Positions 1-64,000 of a stretch of DNA of 64,000 bases are shown here, in pieces. The position numbers were made by a program, and so were the translations under genes. Numbering within the stretch: position 1 is the stretch's first letter; every line of letters begins with the position of its first letter. The DNA lies in contig CANCXX010000007.1 in assembly GCA_947381965.1 (NCBI GenBank), positions 1 through 64,000 on the forward strand. The letters are read 5' to 3'. Source of the stretch: an uncultured bacterium. Its GTDB lineage: Bacteria; Bacillota; Clostridia; Lachnospirales; Lachnospiraceae. Under the pieces are notes generated by a model, which saw only the letters and a program-made list of their open reading frames with translations, was not told the origin of the DNA and did not search any database.

Positions 1-4
1 TTTT

Positions 5-700
5 TTAGGATAAAATATTTTTCATTTTTCTATTGACATTTATTAGCTGGACTATCAATTCTTCTATCACATTTCTGTTGGCTCCAACGCTTACCTCCAA
101 GACCGAATCTGCATATTCTCTCTCCCTCTTTCCTGACAGCTTCCCTACCTGCTCCAGCAGCCTTACCATGCTCTGTTTTTTCATCCTCCCGGACAATGCT
201 CCCAGCCAGATATGCTCCGCCTCTTCCAGCTCCCCTGTAACTACTATCTGGGTCGGAAACAGCACCCTTCCGCTAATATAATATATTCCATGATATGGAT
301 TTGATATGGCGTATTGATTTTCCTTAAAGTGCCTGAACAGTCCTTCCGGTCTGGTTTCACGCACCAGCGACACCGTCACATCATCCTCCTTTATCCCATC
401 CACTGTTTCCCCATAGGCTTTATAAAGGCTGGCATACGCTCCCGCCTTATAAAAGGCGTCTATATCCAGGGCGTCTCCTGGTGATTTATACTCCATAATA
501 TTATGCCCCCTGAACAGGCTTCCTATTTCATTTTCTATTTTCACCGACACCTCTTTCTTGATCACCAGCAGATCTATTTCCAGCGGCTTTGTATTCAGGT
601 TATACTCTTTTTCAAATATCAGGCTTTCCCTTTCCTTTGAAAACTCCAGATTCATGGCCGCCACAAAGCCCGGATGCCATTGTATTTTCTTTTCTTTCAT
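5..700 (-). CDS. PD-(D/E)XK nuclease-like protein of unknown function
   Basis: A 231-residue soluble protein starting MKEKKIQWHPGFVAAMNLEF. I recognise it as a conserved Clostridia family that databases often leave as hypothetical. An acidic-rich block (EIDLLVIKK, near residue 42) followed by MEYKSPGD (near residue 69) fits the D...ExK core of PD-(D/E)XK nuclease folds; that assignment is inference. Relatives, as I remember them, continue well beyond the point where this protein stops, so it may be C-terminally shortened. It is divergent from the CHAP gene to its right. No partner gene is visible. Confidence 0.6.
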   Translation of the reverse strand: MKEKKIQWHPGFVAAMNLEFSKERESLIFEKEYNLNTKPLEIDLLVIKKEVSVKIENEIGSLFRGHNIMEYKSPGDALDIDAFYKAGAYASLYKAYGETVDGIKEDDVTVSLVRETRPEGLFRHFKENQYAISNPYHGIYYISGRVLFPTQIVVTGELEEAEHIWLGALSGRMKKQSMVRLLEQVGKLSGKREREYADSVLEVSVGANRNVIEELIVQLINVNRKMKNILS

Positions 701-815
701 GCACGCTCCTTTGTATATTTTTAATTATAACACATATCTCCTTTGTATAAAATCCAAATTTTCAAGGCCGGGAAGCTCAAACAGATATAAGTGTAAAAAC
801 AGGTTTTACCAGACG

Positions 816-826
816 AATGATATAAT
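816..826 (+). promoter_or_regulatory. Extended -10 promoter candidate upstream of the CHAP gene
   Basis: TATAAT at 821-826 is preceded by TGA, giving the extended -10 form TGnTATAAT. No convincing -35 hexamer lies 17 bp upstream. It is about 100 bp before the CHAP start at 929. Confidence 0.4.
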
Positions 827-928
827 ATGCGCGTTACAGAAAAATTTTTTTAGGAATTGTGTATTCCTTGAAAACAACAGACAGCTATTTTATAATCAAT
901 TGTATCAACAGGAAATTAGGAGGGAGTT

Positions 929-1456
929 ATGGAAAGCGCTACAAGAAAAAGGCTGGCTGAAGTTGCAAGAGAAAAAGCACAAATTCCTTTTCATGGATAT
1001 CTTAAGGATAAAGATTCAAACATTGAACCAATTATTAAATATTTTCCCAAATGGAACATTAGGGATGCGGATAAATTGTGGTGTGCAGCGTTTGTTTACT
1101 ATTGCTGCGTGGAAGCAGGCTTTCAAATTCCGTATAGTCCTGATGAGTGCAGAACATGCTCTTTGGCAGGTTGTGGTGGTTGGGAAGAATACGCAGTTGG
1201 AGATAGCAGGATAGAGTATCATAAGAAAGATGACGGTTTTGTTCCGGAAGCAGGAGATATTGTAATTTATGATAAGGTTTTTATAAATCAGGAGCATGAC
1301 CACATTGGCATTATCTTGGAGGCTGACGCTGATACAATCACTGTGGCAGAAGGAAATGCGTTTGATGATAATACATCAAGAATTATAAAGCGTCAGATAG
1401 ATGAACATATAAGAGCGTATATCAGAATTCCTGACAGCTATCAATATAAAGAATAG
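929..1456 (+). CDS. CHAP-domain amidase/peptidase
   Basis: A 175-residue protein with the three CHAP (NlpC/P60-like) active-site elements in order: WCAAFVYYC with the candidate nucleophile Cys near residue 52, HDHIGIIL with the candidate His, and AEGNAF with a polar residue. The family cleaves amide bonds in peptidoglycan peptides. No signal peptide or membrane segment is seen, so export would need a non-classical or phage-like route, or the substrate is cytoplasmic. The start ATG follows an AGGAGGGAG ribosome site. The next gene begins about 90 bp downstream. Confidence 0.75.
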   Translation: MESATRKRLAEVAREKAQIPFHGYLKDKDSNIEPIIKYFPKWNIRDADKLWCAAFVYYCCVEAGFQIPYSPDECRTCSLAGCGGWEEYAVGDSRIEYHKKDDGFVPEAGDIVIYDKVFINQEHDHIGIILEADADTITVAEGNAFDDNTSRIIKRQIDEHIRAYIRIPDSYQYKE

Positions 1457-1545
1457 CCCTACATGGAAAAAAAGGATGCGGAACTAAACTAAAAACAGCG
1501 GACACCTGGGATGGTGGAAGCGGAACTAAAATAGGAGAAACAGAT

Positions 1546-2388
1546 GTGATTCGGCTGGATTCTTACCCTGTGCGGGAGGTAATGGATATATTGCTGGAAG
1601 ATAAGAGCACAGGAAAAAATATTATATGGGCCACAGACATGTACCATACTTTGGGAAATAGATTTTTGGCGGCAAGTCAGATAGATGTCAGTCTGCTGAA
1701 TGAAACCGGAGGGATTAAAATCCAGCCCCGGATATGTAAGGCGCTGGAACAGCAGGCGGAGCGCACCAGGAAAAGCGCTGAAGTGTTTACGCCTGCCTGG
1801 GTCTGTAATGAGATGAATAATCTGTGTGATGAAGCGTGGTTTGGATATCAGGATGTTTTTAACTATCAGAAGGGAAAGACATGGATTCCGGTGGAAGGTG
1901 CCATAAAATTTCCGGCAAAAAAGAAATGGCAGGATTATGTGGATACCCGCAGGCTGGAAATTACATGCGGGGAAGCTCCCTATCTGGTTTCAAGATATGA
2001 TGCCGCTACCGGGGAGCCGATTTTAGTGACACAGAGAATTGGACTTCTTGACAGAAAACTTCGTATAGTAAGTGAAAATACCACAGATATGCGGCAGTGG
2101 GTAAAATGGGCCCTGCGTGGATTACAGAGTGTGTATGGATATGAGTATTATGGGGACAGCCTTTTGATTGCCAGGGTAAACTTGCTGATGACTTTTGTGG
2201 AGCACGCAAGGGAACGCTGGCAGAGAAAACCGGACATACGTACGCTTCGGAAAGCTGCAAATATTATTAGCTGGAATATATGGCAGATGGATGGATTAAC
2301 AGGGACCACTCCTATAGAAAATGTTTCCAGCAGTATTTTTGACTGGAAAGAGGGCAGGCCCGTATTGTATGCCCAAATGGAACAATGA
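1546..2388 (+). CDS. Restriction endonuclease subunit M-like protein
   Basis: A 280-residue protein resembling Clostridia proteins annotated as restriction endonuclease subunit M. It contains SAEVFTPAWVCNEM (near residue 77), like motif X of N6-adenine methylases (EVFTP), and RRLEITCGEAPYLVSRYD (near residue 130), which occurs in the same family. An NPPY/DPPY catalytic motif is not present, so methyltransferase activity is doubtful; it may be a remnant or a specificity/regulatory relative. Start GTG was chosen because AGGAGA lies 8 bp upstream. The frame is open upstream but without another good start. Confidence 0.6.
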   Translation: MIRLDSYPVREVMDILLEDKSTGKNIIWATDMYHTLGNRFLAASQIDVSLLNETGGIKIQPRICKALEQQAERTRKSAEVFTPAWVCNEMNNLCDEAWFGYQDVFNYQKGKTWIPVEGAIKFPAKKKWQDYVDTRRLEITCGEAPYLVSRYDAATGEPILVTQRIGLLDRKLRIVSENTTDMRQWVKWALRGLQSVYGYEYYGDSLLIARVNLLMTFVEHARERWQRKPDIRTLRKAANIISWNIWQMDGLTGTTPIENVSSSIFDWKEGRPVLYAQMEQ

Positions 2389-2433
2389 AGAAATAAAACT
2401 GTTTTGGGCGTCAGGTTACAGGAAATCAGCCTC

Positions 2434-2462
2434 TTGACATTTACTGTAAAATTTTTCAAAAT
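2434..2462 (+). promoter_or_regulatory. Putative sigma-A promoter for the AIM24 gene
   Basis: TTGACA at 2434-2439 and a weak -10 CAAAAT at 2457-2462, 17 bp apart, about 70 bp upstream of the AIM24 start. The -35 is consensus, the -10 is poor. Confidence 0.4.
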
Positions 2463-2529
2463 AGTTTTATAAAAGCAATTCTGCAAAAAACTGCAGATTG
2501 CAAAAATTTAATATAAGGGAGAGCGTATT

Positions 2530-3210
2530 ATGCACTACAAAGTATTTGGAAATCCCATGCCTGCGGTAACCATTACCATGGAGCAGGGAGAAAGTATTTA
2601 CACACAGTCGGGCGGCATGACTTGGATGTCGGAGGGCATTTCTATGGAAACAAATATGAAGGGCGGTTTCCTTAAAGGCATGGGAAGAATGTTCGCAGGA
2701 GAGAGTCTTTTTATGGCAACCTACACGGCCCAGAGGCCGGAAGCGGAAATCACAATAGCATCAAGTTTCCCAGGAGAAATCAGGATGCTTACATTAGGAA
2801 ACGGGAAAGAATATATTGCCCAGAAAAATTCTTTCCTGTGCGCTACTCCCAATGTGAACTTAAGCGCATATGTGACAGGCGTAAAGTCAGGTCTGTTTGG
2901 CGGAGAGGGATTCGTACTACAGAAATATACCGGGCAGGGACTTGCTTTTCTGGAGCTGGATGGAACCATTGTGGAAAAGGAACTGGCAGCCGGAGAAAAA
3001 ATTAAAGTGGATACAGGAAATATTGCTTTCTTTGAAGCCAGTGTGAATTATTCCTCTGAGATGGTAAAGGGATTTGCCAATATTTTGTTTGGAGGGGAAG
3101 GCCTGTTTCTGTCCACGCTGACGGGGCCGGGAAAAGTATGGCTGCAGACCATGAGCGCGTCGGAGCTTGCCAGGAAAATCATCCCGTTTATGCCCCGTTC
3201 CTCCAACTAA
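2530..3210 (+). CDS. AIM24/TIGR00266 family protein
   Basis: A 226-residue protein of the AIM24 (DUF124, TIGR00266) beta-sandwich family. Typical family features are seen: MEQGESIYTQSGGMTWMSEG near the N-terminus, Gly-rich GGFLKGMGRMFAGES, and the repeated late motifs LFGGEGLFLSTLTGPGKVWLQT. Members are soluble and widespread; the bacterial function is not established. Length is normal for the family. The start ATG has AAGGGAG about 9 bp upstream, and a TTGACA-type promoter lies ahead. The next gene (RarA) follows after about 70 bp. Confidence 0.85.
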   Translation: MHYKVFGNPMPAVTITMEQGESIYTQSGGMTWMSEGISMETNMKGGFLKGMGRMFAGESLFMATYTAQRPEAEITIASSFPGEIRMLTLGNGKEYIAQKNSFLCATPNVNLSAYVTGVKSGLFGGEGFVLQKYTGQGLAFLELDGTIVEKELAAGEKIKVDTGNIAFFEASVNYSSEMVKGFANILFGGEGLFLSTLTGPGKVWLQTMSASELARKIIPFMPRSSN

Positions 3211-3278
3211 TATGACAGTGAACTGTTAAGATTAGATTCTGGCAGACGCAAAGTGCTTGTGAAAAACAGGGGGAAGAT

Positions 3279-4616
3279 ATGGAACAATTATCACTTTTTT
3301 CAGAAGAAATCAATATGAGTGCTCCTCTTGCCAGCAGGTTGAGGCCGGAGTCACTTGATGACTATATTGGTCAGAAACATCTGGTAGGGCCAGGAGGGGC
3401 GCTGCGGCAGATGTTAGAGAAAGATATGATTTCTTCCATGATATTCTGGGGACCTCCGGGCGTAGGGAAAACTACGCTGGCTAGGATTATCGCCCACAGG
3501 ACCCGTTCATCGTTTATTGATTTCAGTGCGGTGACAAGCGGAATCAAAGAGATAAAGGATGTGATGAAAAGGGCGGAAGACCACCGTATGATGGGAATAA
3601 AGACAATCGTGTTTGTGGATGAAATTCATCGTTTCAATAAAGCCCAGCAGGATGCGTTTCTGCCCTATGTGGAAAAGGGAAGCATTATTTTAATAGGAGC
3701 AACAACGGAAAATCCTTCTTTTGAGATTAACTCAGCTTTGTTATCCCGTTGTAAGGTGTTTGTCCTGCAGTCATTGACCGAACAGGACATGATACAACTC
3801 CTGCACAATGCGCTTTCAAGCAGCCGTGGGCTTGGGAAAAGCGCCATTAATATAGAAGAAAGACTGCTTAGAGCAATTGCAGTGTTTGCAGACGGAGACG
3901 GCCGGATGGCTTTAAACACGCTGGACATGGCAGTGTTAAATGGACGGATAGAGCCGGACGGTTCTATAACGGTTCCGGCGGAAATTTTAGAACAGTGTAC
4001 TGGCAAAAAAATGCTTTTGTATGACAAAAATGGGGAAGAACATTACAATCTCATATCCGCACTGCATAAGTCAATGAGAAACAGCGATCCGGACGCCGCT
4101 ATTTACTGGCTGGCAAGAATGCTGGAGGCTGGGGAGGACCCTTTGTATATTGCAAGACGGCTGGTGCGTTTTGCCAGTGAAGATGTGGGAATAGCGGATT
4201 CACAGGCTCTGCAGTTGGCTGTGGCGGCATATCAGGCCTGCCACTTTAACGGAATGCCTGAATGTGATGTAAATCTTGCACAAGCGGTGGTTTATCTTTC
4301 CATGGCGCCCAAATCGAACGCTTTGTATGCAGGTTATAACATGGCAAAGGCGGATGCAAAAAATATGTTGACTGAACCGGTACCGCTTCAAATCAGAAAT
4401 GGTGTGACCAGTCTGATGCAGGAGCTGCATTATGGAGAAGGATATCAATACGCCCATGATACAGAGGAAAAGCTTACAGCTATGGAATGCCTTCCTGATT
4501 CTTTAAGAGGAAAAGAGTACTATCAGCCTGCAGGACGGGGGGCAGAGGCAGAAGTGAAAGAGCGTCTTGCACAGGTGAAGGCGTTTAAGAAATCTTTGCA
4601 GGAAAAAGAAACATGA
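3279..4616 (+). CDS. rarA: Replication-associated recombination protein A (AAA+ ATPase)
   Basis: A 445-residue AAA+ protein of the RarA/MgsA/WRNIP1 family, which acts at stalled replication forks as a clamp-loader-like ATPase. Visible: N-terminal LASRLRPESLDDYIGQKHL, Walker A GPPGVGKTT (near residue 50), Walker B IVFVDEIHRFNKAQQD, sensor region GATTENPSFEINSALLSRC, and the C-terminal oligomerisation domain with LYAGYNMAKAD. Full length and intact. AGGGGGAAG precedes the ATG. It sits next to DNA-repair genes, which fits its role. Confidence 0.95.
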   Translation: MEQLSLFSEEINMSAPLASRLRPESLDDYIGQKHLVGPGGALRQMLEKDMISSMIFWGPPGVGKTTLARIIAHRTRSSFIDFSAVTSGIKEIKDVMKRAEDHRMMGIKTIVFVDEIHRFNKAQQDAFLPYVEKGSIILIGATTENPSFEINSALLSRCKVFVLQSLTEQDMIQLLHNALSSSRGLGKSAINIEERLLRAIAVFADGDGRMALNTLDMAVLNGRIEPDGSITVPAEILEQCTGKKMLLYDKNGEEHYNLISALHKSMRNSDPDAAIYWLARMLEAGEDPLYIARRLVRFASEDVGIADSQALQLAVAAYQACHFNGMPECDVNLAQAVVYLSMAPKSNALYAGYNMAKADAKNMLTEPVPLQIRNGVTSLMQELHYGEGYQYAHDTEEKLTAMECLPDSLRGKEYYQPAGRGAEAEVKERLAQVKAFKKSLQEKET

Positions 4617-4626
4617 AAAAAGATTA

Positions 4627-4685
4627 GTAACAGTTCAGCCTTACACTATTAGGTGTGACAGTGAAGTCGAAGGCTGAACTGTTAC
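4627..4685. repeat. 16-bp perfect inverted repeat after rarA
   Basis: Arms 4627-4642 (GTAACAGTTCAGCCTT) and 4670-4685 are perfect reverse complements. The 27-nt loop contains a smaller ACAC/GTGT hairpin. No T-run follows on either strand, so it may stop rarA transcription only weakly, or be a small dispersed palindromic element. Confidence 0.7.
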
Positions 4686-4692
4686 AAAGATT

Positions 4693-4774
4693 AAAACAAA
4701 TGTTCGGAAATCTATTGCTTTTCTGGTTATGTTGTGATATGATATTGCAAACGAATGTTCGCAACAAATGTTTG
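4693..4774. promoter_or_regulatory. Three LexA (SOS) box-like sites upstream of the radical-SAM gene
   Basis: Three 14-mers resemble the Gram-positive LexA box CGAACNNNNGTTCG: AAAACAAATGTTCG (4693-4706), CAAACGAATGTTCG (4748-4761) and GCAACAAATGTTTG (4761-4774). The second differs from consensus at one fixed position. The last two abut and end 18 bp before the start codon, where they would block initiation. SOS control of the DNA-repair pair downstream is inferred. Confidence 0.55.
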
Positions 4775-4791
4775 TAATATGAGGCGTGACT

Positions 4792-6117
4792 ATGGAAAGC
4801 AATCTTATTGTCAAATCAAATGAAAAAATGAGCGTGAAAGAGAAGCTTAGTATATTGGCGGCTGGCGCCCGGTATGATGTTTCCTGTTCTTCCAGCGGTG
4901 TGGGCCGCAAGGGGGATGGAACTGGAATTGGAAATACCCTGGCAGCGGGAATTTGTCATAGTTTCGGAGCGGATGGCAGGTGTATTTCTCTTTTAAAGAT
5001 TCTTTTTACCAATGAATGTATTTATGACTGTAAGTATTGTATTAACCGGAAATCAAATGACGTAAAACGGGCCTCCTTTACTCCGGATGAAGTCTGTGAC
5101 CTGACCATACAGTTTTACCGCCGCAATTACATTGAAGGGTTGTTTTTAAGTTCAGGAATTCTTTACAGTCCATCCTATACCATGGAGCTGATGTATGAGG
5201 CTGTATATAAGCTTCGTACCGTCTACCGTTTTCAGGGTTATATCCATGTAAAAGCGATTCCAGGGGCGGATCCGGCGCTGATACACAGGATGGGGCTTTT
5301 GGCGGATCGGATGAGCGTAAACCTTGAACTGCCTACAGCTGAGGGGCTTAAGAAGCTTGCGCCTAATAAGCACCGTAAAAACATTCTAACGCCCATGCGT
5401 CTGATACAACAGGGGATTACCCAGAACAAAAATGAAATTGTGGTTTACAGAAATGCGCCGTCTTTTGTTCCGGCAGGGCAGTCAACCCAGATGATTGTGG
5501 GAGCTACACCGGAAAGTGACTACCATATTATGACGGTGGCAGAAAATTTGTATAAAAAGTTTGAACTTAAAAGAGTTTACTATTCTGCTTTTGTCAATGT
5601 CAATGAAGATAAGGATTTGCCGGCTCTTCCAGGCGGTCCCCCGCTTTTGAGGGAACACAGGCTTTATCAGGCAGACTGGCTGCTGCGGTTTTACGGCTTT
5701 GAGGCACAGGAGCTTTTAAGTGAAAGCAAGCCCAATTTTAATGTGCTTTTAGACCCCAAAGCGGATTGGGCGCTGCGTCATCTGGAACAATTCCCTGTGG
5801 AAATCAACCGGGCAGAATACCGGATGATATTAAGAGTGCCGGGAATTGGAGTTAAAAGCGCCCAGAGAATTGTAAGAGCCAGAAAATGCGGCAGTTTGAA
5901 TTTTGATGATTTGAAAAAGATTGGCGTAACCTTAAAGCGGGCATTGTACTTTATCACTTGCAGTGGGAAAATGATGTATCCCACTAAAGTAGAGGAGGAC
6001 TACATTGTGCGGAATTTAATAGACAACAAAGAAAGGCTGCCCTTTGACAGGGACGGTATGACATACAGGCAGCTGTCATTATTTGACGATGGACAGGCTC
6101 TTTGTGAAAGCAGCTAA
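4792..6117 (+). CDS. Putative DNA modification/repair radical SAM protein (TIGR03916-type)
   Basis: A 441-residue radical SAM protein with the 4Fe-4S motif ECIYDCKYC (Cys 76, 80, 83) and a C-terminal helix-hairpin-helix DNA-binding motif, VPGIGVKSAQRIVRARK (near residue 347). This pairing defines the family I know as the radical SAM protein linked to a DNA glycosylase-like partner; the partner is at 6450. The reaction is not established. ATG 4792 is preferred over GTG 4786 because the ribosome site GAGG (4781-4784) is 7 bp from the ATG but only 1 bp from the GTG. Confidence 0.85.
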   Translation: MESNLIVKSNEKMSVKEKLSILAAGARYDVSCSSSGVGRKGDGTGIGNTLAAGICHSFGADGRCISLLKILFTNECIYDCKYCINRKSNDVKRASFTPDEVCDLTIQFYRRNYIEGLFLSSGILYSPSYTMELMYEAVYKLRTVYRFQGYIHVKAIPGADPALIHRMGLLADRMSVNLELPTAEGLKKLAPNKHRKNILTPMRLIQQGITQNKNEIVVYRNAPSFVPAGQSTQMIVGATPESDYHIMTVAENLYKKFELKRVYYSAFVNVNEDKDLPALPGGPPLLREHRLYQADWLLRFYGFEAQELLSESKPNFNVLLDPKADWALRHLEQFPVEINRAEYRMILRVPGIGVKSAQRIVRARKCGSLNFDDLKKIGVTLKRALYFITCSGKMMYPTKVEEDYIVRNLIDNKERLPFDRDGMTYRQLSLFDDGQALCESS

Positions 6118-6126
6118 GGCTGTTAA

Positions 6127-6138
6127 ATGTTTTTATGT
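6127..6138. repeat. Target-site duplication, left copy (MITE copy 1)
   Basis: ATGTTTTTATGT directly abuts the left end of the MITE. An identical 12-mer abuts the right end at 6354-6365. Confidence 0.85.
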
Positions 6139-6353
6139 TAGGTAATTGCGGAACTTGAAGTTGTGGAAGTATTCTGACAATATATTCCACTCAAATCCTG
6201 TTGCACCGTGCATTCCATCAAGCCCAGCAGGACAGAAGACAGTCGGGTAGCGTCCCTCCTGCCTTCTATGGTCTTGATTCCATGGTGCATAAGGCTTTTC
6301 GCAGAATAGATTGTCAGAATATTCAGCAAGTTTACGAGTTTCGCAATTACCTA
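6139..6353. mobile_element. 215-bp MITE, copy 1
   Basis: Begins TAGGTAATTGCG and ends CGCAATTACCTA, i.e. terminal inverted repeats of about 20 bp that extend imperfectly to about 50 bp per side, so the whole element can fold into one long hairpin. It is flanked by a 12-bp target duplication. A second copy at 38177-38391 has the same length with about 13 differences (hand count, about 94% identical). It encodes no transposase, so it must be moved in trans. The long target duplication recalls IS4/IS231-type elements (inference). It separates the radical-SAM gene from its usual partner gene. Confidence 0.85.
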
Positions 6354-6365
6354 ATGTTTTTATGT
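6354..6365. repeat. Target-site duplication, right copy (MITE copy 1)
   Basis: ATGTTTTTATGT, identical to 6127-6138. Confidence 0.85.
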
Positions 6366-6449
6366 AAAAGTGATGTGAGATTTCTTTAAGCGAACTGTTC
6401 TGAGTTTATATGTGCTTTGAGAAAGTCACAGACAGGAGGCGGATGATAG

Positions 6450-7232
6450 ATGGAAGAGTACTATCTGGTCTGCGAAGATTCCCTTGAGGGAATTTTTACA
6501 GGCATATATGACGCATATCTGAAAAAGCTTCCCCGCGAACAGGTGCATCTTATTTTAGGGGAAGAAGATAATTACAGGCTTTTTGCCGTTTACGAAGAAT
6601 GTACGCCAGATAAGGAAAAGACAGCAAAGGTTGGGAGAACGCTGATGCGGGAGTTTGGAAGGGAGGGGTATATGGCGCTTTGCCGTGCAATAGCTTCCAG
6701 GGAGGCAGATAAGGCGGAAGCGGTCTACAGGACTGTGGCGGCAGGGCTTTCCATGAAAAATAAAAAAGAGGTTATGGGGAACCTTAAAAATCCATATATC
6801 CACCGGGTATTTGAACTGGCAAGATTTACGGCTAATGAAGCCCATTATCATGTAGAGTTCCTTCGCTTTAAAGAATTGGAAAGCGGAATTCTTTTTGCCC
6901 AAATGGGGCCCAAAAACAATGTGATTACATTTATTGTTCCCCACTTTGCAGACAGACTTCCACAGGAAAACTTTGTGATACATGATGAAATAAGGGATAT
7001 TTATGCTGTGCATCCCGCTGGAAGAGACTGGTATCTTGTTTATGGTGATGATAAAATCCGGCAGACAGAACATATTTTTTCAGAGGGAGAAAAAAAGTAT
7101 AGTGAACTGTTTAGCTGTTTTTTTCATACTATAGCAGTAAAGGAACGGAAAAACAGAAAACTCCAGCGGAATATGCTGCCTTTAAGGTATCGGGAATACA
7201 TGACAGAGTTTCAGGACCGTCCTTTTAAATGA
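6450..7232 (+). CDS. Putative DNA repair/metabolism protein, TIGR03915/DUF4130 family
   Basis: A 260-residue protein that I recognise as the DUF4130 (TIGR03915) family, the constant partner of the radical SAM protein encoded just upstream. Features: N-terminal YLVCEDSLEGIFTGIYDAY, middle RFTANEAHYHVEFLRF, and a C-terminal section with FIVPHFADRLPQENFVIHDEIRD, the part of the family related to DNA-glycosylase-linked proteins. The biochemical role is unproven. The ATG has AGGAGG (6436-6441) about 8 bp upstream. A MITE now lies between the pair, so cotranscription may be weakened. Confidence 0.8.
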   Translation: MEEYYLVCEDSLEGIFTGIYDAYLKKLPREQVHLILGEEDNYRLFAVYEECTPDKEKTAKVGRTLMREFGREGYMALCRAIASREADKAEAVYRTVAAGLSMKNKKEVMGNLKNPYIHRVFELARFTANEAHYHVEFLRFKELESGILFAQMGPKNNVITFIVPHFADRLPQENFVIHDEIRDIYAVHPAGRDWYLVYGDDKIRQTEHIFSEGEKKYSELFSCFFHTIAVKERKNRKLQRNMLPLRYREYMTEFQDRPFK

Positions 7233-7416
7233 AAACGTATATTTCTTTATATTCTGCCAATAATATAGGCAGGAAAGAAGCAGGTAAAAACCATAATATT
7301 TCAGAATTTGGAAAATTGTATTAAAAAAAGAACTTTACAAATTAGAAATTGGGTGGTAATCTTGCATCAAGGTAACGGAAAACGTTTTTGCAGCCCGTAT
7401 ATAAGGAGAAGGAAAG

Positions 7417-7653
7417 GTGATTGTTATGATGCGGCGTAAAATTAAATTAAATTTAGATGAAGTAAAAGAGTTTGTTACAACGGCTTCAAGGTGTGATTTT
7501 GACATTGACGTTTCTTATAACAGATTTATTGTGGATGCCAAATCCATCCTTGGTGTGCTGGGACTGGATCTTACCCGTCCGCTTACGGTATCTTATAATG
7601 GATACGACCCTGAATTTGAAAAAATGATGAATAATCTTGCAATGGCAGTTTAA
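7417..7653 (+). CDS. HPr/Crh-like protein lacking the phosphocarrier histidine
   Basis: A 78-residue HPr-fold protein. The segment AKSILGVLGLDL matches the region around regulatory Ser46 of HPr (SIMGVMSLG), but the protein contains no histidine at all, so it cannot pass phosphate from PEP to sugar permeases. This is the pattern of Crh, the B. subtilis HPr homologue that acts only in CcpA-type catabolite regulation; that role is inference here. GTG 7417 (AAGGAG 8 bp upstream) and ATG 7426 (AAAGG 8 bp upstream) are both possible starts. Confidence 0.75.
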   Translation: MIVMMRRKIKLNLDEVKEFVTTASRCDFDIDVSYNRFIVDAKSILGVLGLDLTRPLTVSYNGYDPEFEKMMNNLAMAV

Positions 7654-7690
7654 GACAATTCTCCAATATTTACTTAAAAAGTATCTGATT

Positions 7691-7740
7691 GACTCCCTGA
7701 GAAAGATAGCGTACTATCTTTTTGGGAGTCTTCTTTTTTC
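7691..7740 (+). terminator. Rho-independent terminator after the HPr-like gene
   Basis: GACTCCC (7691-7697) pairs with GGGAGTC (7724-7730), with an inner AAAGATAG/CTATCTTT stem, followed by TTCTTTTTTC. A strong intrinsic terminator. Confidence 0.9.
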
Positions 7741-7866
7741 CCTCTTTTGGGGAAGCAGGAAAGCGGCATTCGTCAAATGGAAGGCTTCGCATCCGCTTGA
7801 CGCATTGCTCGCGGGAATAAATGGCAGGCAGTGTACGCAGTGCCAGAGTACGCAGAGGAAAACATA

Positions 7867-10242
7867 GTGAAAGAGATAAAGATATCCGTAAGGAGCCTGG
7901 TGGAATTTGTTCTCCGCTCCGGGAATATTGACAACAGAAGAGGCGCGTTTGCTGAAAATGCTATGCAGGAAGGCGGAAGGATTCACCGTATGATACAGCG
8001 CAGAATGGGCGCTGATTATCATGCGGAAGTCTTTCTGCGCTATATTTACAAAACGCCGGATTACGAAATCCATATTGAAGGACGGGCGGATGGTATTATG
8101 TTGCCATCGGCTTACAGCCCAAAAGAGGCGGCGGTGGTAACAATAGATGAGATTAAAGGAACCTACAGAGATATCCATAAGATGAAAGGGGCAGTTCCGG
8201 TTCATGTGGCCCAGGCCCAGTGCTATGCCTATATTTATGGAAGCAGAAATGGATTAAAAAATATCAGGGTGCGGCTTACTTATTGCAACATGGACACAGA
8301 AGAAATCCGCTATTTTCACTTTGACTATGAAATGGCAGAGTTGGAGGAATGGTTTGAAGAGGTAATGGAGCAATACAGGAAGTGGGCGGACTTTCAATTT
8401 GAGTGGCAGGAACTTCGCACCCAGTCTGTCAAGGCGCTTTCCTTCCCTTTTACCTACCGGAAGGGGCAGAAGGAGCTGGCTTCTTATGTTTATCAGACAA
8501 TCTATCACAGAAGAAAATTATTTATTGAAGCGCCCACAGGCGTAGGAAAGACGATTTCTACTTTGTTTCCGGCTGTAAAGGCAATTGGGGAAGGGCTAGG
8601 GGAGAAAATATTTTATCTTACAGCCAAAACCATTACCCGGACGGTAGCGGAGGAGTCTATCCGGCTTTTAAGGGAGCAGGGACTCCGGCTTAAGTCTGTG
8701 ACATTAACTGCAAAGGATAAAATCTGTTTTATGGGGGAAACAGAGTGCAACCCGGACTACTGTCCTTATGCCAAAGGGCATTTCGACCGTATAAATGACG
8801 CTGTTTATGACTTATTGACTCAAACGGACAGTTTTACCCGTGAAGCAATTGAAGCCTGTGCAGGGGAACATAAGGTTTGTCCTTTTGAAATGGGACTGGA
8901 TATGAGTCTTTTTGCAGATGTGATTATTGGTGATTATAACTATCTTTTTGATCCCCATGTATATTTGAAACGCTTTTTTTCAGAAGGAGGAAAAGCAGAT
9001 TATTTATTTTTGATTGATGAAGCCCATAATCTGGTGGAGCGGGGACGGGAAATGTACAGTGCACTTCTTAGAAAAGAGGATTTCCTTGCCCTTAAAAAGA
9101 CAATGAAAGATTACGATATGAGAATTTATCGGCAGTTGGAGAGGTGTAACAGGGAATTGCTGGAGTTGAAGCGGGAATGTGAGGATTATGTATGTCTGGA
9201 GGATGAGGCGGCAGCTCCTTTCATAAAAGCCCTTATCCGTCTTTCCGCCCTGATAGAAACCTATCTGGAAGACCACGAAGACAGTGCTGTGAAAAAGGAA
9301 ATATTGGACTTTTACTATGAAGTGTCTCATTTTCTGCTTATTAATGATAAAATGGACAGAAACTATGTGATTTATACACAGATGGAAGCAGATGGAAGCT
9401 TTATTATAAAGCTGCTTTGCGTTAATCCTTCAAAGAATCTGCGGGAGTGTATGATGCGGGGGCGGAGCAGCATTTTGTTTTCTGCCACATTTCTCCCCAT
9501 ACAGTATTATAAGCGTCTGCTTGGGGCAAACCAGGAGGATTATGAAGTATATGCCCATTCGGTTTTTGATCCCCGGAAGAAGGGACTGTTTATTGCCAGT
9601 GATGTGACCAGCAGATACACCAGACGGTCGGAAGAAGAATATTACAACATTGCAGCATATCTTCACAATATTATCTGCCAGCGGGAAGGCAATTACATGG
9701 CTTTTTTTCCTTCCCATGCGTTTTTGCAGAATGTGTATGAGGCATTTAAGAACCGGTTTCCGGAGGGGGCAAAGGTTGAATGTCTGCTGCAGGAGGATTA
9801 TATGGATGAAGAAGGCAGAGAGGCATTTCTTGCCCGGTTTGACGAAAAGGCGGAAAAGTCACTATTGGGATTTTGTGTGCTGGGAGGAATTTTTGGGGAG
9901 GGAATTGACTTAAAGAATGACAAATTAATTGGCGCTGTAATTGTGGGAACCGGACTTCCGCAGGTATGCGGCGAGAGGGAAATTCTAAGGAAATATTTTG
10001 ATGAAAAAGGGGATAATGGTTTCGATTTTGCCTATAAATATCCAGGAATGAACAAAGTATTACAGGCCGCCGGGAGAGTGATCAGGACGGCGGAGGATAT
10101 CGGAATCGTGGTACTTCTGGATGAAAGGTTCCTTCATTCCTCCTATAAAAGTATGTTCCCAAGGGAATGGGAGGATTTTGAGATAGTTTCTTCTTCTCGG
10201 ATAGGTAAGAGAGTGGAGAGATTTTGGGATGAATGGCTTTAA
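7867..10242 (+). CDS. RecB-like nuclease / DinG-Rad3-type DNA helicase
   Basis: A 791-residue two-part protein. Residues about 1-170 have a PD-(D/E)XK (RecB-like) nuclease pattern: GRADGIM, then TIDEIKGTY (D...E-x-K), then QAQCYAYIYG. Residues about 205-791 are an XPD/DinG-type superfamily 2 helicase: Walker A APTGVGKT, Cys residues around CFMGETECNPDYCPYA and KVCPF that fit an Fe-S cluster domain, the DEAH box LIDEAHNL, and motif VI QAAGRVIRT. Expected to unwind and cut DNA during repair. GTG 7867 is chosen because AGAGGAA lies 6 bp upstream; an in-frame GTG at 7831 has no ribosome site. Confidence 0.85.
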   Translation: MKEIKISVRSLVEFVLRSGNIDNRRGAFAENAMQEGGRIHRMIQRRMGADYHAEVFLRYIYKTPDYEIHIEGRADGIMLPSAYSPKEAAVVTIDEIKGTYRDIHKMKGAVPVHVAQAQCYAYIYGSRNGLKNIRVRLTYCNMDTEEIRYFHFDYEMAELEEWFEEVMEQYRKWADFQFEWQELRTQSVKALSFPFTYRKGQKELASYVYQTIYHRRKLFIEAPTGVGKTISTLFPAVKAIGEGLGEKIFYLTAKTITRTVAEESIRLLREQGLRLKSVTLTAKDKICFMGETECNPDYCPYAKGHFDRINDAVYDLLTQTDSFTREAIEACAGEHKVCPFEMGLDMSLFADVIIGDYNYLFDPHVYLKRFFSEGGKADYLFLIDEAHNLVERGREMYSALLRKEDFLALKKTMKDYDMRIYRQLERCNRELLELKRECEDYVCLEDEAAAPFIKALIRLSALIETYLEDHEDSAVKKEILDFYYEVSHFLLINDKMDRNYVIYTQMEADGSFIIKLLCVNPSKNLRECMMRGRSSILFSATFLPIQYYKRLLGANQEDYEVYAHSVFDPRKKGLFIASDVTSRYTRRSEEEYYNIAAYLHNIICQREGNYMAFFPSHAFLQNVYEAFKNRFPEGAKVECLLQEDYMDEEGREAFLARFDEKAEKSLLGFCVLGGIFGEGIDLKNDKLIGAVIVGTGLPQVCGEREILRKYFDEKGDNGFDFAYKYPGMNKVLQAAGRVIRTAEDIGIVVLLDERFLHSSYKSMFPREWEDFEIVSSSRIGKRVERFWDEWL

Positions 10243-10710
10243 ATTGGAGATATCCCCATTTTACAGATAAATTTTTATTGTGGACAAATAAGTATGTGGA
10301 TAACTTTTACATGCTTATTTTTTTTATGAATTGTTAATAAATGGAATTATTGACTGAAAACTAAGGAAAATGTTGTAAAATGAAGGATTTCCGGGAAACT
10401 GACGCCGGATTTTGTTTGGAAAAATAATTGAAGAATTTAAAATGACATGTATGTCATTGTGGATAACTCTGTGGAAATTGGGGATTTCTCCGCTTTTTCC
10501 CCAATTTTTGCAAAATTGAAGGTGGTTGGTTTAAAGTTAAAATTTGCAGGAGGAATGTTTCAAAAATGAAAAAATACTAATATGGTCAATGAATACGCCC
10601 TTAATATTGACTGATTGGGTACTACGAAAAACAGATTTTTATGTATTTTGCAGGAAGCATATACAGGGGAATAGAAATATGGTAAACTGTTAAAGGCTGC
10701 CTGTGGATAA
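10243..10710. other. AT-rich intergenic region with DnaA-box-like 9-mers
   Basis: This 468-bp gap has no gene. It holds TGTGGATAA (complement TTATCCACA, the DnaA box consensus) at 10295-10303, 10458-10466 and 10702-10710, all in one orientation, and a one-mismatch copy TGTGGACAA at 10279-10287. An 18-bp palindrome lies at 10441-10458, arms AATGACAT and ATGTCATT. The same 9-mer also occurs a few times inside coding sequence in this window, so chance is not excluded. Confidence 0.5.
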
Positions 10711-10809
10711 TTGCCGGAACCGGAAGGCATTCAGGGGATTGGATGGCTGTTTTGCCGGGGCATGAGGTTTAACAGAGCGGCTATGAGAAAGTTAGGAGGC
10801 GAAAGAGAT

Positions 10810-12120
10810 ATGTGGGCTTATGAAAGTGTTTTTTATCAGATTTATCCCCTGGGATTTTGTGGGGCACCCTTTGAAAATGATGGGGTGCCGGTAAACAGAA
10901 TCAGAAAAGTTGAGGAGTGGATTCCCCATATGAAGAAACTGAATGTAAATGCGGTCTATTTCTCACCGGTATTTGAATCTGATACCCATGGATATAATAC
11001 AAGGGATTATAAGAAGATTGATACGCGGCTGGGTACCAATGAAGATTTTAAGGAGGTTTGCAGGAAACTTCATGAAAACGGAATCCGTGTGGTGCTGGAT
11101 GGTGTGTTTAATCATGTTGGAAGAGGATTTTACCAATTCCAGGATGTGATTAAGAACAGGGAACGTTCCCCGTTCCTTCATTGGTTCCGGATTAGTTTGG
11201 ATGGAAATTCCAATTATAACGATGGCCTTTGGTATGAGGGATGGGAAGGACATTATGATTTGGTGAAACTGAACCTGCAAAATGGGGAAGTGGTTGACCA
11301 TTTGCTGGACGCGGTGAAATATTGGGTGGATGAGTTTGATATTGACGGGCTGCGCCTTGATGTGGCTTATTGTCTGGATGAAAATTTCCTGCGCAGGCTT
11401 CGCAGCTTTACGGAAGGCCTGAAACCGGACTTTTATCTGCTTGGGGAAATGCTTCATGGAGATTATAACCGTCTGGTTAACGATAGTATGCTTCACTCAG
11501 CAACCAACTACGAATGCTATAAAGGGCTTTTTTCAAGTTTCAACAGCATGAATATGTTTGAAATTATCCATTCCCTGCTGCGGCAGTTTGGACCGGAGAA
11601 CTGGACTCTATATAAAGGAAAGCATATGTTGTCTTTTGTGGATAATCATGATGTTACCAGAGTGGCAAGTATTCTCAGTAATGAAAAACATCTGCCCCTT
11701 ATCTATGCGTTGTGCTTTGGAATGCCGGGGATTCCATGCGTTTATTATGGCAGTGAGTGGGGCACAAAGGGAGATAAGAAGGAAGGCGACGGGGCCCTTA
11801 GAGCCTGCTTTGAGGAGCCTGTGTTTAATGAACTTTCCGAATGGATCAGCAGGCTGGCAAAAGCAAAGAGGGAATCGGCAGCGTTAAATTACGGCGCATT
11901 CCGCTCAGTGGTACTTACCAACAAACAATGTATATTTGAAAGAAGGACAGAAGGTGAACGTGTGATGGTGGCAATCAACGCAGACAGTGAGCCTTATGTT
12001 GCCCATTTTGACGCAGGATGCGGTTTGGCAGAGGATTTAATCAGCGGAGAGACTCATGATTTTGGAGGAGGAAGCACGCTGCCTCCTTACAGTGCTTATT
12101 TCTGGAAGATGGAACGGTAA
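10810..12120 (+). CDS. GH13 alpha-amylase family glycoside hydrolase
   Basis: A 436-residue cytoplasmic enzyme (no signal peptide) of glycoside hydrolase family 13. Conserved regions: DGVFNHVG (97-104), GLRLDVA with nucleophile Asp184, LLGEMLH with acid/base Glu213, and FVDNHD (276-281) with the third acid. Starting at MWAYESVFYQIYPLGFCG, it resembles cyclomaltodextrinase/neopullulanase-like enzymes that split short alpha-glucans; exact specificity cannot be read. ATG 10810 follows AGGAGG (10794-10799) and fits the family start; a longer in-frame reading upstream lacks support. Confidence 0.85.
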   Translation: MWAYESVFYQIYPLGFCGAPFENDGVPVNRIRKVEEWIPHMKKLNVNAVYFSPVFESDTHGYNTRDYKKIDTRLGTNEDFKEVCRKLHENGIRVVLDGVFNHVGRGFYQFQDVIKNRERSPFLHWFRISLDGNSNYNDGLWYEGWEGHYDLVKLNLQNGEVVDHLLDAVKYWVDEFDIDGLRLDVAYCLDENFLRRLRSFTEGLKPDFYLLGEMLHGDYNRLVNDSMLHSATNYECYKGLFSSFNSMNMFEIIHSLLRQFGPENWTLYKGKHMLSFVDNHDVTRVASILSNEKHLPLIYALCFGMPGIPCVYYGSEWGTKGDKKEGDGALRACFEEPVFNELSEWISRLAKAKRESAALNYGAFRSVVLTNKQCIFERRTEGERVMVAINADSEPYVAHFDAGCGLAEDLISGETHDFGGGSTLPPYSAYFWKMER

Positions 12121-12198
12121 CTTTATGGTCTTAAATCCGAACAAAAGACAGGGAACAATAGTGCGTAATTGAAAAGTATATAAAGGAATAATCGGCAC

Positions 12199-12240
12199 AG
12201 GCCGCCACTCGTTTCATTAAATGAATGGCGGCCTAAATTT
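12199..12240 (+). terminator. Terminator after the GH13 gene
   Basis: AGGCCGCCA (12199-12207) pairs with TGGCGGCCT (12226-12234), with an inner TTCAT/ATGAA pairing, followed by AAATTTTTG. Confidence 0.8.
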
Positions 12241-12241
12241 T

Positions 12242-12299
12242 TGTAAAGTATACTTGACAAATAATGTAAAGTATACTATACTAAAAATGTAAAGCATGC
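12242..12299 (+). promoter_or_regulatory. Consensus promoter embedded in three 23-bp-spaced operators
   Basis: TTGACA (12254-12259), 17 bp, TATACT (12277-12282) forms a near-perfect sigma-A promoter. TGTAAAGTATAC occurs at 12242-12253 and 12265-12276, and a variant TGTAAAGCATGC at 12288-12299, exactly 23 bp apart. The repeats overlap -35, spacer and start region, suggesting repression by the XRE protein encoded just downstream (inference). Confidence 0.75.
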
Positions 12300-12386
12300 T
12301 ATACAATTAAATTATAATATTTTTAATTCCGCAAGCAACAGGGCAGGTAGCTGCTTGCAGCAGGGATTTTGGTTTAGAGGAAAGGA

Positions 12387-12605
12387 ATGGAAGTGATGCA
12401 GACGAAAATCGCACAGTACAGGAAAGAAAAAAAAGTCACGCAGGAAGAACTGGCTGATGCGGTAAATGTTACCAGACAGACAATTATTTCTCTGGAAAAC
12501 GGGAAATATAAAGCGTCTCTGGTGCTGGCGCATAAGATTGCACAGTTTTTTAACGTAACCATTGAAGAAATGTTTATTTTTGACAGGGAGGAAGAGAATT
12601 TATGA
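12387..12605 (+). CDS. XRE-family HTH transcriptional regulator
   Basis: A 72-residue single-domain Cro/C1-type helix-turn-helix protein: IAQYRKEKKVTQEELADAVNVTRQTIISLENGKYKASLVLAHKIAQFF..., with the recognition helix in VTRQTIISLENG. Such short regulators commonly pair with a small membrane protein, as here. It overlaps the next gene by 4 bp (ATGA), so the two are translationally coupled. The promoter upstream carries repeats that are likely autoregulatory. ATG 12387 or 12396 could start it. Confidence 0.9.
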   Translation: MEVMQTKIAQYRKEKKVTQEELADAVNVTRQTIISLENGKYKASLVLAHKIAQFFNVTIEEMFIFDREEENL

Positions 12606-13087
12606 AATTTATAGGACTATTATGTGGAACAAGGGCGGCAAATAATGAAGAATACAGAAAAGTGCTGAAGAGAAGAAACATATGGATGGCAGCCGTTGCG
12701 CTGCTGGGAGTAATGATTGCAGTAGCAGCTTTTATAGCAGCTAAAAATGAAAGCGTACAATTGCCGGAATATATCCTGGGTGTTTACTGTGGCTTTGGCA
12801 CTGGACTTTGCCTGGGTTGTATCATTTTGATTGTGAAAAATCTGTTGATGATGGGCAATGAAGAAAAATTAAAACAGGGGCGTCTGGAAAACTCTGACGA
12901 AAGGGTTGCAGAGATAAGAAACAGAGCCTGTGGAGTAGCAATCGGCGTTACACTGCTTTTATGTATGGCCGCAGGACTTATTTTGGGGATATACGAACAG
13001 GTGCTTATAAAGGCTGTACTTTTTTTGCTGGATGTTTTTATTTTTTCATATCTTATAGCATGCGCTTATTACAAGAATAAAATTTAA
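12602..13087 (+). CDS. Four-helix membrane protein, XRE-coupled
   Basis: A 161-residue integral membrane protein with four predicted hydrophobic helices (about residues 28-48, 58-80, 108-128, 134-155) and a cytoplasmic loop MMGNEEKLKQGRLENSDERVAEIRNRA. This loop and topology resemble the DUF2178/DUF3796-like proteins found next to short XRE regulators. Function is unknown; a regulator-linked membrane sensor or immunity-like protein is possible. Its start overlaps the regulator's stop codon. Confidence 0.7.
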   Translation: MKFIGLLCGTRAANNEEYRKVLKRRNIWMAAVALLGVMIAVAAFIAAKNESVQLPEYILGVYCGFGTGLCLGCIILIVKNLLMMGNEEKLKQGRLENSDERVAEIRNRACGVAIGVTLLLCMAAGLILGIYEQVLIKAVLFLLDVFIFSYLIACAYYKNKI

Positions 13088-13158
13088 TTAGGAAACCAGT
13101 AAATTTTATGTTACCATGATAACTATCCAAATCTGATGATACAAAAGAGGAGAGTGGT

Positions 13159-13240
13159 TACTGTGAATAATAAATTTTTCACAGGCAACTTTGTGCTTAC
13201 ACCCAAATTCACGGGCTAAGCAAGAATGGAGGTTATCATG
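13159..13240 (+). repeat. 82-bp leader repeat, copy A
   Basis: Shares about three quarters of its bases with 48066-48148. It contains a stem-loop from CTGTGAA...TTTTTCACAG (13161-13184), then a second weaker stem-loop, and ends in ATGGAGG plus the start codon of the next gene. Both copies end exactly at a start codon. Confidence 0.7.
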
Positions 13241-14566
13241 GTATTTTCATTTTATGAGATTTGCTGGTTCTTTTTTATTTACTCTTTTATAGGATGGTGC
13301 GCAGAAGTGTGTGCAGCAGCCATTTATAAAAGAAAGTTTATTAACCGAGGGTTTGTCAGCAGCCCTTTTTGTCCAATTTATGGAACCGGAGCGGCTGCTT
13401 TTACCGTTTTTTTACCGGAACTAAGAGGAAATCTTTTTTTTCTGTTTCTGGGAGGCGTAATATTAGCTTCGTTTATAGAATTTGCAACAGGGGCGCTTCT
13501 GGAGAAAGTATTTCACAGAAAATGGTGGGATTATTCCGGTATCCGTTTTAATTTTGAGGGATATATCTGTCTGAAATATTCGGCGCTTTGGGGTGTATTT
13601 GCCATTTTACTGATTTATTTTGTTAATCCCTTTTTAGCTTCTGTGGTATCGCTTCTTCCACGGCTAATAGGAATTCCTCTGCTTTGGGTCCTTTCGGCGC
13701 TGCTTATTCTGGATGCTTTTGGAACAGCCCTTGCAATTAGAGGAATGCAGAAAAAATTGCAGCAGCTTTCCCAGCTGACAGAAGGAATGGAGCAATTATC
13801 CGGCATTCTTGAAAATGCCATTACCAGAAGAATTACAAGACGTATGGAGAGCGCTTTTCCGGCGCTGGATGCCCGAACTTTGGCAGAACATGTGGCGGTA
13901 AAGGAAAAATCAGGGGTTTTTGCCAGGGGATGCAGTTTTTATAAGCTTGTATGCTTGTTTTTGATTGGAGCTTTTTTGGGAGATATTACAGAAACAATTT
14001 TCTGCCTTGCCACTACAGGGCGGCTGATGAGCCGCAGCAGTGTGGTCTATGGGCCTTTCAGCATTGTCTGGGGGTTGGGATGCGCTCTTTTAACAGCTGT
14101 TTTGTACCGCATAAAGAATAAAAGCGATGCCTATATCTTTGCAGCGGGTACGCTGTTAGGAGGCGCCTATGAATACGTGTGCAGTGTTTTTACAGAGCTG
14201 GTTTTTGGCACGGTTTTCTGGGATTACAGCGGTTTCCAGTTTAATCTGGGAGGAAGGATTAACCTGCTTTACTGCTTTTTTTGGGGAATTGCCGCTGTGG
14301 TGTGGATGAAGCTTTTGTACCCCAAATTGTCAGGGTGGATTGAAAAGCTTCCGGTAAAGCTGGGAACAGTTTTATGCAATGGAATGATTGTATTTATGAT
14401 TTTTAACTGTCTGATTTCAGCCTTTGCACTGGCAAGGTATGAGCAGCGGCAGACCGGGATGGAACAGGAGGCGGAGCCGAAAGCAGGCTGGGTGGAATTT
14501 TTGGATACTCATTTTGACGATGAGAGAATGGAACGGATTTATCCCAATGCAAAGATTGTTGGGTAA
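13238..14566 (+). CDS. CmpB-type (putative ABC-transporter type IV) membrane protein, duplicated
   Basis: A 442-residue membrane protein made of two copies of the PF06541-type module: YEICWFFFIYSFIGWCAEV...NRGFVSSPFCPIYGTGA in the N-half and YKLVCLFLIGAFLGDITETI...SRSSVVYGPFSIVWGLGC in the C-half. Each has a cluster of hydrophobic helices and a WDYSG motif (near 106 and 328). The transport role in the family name is not proven. ATG 13238 is preferred over 13226 because GGAGG (13228-13232) sits 5 bp upstream. Confidence 0.8.
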   Translation: MVFSFYEICWFFFIYSFIGWCAEVCAAAIYKRKFINRGFVSSPFCPIYGTGAAAFTVFLPELRGNLFFLFLGGVILASFIEFATGALLEKVFHRKWWDYSGIRFNFEGYICLKYSALWGVFAILLIYFVNPFLASVVSLLPRLIGIPLLWVLSALLILDAFGTALAIRGMQKKLQQLSQLTEGMEQLSGILENAITRRITRRMESAFPALDARTLAEHVAVKEKSGVFARGCSFYKLVCLFLIGAFLGDITETIFCLATTGRLMSRSSVVYGPFSIVWGLGCALLTAVLYRIKNKSDAYIFAAGTLLGGAYEYVCSVFTELVFGTVFWDYSGFQFNLGGRINLLYCFFWGIAAVVWMKLLYPKLSGWIEKLPVKLGTVLCNGMIVFMIFNCLISAFALARYEQRQTGMEQEAEPKAGWVEFLDTHFDDERMERIYPNAKIVG

Positions 14567-14597
14567 GCAGTTAAAGAAAATCTTAAGAAAAAACATA

Positions 14598-14667
14598 TTG
14601 ACAAAATAATATTATATGGCATATAGTATGTTTAAAGAAAACAATACTATATGCCATATAATATTAT
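14598..14667 (+). promoter_or_regulatory. Promoter overlapped by 24-bp palindromic operator (PadR)
   Basis: Arms 14606-14629 and 14644-14667 are perfect 24-bp reverse complements separated by 14 bp. TTGACA lies at 14598-14603 and a -10 TATAGT at 14622-14627 (18-bp spacing), so one arm covers the -10. This is a likely binding site for the PadR regulator encoded at 14725. Confidence 0.75.
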
Positions 14668-14724
14668 AAACAGTCATAGTAAAGCCGTGAGGCAAATAGA
14701 ATAATATGCAAAGGAGAGGCAGAT

Positions 14725-15051
14725 ATGGTTTTTAATACAGGAGCGGCGCTTCTGGATGCCATTGTGCTGGCGGTAGTATCAAGGGAGCAGGAAGGTGCTT
14801 ATGGATACAAAATTACCCAGGATGTCAGACAGGTGATAGAGCTTTCGGAGTCAACGCTGTATCCGGTGCTGCGAAGGCTTTTGAAGGATGAATGTCTTGA
14901 AGTTTATGACAGAGAATGCGCAGGCAGAAACAGGAGGTATTACAAGGCCACAGAAAAGGGCAGGCTGCAGCTAAATCTTTATGAAAGCGAGTGGAGGAAA
15001 TACTCTGCGAAAATTAACAGTATTTTTGAGGGAGGAATGACAAATGAGTAG
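14725..15051 (+). CDS. PadR-family transcriptional regulator
   Basis: A 108-residue winged-helix protein with PadR hallmarks: LLDAIVLAVVSREQEGAYGYKITQDV at the N-terminus, SESTLYPVLRRLLKDECLEVYDREC as recognition helix and wing, and YYKATEKGRLQL. Small s-PadR proteins repress their own operon and respond to envelope stress or small ligands. It overlaps the next gene by 8 bp. The large palindrome upstream is the probable operator. Confidence 0.9.
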   Translation: MVFNTGAALLDAIVLAVVSREQEGAYGYKITQDVRQVIELSESTLYPVLRRLLKDECLEVYDRECAGRNRRYYKATEKGRLQLNLYESEWRKYSAKINSIFEGGMTNE

Positions 15052-15994
15052 ATGGGAGTTTATGAGGCAGCTGGAGGATTTGCTCTCGGATATACCGCCG
15101 GGCGAACGGGAGGAAGCGCTTCAATATTATAATGATTATTTTAACGATGCGGGCAGAGCGAATGAACAGGAGGTTATAAAGGCTCTTGGCACTCCGGAGC
15201 AGGTGGCGCAGATTGTAAAAGACGGTATCAGCGGTAACGGCGAGTCAGGCGAGTTTACTGAAAACGGTTTTACAAGCACAGCTCCTTCCGGGCAGAATGA
15301 GCTTATGAAAAGAACCGGAGCGGACAGCAGGACAAAAGAAAAAGACAATGAGGTACAAAAGGATGGAAATATCAGCCTGGAGGATAATGCTTTTAAAAAT
15401 GCAGGAAGCGGCAAGGATGCCGGCAAGTTAGACAGTAACGGCAATGCGGGGAATAATAACGGAAGCGGAAGGGGCGGCAGTTTTACAGGAAACAGTGGTA
15501 ATTTTACAGACACCGGCTGGGAAAAGGATAATGGCAGGTATGCCGGAAGCAGCAGTGGAAACTGGAATAGTGACAACAGCGGAGGCGGAACAAAAGCAAA
15601 GCAGAAAGATGAGATGCCGGTCTGGGCAATTGTGCTTATTGTGATTGGCTGTATTCTGTTTTCTCCGGCCATAATCGGTCTGCTGTGCGGAGGCTTAGGC
15701 CTTGTGGTGGGAATATTTGCCATAGTATTTGGCCTGGTATTTGGGCTTGGAATTACGACATTGGTGCTGTTTGTAGTTGCGGTTGCGCTTGTTGTGGCAG
15801 GCTTTGGCTGTATATGGGCACATCCGGTGGCTGGAATTGGTTTACTGGGCGGCGGACTTATCTGCATAGCGTTGGGCATTTTGTTTATGATATTAACCAC
15901 TCTTTTGACGGTTAAATGTATTCCCGGTATTTGTAAGGGAATTGCTTTTATATTTAAGAAACTTTTTGGCAGTAAGGGAGGTGCAAGGCAGTGA
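15044..15994 (+). CDS. DUF1700/HAAS-domain membrane protein
   Basis: A 316-residue protein. Residues 1-62 form the DUF1700 (HAAS) domain, SRWEFMRQLEDLLSDIPPGEREEALQYYNDYFNDAG. Residues about 65-185 are a Gly/Asn/Ser-rich disordered linker, and residues about 195-300 contain several membrane helices. DUF1700 proteins accompany PadR regulators and DUF4097 proteins in envelope-stress-type operons. It overlaps PadR upstream and the DUF4097 gene downstream (TGA/GTG). The long linker is AG-rich, and this produces a spurious long open frame on the opposite strand. Confidence 0.85.
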   Translation: MSRWEFMRQLEDLLSDIPPGEREEALQYYNDYFNDAGRANEQEVIKALGTPEQVAQIVKDGISGNGESGEFTENGFTSTAPSGQNELMKRTGADSRTKEKDNEVQKDGNISLEDNAFKNAGSGKDAGKLDSNGNAGNNNGSGRGGSFTGNSGNFTDTGWEKDNGRYAGSSSGNWNSDNSGGGTKAKQKDEMPVWAIVLIVIGCILFSPAIIGLLCGGLGLVVGIFAIVFGLVFGLGITTLVLFVVAVALVVAGFGCIWAHPVAGIGLLGGGLICIALGILFMILTTLLTVKCIPGICKGIAFIFKKLFGSKGGARQ

Positions 15995-16980
15995 ATAAAT
16001 TTTTAAAAATAAGCCTGGCAGCAGCAGGCATTTTGATGGGAATAGGAATTATTTTATGTTTTATATGCGCTCTTTTTGGAGGCAGAAGTTTTTGGTATTA
16101 TGCAAAAAATGACGCTTATATGTTAAGCAGGTTTGAAGTGGCAGGAGAGAAATTTGAGGATGTGGTGGAAAGACTGGATAATGCTTTTTCTTCCAAGCAT
16201 GGGAATGATTTTTATTCATGGGGAGAAGAAGGCAGCACAAAAAATCTGATTGTAAACAGTGAGATATATCTGGATATTCCCCACGAAGGACAGATACAGG
16301 CAGAAAATATTGAAAAGCTGCATTTGTCTCTGGGCGCGGGCAGAATTATCATTACCCAAAAGGAGTCAGGGGAAGAGACAATTGATGTACGTATACAGGG
16401 AACAGGCACCTGTGATTATTATGTGAAGGGCGACACCCTTTATATGGAAGGATTCAAGGAAAAACATCTTTTAAAGGGGGATGGCGAACGGAATGTAATC
16501 ACAGTGGGAATTCCCCAAAACATGGATTTTGATGAAGTGGAGGCGGAAGTTGGCGCCGGAATTATGGAAGTGAATTCCTTACAAACAGGAGAACTGTCTG
16601 TTCAGGTTGGCGCCGGAATAGCAGTATTGACAGATATGAAAGCCGGGGAATTTTTGGCAGAGATAGGCGTGGGACGGATTGAGGCAGAAAATGCAGAGAC
16701 TGGAAATGCAGAAATTCTGGTAAGCATGGGTGAATGTGTGTACCAGGGCAATATTTCAGGGAATCTAAAGGCCGAATGCGATATGGGAAATCTTGAAATG
16801 CGGCTTGGCGGGAGAGAGGAAGACCATAATTATGAAATAGAGTGCTCCGCAGGAAATATCACTTTGGAAGGAAGAAGCACGTCTGCCTTTGCCTCGGAAA
16901 GAAATATAGACAACGGGTCGGACAGCACCTTTGAGCTGTCCTGTAATATGGGAAATATTACAGTCAGTTTTGAAAAATAG
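15991..16980 (+). CDS. DUF4097 beta-helix-like protein
   Basis: A 329-residue protein with an N-terminal membrane segment (about residues 7-30) and a C-terminal DUF4097 (putative adhesin) region of repeating short beta-strands: LHLSLGAGRIIIT, EVEAEVGAGIMEV, LSVQVGAGIAVL, FLAEIGVGRIEA. The repeated hxhxxGxGxh pattern forms a beta-solenoid. Probably exposed outside the membrane. Start GTG overlaps the DUF1700 stop. Part of the PadR-controlled operon. Confidence 0.85.
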   Translation: MNKFLKISLAAAGILMGIGIILCFICALFGGRSFWYYAKNDAYMLSRFEVAGEKFEDVVERLDNAFSSKHGNDFYSWGEEGSTKNLIVNSEIYLDIPHEGQIQAENIEKLHLSLGAGRIIITQKESGEETIDVRIQGTGTCDYYVKGDTLYMEGFKEKHLLKGDGERNVITVGIPQNMDFDEVEAEVGAGIMEVNSLQTGELSVQVGAGIAVLTDMKAGEFLAEIGVGRIEAENAETGNAEILVSMGECVYQGNISGNLKAECDMGNLEMRLGGREEDHNYEIECSAGNITLEGRSTSAFASERNIDNGSDSTFELSCNMGNITVSFEK

Positions 16981-16998
16981 CCGGAAGGGAGGAAAAAT

Positions 16999-17241
16999 AT
17001 GATTACATTATTTCTGGTTTTAATAATGTTGATAGTGTTTCTAACGGTTGGAATTTGTTTCCACCTGGTAGGAGGTGTGCTGAAGCTGGTGCTGAAACTG
17101 GTATTTTGCCTGCCCTGCGCATTGCTCTGCGGGGTGTTTGGAGTGATGCTGTGCTGTACACTGATACTGATTCCCCTGGGAATCGGATGCTTTAAGATGG
17201 CAGGATGGTTTTTAAATCCTTTTAAATTTTGTATTTCCTAA
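16999..17241 (+). CDS. Small hydrophobic membrane protein
   Basis: An 80-residue, almost wholly hydrophobic protein with two to three predicted helices. It follows the DUF4097 gene by 18 bp behind GGAGGAAAAAT, so it belongs to the same operon. Similar small membrane proteins end PadR-DUF1700-DUF4097 operons in related bacteria. No function can be assigned. Confidence 0.7.
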   Translation: MITLFLVLIMLIVFLTVGICFHLVGGVLKLVLKLVFCLPCALLCGVFGVMLCCTLILIPLGIGCFKMAGWFLNPFKFCIS

Positions 17242-17284
17242 TACATCAAAAGGTGCCATTTCAATTAATAAGGAAGAAACAGGA

Positions 17285-17317
17285 AAAAGCAGGTGCAAAA
17301 ATGGCGCCTGCTTTTTT
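17285..17317 (+). terminator. Terminator of the PadR operon
   Basis: AAAAGCAGGTGC (17285-17296) pairs with GCGCCTGCTTTT (17304-17315) around AAAAATG, and the second arm runs into a T-rich tail. Confidence 0.85.
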
Positions 17318-17433
17318 AGCAGTGCGTCTGACAGCGCACGTTTCGTGTTGAACTGAAAAAGAATAAATGTAATGGGTTAAAACGTTAATGTAATGAATTA
17401 TTTATAGAAAAGAAGTAATGATAGATAAACTAT

Positions 17434-17630
17434 TTGCCATTTGTTATTTTTTGTAGTAAAATATCAAGTAAAAATTAAGAAAGGTTATTTGATTTGTAAA
17501 AAAGCTTTGTCTTGTCGTCCCAATTTTGTGCAAAATAACGTTAGAATAAGAAACTGTCTCCGAAACAGTTGGATAAATTTACTAATTACAAGGGAATATC
17601 AGGCGTAAAGTCAAAAACAGGTGCCATAAA
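17434..17630 (+). promoter_or_regulatory. Capsule operon promoter and long leader
   Basis: TTGCCA (17434-17439), 17 bp, TAAAAT (17457-17462) is a good sigma-A promoter. The predicted transcript has a leader of about 160 nt before the first gene, with a hairpin AACTGT (17552-17557) / ACAGTT (17565-17570). Leaders of this kind can host antitermination control of long polysaccharide operons, but nothing here proves it. Confidence 0.55.
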
Positions 17631-18365
17631 ATGAGTTCTTACATAGATATCCATTCCCACATTTTGCCCCAAATTGACGATGGAGCAGAAAACTTTGAAA
17701 TGTGCATGAAGATGCTTTGCATTGCACATGAAAATGAAATAAACAAAATTATTTTAACTCCCCACAATAAACCCACACATCACAGTGCAGCGCCAGGGCG
17801 GATTATGCGACAGATAGATGAACTGCAGGAAGAAATAGAAAAGCAGGGGCTTGCCATTACTTTGTATGCAGGCAATGAAATTTATTATCGCAGTGATATA
17901 CTGGCTTTACTTGACGGAAAAGAAGCATGTACTATGGCAGGATCAGATTATGTGCTGGTGGAGTTTAACCCTATGGATGATTTTTCCTGTATCAGAAAAG
18001 GAATTTATCAATTGCTTTCCGGCGGCTATTTTCCGATACTTGCCCATGCAGAGAGGTATTCGGCATTGTATGCTTCCATTGACAAAGTAAAAGAGCTGAT
18101 AGATTTGGGCGCTTACATACAGGTAAATGCCGGCAGCATTATGGGACAGTACGGATTTGGAATAAAAAAATGCAGCAGGAGGCTGCTTAAGCAGGAGTTG
18201 GTTCATTTTGTGGCGACGGATGCCCATGACGATGTCAGCAGAACCCCCTGCCTTTTAGGGTGTACAAAATATATAAGAAAAAAATTTGGGGATGAATGGG
18301 TAGAGAGAATTTTTGTGGATAACCCTTCCCATATAATTGCAAATGAATATATCAGGAGAAGATAG
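17631..18365 (+). CDS. CpsB/CapC-type PHP tyrosine-protein phosphatase
   Basis: A 244-residue PHP-superfamily phosphatase. Metal-binding motifs: DIHSHILPQIDDG (His8, His10), TPHNKP, HAERY and ATDAHDD near residue 198. These Mn-dependent enzymes dephosphorylate the tyrosine kinase that controls capsule synthesis (encoded at 19133). It is the first gene of the capsule operon and lies directly next to the chain-length gene, with no gap. Confidence 0.92.
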   Translation: MSSYIDIHSHILPQIDDGAENFEMCMKMLCIAHENEINKIILTPHNKPTHHSAAPGRIMRQIDELQEEIEKQGLAITLYAGNEIYYRSDILALLDGKEACTMAGSDYVLVEFNPMDDFSCIRKGIYQLLSGGYFPILAHAERYSALYASIDKVKELIDLGAYIQVNAGSIMGQYGFGIKKCSRRLLKQELVHFVATDAHDDVSRTPCLLGCTKYIRKKFGDEWVERIFVDNPSHIIANEYIRRR

Positions 18366-19115
18366 ATGGAAAATCAAAAGAACCATGACGAGATTGAAAT
18401 AGACCTGATGGAGGTGTTTGGACTTTTACTAAGCAAGATATGGCTGATCCTTGGCATGGGAGCCACCTTCGCCGCTGCTGGTTTAATAATCAGCCAGTTT
18501 CTGATTACGCCGGTTTTTGAATCGACTACCAAAATATACATATTAAATAAAACCGAAAATGCGTCCATAACATACAGTGATGTCCAGATGGGCACACAGC
18601 TTACCAAGGACTATGCGGAGCTGATTGGGGGCAGATATGTGCTGGAAGAAGTGATTGCCGCTCTTTCCCTTGATATGGAATATGAGGACTTATATAAAAC
18701 AGTGAGCGTTGCCACGCCCAGCGATACCCGTATTGTTTCTATAACGGTGGAATCCACTGTTCCGGAAGAAGCCAGGGATATTGCAAACTGCATCAGGGAG
18801 GTGGCAAGCGCACATATTCAGAATGTAATGGATATTGACGCGGTTAATGTGGTGGAAGAAGCAAACCTGCCTGTTGAAAAAGCACGTCCAAGCTGCCTGA
18901 AATGGACTTTGGCGGGAGGTGTGCTGGGATGTTTTCTAATTTGCGTTATTATTCTGGTGCAGTATTTGATGGACGACACCATTAAGTCCTCTGAGGACGT
19001 GGAAAAGTATCTGGGATTAAGCACATTGGCGCTGATACCGGTGGAGGAGGAAGAAGGGGCGTCTTCCAAAAAGAAAAATAAGGGAAAAAACAGTAAATCA
19101 AAGACAGATAAATAG
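18366..19115 (+). CDS. YveK/CpsC-type capsular polysaccharide chain-length protein
   Basis: A 249-residue Wzz-family protein with two membrane helices (about residues 22-46 and 175-198) flanking an extracellular region of about 130 residues. The proline-rich segment LPVEKARPSCLKWT before the second helix is typical. It controls polymer length and activates the tyrosine kinase encoded next. The short cytoplasmic tail ends in a Lys-rich stretch. Its ATG (18366) immediately follows the phosphatase stop codon. Confidence 0.9.
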   Translation: MENQKNHDEIEIDLMEVFGLLLSKIWLILGMGATFAAAGLIISQFLITPVFESTTKIYILNKTENASITYSDVQMGTQLTKDYAELIGGRYVLEEVIAALSLDMEYEDLYKTVSVATPSDTRIVSITVESTVPEEARDIANCIREVASAHIQNVMDIDAVNVVEEANLPVEKARPSCLKWTLAGGVLGCFLICVIILVQYLMDDTIKSSEDVEKYLGLSTLALIPVEEEEGASSKKKNKGKNSKSKTDK

Positions 19116-19132
19116 AAAGCAGGGAAAATGCT

Positions 19133-19852
19133 ATGCAGAATGTAGAGTTACATTTTGATAAAAATGACGACTATCGGACAAGAGAGGCATTTAAAACCTT
19201 AAGAAGCAATATTGAATTCTGCGGGGAAGAAATTAAGGTGGTTGCGGTTACAAGCTGTACGCCCAATGAGGGAAAGTCAAGCGTTGCCATGGAACTGGCA
19301 AAGTCTTTTGCGGAGGCAGGAAACAGAACCATATTGATTGACGCTGACATGCGTAAATCAGTAATGATGGGACGGTACCGAACTGGAAGCGTCAGGCTGG
19401 GACTTACCCACAGTCTGATTGGAAGGGCGGATTATAAGGATGTTATTTGTGGAACCAATCTGCCCAAGCTATATGTGATTTTTTCAGGGCCTATTCCGCC
19501 AAATCCCAGCGAACTGCTGGGAGGGGATCGATTTGAAACTCTTTTAAAAACACTGAAAGAAGTGTTTGATTACGTTATTGTTGATACGCCGCCCCTTGGC
19601 AGTGTAATTGATGCGGCGGTGACTGCAAGAAACTGTGATGGAACGGTGCTGGTGGTGGAGAGCAATGCTGTCAGTTATAAATTTGCCCAGAGAGTAAAAG
19701 AACAGCTTGACAAGACAGGCTGCCGGATTCTTGGAGCTGTGCTGAATAAAGTGGATATGAGCAGTAAGGGCTATTATGGGCATTATGGAAGATATTATGG
19801 CAAGTACTATGGAAAATATTATGGCAGATACGGAAAAGATAAAGAGAAATAA
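19133..19852 (+). CDS. CpsD/CapB-type bacterial tyrosine kinase
   Basis: A 239-residue BY-kinase: Walker A CTPNEGKSS (42-50), Walker A' ILIDADMRKS (about 74-83), Walker B YVIVDTPPLG (about 147-156), and a C-terminal tyrosine cluster of GYYGHYGRYYGKYYGKYYG type (about residues 215-235) that is the autophosphorylation site. Together with the phosphatase and YveK-like protein it forms the usual regulatory triad of Wzy-type capsule synthesis. Confidence 0.95.
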   Translation: MQNVELHFDKNDDYRTREAFKTLRSNIEFCGEEIKVVAVTSCTPNEGKSSVAMELAKSFAEAGNRTILIDADMRKSVMMGRYRTGSVRLGLTHSLIGRADYKDVICGTNLPKLYVIFSGPIPPNPSELLGGDRFETLLKTLKEVFDYVIVDTPPLGSVIDAAVTARNCDGTVLVVESNAVSYKFAQRVKEQLDKTGCRILGAVLNKVDMSSKGYYGHYGRYYGKYYGKYYGRYGKDKEK

Positions 19853-19875
19853 AATAAGGGAAGGACTAATATAAG

Positions 19876-20964
19876 TTGGAAAAGTGGCAGAAAAATAAGC
19901 GGAAAATAATAAAAATCCTGCTGAGGGTGTGCCTGGGGCTCCTGGTTACAGCAGGGGCGCTTTATGCCTCTTTTGAAGGAATCCGTGTGATTGGCAGGGA
20001 AAATTTAAAGAAAAAAGCGTCATCTGCCGCGCCCCTTCTGGTCAGGGAAATAGAGCAGGAGGTTAAAGACCAGGCATCTGCCAGAGAAGAGGAAAAATGG
20101 CAAGAGGGCTGGGTACGTTATGAAGGGAAGATTTACGCATATAATGAAGATATCAGAACATTCCTTTTTATGGGAATTGATAAAAATTCTGATGTAAAGG
20201 AAGTAAAAGAGGGAACAAACGGAGGCCAGGCAGACGCTTTGTTTTTGGCAGTGATGAATCCCCACAAAAAATCAATACAGGTGATTGGTATTAACAGAAA
20301 CACCATGACAGATATTGACGTTTATGACAATAAGGGGGAATATGTGAACACAGCCAAAGCACAGATTGCCGTGCAGCACGGTTTTGGAAACGGTATGGAG
20401 GAAAGCTGTGAATACCAGATGAAGGCAGTTTCCAATCTTTTTTACAATCTGCCCATTCACGGCTATGCCGCCATTAATATGAGCGCAATTGCCACAATAA
20501 ACGATGCAGTGGGTGGTGTAAGCGTTAACGTGCTGGAAGACCTTACACGGGCGGACGCGAAACTTGTTAAAGGCGCCGATGTTCATCTTATGGGGAAAAC
20601 GGCCTTTTGGTATGTGAAATACCGGAACACCAAAGAGTTTGGCTCAGCAGACATGCGTCTTGCAAGGCAGAAACAGTATTTAAATGGTTTTATTGCAGAG
20701 GCAAAAAAAGCAGCAAAAAAAGATATTACTGTTGCCCTGGATTTATATCAGGCAGTAATTCCGCAAATGGTCACAAATATCACCTTAGATGAAGTGGCTT
20801 ATCTTGCGCCGATTCTGGCAGACTATGATTTTAGCAGTGAGAACTTTTTCATGATGGAGGGAGAAACTGTCATGGGAGAGCGGTTTGAAGAGTTTTATGC
20901 AGACGAAGACGCCCTGTATAAAATGATACTGGAGGTTTTTTATGAGGAAGTGGTGGATAAATAA
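19876..20964 (+). CDS. LytR-CpsA-Psr (LCP) family glycopolymer ligase, copy 1
   Basis: A 362-residue LCP protein: N-terminal membrane anchor (about residues 11-35), then the LCP domain with FLFMGIDKN, GGQADALFLAVMNP, GINRNTMTDIDVYD, and MRLARQKQYLNGF, which contain the conserved Asp/Arg residues that bind polyprenyl pyrophosphate. The family attaches glycopolymers to peptidoglycan. Start TTG with GGGAAGGA about 10 bp upstream. It is clearly paralogous to the LCP protein at 44889 (same GGQADALFLA, INRN and LRLQRQKQYL blocks). Confidence 0.9.
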   Translation: MEKWQKNKRKIIKILLRVCLGLLVTAGALYASFEGIRVIGRENLKKKASSAAPLLVREIEQEVKDQASAREEEKWQEGWVRYEGKIYAYNEDIRTFLFMGIDKNSDVKEVKEGTNGGQADALFLAVMNPHKKSIQVIGINRNTMTDIDVYDNKGEYVNTAKAQIAVQHGFGNGMEESCEYQMKAVSNLFYNLPIHGYAAINMSAIATINDAVGGVSVNVLEDLTRADAKLVKGADVHLMGKTAFWYVKYRNTKEFGSADMRLARQKQYLNGFIAEAKKAAKKDITVALDLYQAVIPQMVTNITLDEVAYLAPILADYDFSSENFFMMEGETVMGERFEEFYADEDALYKMILEVFYEEVVDK

Positions 20965-21865
20965 AGGCACTGGTTGCTTTGCCAGACGGGGAACAGGTTT
21001 GCCAATGCTTTTGATGGCATGCGTACTGTTTTCCGGCTGCGGAGGGAAAGCCAGGGAACAGATAGACACTGTTGGAACAGAACGTGCCGGAATCCCCAAT
21101 ACCGGAACAGAGGAAAAGACGGCTTCAGAGTCAGAAGGCGGAACAGAACAAGCAGCCAAAGATTTGAATAAGGCGGGCGAAACCAGCAAAAATGCGGAAA
21201 AAAAACTGAAAGAGGAAGGCGCAGGAATTGCTCATGAGACGGCAATAGACGGAGAGGTTGATTTTACAGAATTAAAAAAGGAAAATCCAGATATCTTTGC
21301 CTGGATTTATATACCAGATACGGACATTGATTTCCCTGTGCTTCAAAGTACAGAGGCGGATGACTTTTATGAAAGCCATAATGCCTACGGCGAGAGCAGT
21401 AGTCAGGGCGCACTTTATACGGAACTGGCCAACATGAGAGATATGTGTGATTTTAATACCGTAATACACGGTAAGACATCAGATGGAGCTACAGGAGGCC
21501 TATTTGATGACCTACACCGTTTTGCGGATCGGGATTTTTTTGAAAAGCATGAAAGCATTTATCTTTATACAGAAGACAATGTGCTGACTTATACAGTATT
21601 TGCTGCTTATGAGAGGGAAAATACCAGCCTGATACGAACTTATGATTTTACCTATGGAACCGGATGTGAGCAGTTTTTAAAAGATATGTACGGAATAAGA
21701 GAGATGGGAAAAAACTTAAGGGAAGGGTGGGAGGAAGTGACGCCATATCATTTCCTGATTACGCTTACCACCCAGAGCCAGTCAAATCCGGAGAAACAAT
21801 TTGTTGTGATTGCCGCCCTTACATCAGATGCGGCAGGAAAAATCAACCGTCAGGTGGAGTGGTAA
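20942..21865 (+). CDS. Sortase B-like lipoprotein, catalytic residues replaced
   Basis: A 307-residue protein with a lipoprotein signal peptide (VLFSGC, lipidated Cys33), a Glu/Lys-rich linker, and a class B sortase fold (about residues 108-295). Aligned with the intact sortase at 43908, all three catalytic residues differ: YGHN is HGKT (His to Lys178), LSTC is LTTQ (Cys to Gln278), and the Arg is Gln286. The flanking fold motifs (DIFAWIYIPDTDIDFPVLQ, LYTEDNVLTYTVFAAYE) are kept and the frame is open, so it is probably a non-catalytic pseudo-enzyme and not debris. GGAGG lies 5 bp before the ATG; it overlaps the LCP gene by 23 bp. Confidence 0.85.
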   Translation: MRKWWINKGTGCFARRGTGLPMLLMACVLFSGCGGKAREQIDTVGTERAGIPNTGTEEKTASESEGGTEQAAKDLNKAGETSKNAEKKLKEEGAGIAHETAIDGEVDFTELKKENPDIFAWIYIPDTDIDFPVLQSTEADDFYESHNAYGESSSQGALYTELANMRDMCDFNTVIHGKTSDGATGGLFDDLHRFADRDFFEKHESIYLYTEDNVLTYTVFAAYERENTSLIRTYDFTYGTGCEQFLKDMYGIREMGKNLREGWEEVTPYHFLITLTTQSQSNPEKQFVVIAALTSDAAGKINRQVEW

Positions 21866-22033
21866 AGTCTCATGATATAATCAGATATTTCTGTCCATAG
21901 GCCGGAAGTGCAGAGGAAAAATATTTCTGTAGCAACAGGGATTGATTGCCTGGGTATGTTCCCGGACCGGAGGATAAAAATATAAACCAAATGCAGGATA
22001 CCCGCCACATGGGTAGAAAGGAGGAAATGTCCA

Positions 22034-22660
22034 ATGAAAAAATTAATTGCACTTGCTACCGCAGGCATTATGCTTTGCGCAATGCCCGTAATGGCAGCGC
22101 CCAGCCCTTCGGCAGCAGTTATTGCCACCGTTACGGAGGCAGCCGCTTCAGAAGGGAAGTCTGTGGGGGAATACACCAACAATGCGGTGGTGGAGCTTCC
22201 AGGTCTTAGCCAGGTAACACCTATCGGGCAGGGAGGACATGTAATCATCAACGGAGCGCCCAGTAATGTTATTTTCTTTTTGACAAAGCCTACAACACAG
22301 GTTGTAAGCGCAGCAAAAAGTCAGGCAGATGCACTTGGCGGAAAGGTGATGAATGTAGTCGGAACCAAGTCACAGGCAGTTGGCAAATTTAACACGGCAC
22401 AGGTTAACTTCTATACCAAGGGAGTAAAGGCCGGTCAGGTTATCAAAGTGTTCCAGCTGATTAACGGCGAATGGGTGGAATTGGAAGTCGCTGAAATCAG
22501 GGAAGACCATGTAATCGTAAATATGACAGCACATGGTGTGCTGGCATTTATTGAGATGCCGGAAGGATATGTGGAAGCTGAAAAGGATGAGCAGACAGAG
22601 GATGCGGAAGCACAGCCCGTTGCAACAGCGGCAACAGAAGAACAGCCGACAGCAGAGTAG
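22034..22660 (+). CDS. Secreted protein without sorting signal
   Basis: A 208-residue protein with a Sec signal peptide (MKKLIALATAGIMLCAMPVMAA, AxA-type site near residue 21). The mature part has a region with IKVFQLINGEWVELEVAEI...VIVNMTAHGVLAFIEM that resembles the C-terminal domain of the surface protein at 46060 (VLHYNGSAWETIIP...VTFETASLSPISIVK). It ends in an acidic/Gln-rich tail with no LPxTG-like motif, membrane helix or positive tail. AAAGGAGGAA precedes the ATG. Function unknown; possibly an extracellular matrix or glycan-associated protein. Confidence 0.7.
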   Translation: MKKLIALATAGIMLCAMPVMAAPSPSAAVIATVTEAAASEGKSVGEYTNNAVVELPGLSQVTPIGQGGHVIINGAPSNVIFFLTKPTTQVVSAAKSQADALGGKVMNVVGTKSQAVGKFNTAQVNFYTKGVKAGQVIKVFQLINGEWVELEVAEIREDHVIVNMTAHGVLAFIEMPEGYVEAEKDEQTEDAEAQPVATAATEEQPTAE

Positions 22661-22691
22661 CTTAATGGCTGGAGCTTTTGAGGTTATGATG

Positions 22692-22725
22692 GGTGTGGTA
22701 TTGCGGGGAACCGTGATACTGCACC
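22692..22725 (+). other. 15-bp RNA hairpin with GGAA tetraloop inside the capsule operon
   Basis: 22692-22706 pairs along its whole length with 22711-22725 (counting G-U pairs) around a GGAA (GNRA) loop. No T-run follows, so it is not a standard terminator. It lies between the secreted-protein gene and the sugar transferase, in the untranslated gap of 158 bp. Confidence 0.55.
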
Positions 22726-22818
22726 AGCATAAATATGAAAAGTTATATTTTCCAGATGTGTGGAGGGAGGCATCGCTGTAGATTAGGCGGTGCGTTTTGG
22801 AAAAGGAGATATTAGATA

Positions 22819-23520
22819 ATGGGGGATGTAACAGCCAATAAAGCTGATATTCAAATAATGCGTAAAAGAGAAAAATCGGACAGAAATAATATGCAGGCAG
22901 TATATTCCCGGAAAAGTGGATTATATAAATTTGTAAAAAGGCTGTCTGATATTGTTTTGTCTGGTATTGCTTTGATATGTCTGTCGCCTGTTTTCTTAAT
23001 TACGGCAACAGCAATTAAACTGGAAGACGGCGGGCCTGTACTTTATGTGCAGACCAGGGCAGGGAAAAACTTAAAGTTATTTAATATTTATAAATTCCGT
23101 AGCATGTATGTGAATGCTGATGAAAAATTTGAGGAAATGTTAAAAGATAACGAGCAGACAGGTCATGCGTTTAAAATTAAGAATGATCCAAGAATTACGA
23201 AGGTGGGGAAGTTTATCCGCAAAGTTTCTATTGATGAACTGCCACAGCTTATTAATATTATTAAAGGTGACATGAGTATTGTGGGTCCAAGGCCTATACT
23301 GCCGTTTCAAATGGAAGAATGTAATAACTATGAAAAACAAAGGCTTGTGGTAAGACCGGGACTGACCTGCTATTGGCAAATTAGCGGAAGAGCTAACATC
23401 AAGTGGGAAGAATGGGTGGAACTTGACTTGGATTATATAGAGAATATGGGATTGTGGACAGATTTTAAGATAATTTTGAGGACAATTCCGGCGGTGTTTG
23501 ATAGTGAAGGGGCGTATTAA
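22819..23520 (+). CDS. Priming sugar transferase (polyprenyl-phosphate glycosyl-1-phosphate transferase)
   Basis: A 233-residue monotopic enzyme of the bacterial sugar transferase (WbaP/PglC-like) family. One hydrophobic segment (about residues 43-66), then KFRSMYVNAD, SIDELPQLINIIKGDMSIVGPRP and RPGLTCYWQISGR, which form the Asp-Glu catalytic dyad region and substrate-binding motifs. It loads the first sugar phosphate onto undecaprenyl phosphate and so starts each repeat unit. AAAGGAG lies about 10 bp before the ATG. Confidence 0.93.
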   Translation: MGDVTANKADIQIMRKREKSDRNNMQAVYSRKSGLYKFVKRLSDIVLSGIALICLSPVFLITATAIKLEDGGPVLYVQTRAGKNLKLFNIYKFRSMYVNADEKFEEMLKDNEQTGHAFKIKNDPRITKVGKFIRKVSIDELPQLINIIKGDMSIVGPRPILPFQMEECNNYEKQRLVVRPGLTCYWQISGRANIKWEEWVELDLDYIENMGLWTDFKIILRTIPAVFDSEGAY

Positions 23521-23543
23521 AATAGTATTATGGAGATTAAACT

Positions 23544-24623
23544 GTGAAGAAAATATTGCATATAGTTGAGTCTTTTGGAAGTGGTGTATTTAATTATGTA
23601 AAGAACCTTTCTACTTGGCAATGTAAGGATTATGAGGTTTATGTGGCATATGGAATAAGACCAGAAACGCCTGTTGATTTTAAAGATCAATTTGATAAGA
23701 GAGTGAAGTTTGAGAGGATAGATGGATTTACAAGAGAGATTAAAATACCAAAAGATCTGAAGGCTTTTTTTTGTATAAAAAAAATTGTTAGTAGAACTAG
23801 TCCAGATTTAATTCATCTGCATTCAACAAAGGCAGGAATTTTGGGAAGGTGGGCAATCAATTGTAATAAATATAAAGTGATTTATTCACCACATGCTTAT
23901 AGTTTTTTAATGTTAAATTGTAGTAATTGTAAAAGGAGAATATATAGGGAGATCGAAAGGATTTCAGGAAGGAAAAATTGCATCACTATAACAGACATTG
24001 AAAGTGAGTATGAAGTAAGTAAACAAGTGACAGATAATGCAATATGTATTCCTAACGGAATTGATTTGGATGAAATGGATAAGATTATAGAGCAGGCAAG
24101 AAAACAAATAAAAAAATATGATAAAATAGTAGTATGTACGTTAGGAAAGGTAGTACATCAAAAAAATCCGGACTTATTTAATGAAATAGCGAGAAACTTT
24201 CCTGATATAGATTTTGTATGGATAGGGGCAGGACCGTTGGAATATAAATTGACAAGCCCTAACATAATTGTAACTGGATGGTTGAATAGGGTAGAAGCTG
24301 TGGCTCAAATAATGTCATCAAATATTTTTTTATTTACCTCTCTATGGGAATCATTATCTATAGCTTTATTAGAAGTTATGTATATTGGAAAACCTTGTAT
24401 AGTAAGTAATGTTGATGGAAATAAAGATGTTATTTGTTCACAAATGAATGGGTATATATGCGATAATAAACAAGACTATATAAAAACAATAAAGATGCTT
24501 ATTGATAATAAAGATATAACAGAGGTAATTGTAAAAAGAGCTCGACAAAATATTATAGAAAAGTTTAATATATGTGTTATGAAAAAAAGCTATCAAGAAT
24601 TATATGAAAGAATAAAACTATAA
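23544..24623 (+). CDS. GT4-type glycosyltransferase
   Basis: A 359-residue GT-B glycosyltransferase: N-terminal ILHIVESFGSGVFNYVKNL, LIHLHSTKAGILGRWA, and C-terminal donor-site motif SLWESLSIALLEVMYIGKPCIVSNVDGNKDVI (E-x7-E type). Likely adds a sugar to the capsule repeat unit. GTG start with GGAG upstream. This gene opens a visibly AT-richer block that runs to about 31.6 kb. Confidence 0.88.
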   Translation: MKKILHIVESFGSGVFNYVKNLSTWQCKDYEVYVAYGIRPETPVDFKDQFDKRVKFERIDGFTREIKIPKDLKAFFCIKKIVSRTSPDLIHLHSTKAGILGRWAINCNKYKVIYSPHAYSFLMLNCSNCKRRIYREIERISGRKNCITITDIESEYEVSKQVTDNAICIPNGIDLDEMDKIIEQARKQIKKYDKIVVCTLGKVVHQKNPDLFNEIARNFPDIDFVWIGAGPLEYKLTSPNIIVTGWLNRVEAVAQIMSSNIFLFTSLWESLSIALLEVMYIGKPCIVSNVDGNKDVICSQMNGYICDNKQDYIKTIKMLIDNKDITEVIVKRARQNIIEKFNICVMKKSYQELYERIKL

Positions 24624-24656
24624 AAATGCTTAATAAATCTGAAGAAGGATTATAAT

Positions 24657-26678
24657 GTGAAAATATATAAACTTATCAAAAAAGTAATAAATAAAAATAT
24701 TGGAAATCTTTTTTATAAGGATGAAAAATATATAGATAGCCTTATTTTTAATTCATGTGTAGTTTCTTTTGATATTTTTGATACACTGGTGAAAAGAAAT
24801 ATTCCAAGTCCAGAGAAGTTATTTTGGCTAGTGCAGGAGGAATATAAAAATAGAACCGGAGCTCAAATAACGAATTACTTAGAGATAAGAATTAGAGCTG
24901 AAGAAAAAGCGAGAAAACTTAATATAAAAGAAGAGGTTACCATTGAAGAAATTTATGATAATATAGACAAATCTGTACATTGTGATATTAGATTATTGAA
25001 AGAAATTGAGCAGGAATTGGAAATTGGAATTTGCTGCCCTAATTTACGTATAAAGCCTTTTTTTGAAAAAGCGATTCAAGAAGGTAAGCACGTTATTATT
25101 ACATCTGACATGTATCTCCCAGAGAAAACTATAAACTGTATACTAAAAAAATGTGGTTATGAAGGATATGAACGGCTATATCTTTCATCAACTTATGGTA
25201 AGACAAAGTCAACAGGAAATTTATTTACTCATGTATTACAGGATTATGAAAAGAATATAGGGGCAATTTGCCATATTGGTGATAACATTAAAGGGGATTT
25301 TTTCGTTCCTAAAAAAATGGGCATTAATGCATTTTTGATATGTGGGGACGATTCTTCCTTAAAGTTTTGGAAAAAAAGAAGTAAAGTATATAAAAAGTCT
25401 GTTGAATGCCAAATTTTATATGAATTTATCAAAAATCATAAAGAGGTAACAGACGATGAGTTAGCGGAAGCAATTGGATACGAAGTACTAGGCCCTATGC
25501 TGTTAGGATATATTCAATGGTTACACAAAAAAATACGTGAAGATAATATTGATAAGTTATTTTTTTTAAGTAGAGAAGGCGCTTTGATGAAAAAGGCATA
25601 TAATGTTGTTTTTCCAGAGAGTGATATTTATCAATGTTATTTATATGTGTCCAGGCAAGCATTATTGGTTCCTTTACTATATGAAAGTAATAATTATGAT
25701 GACATGCTTCAGGTAGTTAAATTCATGATACATACCCCTTCATTAGAGAATATTGGGAAAGTGTGCTTACTCGAAACACAATTATACTATGAAGAACTGG
25801 ATAAAATAGGACTTGATAAAAATTTGAATATTTTTGATATTCCTGATAGTAAGAAAGAAGCGTTTTATTACATAGTATCAAAGTTGGGGCTTAGACAATA
25901 CAAAGAGCAAAAAGGGCTATTACAACAATATTTAAAAGAAAAGAGCTTTTATGGAAATCTTGCCATATCAGATATTGGGTGGCAGGGAACAATGCAGATG
26001 GCTCTTCTTCACTATATTAATAAACAGCAAACAACTATGAGGGGATATTACCTGGGGGTTAGGAATGTTATAAATGAAGATATTTATGCACAAATTAAAA
26101 GAGAGGGATATTTATTTACACCAGAAGAACATTATGAAAATGGATTGAAATTGAGATTTACTAATGAAGTGATAGAAATATTATTTTTAAATTCTGCTGG
26201 AAGTGTAAGAAGATATGAGAAGAAGAGAGATGAGATAGAACCGGAATTAGGGAAGAGTGAATATTTTGGAAAAAATGAGCAAATTATAAATCAAATACAA
26301 GAGAGTTCTATAAGATTCTTAAATGATATAAAGAAAAACGATATTTTATGTGAAAAATTTCAAATCTCATCAGATATAGTTATGTTACCCTATGAAAATT
26401 TTGCTATTTATCCTTCTTTACGTACAGTAAACTATTTTAAGGATTTTTATTTTCTTGATGGAGGTGGAATGTTGAAAAAATTATTGCCAGCTCATCATCT
26501 AGGATTTTATATTTTACATCCTAAGGTACTTGCTTACGATCTTAATGATAGTATATGTAAAATATATTTTTTAAGAAATTTATTTAAAATTAGACTTCCG
26601 TATTATAAACTTATAAAGTTTTTAGTATGTGGTCTTCATATAAGAAGCAAGTACTTAAAAAATATGGAAAAAAAGTGA
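24657..26678 (+). CDS. HAD-fold plus FLSR-DGW domain protein (COG5610-like), capsule-associated
   Basis: A 673-residue protein. The N-half is HAD-like: motif I SFDIFDTLVKR (Asp39, Asp42), motif II ITSDMYLPEK, motif IV HIGDNIKGD. The C-half has KLFFLSREGALM, YLYVSRQALLVPL and DIGWQGTMQMALL, shared with proteins at 48993 and 53090. I know this as a predicted HAD hydrolase family linked to polysaccharide clusters; the substrate is unknown and a transfer of glycerol phosphate or similar decoration is speculation. GTG start; AT-rich like its neighbours. Confidence 0.7.
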   Translation: MKIYKLIKKVINKNIGNLFYKDEKYIDSLIFNSCVVSFDIFDTLVKRNIPSPEKLFWLVQEEYKNRTGAQITNYLEIRIRAEEKARKLNIKEEVTIEEIYDNIDKSVHCDIRLLKEIEQELEIGICCPNLRIKPFFEKAIQEGKHVIITSDMYLPEKTINCILKKCGYEGYERLYLSSTYGKTKSTGNLFTHVLQDYEKNIGAICHIGDNIKGDFFVPKKMGINAFLICGDDSSLKFWKKRSKVYKKSVECQILYEFIKNHKEVTDDELAEAIGYEVLGPMLLGYIQWLHKKIREDNIDKLFFLSREGALMKKAYNVVFPESDIYQCYLYVSRQALLVPLLYESNNYDDMLQVVKFMIHTPSLENIGKVCLLETQLYYEELDKIGLDKNLNIFDIPDSKKEAFYYIVSKLGLRQYKEQKGLLQQYLKEKSFYGNLAISDIGWQGTMQMALLHYINKQQTTMRGYYLGVRNVINEDIYAQIKREGYLFTPEEHYENGLKLRFTNEVIEILFLNSAGSVRRYEKKRDEIEPELGKSEYFGKNEQIINQIQESSIRFLNDIKKNDILCEKFQISSDIVMLPYENFAIYPSLRTVNYFKDFYFLDGGGMLKKLLPAHHLGFYILHPKVLAYDLNDSICKIYFLRNLFKIRLPYYKLIKFLVCGLHIRSKYLKNMEKK

Positions 26679-26749
26679 TTGTATTAAAATATTTAATGAT
26701 ATGCTGTTTATAATATTGAGAGTGCATGTTTGGAGGATGTTAGAAAAAG

Positions 26750-27934
26750 ATGCATGTTTTAATTATTGCGGATGGTGATTCTAGGTATGGGGCTTCTAAA
26801 TCTATGTTGCAGATGACGACTGAATTGTTGAGTATGTATAGAGATTTAAAAGTAAGTATTGTTTTAAAGAAGGATTCGAATCAGAAAGATGATTTTGAAT
26901 CATTGGGATGTCAGGTATATTGTATCCCATATGAGCCATATTATCAAAGTATTCCTTATCATAGATGGAAAATAATTCCTAAATACTTATTGAGAGGTAT
27001 TGGATACATTTGGAGTAAATTCTTTGCAGATAGAGCTTTATGTAAAGATTTGGATATTAGTCTAATTGACATTATACATTCAAATTCTTCTAGAGAAGAT
27101 TTTGGAGCTTTGCTAGCAAAAAAATATAATAAGCCGTTTGTATGGCATATTAGAGAATATGGAGACATGGATTTCAAATGCTTTTCTTTTCGAAAGGACT
27201 ATATATCATTAATGAATCAGATAGCTGACCAAATAATAGCTGTATCTGATTCAGTAGCAAAGCATTGGATTTTAAAGGGGATTAACCGTAATAAAATCAT
27301 TAGAATTTATAATGGCGTAGAAATTATTAATACAAATAAAAAAGCATTTTTGAGGCAAAACTTTACAAGAATAAGGTTTATTATGTTGGGAAGCTTAACA
27401 GAAGAAAAGGGGCAATATCAGATTATAGAAGCAATTGCACTTCTATCAAAAGAAGAGAAGAGTATGATTACGTTAGATATAGTGGGTGATGGTGTAAAAT
27501 CTTATGAGCAGAAATTACTTAATATGGTAAGATGTAAAGGATTAGATGCGGTTATCTCTTTTAAAGGGTACTGTAAGAATTTCCATATGAATTTGGGGCA
27601 ATATGATTGTGGGATTATGTGTTCTAAAGCTGAAGCGTTTGGGCGAGTTACAGTAGAATATATGATGGCTGGTTTACCTGTAATTGCATCAGATACAGGA
27701 GCAAATCCAGAAATTATTATAAATAAAAAAAATGGCCTGCTTTATGAGTATAATAATCCGAGTTCACTTGTGGAAAAAATAAAGTTTATGTTAATTAATA
27801 AAGAAAAAATGGAAGAAATGGGGCAATTTGCAAGGGAATATGTGGTAGGTAAATTTACAAGCAGGATAAATGCTGAGAATGTATACAACATATATAAAAA
27901 TCTATTTGCTGAAAAGAGTACGTATTTGTATTGA
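26750..27934 (+). CDS. GT4-type glycosyltransferase
   Basis: A 394-residue GT-B enzyme: MHVLIIADGDSRYGASKSM, DIIHSNSSREDFGALLAKK, FIMLGSLTEEKGQYQIIEAI, and SKAEAFGRVTVEYMMAGLPVIASDTGANPEII, the E-x7-E donor motif. Probably adds a sugar to the capsule repeat unit. GGAGG lies 13 bp before the ATG, a rather long spacing. AT-rich. Confidence 0.9.
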   Translation: MHVLIIADGDSRYGASKSMLQMTTELLSMYRDLKVSIVLKKDSNQKDDFESLGCQVYCIPYEPYYQSIPYHRWKIIPKYLLRGIGYIWSKFFADRALCKDLDISLIDIIHSNSSREDFGALLAKKYNKPFVWHIREYGDMDFKCFSFRKDYISLMNQIADQIIAVSDSVAKHWILKGINRNKIIRIYNGVEIINTNKKAFLRQNFTRIRFIMLGSLTEEKGQYQIIEAIALLSKEEKSMITLDIVGDGVKSYEQKLLNMVRCKGLDAVISFKGYCKNFHMNLGQYDCGIMCSKAEAFGRVTVEYMMAGLPVIASDTGANPEIIINKKNGLLYEYNNPSSLVEKIKFMLINKEKMEEMGQFAREYVVGKFTSRINAENVYNIYKNLFAEKSTYLY

Positions 27935-27941
27935 GGTAATT

Positions 27942-28907
27942 ATGAAAAAATTTAATGATTTAAGAGTAAATAAAAAGAAAGAGGTTCCAATTTGTTTTTT
28001 GATTCTTCACTATACAGAAATCAATTTTACTAAAAATGCAGTGGAGTCAATTTTAGCTTTGAAGGATTTTAATGATTCACAAATTGTGATAGTAGATAAT
28101 GCTTCCCCAGATGGCAGTGGAAAGATACTTAAAAAATTTTATAGTTATAAGGATAACATTCATGTATTATTATCTTCTGAAAATAAAGGATTTTCAGAAG
28201 GAAATAATTATGGATTTAGTTATATCAAAAAAAATTTTGATGTACATTTTATTATTTCTATGAATAATGATGTTATGATTTTACAACAAGAATTTATTAC
28301 AAATTTATTCTTGTTGTATAAGGAACAATCATTTTGGGTTGCTGGTCCTGATATATATATTCCAGATAGAGACTATCACTCTAGTCCTTTGAGAGTATTA
28401 AATAATCATTTTTTGACAGGTGAAGATACTTTAAAAGATATTGAGGAATTCAAACGGTGTAAATGTAAATTTGAAAAGACTTTTTCGATCTATGGGTATA
28501 AGTATTTTATAAAGGACTACCTGAGAGAAAACAAAATATTACATAATCTGTTTCGGTTAAAGAGAAAAATTTTTGGATATTCCAAAAAATATCAAATAAG
28601 AAGTGATAATGTGCTTATACAGGGGGCCTGTATAATTTTTGATAAACGCTACTGTGACAATAATACACAACTTTTTACTCCGTTAACATTTATGTATTCT
28701 GAAGAAGAAATTTTGACCTTAAAATGTTTAAAAAAAGGATGGAATATTATTTATTTTCCAGAGCTTCAGGTATTGCATTATTCTGAGGCATGTTTACAGT
28801 TGGGGAAGGGAAAATACAAAGAATATCGTAAACGTAAAATAATTAAATATAATAAAATGCTGGAAGCTAAGTGGATATACTACCACTTGTTAGAAGATAG
28901 TAAATGA
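27942..28907 (+). CDS. GT2-type (rhamnosyltransferase-like) glycosyltransferase
   Basis: A 321-residue GT-A enzyme: ICFLILHYTEINFTKNAVESIL, IVIVDNASPDGSG, SSENKGFSEGNNYGF, and the metal site ISMNNDVMIL (NDV in place of DxD). The pattern is that of rhamnosyl/galactofuranosyl-type GT2 enzymes. Start ATG 27942 is chosen over an in-frame upstream start because GAGG (27933-27936) lies 5 bp before it and it begins just after the previous stop codon. Confidence 0.87.
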   Translation: MKKFNDLRVNKKKEVPICFLILHYTEINFTKNAVESILALKDFNDSQIVIVDNASPDGSGKILKKFYSYKDNIHVLLSSENKGFSEGNNYGFSYIKKNFDVHFIISMNNDVMILQQEFITNLFLLYKEQSFWVAGPDIYIPDRDYHSSPLRVLNNHFLTGEDTLKDIEEFKRCKCKFEKTFSIYGYKYFIKDYLRENKILHNLFRLKRKIFGYSKKYQIRSDNVLIQGACIIFDKRYCDNNTQLFTPLTFMYSEEEILTLKCLKKGWNIIYFPELQVLHYSEACLQLGKGKYKEYRKRKIIKYNKMLEAKWIYYHLLEDSK

Positions 28908-28952
28908 ATTGAAAGGTTTTCAATGTACTTTTGGTAGAAGGGTATTTTGGCT

Positions 28953-30194
28953 ATGCTAATTACAATTAGTAAAAAAAGAATATTATTTATTTTTTTTATT
29001 GTGGTGTTGTATATTTGTCAATTTCGAGTAGCCTTACATCAGGGATATATTATTTTTCCTTTGGAGGTAATATTAATTTTTTTTATGTGGATGTGGTCAA
29101 GTAAACAAAAAAAAATATTATATAAGCTAACTTGGATATATATTCTTTTTATTTTATACAGATTAATGTCTGTTTTTTTTTCAGAAGGTCCACTTGGATC
29201 AGTCAAGCTATTGATATATAGTGAGTTTGGGATGCTGTTATTATGTCATTTTTTTGTAAAAGACATTATGGGCGGAGAAATAATAAAATTTATAAGGAAT
29301 GTAGGGGTTGTATTATCAATATTAGGTGTTTATGAATTTGTAACACACTCATCCATATTTGTTAATTTAATATCAGTTGAATCTAAGGTGTTTATTGTAT
29401 CTAGTTTAGGGAGTTCATCTGCCAGAATTAGAACTATTTTTATGCATCCCGTTATATGTGGTGTATATACAGTAATTTTTTGGCTTGCTGTCTTGTATTT
29501 TCCCTATAAAAATAAGTGGATAAATTACACAGCGAAGGTAGCTATTATTATTAGTCTTTTAGGAACACAATCAAGAAGTAGCTGGCTTTCATTTGTTATT
29601 GTAAATATTATGTTTTTACTATTGAAAAAGAAACTATTAATAATGAAAGTAAGTAAAAATTTTATATATCAGTTTTTGTTTATTATATTAGTTTCTTTTA
29701 TTGGGATAATATTTTTTAAAAATGCTTTTGCTCAGGAAATAGAAGTTTTAAGTTCCAGACTGTTTAATATGTTCAATACCGAGCACATTGGAGTTTATAA
29801 TAGACTTGGCATGATAACATTGGGTATTAGGACTTGGATTAGCTCTGGTTTATTAAACAAATTATTTGGAAATGGAAGAGATTTTGCAATTAATCTTTTA
29901 AAAAGGAATCCTATTCGAGGATGGAGTGTAGCAGTTGATAATCAATATGTGACTATACTGTTAGATTACGGTCTTGTAGGAATTTTGTTCTTTATTTTAT
30001 TATTGGTCAGAGTAACTTTATATACTATAAAGAACGATAATCCAGTAAATCGTTGTTGTGGATTGGCGATTTTATCTATGTTTATTTCAGCATTTTTTTA
30101 TGATATGTTTACATGGATAACGATAACCTTTATATTTTGTTTGTTGATTTGTGTCATGCAAGATGATAATGTAAAAGATAATACTGTTACATAA
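28953..30194 (+). CDS. wzy: O-antigen/capsule polymerase-like membrane protein (Wzy)
   Basis: A 413-residue protein with about ten to eleven hydrophobic helices and a large loop near residue 280-340 that includes LFGNGRDFAINLLKRNPIRGWSVAVDNQYVTILLDYGLVG, the pattern of the O-antigen ligase/polymerase family. It would polymerise repeat units outside the membrane. The gene symbol is assigned by role and position. ATG 28953 is preferred over TTG 28947, which is too close to the ribosome site. Confidence 0.8.
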   Translation: MLITISKKRILFIFFIVVLYICQFRVALHQGYIIFPLEVILIFFMWMWSSKQKKILYKLTWIYILFILYRLMSVFFSEGPLGSVKLLIYSEFGMLLLCHFFVKDIMGGEIIKFIRNVGVVLSILGVYEFVTHSSIFVNLISVESKVFIVSSLGSSSARIRTIFMHPVICGVYTVIFWLAVLYFPYKNKWINYTAKVAIIISLLGTQSRSSWLSFVIVNIMFLLLKKKLLIMKVSKNFIYQFLFIILVSFIGIIFFKNAFAQEIEVLSSRLFNMFNTEHIGVYNRLGMITLGIRTWISSGLLNKLFGNGRDFAINLLKRNPIRGWSVAVDNQYVTILLDYGLVGILFFILLLVRVTLYTIKNDNPVNRCCGLAILSMFISAFFYDMFTWITITFIFCLLICVMQDDNVKDNTVT

Positions 30195-30211
30195 TTAGAG
30201 GGTATATTGTT

Positions 30212-31582
30212 ATGAAGCTGCGTAAAGGAATTATTAGTGTAATATGTGCGAATATAGTTAACTTGTTTATTTCAATGGGAAATGGGTTTTTACTGCCCAA
30301 ATATTTATCAATTGATACATATGCTGGGTTAAAAATTTTTTTACTATATATATCATATATTGGTGTTTTGCATTTGGGATATATTGATGGTGTATACATT
30401 AAATACGGAGGAAAAACAAGAAATAAGATTGATTCTAATGAGATTAAAAGAGATAAAAAGACATTTGTTATTTTCCAATTAATAGTTGCAATTTTTGTAT
30501 TATTAATAAGTATTATATTAAGAAATGTTTATTTGTTTTTATTCAGTATCAACATTTTGCCGGCCAATATGGTTACTTTTTATAAATTTATATACCAGGC
30601 AATAGGTGAATTTAATTCATATAGTCATATTACAAATATTATTCCGATAAGTTGTTTTATATTAAATTTTATTTTGTTACTAGTAGTAAAAAGTGATAAA
30701 CTTCTATACTATGAAATAATTCCGATAGTTGTAAATTTATTTGTATGGATTTATTATGAATATAAAAATAATTGGGAGCTTTTTGACAGAGACATTGACA
30801 TAAATTTATTTTTAAGAATAAAGAAAAATATAAGCATAGGGGTTATTATTATGCTCGGCAATTTCATGGGAATTTGGATTGCAAACATTGACAGATGGTT
30901 TGTAAATTTTTTTTGTGATATTGAAGATTTTGCCTTTTATTCTTTTGCTGTTACAATGTTGAAATTACTAAATGTGATAGTCACAGCCTTTTCAATTACT
31001 TTATATAATTATTTTTGTTCAACTTATAACTTGGATAATGTAATTAAAATGCGTAAGTATGTTTTAATAATTGCTGCAGCACTCTTAGTAATATTTTTCC
31101 CTTTAAATTTTGTGATTTTAATATATTTACCTAAATATAGAGAAGCAATCTTAATTATTAAATGGCTTTTTGCTTCACAATTTATAATGGTTGAGATTAA
31201 CGCAGTATATATGAATTTATATAAAGCATTGAATCAACAAAGAAAATATTTAATTCAGATGATGATTGTTTTATTAATTGCTGTGCTAACAAATATTTTT
31301 TTCGGAACAATTTCAGACTATGAAATTATTTCATTTGCTGGAGCAACTTTTTTTACATCTTTAATATGGTTAATTCTTTGTCAGATAGGGCTACAAAAAT
31401 ATAATTTAAGTATAAATGAATGGATTTACCTAATTCTTGTTGTTGTTATATACTTTTTTCTTGGACAATTTAATTTTTTAGTAGGAATGTTTTTGTATGT
31501 GATTTTATTTATACTAATTACATTTGTTTTTTTTAGAAAGGAGATAAGAAACAGTAGAAAATTTTTCTCCCATACAAGCTGA
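30212..31582 (+). CDS. wzx: Polysaccharide flippase (Wzx, MATE/MOP superfamily)
   Basis: A 456-residue membrane protein with about twelve to fourteen helices. The start (RKGIISVICANIVNLFISMGNGFLLPKYLS) and the central loop IWIANIDRWFVNFFCDIEDFAFYSFAVTMLKLL match the oligosaccharide flippase family. It would move lipid-linked repeat units outward for Wzy. It is the last intact gene of the AT-rich block; the low-GC character ends soon after. Confidence 0.87.
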   Translation: MKLRKGIISVICANIVNLFISMGNGFLLPKYLSIDTYAGLKIFLLYISYIGVLHLGYIDGVYIKYGGKTRNKIDSNEIKRDKKTFVIFQLIVAIFVLLISIILRNVYLFLFSINILPANMVTFYKFIYQAIGEFNSYSHITNIIPISCFILNFILLLVVKSDKLLYYEIIPIVVNLFVWIYYEYKNNWELFDRDIDINLFLRIKKNISIGVIIMLGNFMGIWIANIDRWFVNFFCDIEDFAFYSFAVTMLKLLNVIVTAFSITLYNYFCSTYNLDNVIKMRKYVLIIAAALLVIFFPLNFVILIYLPKYREAILIIKWLFASQFIMVEINAVYMNLYKALNQQRKYLIQMMIVLLIAVLTNIFFGTISDYEIISFAGATFFTSLIWLILCQIGLQKYNLSINEWIYLILVVVIYFFLGQFNFLVGMFLYVILFILITFVFFRKEIRNSRKFFSHTS

Positions 31583-31645
31583 TTTGAGGTTGGCTGAGGA
31601 ATTGAAGATGATGGAAATTTGCATAAATATATATCTTTTGCAAAC

Positions 31646-31815
31646 TATAGGTGTTCTTTTGGTTTCGGTGGGCATTTTTTGGGACTTGTGAGCTCATTAT
31701 ATACCTTACAGAAAACAATATACTGCCCGATAATGCTGTTCTCGTCCTCTTGATATAGCACTTTGGCCTCTGCGTCTACCAGAAAGGTATTCCCAACCGC
31801 CGCAGGTGCATTTAA
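31646..31815 (-). pseudogene. Decayed coding fragment, possibly of an Rpn-like nuclease
   Basis: On the minus strand this stretch reads GNTFLVDAEAKVLYQEDENS followed by GQYIVFCKVYNELTSPK and a stop. It reads like a real protein C-terminus but has no start or N-terminal part. Resemblance to Rpn/PD-(D/E)XK transposase-like proteins is weak. Probably a gene remnant left at the border of the capsule operon. Confidence 0.35.
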
Positions 31816-31877
31816 TAGCACAGGAAGTGAAAATCAAGCATCACATAAGCTTAACGCCTAGAATTTCAAAGACTTCC

Positions 31878-32110
31878 CTAAAGGGTGAGTGCTTTGGGTT
31901 TATTGTTCTCCGTAGTATGCTTATTTCCATGCGCCTTTTGCCAGACAGGGATGGTAAGGAACAAAATCAGTGTGATCCCAGGCTGGATGCCAAAAACAAT
32001 CCGGTATCCGCCACGCCATACATATTTCCTACTGATAACAAGAGAAAGAATATAAGGGCTTACTGATACGCCAATTCCATAAAAACAATGAAGAAAACTC
32101 ATATAAGTGG
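31878..32110 (-). pseudogene. C-terminal-half fragment of an MFS sugar permease
   Basis: The minus strand reads SFLHCFYGIGVSVSPYILSL and then WRGGYRIVFGIQPGITLILF, ending WQKAHGNK... before a stop at 31878. This looks like helices 4-6 of a major facilitator transporter. The rest of the gene is missing and the frame runs into unrelated sequence near the fucose operon start. It may be the remains of a sugar permease once linked to that operon (inference). Confidence 0.55.
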
Positions 32111-32280
32111 GGGAATGATGCCGGTAAAATGATCCCCTGAAAATACTTTTTATCTTCCACTGGAATATACGGTGAGAAGATGGTAAAATAATTCCAATAG
32201 AACTTGAAAGGAAATTTTTCCGGCAAAGAAATGCCGTAGGAATTTTTCTTGCAAGAAAAAACGGTAAAGGAGACTTTAAA
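32111..32280 (+). other. Leader region of the fucose operon
   Basis: No gene. It contains a GGCA/TGCC hairpin (around 32222-32235) inside a larger imperfect inverted repeat of GGAAATTTTTCC-type sequence, and the ribosome site AAAGGAGA before the ATG. No clear consensus promoter was found. Confidence 0.4.
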
Positions 32281-34074
32281 ATGGCAGAAAACAGGATGAT
32301 TGGCGAATACCCGGTGATTGGGATACGTCCTACCATTGATGGAAGAAGGGGCCACATGAAGGTACGGGAATCCCTGGAAGAACAGACAATGGGGATGGCA
32401 AAGGCGGCGGCAGCCCTTTTTACGGAGAATCTTCGTTATTCCAATGGAGAACCGGTAAAGGTGGTAATAGCAGATACTACAATTGGACGTGTAGGTGAAA
32501 CTGCTGCCTGTGCAGACAAATTCCGCAGGGAAGGCGTGGACATTACTCTGACTGTGACGCCTTGCTGGTGTTATGGAGCGGAAACGATGGATATGGATCC
32601 TATGACGATTAAAGGCGTGTGGGGATTTAACGGAACGGAACGGCCGGGAGCTGTATACCTTGCTTCTGTGCTGGCTACCCATGCCCAGAAGGGGCTTCCG
32701 GCTTTTGGCATTTATGGACATGATGTGCAGGATGCGGACAACCGGGAAATTCCGGAGGATGTGAAGGAAAAACTGCTGCGGTTCGGAAGAGCGGCGGTTG
32801 CAGTTGCTACTATGCGTGGAAAATCCTGGCTTCAGATTGGTTCAATTTGTATGGGAATCGGCGGTTCTATCATTGACCCTGCTTTTATAGAAGAGTATCT
32901 TGGCATGCGCGTGGAATCTGTGGATGAAGTGGAGATTATCCGCCGTATGTCAGAAGAAATTTATGACAAAGCCGAATATGACAAAGCCCTTGCCTGGGTA
33001 AAGGAAAATTGTATTGAAGGCTTTGACAAAAACCCTGAAGAAGTGCAAAAGACCAGAGAAGAAAAGGATAAAGACTGGGAGTTTGTTGTAAAGATGATGT
33101 GTATCATCAAGGATTTGATGAACGGAAACTCTAATCTGCCAAAGGGCTGCGAAGAGGAAATGGTGGGACATAATGCTATAGCAGCAGGTTTCCAGGGACA
33201 GCGTCAGTGGACAGACTTTTATCCCAATGGAGATTTTGCAGAGGCAATGCTTAATACCTCCTTCGACTGGAATGGGGCAAGAGAGCCTTATATTCTTGCA
33301 ACGGAAAATGATGTGTTAAACGGTCTTGGCATGCTTTTCATGAAGCTGCTAACCAACCGTGCGCAGATTTTCGCGGATGTACGTACTTACTGGAGCCCGG
33401 AAGCGGTAAAAAAGGCAACAGGTTATGAACTGGAAGGCGTTGCAAAGCAGGCAGGGGGCTTTATCCATCTGATCAATTCCGGTGCAGCCTGCTTAGATGC
33501 CAGTGGTCAGGCAAAGGATAAAGATGGAAATGGCGTGATGAAGCCCTGGTATGAAGTAACGGAAGAAGATCAGAAGGCAATCATGCAGGCAACTACATGG
33601 AACGAGGCGGACTTTGGCTATTTCCGGGGCGGCGGCTATTCCTCCCGTTTCCTTACAGAGGCAGAGATGCCGGTTACTATGATCCGCTTAAATCTTGTAA
33701 AGGGACTTGGCCCGGTTCTGCAGATTGCAGAAGGATGGACTGTAAAGCTCCCGGATGAGGTATCAGACAAGCTTTGGAAGAGAACGGATTATACATGGCC
33801 CTGCACATGGTTCGCTCCGCGCATTACAGGCAAAGGGGCCTTTCAGACAGCCTATGAAGTTATGAATAACTGGGGGGCAAATCACGGAGCCATCAGCTAT
33901 GGACATATTGGAGCAGATTTGATTACTATGTGCTCTATGCTGCGCATTCCGGTTTGCATGCATAATGTGGAGGAAGAGAAAATTTTCCGTCCGGCGGCAT
34001 GGAATGCCTTTGGTATGGATAAAGAAGGGCAGGACTACCGCGCATGTGCGGCCTTTGGTCCCATGTATAAATAG
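32281..34074 (+). CDS. fucI: L-fucose isomerase
   Basis: A 597-residue protein matching FucI along its length: [27 protein letters not shown] at the start, [73 protein letters not shown] with metal-binding Glu/Asp, and C-terminal [19 protein letters not shown]. It converts L-fucose to L-fuculose using Mn2+. First gene of a three-gene fucose pathway. Ribosome site AAAGGAGA. Confidence 0.97.
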
Positions 34075-34152
34075 AAGGACCGGAAACAGGTAAAATGACA
34101 TAACCCGTACATGGATGGCATTTACTCCATGTGCGGGAGTGAGGATAACTGC

Positions 34153-35628
34153 ATGGAAAAAGAAAAAAGAATGCTGGCAGCAGATTTTGGCGCATCAGGC
34201 GGCAGAGTGATGGCTGGCTGTTATGATGGAAAGCAGATTCAAATCAGTCAGATCCACCGTTTTTCCAATGACCCTGTATGGCTTTTCGGAACCATGCACT
34301 GGGATTTCCTGCGCCTTTTGTTTGAACTAAAAAGCGGCATTAAAAAGGCATGTCTTTCAGAAAAAGCGGATAGTATTGGAGTGGATACCTGGGGGGTGGA
34401 TTTCGGGCTTTTGGATGGAGATGGCAGTCTGATGGAAAATCCGGTGCATTACCGGGACGAAAGAACGGCGGGAATCGTTGAAAAAGCATTGGAGAAGATA
34501 ACTGCCAGGGAACTATACGACATTACAGGCAACCAGATAATGGAGATTAACACAGCGTTTCAGCTTATGGCCCTGAAAGAAAAACGGCCGGAGCTGCTGG
34601 GAAGAGCAGCTAAGCTTCTTCTGATGCCGGATTTATTTAATTATTATCTTTCAGGTGCAGCATGCAGCGAGTACACCATGGCCTCCACCACCCAGCTCCT
34701 TAACGCTAAGACAAGGGAATGGTCGGCAGAGGTAATAGAAAAGTTGGAGCTGCCCGACGGGATTTTCCAGCCTATTGTGATGCCGGGAACAAAGCTGGGA
34801 AGTTTATGCAGTCATGTGTGCCGGGAGCTTTCTGTTCCTGCCTTTGAAGTAGTGGCTGTGGCAGGACACGATACCCAGTGTGCGTTAGCCGCTATTCCTG
34901 CCCGGCAGGAAGATTTTATTTTTGTAAGCTGCGGTACCTGGTCCCTGTTTGGCACAGAGCTGGATGGCCCCAATATGGGAGAAATGCCGGCAAAGTATAA
35001 TCTGACCAATGAAGGGGGATTTGGTGGGAAAATTTCATTCCTTAAAAATATTGTGGGATTGTGGCTTTTACAGGAAAGCAGAAGGCAGTGGAGCAGAGAA
35101 GGAATGGAGTACGATTTCGGACAGCTGGAAGAGATGGCCTGGAAGGAAGAAGGAAAAAGGAGCTTTGTGGATCCGGATGATGCGTTATTTATGCCTGCTG
35201 GGGACATTCCGGGGCGAATTAGGGAATACTGCGAGAAAAGCGGGCAGCCTGTTCCTCAGACCATTGCCCAGACGGTGCGCTGCATTAATGAAAGTCTTGC
35301 GCTTAAGTACCGGAAAACGCTGGAGGAGATTAAAGCCTGTACCGGAAAAGAATATGGTATGATATATATGGCAGGAGGTGGAACCCAGAGCCGGCTTTTA
35401 TGTCAGCTTGTGGCCAATGTCTGTGGGATTCCTGTTTATGCAGGCCCTGTGGAAGCCACTGTGTATGGGAATCTGCTGATACAGCTTTCGGCAGCAGGAG
35501 AAGTAAATGGCCTGTCCCAGATGCGGGATTTGGTTGCGGCATCTGAAAAAATTACCTTGTATGAGCCGGAAGAGGCGGAGGTCTGGAACGAAATTTATGG
35601 ACGTTACCAGACAGAAATTCTGGCATAA
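34153..35628 (+). CDS. Rhamnulokinase-type FGGY kinase, probable L-fuculokinase
   Basis: A 491-residue FGGY-family kinase: ADFGASGGRVMAG (phosphate 1), DTWGVDFGLLD, YRDERTAGI, AGHDTQCALAAIP, FVSCGTWSLFG and MAGGGTQSRLLCQLVANVCG (adenosine motif). Sequence type is RhaB-like, but position between the isomerase and aldolase of the fucose pathway argues that the physiological substrate is L-fuculose. ATG 34153 has GAGG (34141-34144) 8 bp upstream. Confidence 0.88.
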   Translation: MEKEKRMLAADFGASGGRVMAGCYDGKQIQISQIHRFSNDPVWLFGTMHWDFLRLLFELKSGIKKACLSEKADSIGVDTWGVDFGLLDGDGSLMENPVHYRDERTAGIVEKALEKITARELYDITGNQIMEINTAFQLMALKEKRPELLGRAAKLLLMPDLFNYYLSGAACSEYTMASTTQLLNAKTREWSAEVIEKLELPDGIFQPIVMPGTKLGSLCSHVCRELSVPAFEVVAVAGHDTQCALAAIPARQEDFIFVSCGTWSLFGTELDGPNMGEMPAKYNLTNEGGFGGKISFLKNIVGLWLLQESRRQWSREGMEYDFGQLEEMAWKEEGKRSFVDPDDALFMPAGDIPGRIREYCEKSGQPVPQTIAQTVRCINESLALKYRKTLEEIKACTGKEYGMIYMAGGGTQSRLLCQLVANVCGIPVYAGPVEATVYGNLLIQLSAAGEVNGLSQMRDLVAASEKITLYEPEEAEVWNEIYGRYQTEILA

Positions 35629-35722
35629 ATTACGGAACTGAAAATACAGTAACCGCCCTGAAATGCGTTCATGTTATTTGCAGGCGCTGGAAGGAGGTTA
35701 CGGAACTGGATTGGAGAGAATA

Positions 35723-36412
35723 ATGGAATTAAGTTATATGCCTCTGCGGGAGCAGATTTGTGATATTTGCCATAAAATGTGGCAGCTGGGCTGGGTGGCA
35801 GCCAATGACGGGAATGTATCCGCATTACTGGATGACGGTACATTTCTTACCACACCTACAGGAATCAGTAAAAGCTTTATTACACCGGAAAAGCTGGTAC
35901 ATATTGATAAGGATGCCAACATTCTGGAAGCAGGGGAAGGGTACCGTCCTTCTTCGGAGATTAAAATGCACCTCCGCTGTTACGCAGAAAGGGAAGATGT
36001 GGGGGCAGTACTGCATGCACATCCGCCGGTGGCAACAGGTTATGCTGTGGCGAACAAGCCCCTGGATGATTACTCTATGATAGAGACAGTTTTGACGCTG
36101 GGATCTATCCCGGTAACGCCTTATGGCACACCTTCCACTTATGAGGTGCCGGATGCCATAGCGCCTTATTTAGGGGAACACGACGCTGTTTTGCTGCAAA
36201 ACCATGGGGCGCTTACAGTAGGAAGCGATGTGCTCACCGCTTATTACAGGATGGAGACATTGGAGCTGTTTGCCAAAATATCCCTGAATGCCCATCTGCT
36301 TGGCGGGGCCCAGGATATTTCACGGGAAAACATTGACCGTCTGATATCCATGAGAAAGAATTATGGCGTTACCGGGCGGCATCCCGGCTACAAAAAGTAT
36401 GATAAAAAATAG
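35723..36412 (+). CDS. fucA: L-fuculose-phosphate aldolase (class II aldolase/adducin family)
   Basis: A 229-residue zinc aldolase: NDGNVSALLDDGTFLTTPTGISK, catalytic Glu in RPSSEIKMHL, Zn ligands HAHPP (two His) and a third His in LLQNHGALTVG. It splits L-fuculose-1-phosphate to dihydroxyacetone phosphate and L-lactaldehyde, completing the pathway started by FucI. No aldehyde reductase or shell-protein genes follow. ATG 35723 with GGAGAG upstream. Confidence 0.9.
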   Translation: MELSYMPLREQICDICHKMWQLGWVAANDGNVSALLDDGTFLTTPTGISKSFITPEKLVHIDKDANILEAGEGYRPSSEIKMHLRCYAEREDVGAVLHAHPPVATGYAVANKPLDDYSMIETVLTLGSIPVTPYGTPSTYEVPDAIAPYLGEHDAVLLQNHGALTVGSDVLTAYYRMETLELFAKISLNAHLLGGAQDISRENIDRLISMRKNYGVTGRHPGYKKYDKK

Positions 36413-36461
36413 TAGAAAAGTCTGCTAACCACACCGCAAAAAATGAATACCAGAAACGCCG

Positions 36462-36496
36462 CAAAGCCGCATAAACACTATGTTTATGCGACTTTG
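36462..36496 (+). terminator. Hairpin after the fucose operon
   Basis: 36462-36477 pairs with 36481-36496 around CTA with one mismatch in 16. No T-run follows, so termination may be partial. Confidence 0.5.
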
Positions 36497-36671
36497 CCCG
36501 TTCCTGTGGCAGCAGTATAAAAATCTGTTTTGCTGCTCATTTGCCGCCCTAGAGCGTGTTTGAAAAATGCTCTAGCAACTTTTGAAAATGCACTCAACGC
36601 AATCTTGTGCTCGCATTTCAAATGCGACCTGTTTTTCCATTTCAAATCGGGAAACTGCTGCACCATAACAA

Positions 36672-36747
36672 TATAATATGCTTGACCGGGAAGCTGGTAG
36701 GGCGTGCGACCATTCCGTTCCGAGTTCTGCGGAAAGGAGTGGTGCTT
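36672..36747 (+). promoter_or_regulatory. Promoter -10 and leader of the toxin gene
   Basis: TATAAT at 36672-36677 without a clear -35, then a leader of about 65 nt ending in GGAAAGGAG (36731-36739) before the start codon. Long structured leaders are usual for type I toxins. Confidence 0.4.
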
Positions 36748-36828
36748 ATGACTACATACGAGGAATTAATGGTTATACTGACAATCGGTCTTTTGATTGT
36801 TGCGATTCTGAATCTGAAAAATAAGTAA
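36748..36828 (+). CDS. Holin-like type I toxin peptide
   Basis: A 26-residue peptide, one hydrophobic helix with a charged tail: MTTYEELMVILTIGLLI then VAILNLKNK. This is the pattern of the Firmicutes putative holin-like toxins (TxpA/Hol-Tox type) that insert in the membrane. A strong ribosome site (GGAAAGGAG, 8 bp) precedes it. A perfect consensus promoter on the other strand just downstream would make an antisense RNA overlapping its 3' end, as in txpA/ratA. Confidence 0.75.
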   Translation: MTTYEELMVILTIGLLIVAILNLKNK

Positions 36829-36921
36829 GCCGCCCTGCTCTCTGGTAAAGAATAGGCGGCTCACATAGGGTTATAATTCGCCAGGACGGATAGGCCCAAT
36901 CTATCTTCCGGCTGTCCTGTT
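36815..36921 (-). ncRNA. Putative antisense antitoxin RNA
   Basis: On the minus strand TTGAAA (36956-36951), 17 bp, TATAAT (36933-36928) is a strong promoter that would start near 36921. The hairpin AGCCGCC/GGCGGCT (36828-36834 with 36855-36861) is followed on this strand by a TACTTATTTTTC tail, so the RNA would end inside the 3' end of the toxin gene. The ratA-like role is inferred. Confidence 0.6.
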
Positions 36922-36961
36922 AAGTATATTATATGCCATATGCACGGATTTTTCAATTATA

Positions 36962-37587
36962 ATTTGAAAACCGCCTCCTTCGTTGATATGGGGGCATTTA
37001 TACCGGCGCATGTCCGTCTGTGGGAGATTAAAATATCCCATACCTTATTTAATTTGGAGAAAAAAGGGGGATTTTAGTTCAGATAAACTAACGAATAACA
37101 AATCAGAAAATGGCGTAAAATAAGGCTTTTTCTAATATGGACGGTTTAGTGAATCCAGGTAATATTAAATAGACTTTATACCTTGGCTATGATATATTTT
37201 TCATGTAGGAAGGTATGCAAGCATGGATAATTAAAATGATGGCTTTTTTTATTTTTTGTATACAAATCAAGACATTAACAATAAGATAGGCTTTTGTAAG
37301 CTCTGCCTATACCCGGTCTACGGTATAAGACTGGGGATTTATGGAAATAATGCAAATCTCAGTGAAATAAGGCTGGAACAGTTTGTGATACATGACAGGC
37401 TGTTCCAGCTTTAGTGTTTACAGGCGCTAGGTGAGGCATTTTCCACAAAGTGCTGTAAACCGTTTGCAAAGAAAGGAGGCCCATAAAGAGTTATCTGGAA
37501 TAAAATTAACTTTACTTGTAAAATGTGGCATAGTATAATTTTTAACAGTACAGGATAAAAGCTAAAAGCTAAAGGCAGGTTGGGATA
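36962..37587. other. Gene-free intergenic stretch
   Basis: No coding region is supported. Hairpins seen: TATACC/GGTATA near 37307-37326, a stronger one GCTGGAACAG (37372-37381) / CTGTTCCAGC (37400-37409) followed by TTTAG, and an inverted repeat GTTTACAG/CTGTAAAC at about 37416-37459. The AAAGGAGG at 37470-37477 has no start codon close behind it. Confidence 0.5.
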
Positions 37588-38169
37588 ATGTTTTTTAAGA
37601 AGAGTCAGGAAGAGTTTTTTCATAAGCTGGAAGAAAAGATGCAGTCAGCCCTTCGGAGTTTTTCGGCGGAAAATAAGCAAATGAAAGAGCAGTTGGAGGA
37701 AATGGGTGAGAGAATAGATCGGCTTCAGTCTGCCCTTCATAAGCAGGATATGGCAGTTGGGGATTTGCTGGATGAGTGGAGCGAGAGCAAAGACAGGGAA
37801 GAAGATGTTAAAAAGCTTATCAGGGAAAAAGAGACAGAAGAGAAACGGTTTTTGGATCTGTTTGAGTCGTATCAGGAACAGTTTTGGAACCTGAAAAGAT
37901 TTGCAGATCAAAAAGACGATGTCTGGGCTTCACAGATAACGCTGATGGAAAAGAACCTGAAGCAATATCAGAATCAATGCGGAATCAGTATGATTGAAGA
38001 ATGTGGGATAAAGGTGGATTACGATCTGCATGAGGTAATTGAAGTGACAGAGACTTCCCAGGCGGAGATGGATAAGGTGATTGCCGATATCTTCCGGTGT
38101 GGATATTTTTATAAAGGCAGAGTAAAAAAGAAAGCGCAGGTAATGGCATACCACTTTACAGGTGTTTAA
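37588..38169 (+). CDS. GrpE-like nucleotide exchange factor (divergent)
   Basis: A 193-residue protein: N-terminal coiled coil (about residues 15-65 and 75-120), then a C-terminal beta domain DYDLHEVIEVTETSQAEMDKVIADIFRCGYFYKGRVKKKAQVMAYH. The HEVIEV...GYFYKGRVKKKAQV pattern matches the GrpE beta-wing (HEAV...GYxLNGRVLRPAxV). It precedes Hsp70 and J-protein genes, which supports a GrpE role for a second, dedicated Hsp70 system. Its stop codon lies within the target duplication of MITE copy 2. Confidence 0.75.
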   Translation: MFFKKSQEEFFHKLEEKMQSALRSFSAENKQMKEQLEEMGERIDRLQSALHKQDMAVGDLLDEWSESKDREEDVKKLIREKETEEKRFLDLFESYQEQFWNLKRFADQKDDVWASQITLMEKNLKQYQNQCGISMIEECGIKVDYDLHEVIEVTETSQAEMDKVIADIFRCGYFYKGRVKKKAQVMAYHFTGV

Positions 38170-38176
38170 AAACAAA
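38166..38176. repeat. Target-site duplication, left copy (MITE copy 2)
   Basis: TTAAAAACAAA abuts the MITE and is repeated at 38392-38402. It includes the stop codon of the GrpE-like gene. Confidence 0.85.
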
Positions 38177-38391
38177 TAGGTAATTGCGAAACTCGAAGTT
38201 GTGGGAACATTCTGACAATATATTCCACTCAAATCCTGTTGCACCAGGTATTCCATTAAGCCCAGCAGGACAGAAGACAGTCGGGTAGCGTCCCTCCTGT
38301 CTTCTATGGTCTTGATTTCATGGTGCATAAGGCTTTTCGCAGAATATATTGTCAGAATATTCAGCAAGTTTACAAGTTTCGCAATTACCTA
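38177..38391. mobile_element. 215-bp MITE, copy 2
   Basis: Same length, ends and fold as the element at 6139-6353, about 94% identical by hand count. It is flanked by an 11-bp target duplication and inserted between the GrpE-like and Hsp70-like genes. The differences between copies mostly change amino acids in the small open frame read on the minus strand, so that frame is not a conserved protein. Confidence 0.85.
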
Positions 38392-38402
38392 TTAAAAACA
38401 AA
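38392..38402. repeat. Target-site duplication, right copy (MITE copy 2)
   Basis: TTAAAAACAAA, identical to 38166-38176. Confidence 0.85.
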
Positions 38403-38436
38403 AGACAAAAGGAGAAAAGCTTTTTGCGGGGAAAAA

Positions 38437-40137
38437 ATGAGTACAATTATTGGAATTGATTTGGGAACATCTACAACAGAAGCGGCGGTTATCAGGGAAG
38501 GAAAGCCTGTGATGATTGTGAATCTAGACAATGAGGTTATTATACCATCTGCTGTAGGGATTGATGACAGAGGAAACTGGGTGGTGGGAGAAAGAGCCCG
38601 CGCACAGTTTTTGCTATCCCCTGAGAATACGGCCATAGAGGTGAAACGGAAGATTGGCACCGGTGAAAAAATTATGCTGGGAAAGCAAAGCTATACGCCA
38701 GTGGCTTTATCTGCAAAGCTTTTGGAATATGTGAAGACTTATGTGTCGGAAAGCCTGGACGAGGAGATTACCCGTGCAGTTATTTCTGTACCTGCTTATT
38801 TTGATGACATTCAAAGACAGGAAACCGTAAAGGCGGGGATGACGGCAGGACTGCAGGTAGAGAGAATTATAAATGAACCCACAGCGGCGGCCTTAAGCTA
38901 TGGTTTGGAGCATATGGAAGAAGAAAGCCATATACTGGTCTATGATCTTGGAGGCGGCACTTTTGATGTAACACTTCTGGAAATGTTTGACGGAGTGCTG
39001 GAGGTAAAAGCCAGCGGCGGCGATAACAAGCTTGGCGGCAGGGATTTTGATGAAAAACTGATGGAATGGCTTGCCGGACGTTTTATGGAAAAGCATGGAG
39101 TGGAACTGCGGAAAAATCCCTATGCCATGGTTAAACTGAAGGAGGAAGCAGAGCGGTGCAAAAAGGCTTTAAGCACCCAGGACTCGTATCACGTGCTTGT
39201 GCCCATGATTGTGGAAAAAGGCGGGCAGCCCCTGGCGCTGGATGAACTGGTGACGCGAAAACAATTTGAAGAGATGACGCAGGAGTTAATAGAAAGAACC
39301 CATCAGCCGATTGATATTGTACTGGCGGACAGTGGAATTCTCCCGGCGGAAATTGACAGAATTATTTTGGTAGGAGGCTCCACCCGGATGCCGCTTGTAG
39401 CTGAGGATATCAAAAATTATCTGAATATGGATCCCTCAAAGGCGGTTAATCCGGATTATGCCGTTGCTCAGGGGGCGGCAATACAGGCAGGAATCATTCA
39501 GGGCAGTATTCGGCAGGAAGAAAGTCTGGTTATGACAGATGTAAATCCCTATACTTTGGGTATTCGCGCAAGAGATGCGATGACAGATGACAGAATGAGC
39601 GTTGTTATTCCAAGAAATGTAACGATTCCAACCACACGCAGCCACATTTATTATACCAGCGGAGATTACCAGACCATGGCAAATATTGAAGTTTATCAGG
39701 GGGAAAGCGCAATCGCCAGCAGCAATCATTTTCTTGGCGATTTTGTGGTGCATGGGATTCCTGCCAAAAAAGCGGGAAAAGAAAAAATCAATGTACAGTT
39801 TTCCTATAATGTGAACGGGATGCTTGAGGTACGGGCTTCTATATTAAGCACTGGCGCGGAAGCTTCTATTGAAATTAATATGATGGATGAAAAGAAAGAC
39901 GAAAGAATAGATGTAAGCGGATGGAAAGACTCTTCATTGGCAAAACAGTTTCGTACAGCTATCCGCCGGGCGGAGCGTGTTTTGAAGAATACTGAAGTGC
40001 AGGCGGATCACTTTTTGGAAACAGCGCTGGAGGAGAGATTGTATTTTTTGAAGAAGGCGCTGGTAACAGAGGATTTGGATGCGGCGGAGGAAGCGGAAGA
40101 AGAGCTGATAGATATGTTGGACATGCTGAATGATTAG
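38437..40137 (+). CDS. Hsp70 family protein (divergent DnaK paralogue)
   Basis: A 566-residue Hsp70. The ATPase domain is intact: IIGIDLGTSTTEAAVI, AVISVPAYFDDIQRQ, RIINEPTAAALSYGL, LVYDLGGGTFDVTLLE and ILVGGSTRMPLV. The substrate-binding part is shorter than in DnaK and the helical lid is truncated (ends EEELIDMLDMLND with no EEVD-like or disordered tail). A paralogue serving the adjacent GrpE-like and J-like proteins is inferred. ATG 38437 has CGGGGA about 4-6 bp upstream; the frame is open back into the MITE but that part is element sequence. Confidence 0.88.
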   Translation: MSTIIGIDLGTSTTEAAVIREGKPVMIVNLDNEVIIPSAVGIDDRGNWVVGERARAQFLLSPENTAIEVKRKIGTGEKIMLGKQSYTPVALSAKLLEYVKTYVSESLDEEITRAVISVPAYFDDIQRQETVKAGMTAGLQVERIINEPTAAALSYGLEHMEEESHILVYDLGGGTFDVTLLEMFDGVLEVKASGGDNKLGGRDFDEKLMEWLAGRFMEKHGVELRKNPYAMVKLKEEAERCKKALSTQDSYHVLVPMIVEKGGQPLALDELVTRKQFEEMTQELIERTHQPIDIVLADSGILPAEIDRIILVGGSTRMPLVAEDIKNYLNMDPSKAVNPDYAVAQGAAIQAGIIQGSIRQEESLVMTDVNPYTLGIRARDAMTDDRMSVVIPRNVTIPTTRSHIYYTSGDYQTMANIEVYQGESAIASSNHFLGDFVVHGIPAKKAGKEKINVQFSYNVNGMLEVRASILSTGAEASIEINMMDEKKDERIDVSGWKDSSLAKQFRTAIRRAERVLKNTEVQADHFLETALEERLYFLKKALVTEDLDAAEEAEEELIDMLDMLND

Positions 40138-40169
40138 TATACGCAAGTTAAAGGATAAAGGGAGGCATT

Positions 40170-41564
40170 ATGAATGGGTATTATGAGATATTGGGGTTAC
40201 AGCCTGGCGCATCCCAGCTGGAAATAAAAAAAGCATATTTTAAGCTGGTCAGACAGTATTCCCCGGAATCAGACCCGGAACAGTTCCAGAAAATCCGTGA
40301 AGCATATGAACAGCTGAAAAATATTCAAAATGCACCGGAAGGGCCCACTTTTTCTGCGCTGGAAGAACCTTTTGCAGAGAAAATGTTAAAACAGGTTGAA
40401 AAGCTTTTCAGAGAGGGAAATTTTGAACTGTGCAGGGATACCTGTCAGGAAGCCTGTCGCTTGTTCCCGGAAAGCCTGCAGTTTATATACTATTTGGTTC
40501 TGACTCAAAGAAAATGCGGAAATACCGGAAAAGCGGTCAAAAATGCGGAGCTGCTTGTAAAGAAAGAGCCGGGAAATAAATGGTTTCAAAAAGAGCTTGC
40601 TGTTTCTTACATGGAACGTGGTTTTACACAAAAGGCTTATCTAGCCTGTGAGAGGGCGTTTGAGCTAGGCTGTCAGGATGTGGATTTTATATTGATGTAT
40701 GCGACGGAATGCAGTAGTTACGGTCGGTATGATAAAGGGGCGGAACTTTTGCTTACCATTATCCGGCAGGAGAAAAGATGGTCCAGAGAGGATATACCGG
40801 AGCTTGTACAGGCATATTTGGGTCTGGTAAAAATGAATTATTTCGGAACGGTTAATTATTTTCCGGAAATTCTGGAAAGGCTGCACAGTCTTCTGGAACA
40901 ATATGGTACTTTTATGGCCGAATATCTTTTAGAGCTTTCCACAATGCTTTCCCGTGTGGGATCGAATCTGGCGGAAAAAAGAGAAGAATGGCTGAAAGCA
41001 GAGCAAATTTTTGACCTTATGGAAAAATTATGCCGTACAGATTCGGAAAAGGATCATCTGAAAGATGCCAGAAAGGAATTTAACTGCCAGCGGTTTATAA
41101 ATGATAAACGGATAGGAAAAATCTTAAAAAGAGGTTATGAAGCCTGGAATGATTTAGCGGATATGGATCCGATGATACAGAAGTTTGCAATGACGGATAC
41201 CCAGCTTTGCATGATAGAGGAGCGGCTGGAAATTTTGGAACAGGCAGAGATTATCCGACAGGATTATCCGGAATTTTATGAGGCAATGCAGGACTTTTTT
41301 GAGAAGCTGAAGGTTGAAAAAAATCTGGTTTTCCTAAAAGAAAGTCTGCAGAAAATCTACCGTCGGATAGAGCCGGGCTTTAATGGCGGGTATTATTACA
41401 AGGAGTATCCGGAGGAAAAAAAGAAAGCAGAAGGAATTCGTATCAATGACGGTCATAGGGATGAACCGTATGTGCGGGAAACAAAGAAGATAGGACGCAA
41501 TGATCCATGTCCCTGTGGTTCAGGAAAAAAATATAAACATTGTTGTCTGAATAAGATAAAATAG
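40170..41564 (+). CDS. J-domain/TPR/SEC-C protein with degenerate HPD
   Basis: A 464-residue protein: an N-terminal J-like domain [46 protein letters not shown] in which the universal HPD is Ser31-Pro32-Glu33; a helical repeat (TPR-like) middle part (about residues 70-240); and a C-terminal SEC-C zinc motif [19 protein letters not shown]. Loss of His and Asp of HPD would impair stimulation of a standard Hsp70, so it may be matched to the divergent Hsp70 just upstream. GGGAGG precedes the ATG. Confidence 0.85.
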
Positions 41565-41617
41565 AAGGCGGGGCCTGCAGGTTTATCACTGGGGATGAAG
41601 GATGGACAAAAAAGAAG

Positions 41618-42274
41618 ATGAGAAAGGGCAGGAAGGATATGGGAGAAATCAACCGTGAAGACATGCTGGAGCTGACCAGAAGGATGACCCTAAAGAGAAA
41701 CTGCTTTGACAGGATTGCCGGGGCGTATCTGGATAAAGATGGGTTTGTGGACGGAACTTTCAACAAACATTTCCAGAAATTATTGCCAAAAGACCAGAAA
41801 GCAAATCTTGAAATTGCAAAGACAGTCCCATTTTCAGAGACAAATGTGCAGCTCAAAGAGTATGAATTTGGAGAGAATGACAGAAAACAGGGAAGCATAT
41901 GGCAGCTGCTTATGGCACTGAAGGAATGTGGATTGAAAAATGATGCCATGCTGGATGTATTTTATGAGGCGTTTGGACAAAAATACAGGGCAAAGGGAGA
42001 GTATGCAGTCTATTTTTTTCACGGGAGCTATGACGTGCCGCTGAAAGCAGGCGATAAAGAAAGCCTCTGGGAGTCGGAGGAGGTTTACCAGTTTCTGGTT
42101 TGCACAGTCTGTCCGGTAAGCGGGGATTATGAACCCGGAAAGCCGGAATGCGGTTTTTTATTCCCGGCTTTTAAGGACAGAAGCAGTGATATACACCGGA
42201 TAGATGTTTTTTCGGCGGATGGTAATTTCCAGCAGGCAGGAGGGTTGTTGGAAGTCTTATTTTCCAATTCCTAA
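41618..42274 (+). CDS. DUF4317-type protein
   Basis: A 218-residue protein with DUF4317-like blocks: EDMLELTRRMTLKRNCFDRIAGAYLDKDGFVDGTFN, FSETNVQLKEYEF, SIWQLLMALKECGLKND and PECGFLFPAFKDRSSDI. The family is common in Lachnospiraceae and its function is unknown. The downstream Met in DMGEINREDM (41639) fits homologues but leaves only 2 bp to the ribosome-like GGAAGG, so 41618 is kept as an uncertain start. It follows the chaperone cassette by about 50 bp and ends in a strong terminator. Confidence 0.75.
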   Translation: MRKGRKDMGEINREDMLELTRRMTLKRNCFDRIAGAYLDKDGFVDGTFNKHFQKLLPKDQKANLEIAKTVPFSETNVQLKEYEFGENDRKQGSIWQLLMALKECGLKNDAMLDVFYEAFGQKYRAKGEYAVYFFHGSYDVPLKAGDKESLWESEEVYQFLVCTVCPVSGDYEPGKPECGFLFPAFKDRSSDIHRIDVFSADGNFQQAGGLLEVLFSNS

Positions 42275-42349
42275 AGGAATAAATACAACTTATAAGCTTA
42301 AATTATTTCTGTCAGCTTATGGAAAGTGACAAATATAAAATGAACAAAT

Positions 42350-42394
42350 AAGGTGCAAATCCTATTGAACTAATAGGGCTTGCACCTTTTTTTC
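42350..42394. terminator. Terminator next to the left inversion site
   Basis: AAGGTGCAA (42350-42358) pairs with TTGCACCTT (42380-42388), with an inner CCTATT/AATAGG stem, followed by TTTTTTCTT on the plus strand. On the minus strand the hairpin is followed by ATTTGTTCATTTT. It can stop both the DUF4317 transcript and the outward minus-strand promoter at 42487-42515. Confidence 0.85.
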
Positions 42395-42416
42395 TTAGAT
42401 TATTTCAATCTGCGAA
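42392..42416 (-). repeat. Left recombination site (inverted)
   Basis: A 25-bp site with arms TTCTTAGATT and AATCTGCGAA around ATTTC. Its reverse complement matches the right site (43803-43827) at 23 of 25 positions, including the whole asymmetric 5-bp spacer GAAAT. The two-arm plus short-spacer layout is that of tyrosine recombinase core sites. Confidence 0.85.
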
Positions 42417-42455
42417 TCGTAACACAGGCAGAAATCTGCACCTTTTATGGCAATA

Positions 42456-42482
42456 AAAACAGTAGCCAACGGCTAATCTGTT
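42456..42482 (-). terminator. Promoter-proximal hairpin and T-run on the minus strand
   Basis: On the minus strand AACAG-AT-TAGCC, loop GTT, GGCTA-CTGTT is followed by TTTATT. It begins at about the predicted start point of the minus-strand promoter, so transcripts may terminate within the first 35 nt unless something prevents it. On the plus strand no T-run follows. Confidence 0.55.
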
Positions 42483-42486
42483 TATC

Positions 42487-42515
42487 ATTATACTTTCGGT
42501 AATGTTATTTGTCAA
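42487..42515 (-). promoter_or_regulatory. Consensus sigma-A promoter inside the invertible segment
   Basis: On the minus strand TTGACA (42515-42510), 17-bp spacer, TATAAT (42492-42487): both hexamers are perfect. It now reads left, towards the terminator at 42350-42394. After inversion it would read right through the right-hand site into the sortase/LCP/surface protein operon. Confidence 0.85.
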
Positions 42516-42644
42516 CTAATTATAATTTATTAGGCAAATAAAGTAATTTTGCGACAATTTTTATTTAATATTGTCTGAAAGATAATTAAATTTCATGAAA
42601 TTAAATCATTGCGGGTCAAAAAAGTGGTCAGGAGGAAATGGAGA

Positions 42645-43763
42645 ATGCCAAGACGTGGAGAAAATATCAGAAAGAGAAAAGACGGACGCTGGGAAGGCAG
42701 GTATTATGCGCCTTCCCCCTGCTCCGGCAGGAATGTAAGCCATTCCATTTATGCCAAAACGTACAGGGAAGTAAAAGAAAAACTATTGGAAGCAAAGAAA
42801 GAGGCATATAAGACTGCTGAAGAAAGGGAGACACCTTCGGCAGTTAATTTTGGCATGGCGGCAACGGAATGGATAGCCGGAATAGAAAATGTAAAAAAAT
42901 ATTCTACCTATATTAAATATCGTTCTATCTATGAAAAGTATATTCAGAAAAAACTATCCGAATTTTCTGTTTCAGAATTGGACGAGAATATTCTTGCAAA
43001 TGTTTTTTGGGACGATGCAGAGAAAGAATTTTCAGACAGTATCCAAAAAAGCATCCTTTGTGTGCTCAATCAGATACTTTCCTATGCTTCCACTCATTAC
43101 CATACGGATTTTTCCAGGTGTTCCCGAAAAAAGCTGAAAAACAGGAACCGGAAGGTAGAAACGCTTAATCAAATGGAACAGGCAAAATTGCTTAAGTATT
43201 TATACAGTGAGATGGATATTTACAAGCTGGGGATTGTAATATGTATTTCCACAGGTCTTCGTCTGGGAGAAATTTGTTCTCTTAAATGGGAAGACATTGA
43301 TTTTGAAAGAAAAGTTTTATATGTCAATCGAACTGTCCAGCGGATAGCGGTAGAAGGGCACAGTACAAAAACCGTTCTTATGGAAGGGGACCCTAAGAGC
43401 ATTTTTTCCAGACGGGAAATTCCTTTATCTAATGAGATGATCAAGCTGATTTTTCCTTATTACGGAGGTGCTGATAATTATGTGATTAATGATAACAAGC
43501 CTATGGAGCCAAGGACCTATCAGATAAAATTCCAGAAGTATTTACAGATGGCCGGAGTGGAACGGAAAAACTTTCATATACTCCGTCACACCTTTGCTAC
43601 AAATTGTATAAACAATGGAACAGATATTAAAAGTTTAAGCGAAATCCTGGGACATTCCGATGTGAAAATTACATTAAACCGATATGTTCATCCCACACTG
43701 GAAACCAAACGGCAGCATATGAATTCACTGTCTGCCATTTATGGTCAGTTTGTGGGTCAATAG
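42645..43763 (+). CDS. Tyrosine site-specific recombinase (integrase)
   Basis: A 372-residue tyrosine recombinase: N-terminal arm-type domain (GRWEGRYYAPSPCSGRN), a SAM-like core-binding domain (about 65-165), and a catalytic domain with Arg206 (TGLRLGE), His311/Arg314 (HILRHTF), His337 (LGHSDV) and nucleophile Tyr347 (NRYVHP). All key residues are present. It is alone, with no excisionase or other element genes, and is flanked by inverted recombination sites, so a DNA invertase role is likelier than integration. ATG 42645 has GGAGG (42631-42635) 9 bp upstream. Confidence 0.9.
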   Translation: MPRRGENIRKRKDGRWEGRYYAPSPCSGRNVSHSIYAKTYREVKEKLLEAKKEAYKTAEERETPSAVNFGMAATEWIAGIENVKKYSTYIKYRSIYEKYIQKKLSEFSVSELDENILANVFWDDAEKEFSDSIQKSILCVLNQILSYASTHYHTDFSRCSRKKLKNRNRKVETLNQMEQAKLLKYLYSEMDIYKLGIVICISTGLRLGEICSLKWEDIDFERKVLYVNRTVQRIAVEGHSTKTVLMEGDPKSIFSRREIPLSNEMIKLIFPYYGGADNYVINDNKPMEPRTYQIKFQKYLQMAGVERKNFHILRHTFATNCINNGTDIKSLSEILGHSDVKITLNRYVHPTLETKRQHMNSLSAIYGQFVGQ

Positions 43764-43802
43764 TTCCTGATTTCACACTATTTTAGGAACTAAAGGGCAT
43801 GT

Positions 43803-43827
43803 TTCGCAGATTGAAATAATCTGCGAA
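43803..43827 (+). repeat. Right recombination site (inverted)
   Basis: Arms TTCGCAGATT and AATCTGCGAA around GAAAT; the two 10-bp arms are perfect inverted repeats of each other. It lies 40 bp after the recombinase stop codon and 80 bp before the sortase gene. Reverse-complement partner at 42392-42416. Confidence 0.85.
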
Positions 43828-43907
43828 CAGCCAGTCTATGGTATTAGTGTGTACGCTTAATGTGAAAGTTATACCTCAAAAAAGTTTTAAAGAAAAGGGC
43901 TGATAAT

Positions 43908-44873
43908 ATGAAGAAAAATGAAAAAGACGAAAAATCAAAAATATGGTTGTTTTTATTTGCAGCTTTTGCGGTGATGTTTGTGGTGGGAGGAATTTCCACA
44001 GTTACCGGCGCTCTAAACAGAAAAAAGGCAAATGATGCTTATGGACAGATGCAGACTGCTGTAAATGATGTCCAAAGCCAGGAGGATGACATATTAGTGG
44101 GCGGAACGGAAGTGGAATGGGAAGACAAGGCAAAAGGCGTTCTTCCAAATGGCTCCGGAGAAAAGCCAGAGTCATCTGAAAAAGGAGGACTGGAAACCGA
44201 AATGGAAGAAGACGGCGCGTTGATTGAGGTTAAGATTAAAAAAGAAAAGGCAAAACCGTCACCGAAACCAGGTGAGACTGTTTCCGGGAAAAAGCTTGAC
44301 TGGGATGCACTGCGGAAAGAATGTGCAGATATTTATGCCTGGATCAGTGTTCCGGGAACCACAGTGGATTACCCGATTGTACAGCACCCTACAAGCAATG
44401 CGTATTATCTTAACCACAATATGGACGGGTCAAAAGGGTATCCGGGTTGTATTTATACAGAGAACTATAATAAGAAGGATTTTTCTGATTTACATACGGT
44501 GATATACGGACACAACCTGAAAGATAAAACCATGTTTTCCACCCTTCACAATTTTGAGAAGAAAAAGCTGGTAACAGAGCCGCATTATATTTACGTGTAT
44601 ACGGAAGAGGATGTGTTTACTTATGAAATCTTTGCGGTATATGAATACCCGGCCATTCATCTTCTGGCCAATTATGATTTGACCAATGAGTATGTCTATG
44701 AACAGTACATTAAAGATATTTTCAATATGGATAATACGGATGCAAGAATAGCCAACATACGGCATGATATTGAAGTTACGAATGAGGATAAAATTATTAC
44801 CTTGTCAACATGCACCTCTGACCATGATGCGAGCCTGCGTTTTCTGGTAGTGGGCGTTTTGCAGAATTCATAG
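43908..44873 (+). CDS. Class B sortase, catalytically intact
   Basis: A 321-residue sortase: N-terminal membrane anchor (about residues 12-35), a charged linker, then a class B sortase domain with TVIYGHN (His202), ITLSTCT (Cys302) and LRFLVVG (Arg311), i.e. the full His-Cys-Arg set. It should attach surface proteins to peptidoglycan; a candidate substrate with a PKTG signal is two genes downstream (46060). It is the first gene after the invertible segment and I see no good promoter of its own between 43828 and 43907. Confidence 0.92.
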   Translation: MKKNEKDEKSKIWLFLFAAFAVMFVVGGISTVTGALNRKKANDAYGQMQTAVNDVQSQEDDILVGGTEVEWEDKAKGVLPNGSGEKPESSEKGGLETEMEEDGALIEVKIKKEKAKPSPKPGETVSGKKLDWDALRKECADIYAWISVPGTTVDYPIVQHPTSNAYYLNHNMDGSKGYPGCIYTENYNKKDFSDLHTVIYGHNLKDKTMFSTLHNFEKKKLVTEPHYIYVYTEEDVFTYEIFAVYEYPAIHLLANYDLTNEYVYEQYIKDIFNMDNTDARIANIRHDIEVTNEDKIITLSTCTSDHDASLRFLVVGVLQNS

Positions 44874-44888
44874 AAATGAGGGACTTCC

Positions 44889-45986
44889 ATGCTGGATAAA
44901 GAGGAAACCATTGAGAAGAAAAAAATTGGAATCGGCGCAACAACAGTGCTGACAATCTTTGCAATTGTTCTGGTGGTTCTGGGGATTGTTCTTGTGATGA
45001 GGATGATTGGAAAAGGCAATCTGGCTATGGCGGTGGCGGGAACGGAGGAGACGGAAACAGATATCGGAGAAGAAGATGAAGGCCTTAAGGAAAACCAGAT
45101 TCTTTATCGCAATCAGGTTTATACACTGAATTCCGACCTTATCACAATTCTTATAATGGGGATTGACAAAGAAACGGTTAAAACCGTGGGAGGACAAAGC
45201 TGGAGCGCAGAAGATGCGGATGAATTTGGGGGAGGACAGGCGGACGCCCTGTTTTTGGCCCTGATTAATCCCCATGATAAAAATGTTTATGTAATTGCAA
45301 TCAACCGGAATGCCATGGTTGATGTGGACGTTTTTGATAAAGATGGAAATTATCAGGGAGTGTTTACCAAGCAGGTGGCCTTACAGCACGGATATGGAGA
45401 CGGCGGAGAGGAAAGCTGTCTGCGGCAGGTAAAAACAGTTTCCCGCATGTTCCACAACATTCCAATTCATGCTTACGCGTCAATCAGCATGGACGCAATA
45501 CCGGAGCTAAACGACGCGCTGGGAGGAATTACTGTGGAGGTGCTGGACGACATTATTTACCCAGAATATGATATGGACCTGCATCAGGGAGAGGTAGTTA
45601 CTTTGATGGGGGAAAAGGCTTACTGGTATGTGCGTCTGCGCAACGAAAATGTGTTTAATTCAAATGAGCTTCGCCTGCAAAGACAGAAACAATATCTGAC
45701 AACCTTTGCGGCGGAGGCAAAAAACCAGGCGGCGGCAGACATCAGAACAGCGGTTAAATTATACCAGACGGTACAGAAATATATGGTAACAGATATTGAT
45801 TTAAACAGCTTTACTTATCTTGCTACCGAAGCGCTGGATTATGAGTTTGATGTGGAAAATTTATATTCCCTGCAGGGGGAAGTGGTTCAGGGCAATTTAT
45901 TTGAAGAGTTTTATATAGACGATGATGCCCTGCAGGAACTTATCGTAAAGCTGTTTTATGAACCGGAAGAAGACATTCCAAATTAA
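44889..45986 (+). CDS. LytR-CpsA-Psr (LCP) family glycopolymer ligase, copy 2
   Basis: A 365-residue LCP protein with an N-terminal helix (about residues 15-40) and LCP motifs ILIMGIDKE, GGQADALFLALINP, AINRNAMVDVDVFD and LRLQRQKQYL. It is a close paralogue of the LCP protein at 19876. Following a sortase by 15 bp, it is probably cotranscribed and would attach the glycopolymer made by the downstream operon to the cell wall. Confidence 0.9.
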   Translation: MLDKEETIEKKKIGIGATTVLTIFAIVLVVLGIVLVMRMIGKGNLAMAVAGTEETETDIGEEDEGLKENQILYRNQVYTLNSDLITILIMGIDKETVKTVGGQSWSAEDADEFGGGQADALFLALINPHDKNVYVIAINRNAMVDVDVFDKDGNYQGVFTKQVALQHGYGDGGEESCLRQVKTVSRMFHNIPIHAYASISMDAIPELNDALGGITVEVLDDIIYPEYDMDLHQGEVVTLMGEKAYWYVRLRNENVFNSNELRLQRQKQYLTTFAAEAKNQAAADIRTAVKLYQTVQKYMVTDIDLNSFTYLATEALDYEFDVENLYSLQGEVVQGNLFEEFYIDDDALQELIVKLFYEPEEDIPN

Positions 45987-46059
45987 GTATTAAGTCCGGA
46001 AACCACAATCCGGATTTGATATAGACCACATGAGATGTAGGAAAGGAGGAAGTATTGAT

Positions 46060-46782
46060 ATGAAGAAAAAAGTATTAGCTTTATTGTCTGCACTTACAAT
46101 TATGGCAACAGGTTCCATGACTGCATTTGCAGCCAGCCCTACCGTACCGGGAACAGAAGCTCCGGCACAGGGACAGGTGGTTGCTACCACTGTTACTCAA
46201 ATGAAGACAGCTACGGAATATACTTCTGTTACACAGGTTTCAGATGGCTTTTCTGTAACGACAGTAACGCAGACAGTTGTTCAGCAGGTTGCGGTAACAG
46301 TACAGAATACGCTGCTTAATAACCTGTCACATATTGGCACAACGTTTGCTTCAGCGGCAACAAGCGGAAGCGCACAGATTGCAGCCAGCAGCTACAGCAA
46401 TATTGCGGCAGCAGCAGAAGATTCTACCAAGAGAGTTACAGCTTCTGTTCTTTCAGTAGTGGATGTAAACGCTGAAACAGCTACAAAGGCATCAAACGGC
46501 AACTATGTAGTAACCATGAACATTTCTAGTATTTTAAGCACAGATGCAATTGCTGTTCTTCATTATAACGGCAGTGCATGGGAAACCATTATCCCTACAA
46601 ACGTGTCAAATGGTTCCGTAACATTTGAAACTGCAAGCCTTTCACCTATTAGTATTGTTAAACTTGAAGTTGAGAGCCTTACAATGGCTCCCAAAACAGG
46701 CGAAGCAATGGCAATGATGGCAGTAGTGATGCTGGCTGGTCTTGCAGGTGTAATTTTCTGCGGAAAGAAATATTTTGGATAA
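46060..46782 (+). CDS. Cell-wall-anchored surface protein with PKTG sorting signal
   Basis: A 240-residue Thr/Val/Ala-rich protein: signal peptide (MKKKVLALLSALTIMATGSM..., cleavage after AFA near 24), a middle region of beta-strand-like repeats, and a C-terminal sorting signal MAPKTGE (209-215) followed by a hydrophobic stretch and CGKKYFG. PKTG-type motifs fit clostridial class B sortases (C. difficile SrtB uses SPKTG/PPKTG). Start 46060 is chosen over 46030 because AAAGGAGGA sits 9 bp upstream and it begins the signal peptide. Confidence 0.85.
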   Translation: MKKKVLALLSALTIMATGSMTAFAASPTVPGTEAPAQGQVVATTVTQMKTATEYTSVTQVSDGFSVTTVTQTVVQQVAVTVQNTLLNNLSHIGTTFASAATSGSAQIAASSYSNIAAAAEDSTKRVTASVLSVVDVNAETATKASNGNYVVTMNISSILSTDAIAVLHYNGSAWETIIPTNVSNGSVTFETASLSPISIVKLEVESLTMAPKTGEAMAMMAVVMLAGLAGVIFCGKKYFG

Positions 46783-46801
46783 TATTTGAATGAGTAATTA
46801 A

Positions 46802-46885
46802 AAAATAAGATCTTATTTTATTCCGAACATCATGTGGTTGATATAGGAACACAGAAACCCGGCAGGGCTTCCGGCTTTTGCCGGG
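46802..46885 (+). terminator. Two hairpins after the surface protein gene
   Basis: A perfect 18-bp palindrome AAAATAAGATCTTATTTT (46802-46819) and a GC-rich hairpin CCCGGCA (46858-46864) / TGCCGGG (46879-46885). Only short A/T runs follow, so they may attenuate and not fully stop transcription into the glycan genes. Confidence 0.5.
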
Positions 46886-46915
46886 TGGCTGTAAAAAACA
46901 TTGGAACGGACGCTA

Positions 46916-48061
46916 ATGAAAAAGGTTCTTTTTGTAACGACAATTAGTGGCTTTTTGCCACAGTTTGAAAAAAATGACGTTAAGCTGCTTAAGGAGATGG
47001 GGTGTGAAATACATTACGCATCTAATTTTAAAAATCCTGTATATGCCTTTGACAGAAAGGAATTAAAAAAACAGGGTGTGATTCTGCACCATATTGATAT
47101 TGCAAAAAGTCCTGCCAGAATCAGGGAAAATATTGCAGCCATCAGACAGCTGAAAATTATTATAGATAACAATAAAATTGATATGATTCACTGCCATAAT
47201 CCTATGGGAGGTGTGGCCGGGCGGGTAGCGGCGCAAGTCAGCAGACGAAAACCTTATGTGATTTATACAGCCCATGGATTTCATTTTTATAAAGGGGCGC
47301 CGGTTATAAACTGGCTGTTGTTTTATCCGGCGGAACGTTTTTTGGCTGGATTTACCGATCAGATTATTACGGTTAACAGAGAGGATTATTTGCGGGCAAA
47401 AAAATTCCGTTTAAGGAAAGGCGGAAGTGTGGTCCAGATACATAGTGTAGGCGTAAGCCAGGACAGATTTAAACCGGATAAGAAGCTGGGAGAAAAAAAG
47501 CGTATCAGTCTGGACGTTCCCTCTGATGCTTTCCATATTGTGACGGCGGCCGAACTGAATGCAAACAAAAATCAAAGGGTTATTATAGAAGCAATTGCCC
47601 AGCTTTCAAACGAAAACATTTATTACAGTATTTGTGGAAAAGGCATCAATGAAAAAGAGTTAAAAATGTTAATTGAAAAGAGACATCTGGAAAAACAGGT
47701 GCGGCTCTTGGGGTATCGCACAGATATGGAAGAAATCCTCCAGTGTGCAGATTGTTTTGCCTTTCCATCCCACAGGGAGGGACTTGGCATTGCCGCTATA
47801 GAAGCGCTGCTTTGCGGGGTGCCGCTGATAGCGGCTGACAACCGGGGAACCAGAGAGTACGCCATAAACGGCGGCAACAGTATTGTCTGTAAATCAAACT
47901 GTGTGGAAGATTTTAAAAATGCAATTTATCTTTTTTGTTCCGATAAGACCATGCACAGTCATATGGCATCCTTATGCAGGGCATCGGCAGAGAAGTTTAC
48001 CATAAATGAAGTGGAAAAAACAATGAAAGAAATATATAAGAAAGCGTTAATTTCTTTGTAG
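46916..48061 (+). CDS. GT4-type glycosyltransferase
   Basis: A 381-residue GT-B enzyme resembling EpsD/CapM-like proteins: KVLFVTTISGFLPQFEKNDVKLLKEMG, DMIHCHNPMGGVAGRVAA, VIYTAHGFHFYKGAP and PSHREGLGIAAIEALLCGVPLIAADNRGTREY (E-x7-E). HGFHFYKG is typical of the subgroup that acts early on lipid-linked sugars. ATG 46916 is preferred to an upstream TTG at 46901. Confidence 0.9.
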   Translation: MKKVLFVTTISGFLPQFEKNDVKLLKEMGCEIHYASNFKNPVYAFDRKELKKQGVILHHIDIAKSPARIRENIAAIRQLKIIIDNNKIDMIHCHNPMGGVAGRVAAQVSRRKPYVIYTAHGFHFYKGAPVINWLLFYPAERFLAGFTDQIITVNREDYLRAKKFRLRKGGSVVQIHSVGVSQDRFKPDKKLGEKKRISLDVPSDAFHIVTAAELNANKNQRVIIEAIAQLSNENIYYSICGKGINEKELKMLIEKRHLEKQVRLLGYRTDMEEILQCADCFAFPSHREGLGIAAIEALLCGVPLIAADNRGTREYAINGGNSIVCKSNCVEDFKNAIYLFCSDKTMHSHMASLCRASAEKFTINEVEKTMKEIYKKALISL

Positions 48062-48065
48062 GGGA

Positions 48066-48148
48066 TACTGTGAAAAATAAATTTTTCACAGGCAAATTTG
48101 CGCTGACGCCCCAATTTGCAGGCACTGGCAGCATGGAGGATTATTATG
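48066..48148 (+). repeat. 83-bp leader repeat, copy B
   Basis: Counterpart of 13159-13240. It has the stem-loop CTGTGAAAAAT/ATTTTTCACAG (48068-48091), a second stem CAAATT...AATTTG around GCGCTGACGC, and ends in ATGGAGG and the start codon of the next gene. Confidence 0.7.
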
Positions 48149-49054
48149 AGGCAGCCATTAGTTTCCGTCATTATGGGAGTATATAACCAGTGGGATGAAA
48201 AAGTATTAAAGGATGCGGTTAATTCCATATTAAAACAGACTCTTCGGGATTTTGAATTTATCATCTGGGATGATGGTTCCTGTCCGGAGGCAGCAAAGAT
48301 TGTACATAATTTAACCAAGCTGGATGAGAGAATTATAGTAGCCGGAAAAGAGGAGAACAGGGGCCTTGCATTTTCTTTAAATGAATGTATCCGTCTCGCA
48401 AAGGGAAAGTATATTGCCCGGATGGATGCAGACGATATTTCTCTTCCCTTCCGTCTGGAAAAGCAGGTGGATTTTCTGGAAAGCCATCTGGAATATGGAT
48501 GGTGCGGCACGAATACGGATTTGTTTGATGAAAACGGCGTCTGGGGATTCCGCCCGATGCCGGAGATACCGCAAATGATAGATTACTTTCATTATTCCCC
48601 TTATATTCATCCTTCTGTCATGTTCCGCTCCCTGCTTTTTGACGAGGACAATGGGTATCTTGCCACCCAGGAAACGCTTCGCTGTGAGGACTATGAGATA
48701 TTTATGAACCTTGTGGAGCGGGGACAGAAGGGATACAACCTGCAGGAAACACTGTTCAGGTACAGGGAAACAAGAGATTCCTACCGGAAAAGAAAGGTGC
48801 GTTTCCGTATCAATGAGGCCAAAACCAGATATCGCAATTACCGGAAACTGAACATCCTTTTTCCGGTAGGGTGGATTTATGTGCTCCGTCCGATTTTTGC
48901 GTGTCTGATACCGCCGGCAGTTTTGGAGTGGATGAAAAGGACAGAAGGTATCAGTTTTATGAAACAGGGAGAAAGGATAAAGGAGAGAGGGATTGGACAG
49001 CAGAAGGGAACTTACTCTGCGTTTGGAACAATACAAAACCATACTGAAGCATAA
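48146..49054 (+). CDS. GT2-type glycosyltransferase
   Basis: A 302-residue GT-A enzyme: LVSVIMGVYNQWDEKVLKDAVNSILKQTLRDFEFIIWDDGS, ENRGLAFSLNECIRLAKGKYIARMDADDIS (DxD) and RCEDYEIFMNLVERG (catalytic ED). Adds a sugar in the second glycan operon. ATG 48146 is chosen because GGAGG (48135-48139) sits 6 bp upstream; the longer TTG-started frame would use repeat sequence as coding. It overlaps the next gene by 62 bp. Confidence 0.9.
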   Translation: MRQPLVSVIMGVYNQWDEKVLKDAVNSILKQTLRDFEFIIWDDGSCPEAAKIVHNLTKLDERIIVAGKEENRGLAFSLNECIRLAKGKYIARMDADDISLPFRLEKQVDFLESHLEYGWCGTNTDLFDENGVWGFRPMPEIPQMIDYFHYSPYIHPSVMFRSLLFDEDNGYLATQETLRCEDYEIFMNLVERGQKGYNLQETLFRYRETRDSYRKRKVRFRINEAKTRYRNYRKLNILFPVGWIYVLRPIFACLIPPAVLEWMKRTEGISFMKQGERIKERGIGQQKGTYSAFGTIQNHTEA

Positions 49055-50354
49055 TCCAAGCCATCTGGAAGCATTGGAAAGATGCCTGGAGGGACAGGAA
49101 GGATTAACGGATTATGACAAAATCTTTTTACATATATATGCACCAGTTGTGACATCCTATGCGGAATGGGTGCTGGACGAAGCAAAAGCTTTGGGAAAAA
49201 GGCGCCTGTATTTTCTGGCAAGGGATGGTTGGCTCCTTCGAAGTGTGGCGGAGGTACTTGCGGAAGAAGCGGGATATTGTTTTGATATGAGATATCTGAA
49301 GGTATCCCGCTTTTCCCTCCGTATGGCAGAATATGGACTGCTGGGAGATAAGTGTCTTGACATGATTTGTGTGGGAGGGATTGATATATCCTTTCAGAAA
49401 ATTATGAAACGCGCAGCTCTTACGGAAGAAGAGGCCCGCCATGTGGCAGAACTTGCCGGATGGAAGGAAAAATACCGGATTCCGCTTAACTATACACAAA
49501 TACAGAATTTAAAAAATATATTAAGAGAAACAAAAGTATTTCTGGAATATGTAAACAGACATTCCAAGGAGTGTTATGACGATACCATCGGATATTTACG
49601 GCAGGAGGGTATGATGGAAACGGTTCCCTATGGTCTGGTAGACAGCGGCTGGGTGGGAACCATCCAAAGAAGCCTTCAGCATTTGGTTTCTCATGCGCTT
49701 GGAAGAGAAAAGGAAATGGAAGGATTCTATTTTGGCCTGTATGAACTGCCCAAAGAGGCGAAGAGGGATAGGTATCATGGATATTATATAAATCCTGAAA
49801 AAAAGATAAAGAGGAAGGCAAGGTTTTCCATCTGTCTTTTTGAAACTTTGTTTTCGTCTCCTGATGGAATGACATTGGGATATGAGAAGAAAAAGGACAG
49901 GTATTTTTCTATAGAAAGTAAAAGCAAAAATCCCAACGGGGATGTAATCAGACAAAATAAAAAGTTGTCAGATTTGTATGCAGGAATTTACAGAGAAGTT
50001 TCCCATACAAAGTCCTGTACAGGCAGAAAGAAAGACTGCTTTGTGGAAAAGCTTTTAACGCGCAGCATGGGGATACCTACCAAACTGGAAGCCCAGTTAC
50101 TTGGGAATCTGCTGTTTTGTGATGATGTTCTTGAACTGCAGATGCAGAAAGTTGCTGCGGATTGGGACAGGGAAGAAATACGGAAACAGAGATTTGTGAG
50201 CAAACTGCTGATTAAGCTTAACAGAAAAACAGGGACATTACACGAAAGTGGATGGCCCGAAGGAAGCATTACGAAAGCCGGAGGAGACATTGCGGGAAAC
50301 CTAAGGCAGGAGCGGATGTATAAATATTTTATGTATATCAGAAAGGCCTTATAA
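48993..50354 (+). CDS. FLSR-DGW domain protein without HAD domain
   Basis: A 453-residue protein built only from the domain that forms the C-half of the HAD-fusion proteins at 24657 and 53090: RRLYFLARDGWLLRSVAEVL, RYLKVSRFSLRMAEYGLL and YGLVDSGWVGTIQRSLQ, then a family-specific C-terminal part. The conserved F-L-x-R-[DE]-G, S-R and D-x-G-W-x-G blocks suggest an enzyme active site, but I know no proven reaction. TTG start with AGGAGAG 5 bp upstream. Confidence 0.65.
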   Translation: MDSRRELTLRLEQYKTILKHNPSHLEALERCLEGQEGLTDYDKIFLHIYAPVVTSYAEWVLDEAKALGKRRLYFLARDGWLLRSVAEVLAEEAGYCFDMRYLKVSRFSLRMAEYGLLGDKCLDMICVGGIDISFQKIMKRAALTEEEARHVAELAGWKEKYRIPLNYTQIQNLKNILRETKVFLEYVNRHSKECYDDTIGYLRQEGMMETVPYGLVDSGWVGTIQRSLQHLVSHALGREKEMEGFYFGLYELPKEAKRDRYHGYYINPEKKIKRKARFSICLFETLFSSPDGMTLGYEKKKDRYFSIESKSKNPNGDVIRQNKKLSDLYAGIYREVSHTKSCTGRKKDCFVEKLLTRSMGIPTKLEAQLLGNLLFCDDVLELQMQKVAADWDREEIRKQRFVSKLLIKLNRKTGTLHESGWPEGSITKAGGDIAGNLRQERMYKYFMYIRKAL

Positions 50355-50356
50355 AA

Positions 50357-51172
50357 GTGAAACGCAGGCACAGGCGTAAAAACGGAATGAAAAGATTCTT
50401 AAGAAAAAAAGAAGAAATAAAACAATATTTATTTGTTATCAGTGAGCTGACAGCCAGAGAAATCAAGCGCAAGTATGCCCGCAGTTCTCTTGGAATTATA
50501 TGGAGCGTACTAAATCCATTGCTTACCATGGTAGTAATGTCACTGATTTTTTCCACAATGTTTAAAAGATCAATAGAAAATTTCCCCATTTATTATCTGA
50601 CAGGGCAGATCTTCTGGACTTTGTTCAGTACAGGAACCAATGCCTCTATGACGGCGCTGGTGGACAATAAAAATCTTCTGATTAAAGCAAAGCTGCCCAA
50701 ACAGACTTTTATTCTGTCAAGAATTTACACATCACTGGTAAATTTTGGTTATACCTGTATTGCCTATGTGATGATGCTGGTGGTGTTCCGCATTAAACCA
50801 GGCTGGACTATGCTGCTTTTTTTAGCGGATGTTGCCTATGGACTGGTTTTTTCTATGGGAATTGGATATATGCTGGCAGTTGCTTATGTTTTTTTTGCGG
50901 ATATTAAATATTTGTATTCAGTGCTTTTGACACTTTGGATGTACTTATCCGCTATCTTTTATCCGGTCAGCGGACTGGCGGATTCTATGCGGACAGTGAT
51001 AGAGTGTAATCCGGTGTATGTGATGATAGATTTTGCAAGAAAATGCGTAATGTATGGACAAGTTCCTGATTCCATGATGTGGATAAAGTTAAGCTGCTGG
51101 AGCTTTGGAAGCCTTGCAGTGGGAATCCTGGTTTTTAAATTAAAGGAAAATCAGGTAATGCAGAAGTTATAA
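50357..51172 (+). CDS. ABC-2 polysaccharide export permease (Wzm/TagG-like)
   Basis: A 271-residue membrane protein with six helices: cytoplasmic LTAREIKRKYARSSLGIIWSVLNPLLTMVVMSLIF before helix 1, PIYYLTGQIFWTLFSTG, and the late LWMYLSAIFYPVSGL, NPVYVMIDFAR. This matches the permease of ABC-2 exporters for teichoic acid or O-polysaccharide. GTG start two bases after the previous stop codon. Pairs with the ATPase encoded next. Confidence 0.93.
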   Translation: MKRRHRRKNGMKRFLRKKEEIKQYLFVISELTAREIKRKYARSSLGIIWSVLNPLLTMVVMSLIFSTMFKRSIENFPIYYLTGQIFWTLFSTGTNASMTALVDNKNLLIKAKLPKQTFILSRIYTSLVNFGYTCIAYVMMLVVFRIKPGWTMLLFLADVAYGLVFSMGIGYMLAVAYVFFADIKYLYSVLLTLWMYLSAIFYPVSGLADSMRTVIECNPVYVMIDFARKCVMYGQVPDSMMWIKLSCWSFGSLAVGILVFKLKENQVMQKL

Positions 51173-51226
51173 CAGATAAAAAATTTCCAAACGACTTATT
51201 GATGCAGTATGCAGGGGAATAAAGAA

Positions 51227-53080
51227 ATGAAAAAGTGCAGAAAACTGCCGATTCTGGTGGCGGCGTTTTTTATGGGCATTGTAGTGGGAAAGCCCCTGCA
51301 GGTGTTTGCTGCAGATGCGTCTGTCACTTTTGGCTCTAATTGGTATGAATGGGAGGAAGGAGAAATCTTTCCTGTAGGCGTGTATATTAATGGGGAGACT
51401 GGAATTGGCGAATATGAGGTGACAATTCAATATGATACCCGGCATATGGAATATGTGGATGGTGCCGAGGAAGCAGATATAGAAAACGGATTCCTGACTC
51501 TTGCAGGGACGGGAACGGATGACAATATCAAATACTGGCTCCGGTTCCGTGCCATTGATACAGGGGAAGTCTCCCTGACGGTTGCCGGGGCTTTTATTTA
51601 TCCGGCGGATATCCCGGAGGGAGAAGAGGGAAGAGAGGCCTTTCATATTACACAGATGGGCAGCGCCCCTATACGTATCAGTGGAAGTGATACAGGGGAA
51701 GAAGAAGGAACGACAGGAGAAGAGGCACAGGCAACCCCTTCTGCGCAGCCGGAAGAGTCTGGCAGGAACAGTGAAGGGGAGGAAAGAGATGTGGAGATCT
51801 CTGACCAGGAAGGAGAAGAAGGGGCGGAGGCAACGCCTCTTTCCGGTCAGGGACATGGAGCGGAAGATACAGGAGAAATCACAACAGGGACAGCTAACGG
51901 TCAGACGCCGGAAGCTGTGGAAGGACAGGTATTGGCGGCGGAACAGGGAAGCTCTGGAGAAAATTCTTCAGACAGACTGAAGGAAGTGATTATACCGGTC
52001 AAAGAGAGAAAAACTTCTGTTTTTTATAATGTATATGTGGTTTTAATACTTACGGTATTTTGTATAGTGATATCTGTGGAGCTGGTGGTTTTTGGGATCA
52101 GAAAGCTCTTAAAGAAGGAAAAGAAAATAAAGACACCTGTAGAAAGACGCAGAAAGAGGGATGATATCCCGCTTATGGATTTTGACATAGAACTGGAAGA
52201 CGATGATTGGGATTATCCGGTCTGTGAAGGGGAAAACAGTGAATGGAATTTTATTACCTATGACCCGGAAAAAGAGGAAGAGGAACAGGAAAAGGTCATT
52301 TTGACGGAAACGTCGGAGGATGAGAAGGGGGAAGCAGTTATCCGGGTAGAGGATGTAACCATGGAATTTCATCTTTCCTCCAGTAATCCTTCGGGACTTA
52401 AGGATTATCTGATACAGATGGTAAAACGGCAGGTTTCTTACAGGAAGCTTTATGCCCTGTACCATGTAAGTTTTAATATCTATAAAGGGGAAGTGGTGGG
52501 GATTATCGGCACCAACGGATCCGGAAAGAGCACGCTCCTTAAAATCGTATCCGGCGCGCTAAAGCCTACAGATGGAAAGGTGGAGGTGAACCGGAAAAAG
52601 GTCCAGCTTCTTACCCTTGGAACCGGGTTTGATATGGAACTTACAGCAAGGGAAAATGTTTATTTAAACGGCTCGATTATCGGCTACAGTAAGAAGTTTC
52701 TGGACGAGCATTATCAGGACATTGTGGAATTCGCTGAGCTTTCGGATTTCATGGAAGAAAAGGTGAAGAACTTTTCCAGTGGGATGGTTTCCCGGCTGGG
52801 ATTTGCCATTGCCACAGCAGGGGATGCGGCGGAAATTCTGATCCTGGATGAGGTTTTGTCTGTTGGAGATGAATTTTTTAAGCAGAAAAGTCTTCAGAGA
52901 ATTAAAGAAATGATACACGGAGGAAGCACGGTGCTTATGGTTTCCCATGGAATGGCTACGATTCTTGAACACTGTACGAAGTGCGTGTGGATTGAGAAAG
53001 GGAGTCTTCGGATGGTTGGAGAACCGGAAGTGGTGTGCGGGGCGTATAAGAAGATGCGGCCAGAGAATAACAAAATTTAA
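51227..53080 (+). CDS. Cohesin-like domain - TM - ABC polysaccharide exporter ATPase fusion
   Basis: A 617-residue protein with an unusual order: signal peptide (1-28, VFAADA site), a cohesin-like/Ig-like beta domain (about 31-150: FPVGVYINGETGIGEYEVTI, YDTRHMEYVDG), a Glu/Gly/Thr-rich linker (155-250), one membrane helix (266-290), a charged segment, then a Wzt/TagH-type ATPase (about 370-610) with Walker A GTNGSGKST (428-436), signature FSSGM (516-520), Walker B EILILDE (536-542) and His574. Predicted topology puts the beta domain outside and the ATPase inside. The single frame is continuous. ATG 51227 has AGGGGA 8 bp upstream. Confidence 0.88.
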   Translation: MKKCRKLPILVAAFFMGIVVGKPLQVFAADASVTFGSNWYEWEEGEIFPVGVYINGETGIGEYEVTIQYDTRHMEYVDGAEEADIENGFLTLAGTGTDDNIKYWLRFRAIDTGEVSLTVAGAFIYPADIPEGEEGREAFHITQMGSAPIRISGSDTGEEEGTTGEEAQATPSAQPEESGRNSEGEERDVEISDQEGEEGAEATPLSGQGHGAEDTGEITTGTANGQTPEAVEGQVLAAEQGSSGENSSDRLKEVIIPVKERKTSVFYNVYVVLILTVFCIVISVELVVFGIRKLLKKEKKIKTPVERRRKRDDIPLMDFDIELEDDDWDYPVCEGENSEWNFITYDPEKEEEEQEKVILTETSEDEKGEAVIRVEDVTMEFHLSSSNPSGLKDYLIQMVKRQVSYRKLYALYHVSFNIYKGEVVGIIGTNGSGKSTLLKIVSGALKPTDGKVEVNRKKVQLLTLGTGFDMELTARENVYLNGSIIGYSKKFLDEHYQDIVEFAELSDFMEEKVKNFSSGMVSRLGFAIATAGDAAEILILDEVLSVGDEFFKQKSLQRIKEMIHGGSTVLMVSHGMATILEHCTKCVWIEKGSLRMVGEPEVVCGAYKKMRPENNKI

Positions 53081-53089
53081 TTTTGGGCA

Positions 53090-55174
53090 ATGATAAAGGA
53101 AAAAAGTAAAGAAGCATTAATTACAATGCGCCAAAAAGTTTATAACGTTCTGGTTAACAGACACTTGGGAATATCTTTCCGTTATCATAAGATACACGAT
53201 GGGGCGGGAACGTTGGTAAAATACGTTTCATGGATATACCTTTTGTGGCTTAACTTTGCATATTATTTTCTTTTTTGTCATTTTTTGGGGGATAGGCCTG
53301 ATGTAGCAGCGTATGAAGAAAAAATGCTGCCAGTTAAAAGGAGTGAAAGTCAGGAAAATATAGAAATTACTTCTGCTCTAAGAGAGGATAATTTCCAAAG
53401 AAAGATTTATCAATATGATATTATTTCTTTTGATATTTTTGATACTTTGATTTTCAGGCCTGTTTCAGATCCGACGGATTTGTTTTTTTTCCTTGGAAGT
53501 GAACTTGGCATTCTTGATTTTAAACATATTCGAACAGAACAGGAAAGGAAAGCAAGGAAAGAGCAATACAAGAAAAATGGCAGTTATGAAGTTACATTAT
53601 CTGATATATGGAAACAGATAGAACAGGAAATTGGGCTCGATGCTGTAAGTGGAATGAAACTGGAACAGGATTTGGAAATGCAGCTTTGTTATGCAAATCC
53701 ATATATGAAGGAAAAATTTGAAAATGTGTTACGAAGCGGTAAAAAAATAATTGTTACTTCTGACATGTATTTATCAAAAGAATTTTTGGAGAAAATGCTG
53801 GTTAAAAATGGATACTGCGGCATATCAGAAATTTTTATTTCCTGTGAGTATGGATGTAATAAGGGCAGTGGCGCTTTGTTTGACCTTATAAAAGAAAAGT
53901 ACCATAGCAGCTCAATTCTGCATATAGGGGATAATGAACAAAGCGATATAAGAATGGCAGACAAGAGAGGCATAGCATCATTCTATTATCCCAATATTAA
54001 CCGTATGGCATTATCTTACAGGGCATATGATTTGAGTCCAATCATTGGAGGCGCTTATCGCGGAATTGTTGATAATCATATATATTGTGGTATTTACAGG
54101 GATAGTATGGAATATGAATATGGTTTTATATACGGAGGATTATTTGTTACAGGATATTGTCAGTTTATAAATCAGTACTGCAGGGAACATCAGATTGATA
54201 AAATTTTATTTTTATCAAGAGATGGCGATATTTTAAAACAGGCTTATGACTGGATGTATCCGGGAGAAAATACAGAATATGTTTATTGGTCAAGGGCGGC
54301 AGCTGTCAAACTGATGGCAGGCCATAATAAATATGATTATTTTTTAAGATACATATATCACAAAACGAATAAAGGGTTTACTATCCGGGAAGTTATTACT
54401 TCCATGGAACTTAAACCGATGCTTCCTAAGGTGATAAAAGAAGGATTTGATCCGGATAATCTGCTTACAGATAAAAATGCAGACAAATTAAAAAAGTTTT
54501 TGCTTGGTAATTTTAAAGAAATAATTTCTTTATATCAAATCCAGATGAAGGGTGCAGTTTCGTATTTTAAAGAAAAGCTTGCTGACTGTAAAAAAGCAGC
54601 TGCCATAGACATTGGATGGGCTGGAAGTGGCGCCGTTTCATTAAGTTATCTGACTGAGAAGGTATGGAAATTTCCGTGTACTGTCACAGGGATTATTGCC
54701 GGAACAAATACTGTGTACAATGCAGAACCTGATGCGTCAGAATCCTTTTTACAGAACGGGAAACTTGTGGCCTACTTATATTCCCAAAGCCATAATAGGG
54801 ATTTACTGAAAAGACATGATTTAAACAAAAATTATAATGTGTTTTGGGAACTTTTACTTTCATCGCCTACACCTCAATTCCGTGGCTTTTATAAGGGAGA
54901 TGTCTTTCCGGAAGATAAAAGCAGCAGATATGTGAAAGCAATAGACGTAACTCTTAAGTTTGGCAAGTACGATGAAAATCAGGAAGGTATTATGGAAATC
55001 CAGCGTGGAATTATGGAATTTGTCAGGGAATATTATGGACATTTTAAAGACTTGCCATATATGCTGCGTATCAGTGGGAGGGATGCGTATGCACCAATGC
55101 TTGTGGCATCTGGGCATAAGGAAAAGTATTTGAGAGAAATCGAAAAAAGATTTTCTTTGGAAATTCATATTTGA
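53090..55174 (+). CDS. HAD-fold plus FLSR-DGW domain protein (COG5610-like)
   Basis: A 694-residue protein with a hydrophobic segment (about 46-66), a HAD-like part with SFDIFDTLIFRP (Asp115, Asp118), VTSDMYLSKEFL and HIGDNEQSDIRMADKRG, and the C-terminal domain with KILFLSRDGDIL, YVYWSRAAAVKL and AIDIGWAGSGAVSL. Same architecture as the protein at 24657, so both glycan loci use this activity. Reaction unknown. It begins 9 bp after the ATPase gene; the ribosome site is weak. Confidence 0.7.
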   Translation: MIKEKSKEALITMRQKVYNVLVNRHLGISFRYHKIHDGAGTLVKYVSWIYLLWLNFAYYFLFCHFLGDRPDVAAYEEKMLPVKRSESQENIEITSALREDNFQRKIYQYDIISFDIFDTLIFRPVSDPTDLFFFLGSELGILDFKHIRTEQERKARKEQYKKNGSYEVTLSDIWKQIEQEIGLDAVSGMKLEQDLEMQLCYANPYMKEKFENVLRSGKKIIVTSDMYLSKEFLEKMLVKNGYCGISEIFISCEYGCNKGSGALFDLIKEKYHSSSILHIGDNEQSDIRMADKRGIASFYYPNINRMALSYRAYDLSPIIGGAYRGIVDNHIYCGIYRDSMEYEYGFIYGGLFVTGYCQFINQYCREHQIDKILFLSRDGDILKQAYDWMYPGENTEYVYWSRAAAVKLMAGHNKYDYFLRYIYHKTNKGFTIREVITSMELKPMLPKVIKEGFDPDNLLTDKNADKLKKFLLGNFKEIISLYQIQMKGAVSYFKEKLADCKKAAAIDIGWAGSGAVSLSYLTEKVWKFPCTVTGIIAGTNTVYNAEPDASESFLQNGKLVAYLYSQSHNRDLLKRHDLNKNYNVFWELLLSSPTPQFRGFYKGDVFPEDKSSRYVKAIDVTLKFGKYDENQEGIMEIQRGIMEFVREYYGHFKDLPYMLRISGRDAYAPMLVASGHKEKYLREIEKRFSLEIHI

Positions 55175-55250
55175 GAAATACAGACAGATGATAACCTTAG
55201 AAGCTATTGGGGTAGTAGCTTAAGCGTGTGCGATATACGGAGGGACAAAG

Positions 55251-56240
55251 ATGATAATTACAAGAACACCATTTAGAATCAGCTTTGCCGGTGGTGGGAG
55301 CGACATTGCTTCCTTTTATAAAAAACATGGCGGCTGTGTGCTAAGTACAAGCATTAATAAATATATGTACATATCTGTTCATCCAAGCTTTGAACTTAAG
55401 GATACAGTATTAAAATATTCTGAAACTGAAATTGTGAGAGATGTAAGTGAAATCCAGCACAAATATTTTAAGTCTGTTCTGAATATGCTCCGTATTTCCG
55501 GTGTGGAGATCGTAAGTACGGCAGATATACCGGCAGGAACAGGTCTTGGCTCTTCAAGCTCCTTTACTGTGGGAATCCTGCATGCACTGTACAGCTATAA
55601 GGGGAAGTTTGTATCCAAAGAAAAACTTGCCAGTAAAGCCTGTGAAATAGAAATAGATATTTTGAAAAATCCAATAGGAAAACAGGATCAGTATGCGGCA
55701 GCATATGGAGGACTTAATTTTTATTCTTTTAATAAAGATGGAAGTGTATTTGTGGACCCGGTTATTATGAGGCCGGACAGGTATCAGGAGCTGACAGAAA
55801 ACCTGATGATGTTTTATACCGGGGAAGTACACTCTGCCAGTTCCATCCTGACAGAGCAGAGTAAAAATATTGTAGAAGGCGACAGGGAAAAAAATCAGCT
55901 GAAAATGTGTGAGCTGGCGGCAGAGCTGCGGGAAGAGCTTCAGCATAACAATGTGGATGCAATGGGAGAAATCCTGCATGAAGGGTGGAAACTTAAAAGA
56001 ACTCTTGCATCCGGCATATCCAGTCCGATGATAGATGAGATATACGATACTGCTATGCGCAAGGGCGCAATTGGCGGAAAACTGCTTGGAGCTGGCGGCG
56101 GCGGATTCTTGTTATTTTATGTACCCAAAAGAAGACAGCAGGAAGTCAGGACGGCTTTAAATCTGGTTCAAATGCCCATAGAGTTGGACAGGCAGGGCTC
56201 TTCCGTGATTTATGTAGGCTCCAAACCGGATATTTTATGA
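55251..56240 (+). CDS. hddA: D-glycero-D-manno-heptose 7-phosphate kinase (GHMP kinase)
   Basis: A 329-residue GHMP kinase: MIITRTPFRISFAGGGSDIASFYKKHGG, the ATP loop PAGTGLGSSSSFTVG, and C-terminal GAIGGKLLGAGGGGFLLFYVP. RTPFRISFAGGGSD is typical of HddA-type heptose kinases, which make heptose 1,7-bisphosphate for GDP-heptose. With the GmhA-like isomerase at 57271 it supports heptose in the surface glycan. No HddC or GmhB gene is in the window. Confidence 0.88.
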   Translation: MIITRTPFRISFAGGGSDIASFYKKHGGCVLSTSINKYMYISVHPSFELKDTVLKYSETEIVRDVSEIQHKYFKSVLNMLRISGVEIVSTADIPAGTGLGSSSSFTVGILHALYSYKGKFVSKEKLASKACEIEIDILKNPIGKQDQYAAAYGGLNFYSFNKDGSVFVDPVIMRPDRYQELTENLMMFYTGEVHSASSILTEQSKNIVEGDREKNQLKMCELAAELREELQHNNVDAMGEILHEGWKLKRTLASGISSPMIDEIYDTAMRKGAIGGKLLGAGGGGFLLFYVPKRRQQEVRTALNLVQMPIELDRQGSSVIYVGSKPDIL

Positions 56241-56286
56241 TAAATAAAGTTAGGCTGCCCCTATAGCGGCGGAATGGGAGAACAGA

Positions 56287-57237
56287 ATGGAAAATATTTT
56301 AATTACAGGCGGGGCAGGGTTTATAGGGTCCCATCTGGCGGGTAGATTGCTTAAGATGGGGCAAAGGGTGGTTTGTGTGGATAATTTTGAACTTGGCAGA
56401 CCCGAAAACGTAGAGAAATATCAGAAAAATCCTGATTTTACATTATGTGAGTGTGATGTGGCGGATGAAAATGCTTTTAATAAAATTGTTGAAAAACATG
56501 ATGTTAAACGGATTTATCACCTGGCGGCTAATTCAGACATACAAAAAAGCGCCCGTTTTCCGGGAATTGACTTTAGAAACACCTGTACCACCACTTATTC
56601 TGTGTTAGGGGCAATGAGAAAGAATAAAATACAAAAATTGTTTTTTGCATCCACGTCGGCGGTGTATGGAAATAAGATGGGAGTCAATCTGTCAGAAGAT
56701 ATAGGTGCGTTAAATCCTATTTCCTATTATGGTGCATCGAAATTATCATCGGAAGCATTTATATCAGCGTATGCTTATATGAATGATTTTGAAGTGCTTA
56801 TCTTTCGGTTTCCCAATGTGATTGGACCAGGACTGACTCACGGGGTAATTTTTGATTTTATCCGAAAGCTAAAACAGAACCCGGAGGAGTTGGAAATTCT
56901 GGGGGACGGAACACAGTGCAAGCCGTACCTGTATGTGGAGGACCTTGTGGATGCAATTATTGAGTTTTCCATGAAAGAAAGAATAGGAGTGGAGACATAC
57001 AATATTGGTGTTGATACGGCAACTACAGTGAAGGAAATTGCAGATATGGTATGTGAGAAGTTAGGGCTTACAAAAGTCAAATACAAATATACAGGTGGAA
57101 AAGTGGGATGGAAAGGGGATGTCCCTGCTTTTCAATACGATTTAAGCAAAATATATGAAACGGGATGGAGACCACGGCATAATTCCAATGAATCAATAAG
57201 GGCCACATTAGAAAGTCTGGAACTACAGGGATTATAA
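56287..57237 (+). CDS. NAD-dependent nucleotide-sugar epimerase/dehydratase
   Basis: A 316-residue extended SDR: ILITGGAGFIGSHLAGRL (NAD site), HLAANSDIQKSA, and STSAVYGNKM...ISYYGASKLSSE with the catalytic Tyr-x3-Lys. Placed between heptose kinase and isomerase genes, it probably modifies a heptose or hexose nucleotide; exact substrate cannot be read. Confidence 0.87.
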   Translation: MENILITGGAGFIGSHLAGRLLKMGQRVVCVDNFELGRPENVEKYQKNPDFTLCECDVADENAFNKIVEKHDVKRIYHLAANSDIQKSARFPGIDFRNTCTTTYSVLGAMRKNKIQKLFFASTSAVYGNKMGVNLSEDIGALNPISYYGASKLSSEAFISAYAYMNDFEVLIFRFPNVIGPGLTHGVIFDFIRKLKQNPEELEILGDGTQCKPYLYVEDLVDAIIEFSMKERIGVETYNIGVDTATTVKEIADMVCEKLGLTKVKYKYTGGKVGWKGDVPAFQYDLSKIYETGWRPRHNSNESIRATLESLELQGL

Positions 57238-57270
57238 GTATTATTGGTATAGTATTGCAGGGGCATAAAC

Positions 57271-57834
57271 ATGAAAGAGCAGATAAAAGAATATTTTATA
57301 CAGCTTCAGAAAACAATTGGAAATCTTAATCTGGATGAAATTACGGATGCTGTTAATGCTGTGCGGGCAGCTTATGAAAGAGGAGCCGTAATCTATATAT
57401 TTGGAAATGGAGGAAGCGCAGCTACGGCCTCCCATTTTGTAGGCGATTTTAACAAAGGTATTTCGGAAGAAAAACATAAAAAGTTTAATCTTGTGTGTCT
57501 GAATGACAATCTTCCTATGCTGACAGCGATTGCAAACGATATTGGGTACGGGGAAATTTACCGTTTTCCACTTAAAGGAAGATTAAAAAAAGAGGATTTG
57601 GTAATTGCAATTTCCGGGAGCGGAAATTCTGAAAACGTAATCAATGCAGTTTTGTATGCAAAGGAAACAGGCTGTAAGGTGATTGGAATTACTGGATATG
57701 ATGGCGGAGCCTTGCGGCGGATAGCTGATTATCATATGGATGTAAATGTAGACGACATGCAGCTGGCAGAAGATGTGCATATGTCTTTTGATCATATGAT
57801 GTACCGGGTGTTAGGAGATGCACTGGAAAAGTAA
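57271..57834 (+). CDS. gmhA: SIS-domain phosphoheptose isomerase
   Basis: A 187-residue SIS protein like GmhA: YIFGNGGSAATASHFVGDFNKG, LVIAISGSGNSENVINAV and a C-terminal QLAEDVHMSFDHMMYR. It converts sedoheptulose 7-phosphate to D-glycero-manno-heptose 7-phosphate, the substrate of the kinase at 55251. Found within the glycan operon. Confidence 0.88.
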   Translation: MKEQIKEYFIQLQKTIGNLNLDEITDAVNAVRAAYERGAVIYIFGNGGSAATASHFVGDFNKGISEEKHKKFNLVCLNDNLPMLTAIANDIGYGEIYRFPLKGRLKKEDLVIAISGSGNSENVINAVLYAKETGCKVIGITGYDGGALRRIADYHMDVNVDDMQLAEDVHMSFDHMMYRVLGDALEK

Positions 57835-57850
57835 TGGAGGACATGTACAA

Positions 57851-59503
57851 ATGGGAAAGCTTAGAAGTTTTATCCGTAAACGTTTAATTTGGGCTGTGCA
57901 ATATGCGGTACGGGAGGAAATGAAAAATTATACATTCCGACAAAACAGCATATCATCATATACGGCACAGGAAAATAAACTGGAGGAAATAGAAGAGAAG
58001 ATTGTCCAGAGATTAGATAAGCAGATAGAAAAGTGGACTTGGGAGCGTTTTTTGAGGACCCAGAAGGCAATTGAGGGATGGACTTGGAAAAGCAGTCATG
58101 AGATTGGATGTCAAATAGACACCATGCAGACAGATGTGGAAATGTTGTTGGATAAAAGGCTCAGAGATGGGATAGATGATTTTGTAAAAAAAAGTAATTC
58201 GTATGATGAAACAAAAAAATTTGACAAATTGATAGAAAGATGGACATGGGATCGTTATAAAAGGTCGGAGGATAAGCTTCTACATACATATATGTTATGG
58301 GATTATCTTGCAGATATCCAGTTCCATCAAAAAAAAGTGCCGTTTAGAAAAGGGGAAAAGATAAGAATTGTGTTTCTATATCAGATCGCATCATTCTGGC
58401 CATCCTGGGAGCTGTTATTTGAAGCAATGAAAGAGGATAATCGATTCAACGTTGAATTAGTATTATTAGATGAAACAGCAAGAGAAGCCTTTCAGATGGT
58501 GACTGCGGAAGAGTTTTTAAAGAAAAAAAATATCAATTACACATTATTCGAGGATTTTGAACTGGAAGAATTTAATCCCCATATTGTGGTTATTCAGACT
58601 CCATATGACGAATGGCATAGGAAGAGAGAGCACTGGTCTGCAAGTTTCAAGTCTAAAGGATACAGGATTATATATATACCATATGGAATTGAAATTTCTG
58701 ATACAGAAGATTCGCATTATATGCACTTTTGTCAGCATGTGATAGTTAATTCATGGAGAGTCTATACATTTTCTGATTTAATGAAAAGAGATTATAGAAA
58801 ATATTCGTATAATAGAGAGGCAGTAAGGGCGTTAGGTTTACCACGTTTTGATGCTCTGTTTTATAAAGAAAGATTTGAGCTTGATGATGAACTGAAGCAA
58901 AGAATAGCAGGAAGAAAAGTTATTCTTTGGAAAGTTCATTTTCCCAAAATTATAACTGAAAATACAAAGGAAGTATTTGTAACGCCAGATGTAAATGAGT
59001 ATCTTCGGTTTGCAAATAAAATACCGGAATATAAAGACTTCTTTTTTATTTTTATGCCCCATCCAAGGTTTAAGGCACCTGTAAAAGATGAAGAATTGCA
59101 ATATTTAATAGGTGAACTTGCAGATATGGTCGAAAAAATGGAAAACGTGTATGTTGACACTAAAGACGACTATAGGAATTCGCTGATGAATGCGGATTAT
59201 ATTATTACAGATCGCAGTGCTGTAATGGTGGAAGCGGCAGCTGTTCACGTGCCGGTTTTATTTATGTATAATTCTGAATATTATGAACCTGTGACCAAAG
59301 CGGTTGAAGAATTAGTAAACAGCTATTATCAAGGAAGTAAATATGAGGACATGGTTCAATTTATGGATATGGCAGGAAGAGGCAGAGATTATAAAAAAGA
59401 AGAAAGAGAAACAGCATTTAGAAATTGTATTCCATTTTTTGATGGTAAATGTTCTGCGAGACTAATGGATGATATTGAAAAAGGGATGAGTGAAGAATTT
59501 TAA
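57851..59503 (+). CDS. CDP-glycerol glycerophosphotransferase-like protein
   Basis: A 550-residue protein. The N-terminal part (about 1-170) is charged and coiled, with three IE-x-WTW motifs. The C-terminal part (about 175-545) is a TagF/TagB-like domain with RIIYIPYGIEISDTEDSHYMH, FIFMPHPRFK and YIITDRSAVMVEAAAV. Such enzymes add glycerol phosphate or related units from CDP-activated donors. The C-domain is about half identical to that of the next protein. GGAGG (57836-57840) precedes ATG 57851. Confidence 0.8.
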   Translation: MGKLRSFIRKRLIWAVQYAVREEMKNYTFRQNSISSYTAQENKLEEIEEKIVQRLDKQIEKWTWERFLRTQKAIEGWTWKSSHEIGCQIDTMQTDVEMLLDKRLRDGIDDFVKKSNSYDETKKFDKLIERWTWDRYKRSEDKLLHTYMLWDYLADIQFHQKKVPFRKGEKIRIVFLYQIASFWPSWELLFEAMKEDNRFNVELVLLDETAREAFQMVTAEEFLKKKNINYTLFEDFELEEFNPHIVVIQTPYDEWHRKREHWSASFKSKGYRIIYIPYGIEISDTEDSHYMHFCQHVIVNSWRVYTFSDLMKRDYRKYSYNREAVRALGLPRFDALFYKERFELDDELKQRIAGRKVILWKVHFPKIITENTKEVFVTPDVNEYLRFANKIPEYKDFFFIFMPHPRFKAPVKDEELQYLIGELADMVEKMENVYVDTKDDYRNSLMNADYIITDRSAVMVEAAAVHVPVLFMYNSEYYEPVTKAVEELVNSYYQGSKYEDMVQFMDMAGRGRDYKKEERETAFRNCIPFFDGKCSARLMDDIEKGMSEEF

Positions 59504-59595
59504 TCTTTATCTTCTTTTCATAAATAGCAAACTTTCTATTACTAAAAGGGCGATACCGGACTGATTGTTAATACAATATGTCTAGGAGAATTATT

Positions 59596-62500
59596 ATGGA
59601 TACTGAGGAAAAAATGCCTAAAATTTCAGCAGTCATGCCCCTGTACAATGGATTCCGTTATATAGAAGAATCTGTTTTATCCATACAGGCGCAGACTTTT
59701 TCAGACTGGGAATTTCTTATTATAAATGAATATGGCAGTGATGACGGATGTGCAGAAGTGGTTAAGAAGTATGCGCGAAAAGATTCCCGCATCCGTCTTG
59801 TGCAAAATGATGAAAAGCTGGGGCTGGCAGAGTCATTAAATAAGGGAATTGCACTTGCGGAAGGTGAGTATATTGCCAGAGTAGATGTGGATGATCCATC
59901 TCATCCCCAGCGGTTTGAAAAGCAGGTAAAGTATCTGGATGCGAATAAAGATACAGTGCTTTGCGGCACATGGCAGCGGAGCGTACTGCCAGGGAGAAGC
60001 TACATCCAGGAGGCACCCTCTGACCCGGAGGAGTTAAAGGCTGCTCTGCTTTTTGGATGTGAAATCAGTCATTGCTCCGTCATGTTCAGAAGAAAGGTTT
60101 TTATATATAACCAGTTAAAATATGATCCTCACAGGCTGGGAGAAGACTATGATTTGTGGACAAGGATTATGTTTGACTATAAGCTTGTGAATCTGCCGGA
60201 GGCACTGGCCGACCATAGGTGGGGATTTGGCAATATATCCATAGAAAAGGGAAATGCGCTGAAACAGGAAGTTTGTGAAACAAGTGCACAGTGCCTAAAA
60301 AAATTCCATATAAATGTGTCGCCAAAAGATTATATTCTGCTTTCCGGGTGGAGAAATAAGCCGGAAAAATTTGCACGGGATCACAGAAGTTATTTTTTGC
60401 AAAAACAAAAAAAACTTTTGGTAAAGCTATATGAGAATAACGGAGAGGAGAAGTTAATCCAGAGGGAAGCATTAAAAAAAGTCATATTCAGGCGTTGGAA
60501 CTGGGTGTGTGAATGTGCAGGTATCTTTTTTCAAAAGGTACCGTATTCAGCTTATAAACAGGAGATGATAAATGCAAAAGTTTCCATTGTGCTTCCGGTA
60601 TACCATGGGGTAAATACTCTGCGTGAAACCATAGACAGTATTCTTGTCCAGGAAATGGAAGAGTGGGAGCTTATTATTGTACTGGAATCAGGCAATGATG
60701 ATGGCAGTGATGAACTGGCAGAGATGTATTCTTTTTTTGACAGCAGAATCTATGCGGTAAAAAATGAAAAGAAACTTGGGCTGGCGGCCTCGTTAAACAA
60801 AGGGATTCAGATGGCATCTACAGATTATATTGCCCGGATAGATGCTGACGATTTGGCCAATGCAAAACGGTTAAGGGCGCAGTATCAATACCTTAAGAAA
60901 CATCCCAAAACGGGAATCTGCCAGACCTACCAGCATTATTTTGGGGAAAGAGCAGGAGACTTTATACACAGGCCGCCATTAAAGGCGGAAGATATGAAAG
61001 CAAAGCTGTTATTTTTCTGTGACGCCTGTCATTCCACAGTAATGTTCCGGAAAAGCATATTTGAAAAATATAATCTGGCATATTCTACCAGGTCAGTTCT
61101 GGAGGATTATGAACTTTGGACCAGGGCAGTTGGTGTAACAGATTTTGTCACGCTTCCGGAGGTTTATGGGGAATATCGTGTCAGTGGACAAAACATTTCT
61201 GTTAAGAACGCAGATGCAATTGGAACTGATATGTGTAAAATCGTTGCCAGATGTTTAAAGGAAAATCTGGGAATTGAGGTGGAAGAACAGTATTTATCTG
61301 TGTTAAACGGATGGAACAATATTTTTTTAGAAGCATCACCGGACAGACATGAAGAATTGCTGGCATATTTACAACAGCTTTTATATCAGGTGTGGACACA
61401 GAATTTATCATTAAAGTATTATCAAAAAAAAGCATTGCTCGGAGCCATTGCCTGTAAATGGTGTTGGGCTAAATATAATGAATCATGGCAGGGGGAAAAG
61501 GAGGCGGTAAGTATTGAAGAGGTGTTGGAACTGCCTCTGCCGGCTTACCGGAATATCCGGCAAAAAACAGATAAGCTGATAAAGCGTGTCTGTATGTTCC
61601 CTCAAAAGGTTTTTTGGCATGTAATACAAAGAGCAGTACAAAACCAGGTGACGAAAGCGCTTTTAATGCAGAAAAAAGAAATGCAGGAATTGAAAGAGCA
61701 GTTAGCCTTTCAGATACGTGAAGAGCACAAGAGACTGGAAGAGGGGATTAAAGATATCAAGAGCCAGAACGAGGAAATACGCAATTGGATAGGGGAATTA
61801 TGTTACCAGCAGAAATTGATTCCTTACTATCCGGATGAAAAAATCCGAATGATTTTTTTATTTCAGATAGCATCCTTCTGGCCTTCCTGGGATTCATTTT
61901 TTAGGGCTTGTAAGAGAGATAAAAGAATTGATGCAAGACTGGTATTTCTTGATGAGACGGCGACAGAGGATGTGCAGATGCAGTCGGCGCGTAATTTCCT
62001 GGAACAGAGTGGACTGGAATATACAGAGTATAACAGCTTTGATATACATAAGTTTTGTCCTCATATTATGGTGATGCAGACTCCTTATGATGAATGGCAC
62101 CGTCAGCCCTCCCACTGGTCGGGAAATTTTAAAGCAGAAGGGATTCGGATTGTTTATATTCCATATGGCATAGAAATTTCAGATACGGAGGACTCACACA
62201 ATCTGCATTTTCATACTTCGGTGATTAATAACAGCTGGAGAGTATATACCTTTTCGGAAAGAATGAGAAACGATTACTTAAAATATGCCTGGAACCGGTC
62301 GGCAGTCAGGGCGGTGGGGCTTCCCAAATTTGACTATTTTTTTGACAAAGAGAGCTTTCCTTTAAACTCCAATATAAAAAAGAAGTGTAAAGGAAGAAAA
62401 ATCGTGCTGTGGAAGCTGCATTTCCCTAAACAGATTAATGTTCATGGCGTTAATACTCCGGTAACGCCAGATATAAATGAATATATAGCTTTTGCAGAAC

Positions 62501-62988
62501 ATATCTGCGAGTATAGAGATTTGTTTTTTATTATTATGCCGCATCCAAAGTTTAAAACAGAGAAAAATAGTTTTTCTATGAAGGAAAAAATCAGAAATTT
62601 ATTTGGAATTGCAGGAATGCAGGAAAATGTTTTTATAGATGAAAGAGACGATTACAGAGAGTCTCTTCTATGGGCGGATTTTATAATCACTGACAGAAGT
62701 TCCATAATGGTGGAGGCCGGAGGCGTGGGAGCGCCTGTTTTATATTTAAGCAGCGCACAGTACAATGAGCCGGTTACAGAAGCAATTAAACCGTTAATTG
62801 ACTCCTATTATCAGGGACATGGATGTGCTGACATGCTGAATTTTATCCGCATGTGCCGGGAAGGGGATGACTTTAAGAAAAAAGCAAGAATAGAGGCTTT
62901 TAAGACATGTATTCCATATTTTGATGGCAAATGTGGGGAAAGAGTGAAAGAGGATATTGTTCATGATCTGGAAGGAAATATTTTATAG
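59596..62988 (+). CDS. GT2 - GT2 - CDP-glycerol transferase-like fusion enzyme
   Basis: A 1130-residue protein: GT2 domain 1 (about 8-260; AVMPLYNGFRYIEESVLSIQAQTFSDWE, ARVDVDD, RLGEDYDLW), GT2 domain 2 (about 330-570; SIVLPVYHGVNTLRETIDSI, ARIDADD, LEDYELW), a coiled segment (about 690-745), then a TagF/TagB-like domain (about 750-1130; RIVYIPYGIEISDTEDSHNLH, FIIMPHPKFK, FIITDRSSIMVEAGG). It could build a sugar plus phosphodiester repeat in one chain. ATG 59596 is chosen over 59578 because AGGAG (59584-59588) lies 7 bp upstream. Confidence 0.85.
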   Translation: MDTEEKMPKISAVMPLYNGFRYIEESVLSIQAQTFSDWEFLIINEYGSDDGCAEVVKKYARKDSRIRLVQNDEKLGLAESLNKGIALAEGEYIARVDVDDPSHPQRFEKQVKYLDANKDTVLCGTWQRSVLPGRSYIQEAPSDPEELKAALLFGCEISHCSVMFRRKVFIYNQLKYDPHRLGEDYDLWTRIMFDYKLVNLPEALADHRWGFGNISIEKGNALKQEVCETSAQCLKKFHINVSPKDYILLSGWRNKPEKFARDHRSYFLQKQKKLLVKLYENNGEEKLIQREALKKVIFRRWNWVCECAGIFFQKVPYSAYKQEMINAKVSIVLPVYHGVNTLRETIDSILVQEMEEWELIIVLESGNDDGSDELAEMYSFFDSRIYAVKNEKKLGLAASLNKGIQMASTDYIARIDADDLANAKRLRAQYQYLKKHPKTGICQTYQHYFGERAGDFIHRPPLKAEDMKAKLLFFCDACHSTVMFRKSIFEKYNLAYSTRSVLEDYELWTRAVGVTDFVTLPEVYGEYRVSGQNISVKNADAIGTDMCKIVARCLKENLGIEVEEQYLSVLNGWNNIFLEASPDRHEELLAYLQQLLYQVWTQNLSLKYYQKKALLGAIACKWCWAKYNESWQGEKEAVSIEEVLELPLPAYRNIRQKTDKLIKRVCMFPQKVFWHVIQRAVQNQVTKALLMQKKEMQELKEQLAFQIREEHKRLEEGIKDIKSQNEEIRNWIGELCYQQKLIPYYPDEKIRMIFLFQIASFWPSWDSFFRACKRDKRIDARLVFLDETATEDVQMQSARNFLEQSGLEYTEYNSFDIHKFCPHIMVMQTPYDEWHRQPSHWSGNFKAEGIRIVYIPYGIEISDTEDSHNLHFHTSVINNSWRVYTFSERMRNDYLKYAWNRSAVRAVGLPKFDYFFDKESFPLNSNIKKKCKGRKIVLWKLHFPKQINVHGVNTPVTPDINEYIAFAEHICEYRDLFFIIMPHPKFKTEKNSFSMKEKIRNLFGIAGMQENVFIDERDDYRESLLWADFIITDRSSIMVEAGGVGAPVLYLSSAQYNEPVTEAIKPLIDSYYQGHGCADMLNFIRMCREGDDFKKKARIEAFKTCIPYFDGKCGERVKEDIVHDLEGNIL

Positions 62989-62996
62989 GGGGGGGG
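62988..62996 (+). repeat. Poly-G tract of nine at the ribosome site of the next gene
   Basis: Nine G in a row from the last base of the previous stop codon to 3 bp before the ATG at 62999. The tract serves as the ribosome-binding sequence, and slippage would alter its length and spacing. Confidence 0.7.
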
Positions 62997-62998
62997 TA

Positions 62999-64000
62999 AT
63001 GCTACTTAAGCCTAAGGTGTCGGTTATTGTTCCATTTTTCAATGCGGAAGGAACCATAGCAAAGTGCCTTTACAGCATACTGGCTAATAAAAAAGTGTCT
63101 ATGGAAATTATCTGTGTAAATGATGGTTCCCTGGACAACGGACAGAAAGTTGTAGAACAAATAAGGAAAAGACACCTGAATATAAAATTATTTTCACACA
63201 AAAGCAATAAAGGTTTGTTTCAGGCAAGGCTCACAGGAATAACCATGGCCAGGGGAAAGTATATAGGGTTTGTGGACAGTGACGACTATGTAAGCAGCAG
63301 CTTTTTTACACAGTTGTATCAAAAGGCAGTGGAATCGGACGCGGACATTGTGGCTGGAAGAATTATGAATGTAAGCAGCGAGGACGTATTTTATATACAA
63401 AACAGATGTCTGGATTTCCCTTATACCAGATGGGATGAGCATAAAAATCTTTATGACCTGTACTGGCAGCAGGAAGGACGGTGTTATCCGTGGCATGTGA
63501 TATGGAATAAGCTGTATAGAAGGGAATTATGGGAATATGTGTATTCAGAACTTAAGGATAAAAGTATATATCTGACAATGATGGAGGATTTTATTTTTTC
63601 TTCTGTAATTTTATCCAACGTACAGACATTTGCCAGTGGACGGACTTGTGTCAATTTGCAGAAAGAATTTTATTACTATGTGCAGAGTGAAAATAATATG
63701 ACCTCTGTAAAAGGAAACTATGAAAGATGGAAACAGAATATTGCGGATATGGGAAGGGCATTTGGGGAAGTAAAGAATTTCCTGGAAGGGAAAGGTATAC
63801 TTCCTTTGTATGGACAGCATTTGGAACAATGGAAGCAAAGATATTCGCGCTACTGGAACAGAAATATAAAACGAACGGAATTTACTGACATCCAGAAGGA
63901 CAGGTTATTAGAATTATTAAAGAAATCTCTTGACATTTCCCAATTGGAAATGCCTGATGAAGAAGATGAATATTATTATTCGGAAGCAGAATTTATGAGT
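62999..64000 (+). CDS. GT2-type glycosyltransferase, cut by the window end
   Basis: Open from ATG 62999 to the right edge (334 codons). It begins MLLKPKVSVIVPFFNAEGTI and shows IICVNDGSLDN, NKGLFQARLTGITMARGKYIGFVDSDDYV (DxD-type metal site) and TMMEDFIFSSVI. A GT-A family 2 transferase continuing the glycan operon. The end of the gene is outside the window. Confidence 0.88.
   Translation, partial: MLLKPKVSVIVPFFNAEGTIAKCLYSILANKKVSMEIICVNDGSLDNGQKVVEQIRKRHLNIKLFSHKSNKGLFQARLTGITMARGKYIGFVDSDDYVSSSFFTQLYQKAVESDADIVAGRIMNVSSEDVFYIQNRCLDFPYTRWDEHKNLYDLYWQQEGRCYPWHVIWNKLYRRELWEYVYSELKDKSIYLTMMEDFIFSSVILSNVQTFASGRTCVNLQKEFYYYVQSENNMTSVKGNYERWKQNIADMGRAFGEVKNFLEGKGILPLYGQHLEQWKQRYSRYWNRNIKRTEFTDIQKDRLLELLKKSLDISQLEMPDEEDEYYYSEAEFMS

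What the first reader, a model, noticed from the sequence alone, without database searches (positions are those of the whole stretch)
42392..43908. Self-contained promoter inversion switch upstream of a sortase/surface-glycan operon
Seen: a lone tyrosine recombinase gene lies between two 25-bp sites in inverted orientation (23/25 match, identical asymmetric 5-bp spacer). The segment carries a perfect consensus promoter (TTGACA-17-TATAAT) near its left end, pointing out of the segment. Now it reads into a terminator. After inversion the same promoter would lie about 170 bp upstream of sortase B and read through LCP, the PKTG surface protein and probably the glycan genes. The genes show no other good promoter in this gap. 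Known: tyrosine recombinases flip promoters for capsule and surface genes in gut bacteria and C. difficile. Inference: this locus is captured in the OFF state and the recombinase travels within its own switch.
Basis: partly seen in the sequence, partly recalled or inferred. Interest (0 to 1): 0.93.

Follow-up and report, generated by a model that had tools for sequence, protein, structure and literature searches.

The report
Self-contained promoter-flipping switch for surface genes
In this gut bacterium a recombinase gene and a strong promoter-like sequence lie together between two mirror-image DNA sites, and because matching segments in related genomes are found in both orientations, this one likely flips too and would then switch surface-protein genes on or off.

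Summary
Segment 42392-43827 has inverted 25-bp sites (23/25, identical 5-bp spacer; 0 of 2000 shuffles as good), a 372-aa tyrosine recombinase and a 12-of-12 consensus promoter pointing out of the left end into a terminator-like hairpin. The inverted form of this very locus was not seen. Of 89 usable relatives 65 have a site pair, with 52 different spacers. Not in the finding: the recombinase resembles Tn916/Tn1549 integrases with a predicted arm-binding domain, and word pairs (GGTCA-N7-GGTCA) stand at both ends of its gene. They recur there in relatives, including loci scored after the rule was fixed. They are probably arm-type sites. Best reading: a Hin-like, self-contained switch run by a transposon-type integrase, predicted OFF here for a sortase/LCP/PKTG operon. 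New variant of a known kind.

The parts
42392..42416 (+). left recombination site (arms 10 bp, spacer ATTTC)
43803..43827 (-). right recombination site, inverted copy (spacer GAAAT)
42487..42515 (-). outward-facing consensus promoter TTGACA-17-TATAAT (predicted)
   Evidence: same place in relatives
42350..42388 (-). terminator-like hairpin outside the left site, where the promoter points in the present orientation
   Evidence: hairpin also found
42451..42482 (-). short hairpin and T run directly after the predicted transcription start; role unknown
42614..42630 (+). 5' word pair GGTCA-N7-GGTCA before the ribosome binding site (candidate arm-type sites)
42645..43763 (+). tyrosine recombinase, 372 aa, Tn916/Tn1549-integrase-like
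43743..43759 (+). 3' word pair GGTCA-N7-GGTCA in the last codons of the recombinase (candidate arm-type sites)
43908..44873 (+). sortase, class B-like (predicted target)
   Evidence: Pfam Sortase 50.6 bits; TIGR03064 148.9 bits, just under its cut-off 153.75
44889..45986 (+). LCP family glycopolymer transferase (predicted target)
46030..46782 (+). surface protein with a PKTG sorting-like motif (predicted target)
   Evidence: motif read; no Pfam or NCBIfam family
46901..49054 (+). two glycosyltransferase genes (46901-48061, 48116-49054), possible further targets

Best explanation
The 1.4-kb segment 42392-43827 carries a tyrosine recombinase gene and an outward-facing consensus promoter-like sequence between two inverted 25-bp sites, and it likely flips by crossover at the sites' 5-bp spacer, which would switch the sortase/LCP/PKTG operon from OFF (the present orientation, predicted) to ON. 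Shown: in two independent pairs of related loci the same kind of segment lies in opposite orientation between the same flanks, joined at the sites, outer arms staying with the flanks and inner arms with the segment. Inferred: the enclosed recombinase does it; its N-terminal domain binds the GGTCA pairs at the two ends of its gene, bridges to the core sites and may repress its own gene. Inferred: in the present orientation the promoter fires into the hairpin at 42350-42388; flipped, it would start about 170 bp before the sortase. Spacers differ between switches, so the three switches of this genome should act independently.
Against: The inverted form of this locus was not seen; no second genome with this locus was found. 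No transcript data. The left outer arm differs at 2 of 10 bases. Near-identical pairs without a flip exist: E. raffinosus, three strain copies of one switch and two of another; L223 and L175, 97.8% identical, same orientation. In 36 of 65 loci the best outward promoter is 10/12 or less, including the contig 15 switch of this genome (9/12). Four of the 9 ON loci have no terminator on either side and one has it on the left only. The hairpin right after the promoter could stop the transcript in both states. The word pairs occur without sites in some relatives (3' pair in L053 and L167, 5' pair in L170). Of 23 sortase loci checked, only one (L180) has a recombinase before the sortase.
Confidence: 0.83

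Rival explanations
1. A once-active switch now locked: the left site has decayed and the segment stays in the present orientation.
For: Two mismatches in the left outer arm; no flips between close copies in E. raffinosus or L223/L175; 40 of 65 loci sit in the OFF layout against 9 ON.
Against: Outer-arm mismatches are common in the family (45 of 65 loci have at least one) and are present in both members of the two flipped pairs; the reading frame, all catalytic residues, both word pairs and the promoter are intact.
Confidence: 0.1
2. The present orientation is the ON one: the operon is read from the recombinase's own promoter through the recombinase, and the consensus promoter serves something else.
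For: No terminator-like match on the plus strand between recombinase and sortase; recombinase and operon point the same way here.
Against: No plus-strand promoter-like match of 9 or more of 12 lies upstream of the recombinase within the segment; the outward promoter is the strong, recurring one, and in OFF loci terminators lie on its side and in 0 of 40 loci on the operon side alone.
Confidence: 0.1
3. The word pairs are only operators for self-repression, or follow from the protein's C-terminal codons, and are not arm sites of the recombination complex.
For: The 5' pair sits at the ribosome binding site; the 3' pair often lies in the last codons. No binding was tested.
Against: A second pair at the 3' end is hard to explain as an operator; in other relatives it lies after the stop codon (e.g. 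L041, L043, L078), with changed letters at both ends; spacing is 12 in nearly all; L049 and L058, which lack sites, keep YGQ..GQ in the protein but not the DNA words, though L053, also without sites, keeps the 3' pair.
Confidence: 0.3
4. A small mobile element with terminal inverted repeats.
For: A tyrosine recombinase between inverted repeats; relatives at 34-37% identity lie in records deposited as phage.
Against: The site recurs in this genome only here and, with another spacer, at a second switch, apart from two 3-mismatch matches; inverted sites give inversion, not excision (established recombination logic); the phage records are unverified, unannotated fecal scaffolds, and 5 of the 6 examined show the same switch layout.
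Confidence: 0.03

Closest known systems
Hin switch of Salmonella
   Same: A promoter inside an invertible segment that also carries the recombinase gene (passage of PMC5903667)
   Different: Hin is a serine recombinase; here a tyrosine recombinase with a predicted arm-binding domain and candidate arm-type word pairs
RecV-controlled switches of C. difficile
   Same: Tyrosine recombinase flips switches for surface and motility genes (passage of PMC5903667)
   Different: There one recombinase flips more than one switch (Cdi1 and Cdi4); here each switch encloses its own recombinase and has its own spacer
Tn916/Tn1549 integrases (IntTn916 subgroup)
   Same: Catalytic fold and an N-terminal domain of three strands and a helix (PMC8138268 section 9)
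   Different: Those move conjugative elements and phages; here sites are inverted around the recombinase and promoter, with no mobile cargo
Clostridia inverton group 139 with tyrosine invertase group 35 (hCom2 study, PMC11892184)
   Same: Invertons of Clostridia with a tyrosine recombinase close by (sections 7 and 8 read)
   Different: Enclosure of the gene and arm-like words are not described in the sections read; sequences could not be compared
hin plus csrA-tldR loci of Flavonifractor plautii (PMC13418256, passages)
   Same: Inversion upstream of a gene for a dead TnpB-like regulator, as in some relatives here
   Different: hin lies outside a 120-bp inverton there; the window's target is not TnpB-like

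Membership tests
Invertible promoter (inverton) | Inverted repeats around a promoter-bearing segment | tested here: met
Invertible promoter (inverton) | Both orientations exist | tested here: inconclusive
   Shown for related loci, not for this locus
Invertible promoter (inverton) | Orientation changes transcription of neighbouring genes | not testable with these tools
   No RNA data
Hin-type serine invertase switch | Recombinase is a serine recombinase | tested here: not met
   Tyrosine recombinase, Pfam PF00589; works like Hin, is not a member
Hin-type serine invertase switch | Recombinase gene lies inside the segment it inverts | tested here: met
   that it is the enzyme doing so is inferred
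IntTn916 subgroup of tyrosine recombinases | Tn916/Tn1549-like core-binding and catalytic domains | tested here: met
   Best sequence and fold matches are Tn1549 integrase; no subgroup HMM was run
IntTn916 subgroup of tyrosine recombinases | N-terminal arm-binding domain of three strands and a helix | tested here: inconclusive
IntTn916 subgroup of tyrosine recombinases | Moves a mobile element | tested here: not met
   No second copy of the site with cargo in this genome; inverted, not direct, sites
hCom2 inverton group 139 / invertase group 35 | Repeat and recombinase sequences of those groups | not testable with these tools

The most novel reading that the evidence does not exclude
A whole family of transposon-type integrases has been domesticated into private, self-contained promoter switches: each carries its own recombinase, its own spacer code and arm-site pairs at both ends of its gene, forming a lambda-like bridged complex that drives inversion and limits its own synthesis. 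It flips surface polymers, pili, regulators and, in one branch, catalytically dead TnpB-like proteins across Lachnospiraceae and enterococci.
Probability: 0.5. Interest if true: 0.78.

Novelty: new variant of a known kind. Interest (0 to 1): 0.62.

Why it matters
Promoter inversion in gut Firmicutes is known to me mostly from read-mapping lists. This gives a testable machine: sites to the base, crossover at the spacer, a recombinase, candidate arm sites and a predicted target operon. If the arm sites are real, an arm-binding integrase, a type described as serving mobile elements (PMC8138268, passages seen), has become a cell-surface switch that needs no distant recombinase, and private spacers would let one cell run several switches independently.

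Tried and rejected
Rejected: mobile element (see rivals); chance repeats; an RNA-family leader (no Rfam match at gathering threshold in 36000-58000); the hairpin after the promoter as a conserved attenuator (some hairpin in 8 of 30 loci with a promoter of 11 or more, sequences unlike one another).

Tried without yield: flips between strains of E. raffinosus (the 84% copy H22 and the partial copy H23 were not resolved); the inverted form of this locus (no second genome with it; metagenome scans were capped at 0, none was made); relatives in viral contigs (12, best 31% identity) and plasmids (12 records, all under 60%, best listed 36%); N-terminal domain alone against PDB (no sequence match; no Foldseek match at E 0.001). 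Ten paper searches showed in their listings no tyrosine-recombinase promoter switch with the gene inside the segment and arm sites; only open-licence papers are held, listings are capped, and I read sections or passages of five papers only. The 2019 inverton paper PMC6543533 is not held.

Limits of counts: the word rule was made after seeing the first loci and fixed; loci were scored afterwards, but they are relatives, not independent draws. Of 93 loci, L044, L084, L088 and L143 were dropped because the contig ends within 300 bp of the gene. Identical spacers are part of the rule for the 65, 3 of 72 listed pairs had unequal spacers (L061, L077, L090; recounted). Five of the 65 (L060, L062, L071, L079, L085) lack the arm-spacer-arm form (under 14 of 20 arm pairs); without them 60 loci with 47 spacers remain, and two of the 9 ON loci (L062, L085) go. 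L045 (score 17) and L057 (15.5) have sites but fall below the cut and are counted IR-; they were labelled IR+ in the tree. OFF/ON labels come from ORF direction alone.

Full report
WHAT IS THERE. The segment 42392-43827 (1436 bp) is bounded by two 25-bp sites in inverted orientation, 23 of 25 matching. Each site is two 10-bp arms around a 5-bp asymmetric spacer, identical in the two sites; both mismatches are in the outer arm of the left site. 0 of 2000 dinucleotide shuffles reached score 18 against 20 observed. Inside lies a 372-aa tyrosine recombinase, ATG 42645 (read; Pfam E 6.8e-29). A 12-of-12 consensus promoter on the minus strand at 42515-42487 points out of the left end and meets a hairpin at 42350-42388 (-20.7 kcal/mol, z -4.3). 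To the right lie a class B-like sortase, an LCP transferase, a PKTG protein and glycosyltransferases. In the own genome the site pattern matches here, at a second switch on contig 25 with another spacer, and at two further places with 3 mismatches; the reversed control pattern gave 1 match.

RELATIVES. At E 1e-20, 17 of 37 genomes of the genus, own included, hold a relative; at 1e-45, 87 of 397 genomes of the family, own included, from 80 of 334 genera. A scan of named species genomes kept the best 80 of 129 loci, largely Lachnospiraceae and Enterococcus. I took 93 loci; 89 have at least 300 bp on both sides, and 65 of these have an inverted site pair of score 18 or more with identical spacers, carrying 52 different spacers; 60 of the 65, with 47 spacers, show the arm-spacer-arm form. 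More distant relatives: 0 of 26. In a tree of 102 rows all 63 IR+ rows lie in one clade of 83 (96/88), apart from 19 IR- rows; the label needs 12 changes, so site pairs were lost or gained several times. Mismatches between the two sites of a locus fall more on outer arms (88) than inner arms (32).

THE SEGMENT INVERTS IN RELATIVES. L050 (Schaedlerella arabinosiphila) and L052 (Sporofaciens musculi) carry the same locus: the segment aligns in one direction (88.0%) and both flanks in the other, with the break at the sites. Crosswise, the first 40 bases outward from the spacer match 39/40 and 39/40 in this pair, against 18 and 19 same-side; in the first pair 35/40 and 29/40 against 20 and 17. The outer arm variant stays with its flank and the inner arms with the segment, so the crossover lies in or next to the spacer. 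Crosswise matches at lower identity start near the sites in L157/L158 and L050/L169. Against frequent flipping: three strain copies of one E. raffinosus switch and two of another are collinear, and L223 and L175 are 97.8% identical in one orientation.

WHAT THE PROMOTER DOES. The best outward promoter-like match is 12/12 in 16 and 11/12 in 13 of 65 loci; shuffled sequence reached 11 in 1% and never 12; the inward strand gave 0 and 1. In 40 loci only the 3' side of the recombinase starts an outward gene (OFF), in 9 only the 5' side (ON), in 13 both, in 3 neither. Terminator-like hairpins outside the sites: OFF left-only 22, right-only 0, both 3, none 15; ON left-only 1, right-only 3, both 1, none 4. 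So the promoter probably fires into a terminator when OFF and into the operon when ON; this rests on sequence, no RNA was seen. Of 20 target-side proteins that I scanned, from 19 loci, some being second or third genes, 18 hit a Pfam family: CpsB/CapC, LCP, pilin, WxL, CDP-glycerol glycerophosphotransferase-like, glycosyltransferase, response regulator, PP2C, helicase, VWA and TnpB-like among them. The sortase-LCP-PKTG order is kept in L178-L182. Of 23 sortase loci checked only L180 has a recombinase before the sortase; it is the locus L164, with its own sites and an 11/12 promoter. L178 breaks off 72 bp before the sortase match and cannot be judged.

VERDICT. It works like the Hin switch but is not a member of that serine family. 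It is an inverton by structure; both orientations are shown for relatives and expected here. The hCom2 study links a Clostridia inverton group to a tyrosine recombinase group (PMC11892184, sections 7 and 8 read) and may include this family; I could not compare sequences. Hence new variant of a known kind.

Noticed in passing
L052, L054, L152, L157, L158, L162, L168, L169, L171, L172, L173 (first gene under the switch): In 11 aligned relatives the first target gene is a 440-480-aa protein; the two scanned in Pfam hit Cas12f1-like TNB. The RuvC-type acidic residues expected in TnpB (motif recalled) appear lost, so these look like dead TnpB-like, TldR-like proteins under an invertible promoter.
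   Followed up: partly
L038 (own genome, contig 15) and L036 (contig 25): Two more switches in this genome. L038 stands before an LCP and a sortase gene but its best outward promoter match is only 9/12; L036 has 12/12.
   Followed up: partly
65 loci: The two sites of a locus differ more in outer arms (88 mismatches) than in inner arms (32); unexplained.
   Followed up: no
L063-L067, L070, L077, L092 (Enterococcus): Eight orthologous recombinases with conserved flanks but no site pair and no word pairs: a branch that has perhaps lost or never had the switch.
   Followed up: no
   Followed up: partly
L044 and L178: Contigs end 168 bp before the recombinase (L044) and 72 bp before a sortase match (L178), as assemblies might at flipping sites.
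   Followed up: no
L223-L228 (records deposited as Bacteriophage sp.): 5 of 6 unverified fecal scaffolds deposited as phage carry the same switch layout; L223 is 97.8% identical to L175. They may be bacterial DNA mislabelled as phage.
   Followed up: partly
L225: Long inverted repeat of over 300 bp on both sides of the recombinase, as if two copies of one gene start face outward on either side; may choose between two genes.
   Followed up: no
window 42451-42482, minus strand: Hairpin and T run directly after the predicted start of the outward promoter; could stop or regulate the transcript in either orientation.
   Followed up: partly
L085:7786-7840 and 9257-9311: A 55-bp perfect inverted repeat ending exactly at the contig end in a bin named Muribaculaceae; possibly an assembly artefact.
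   Followed up: no
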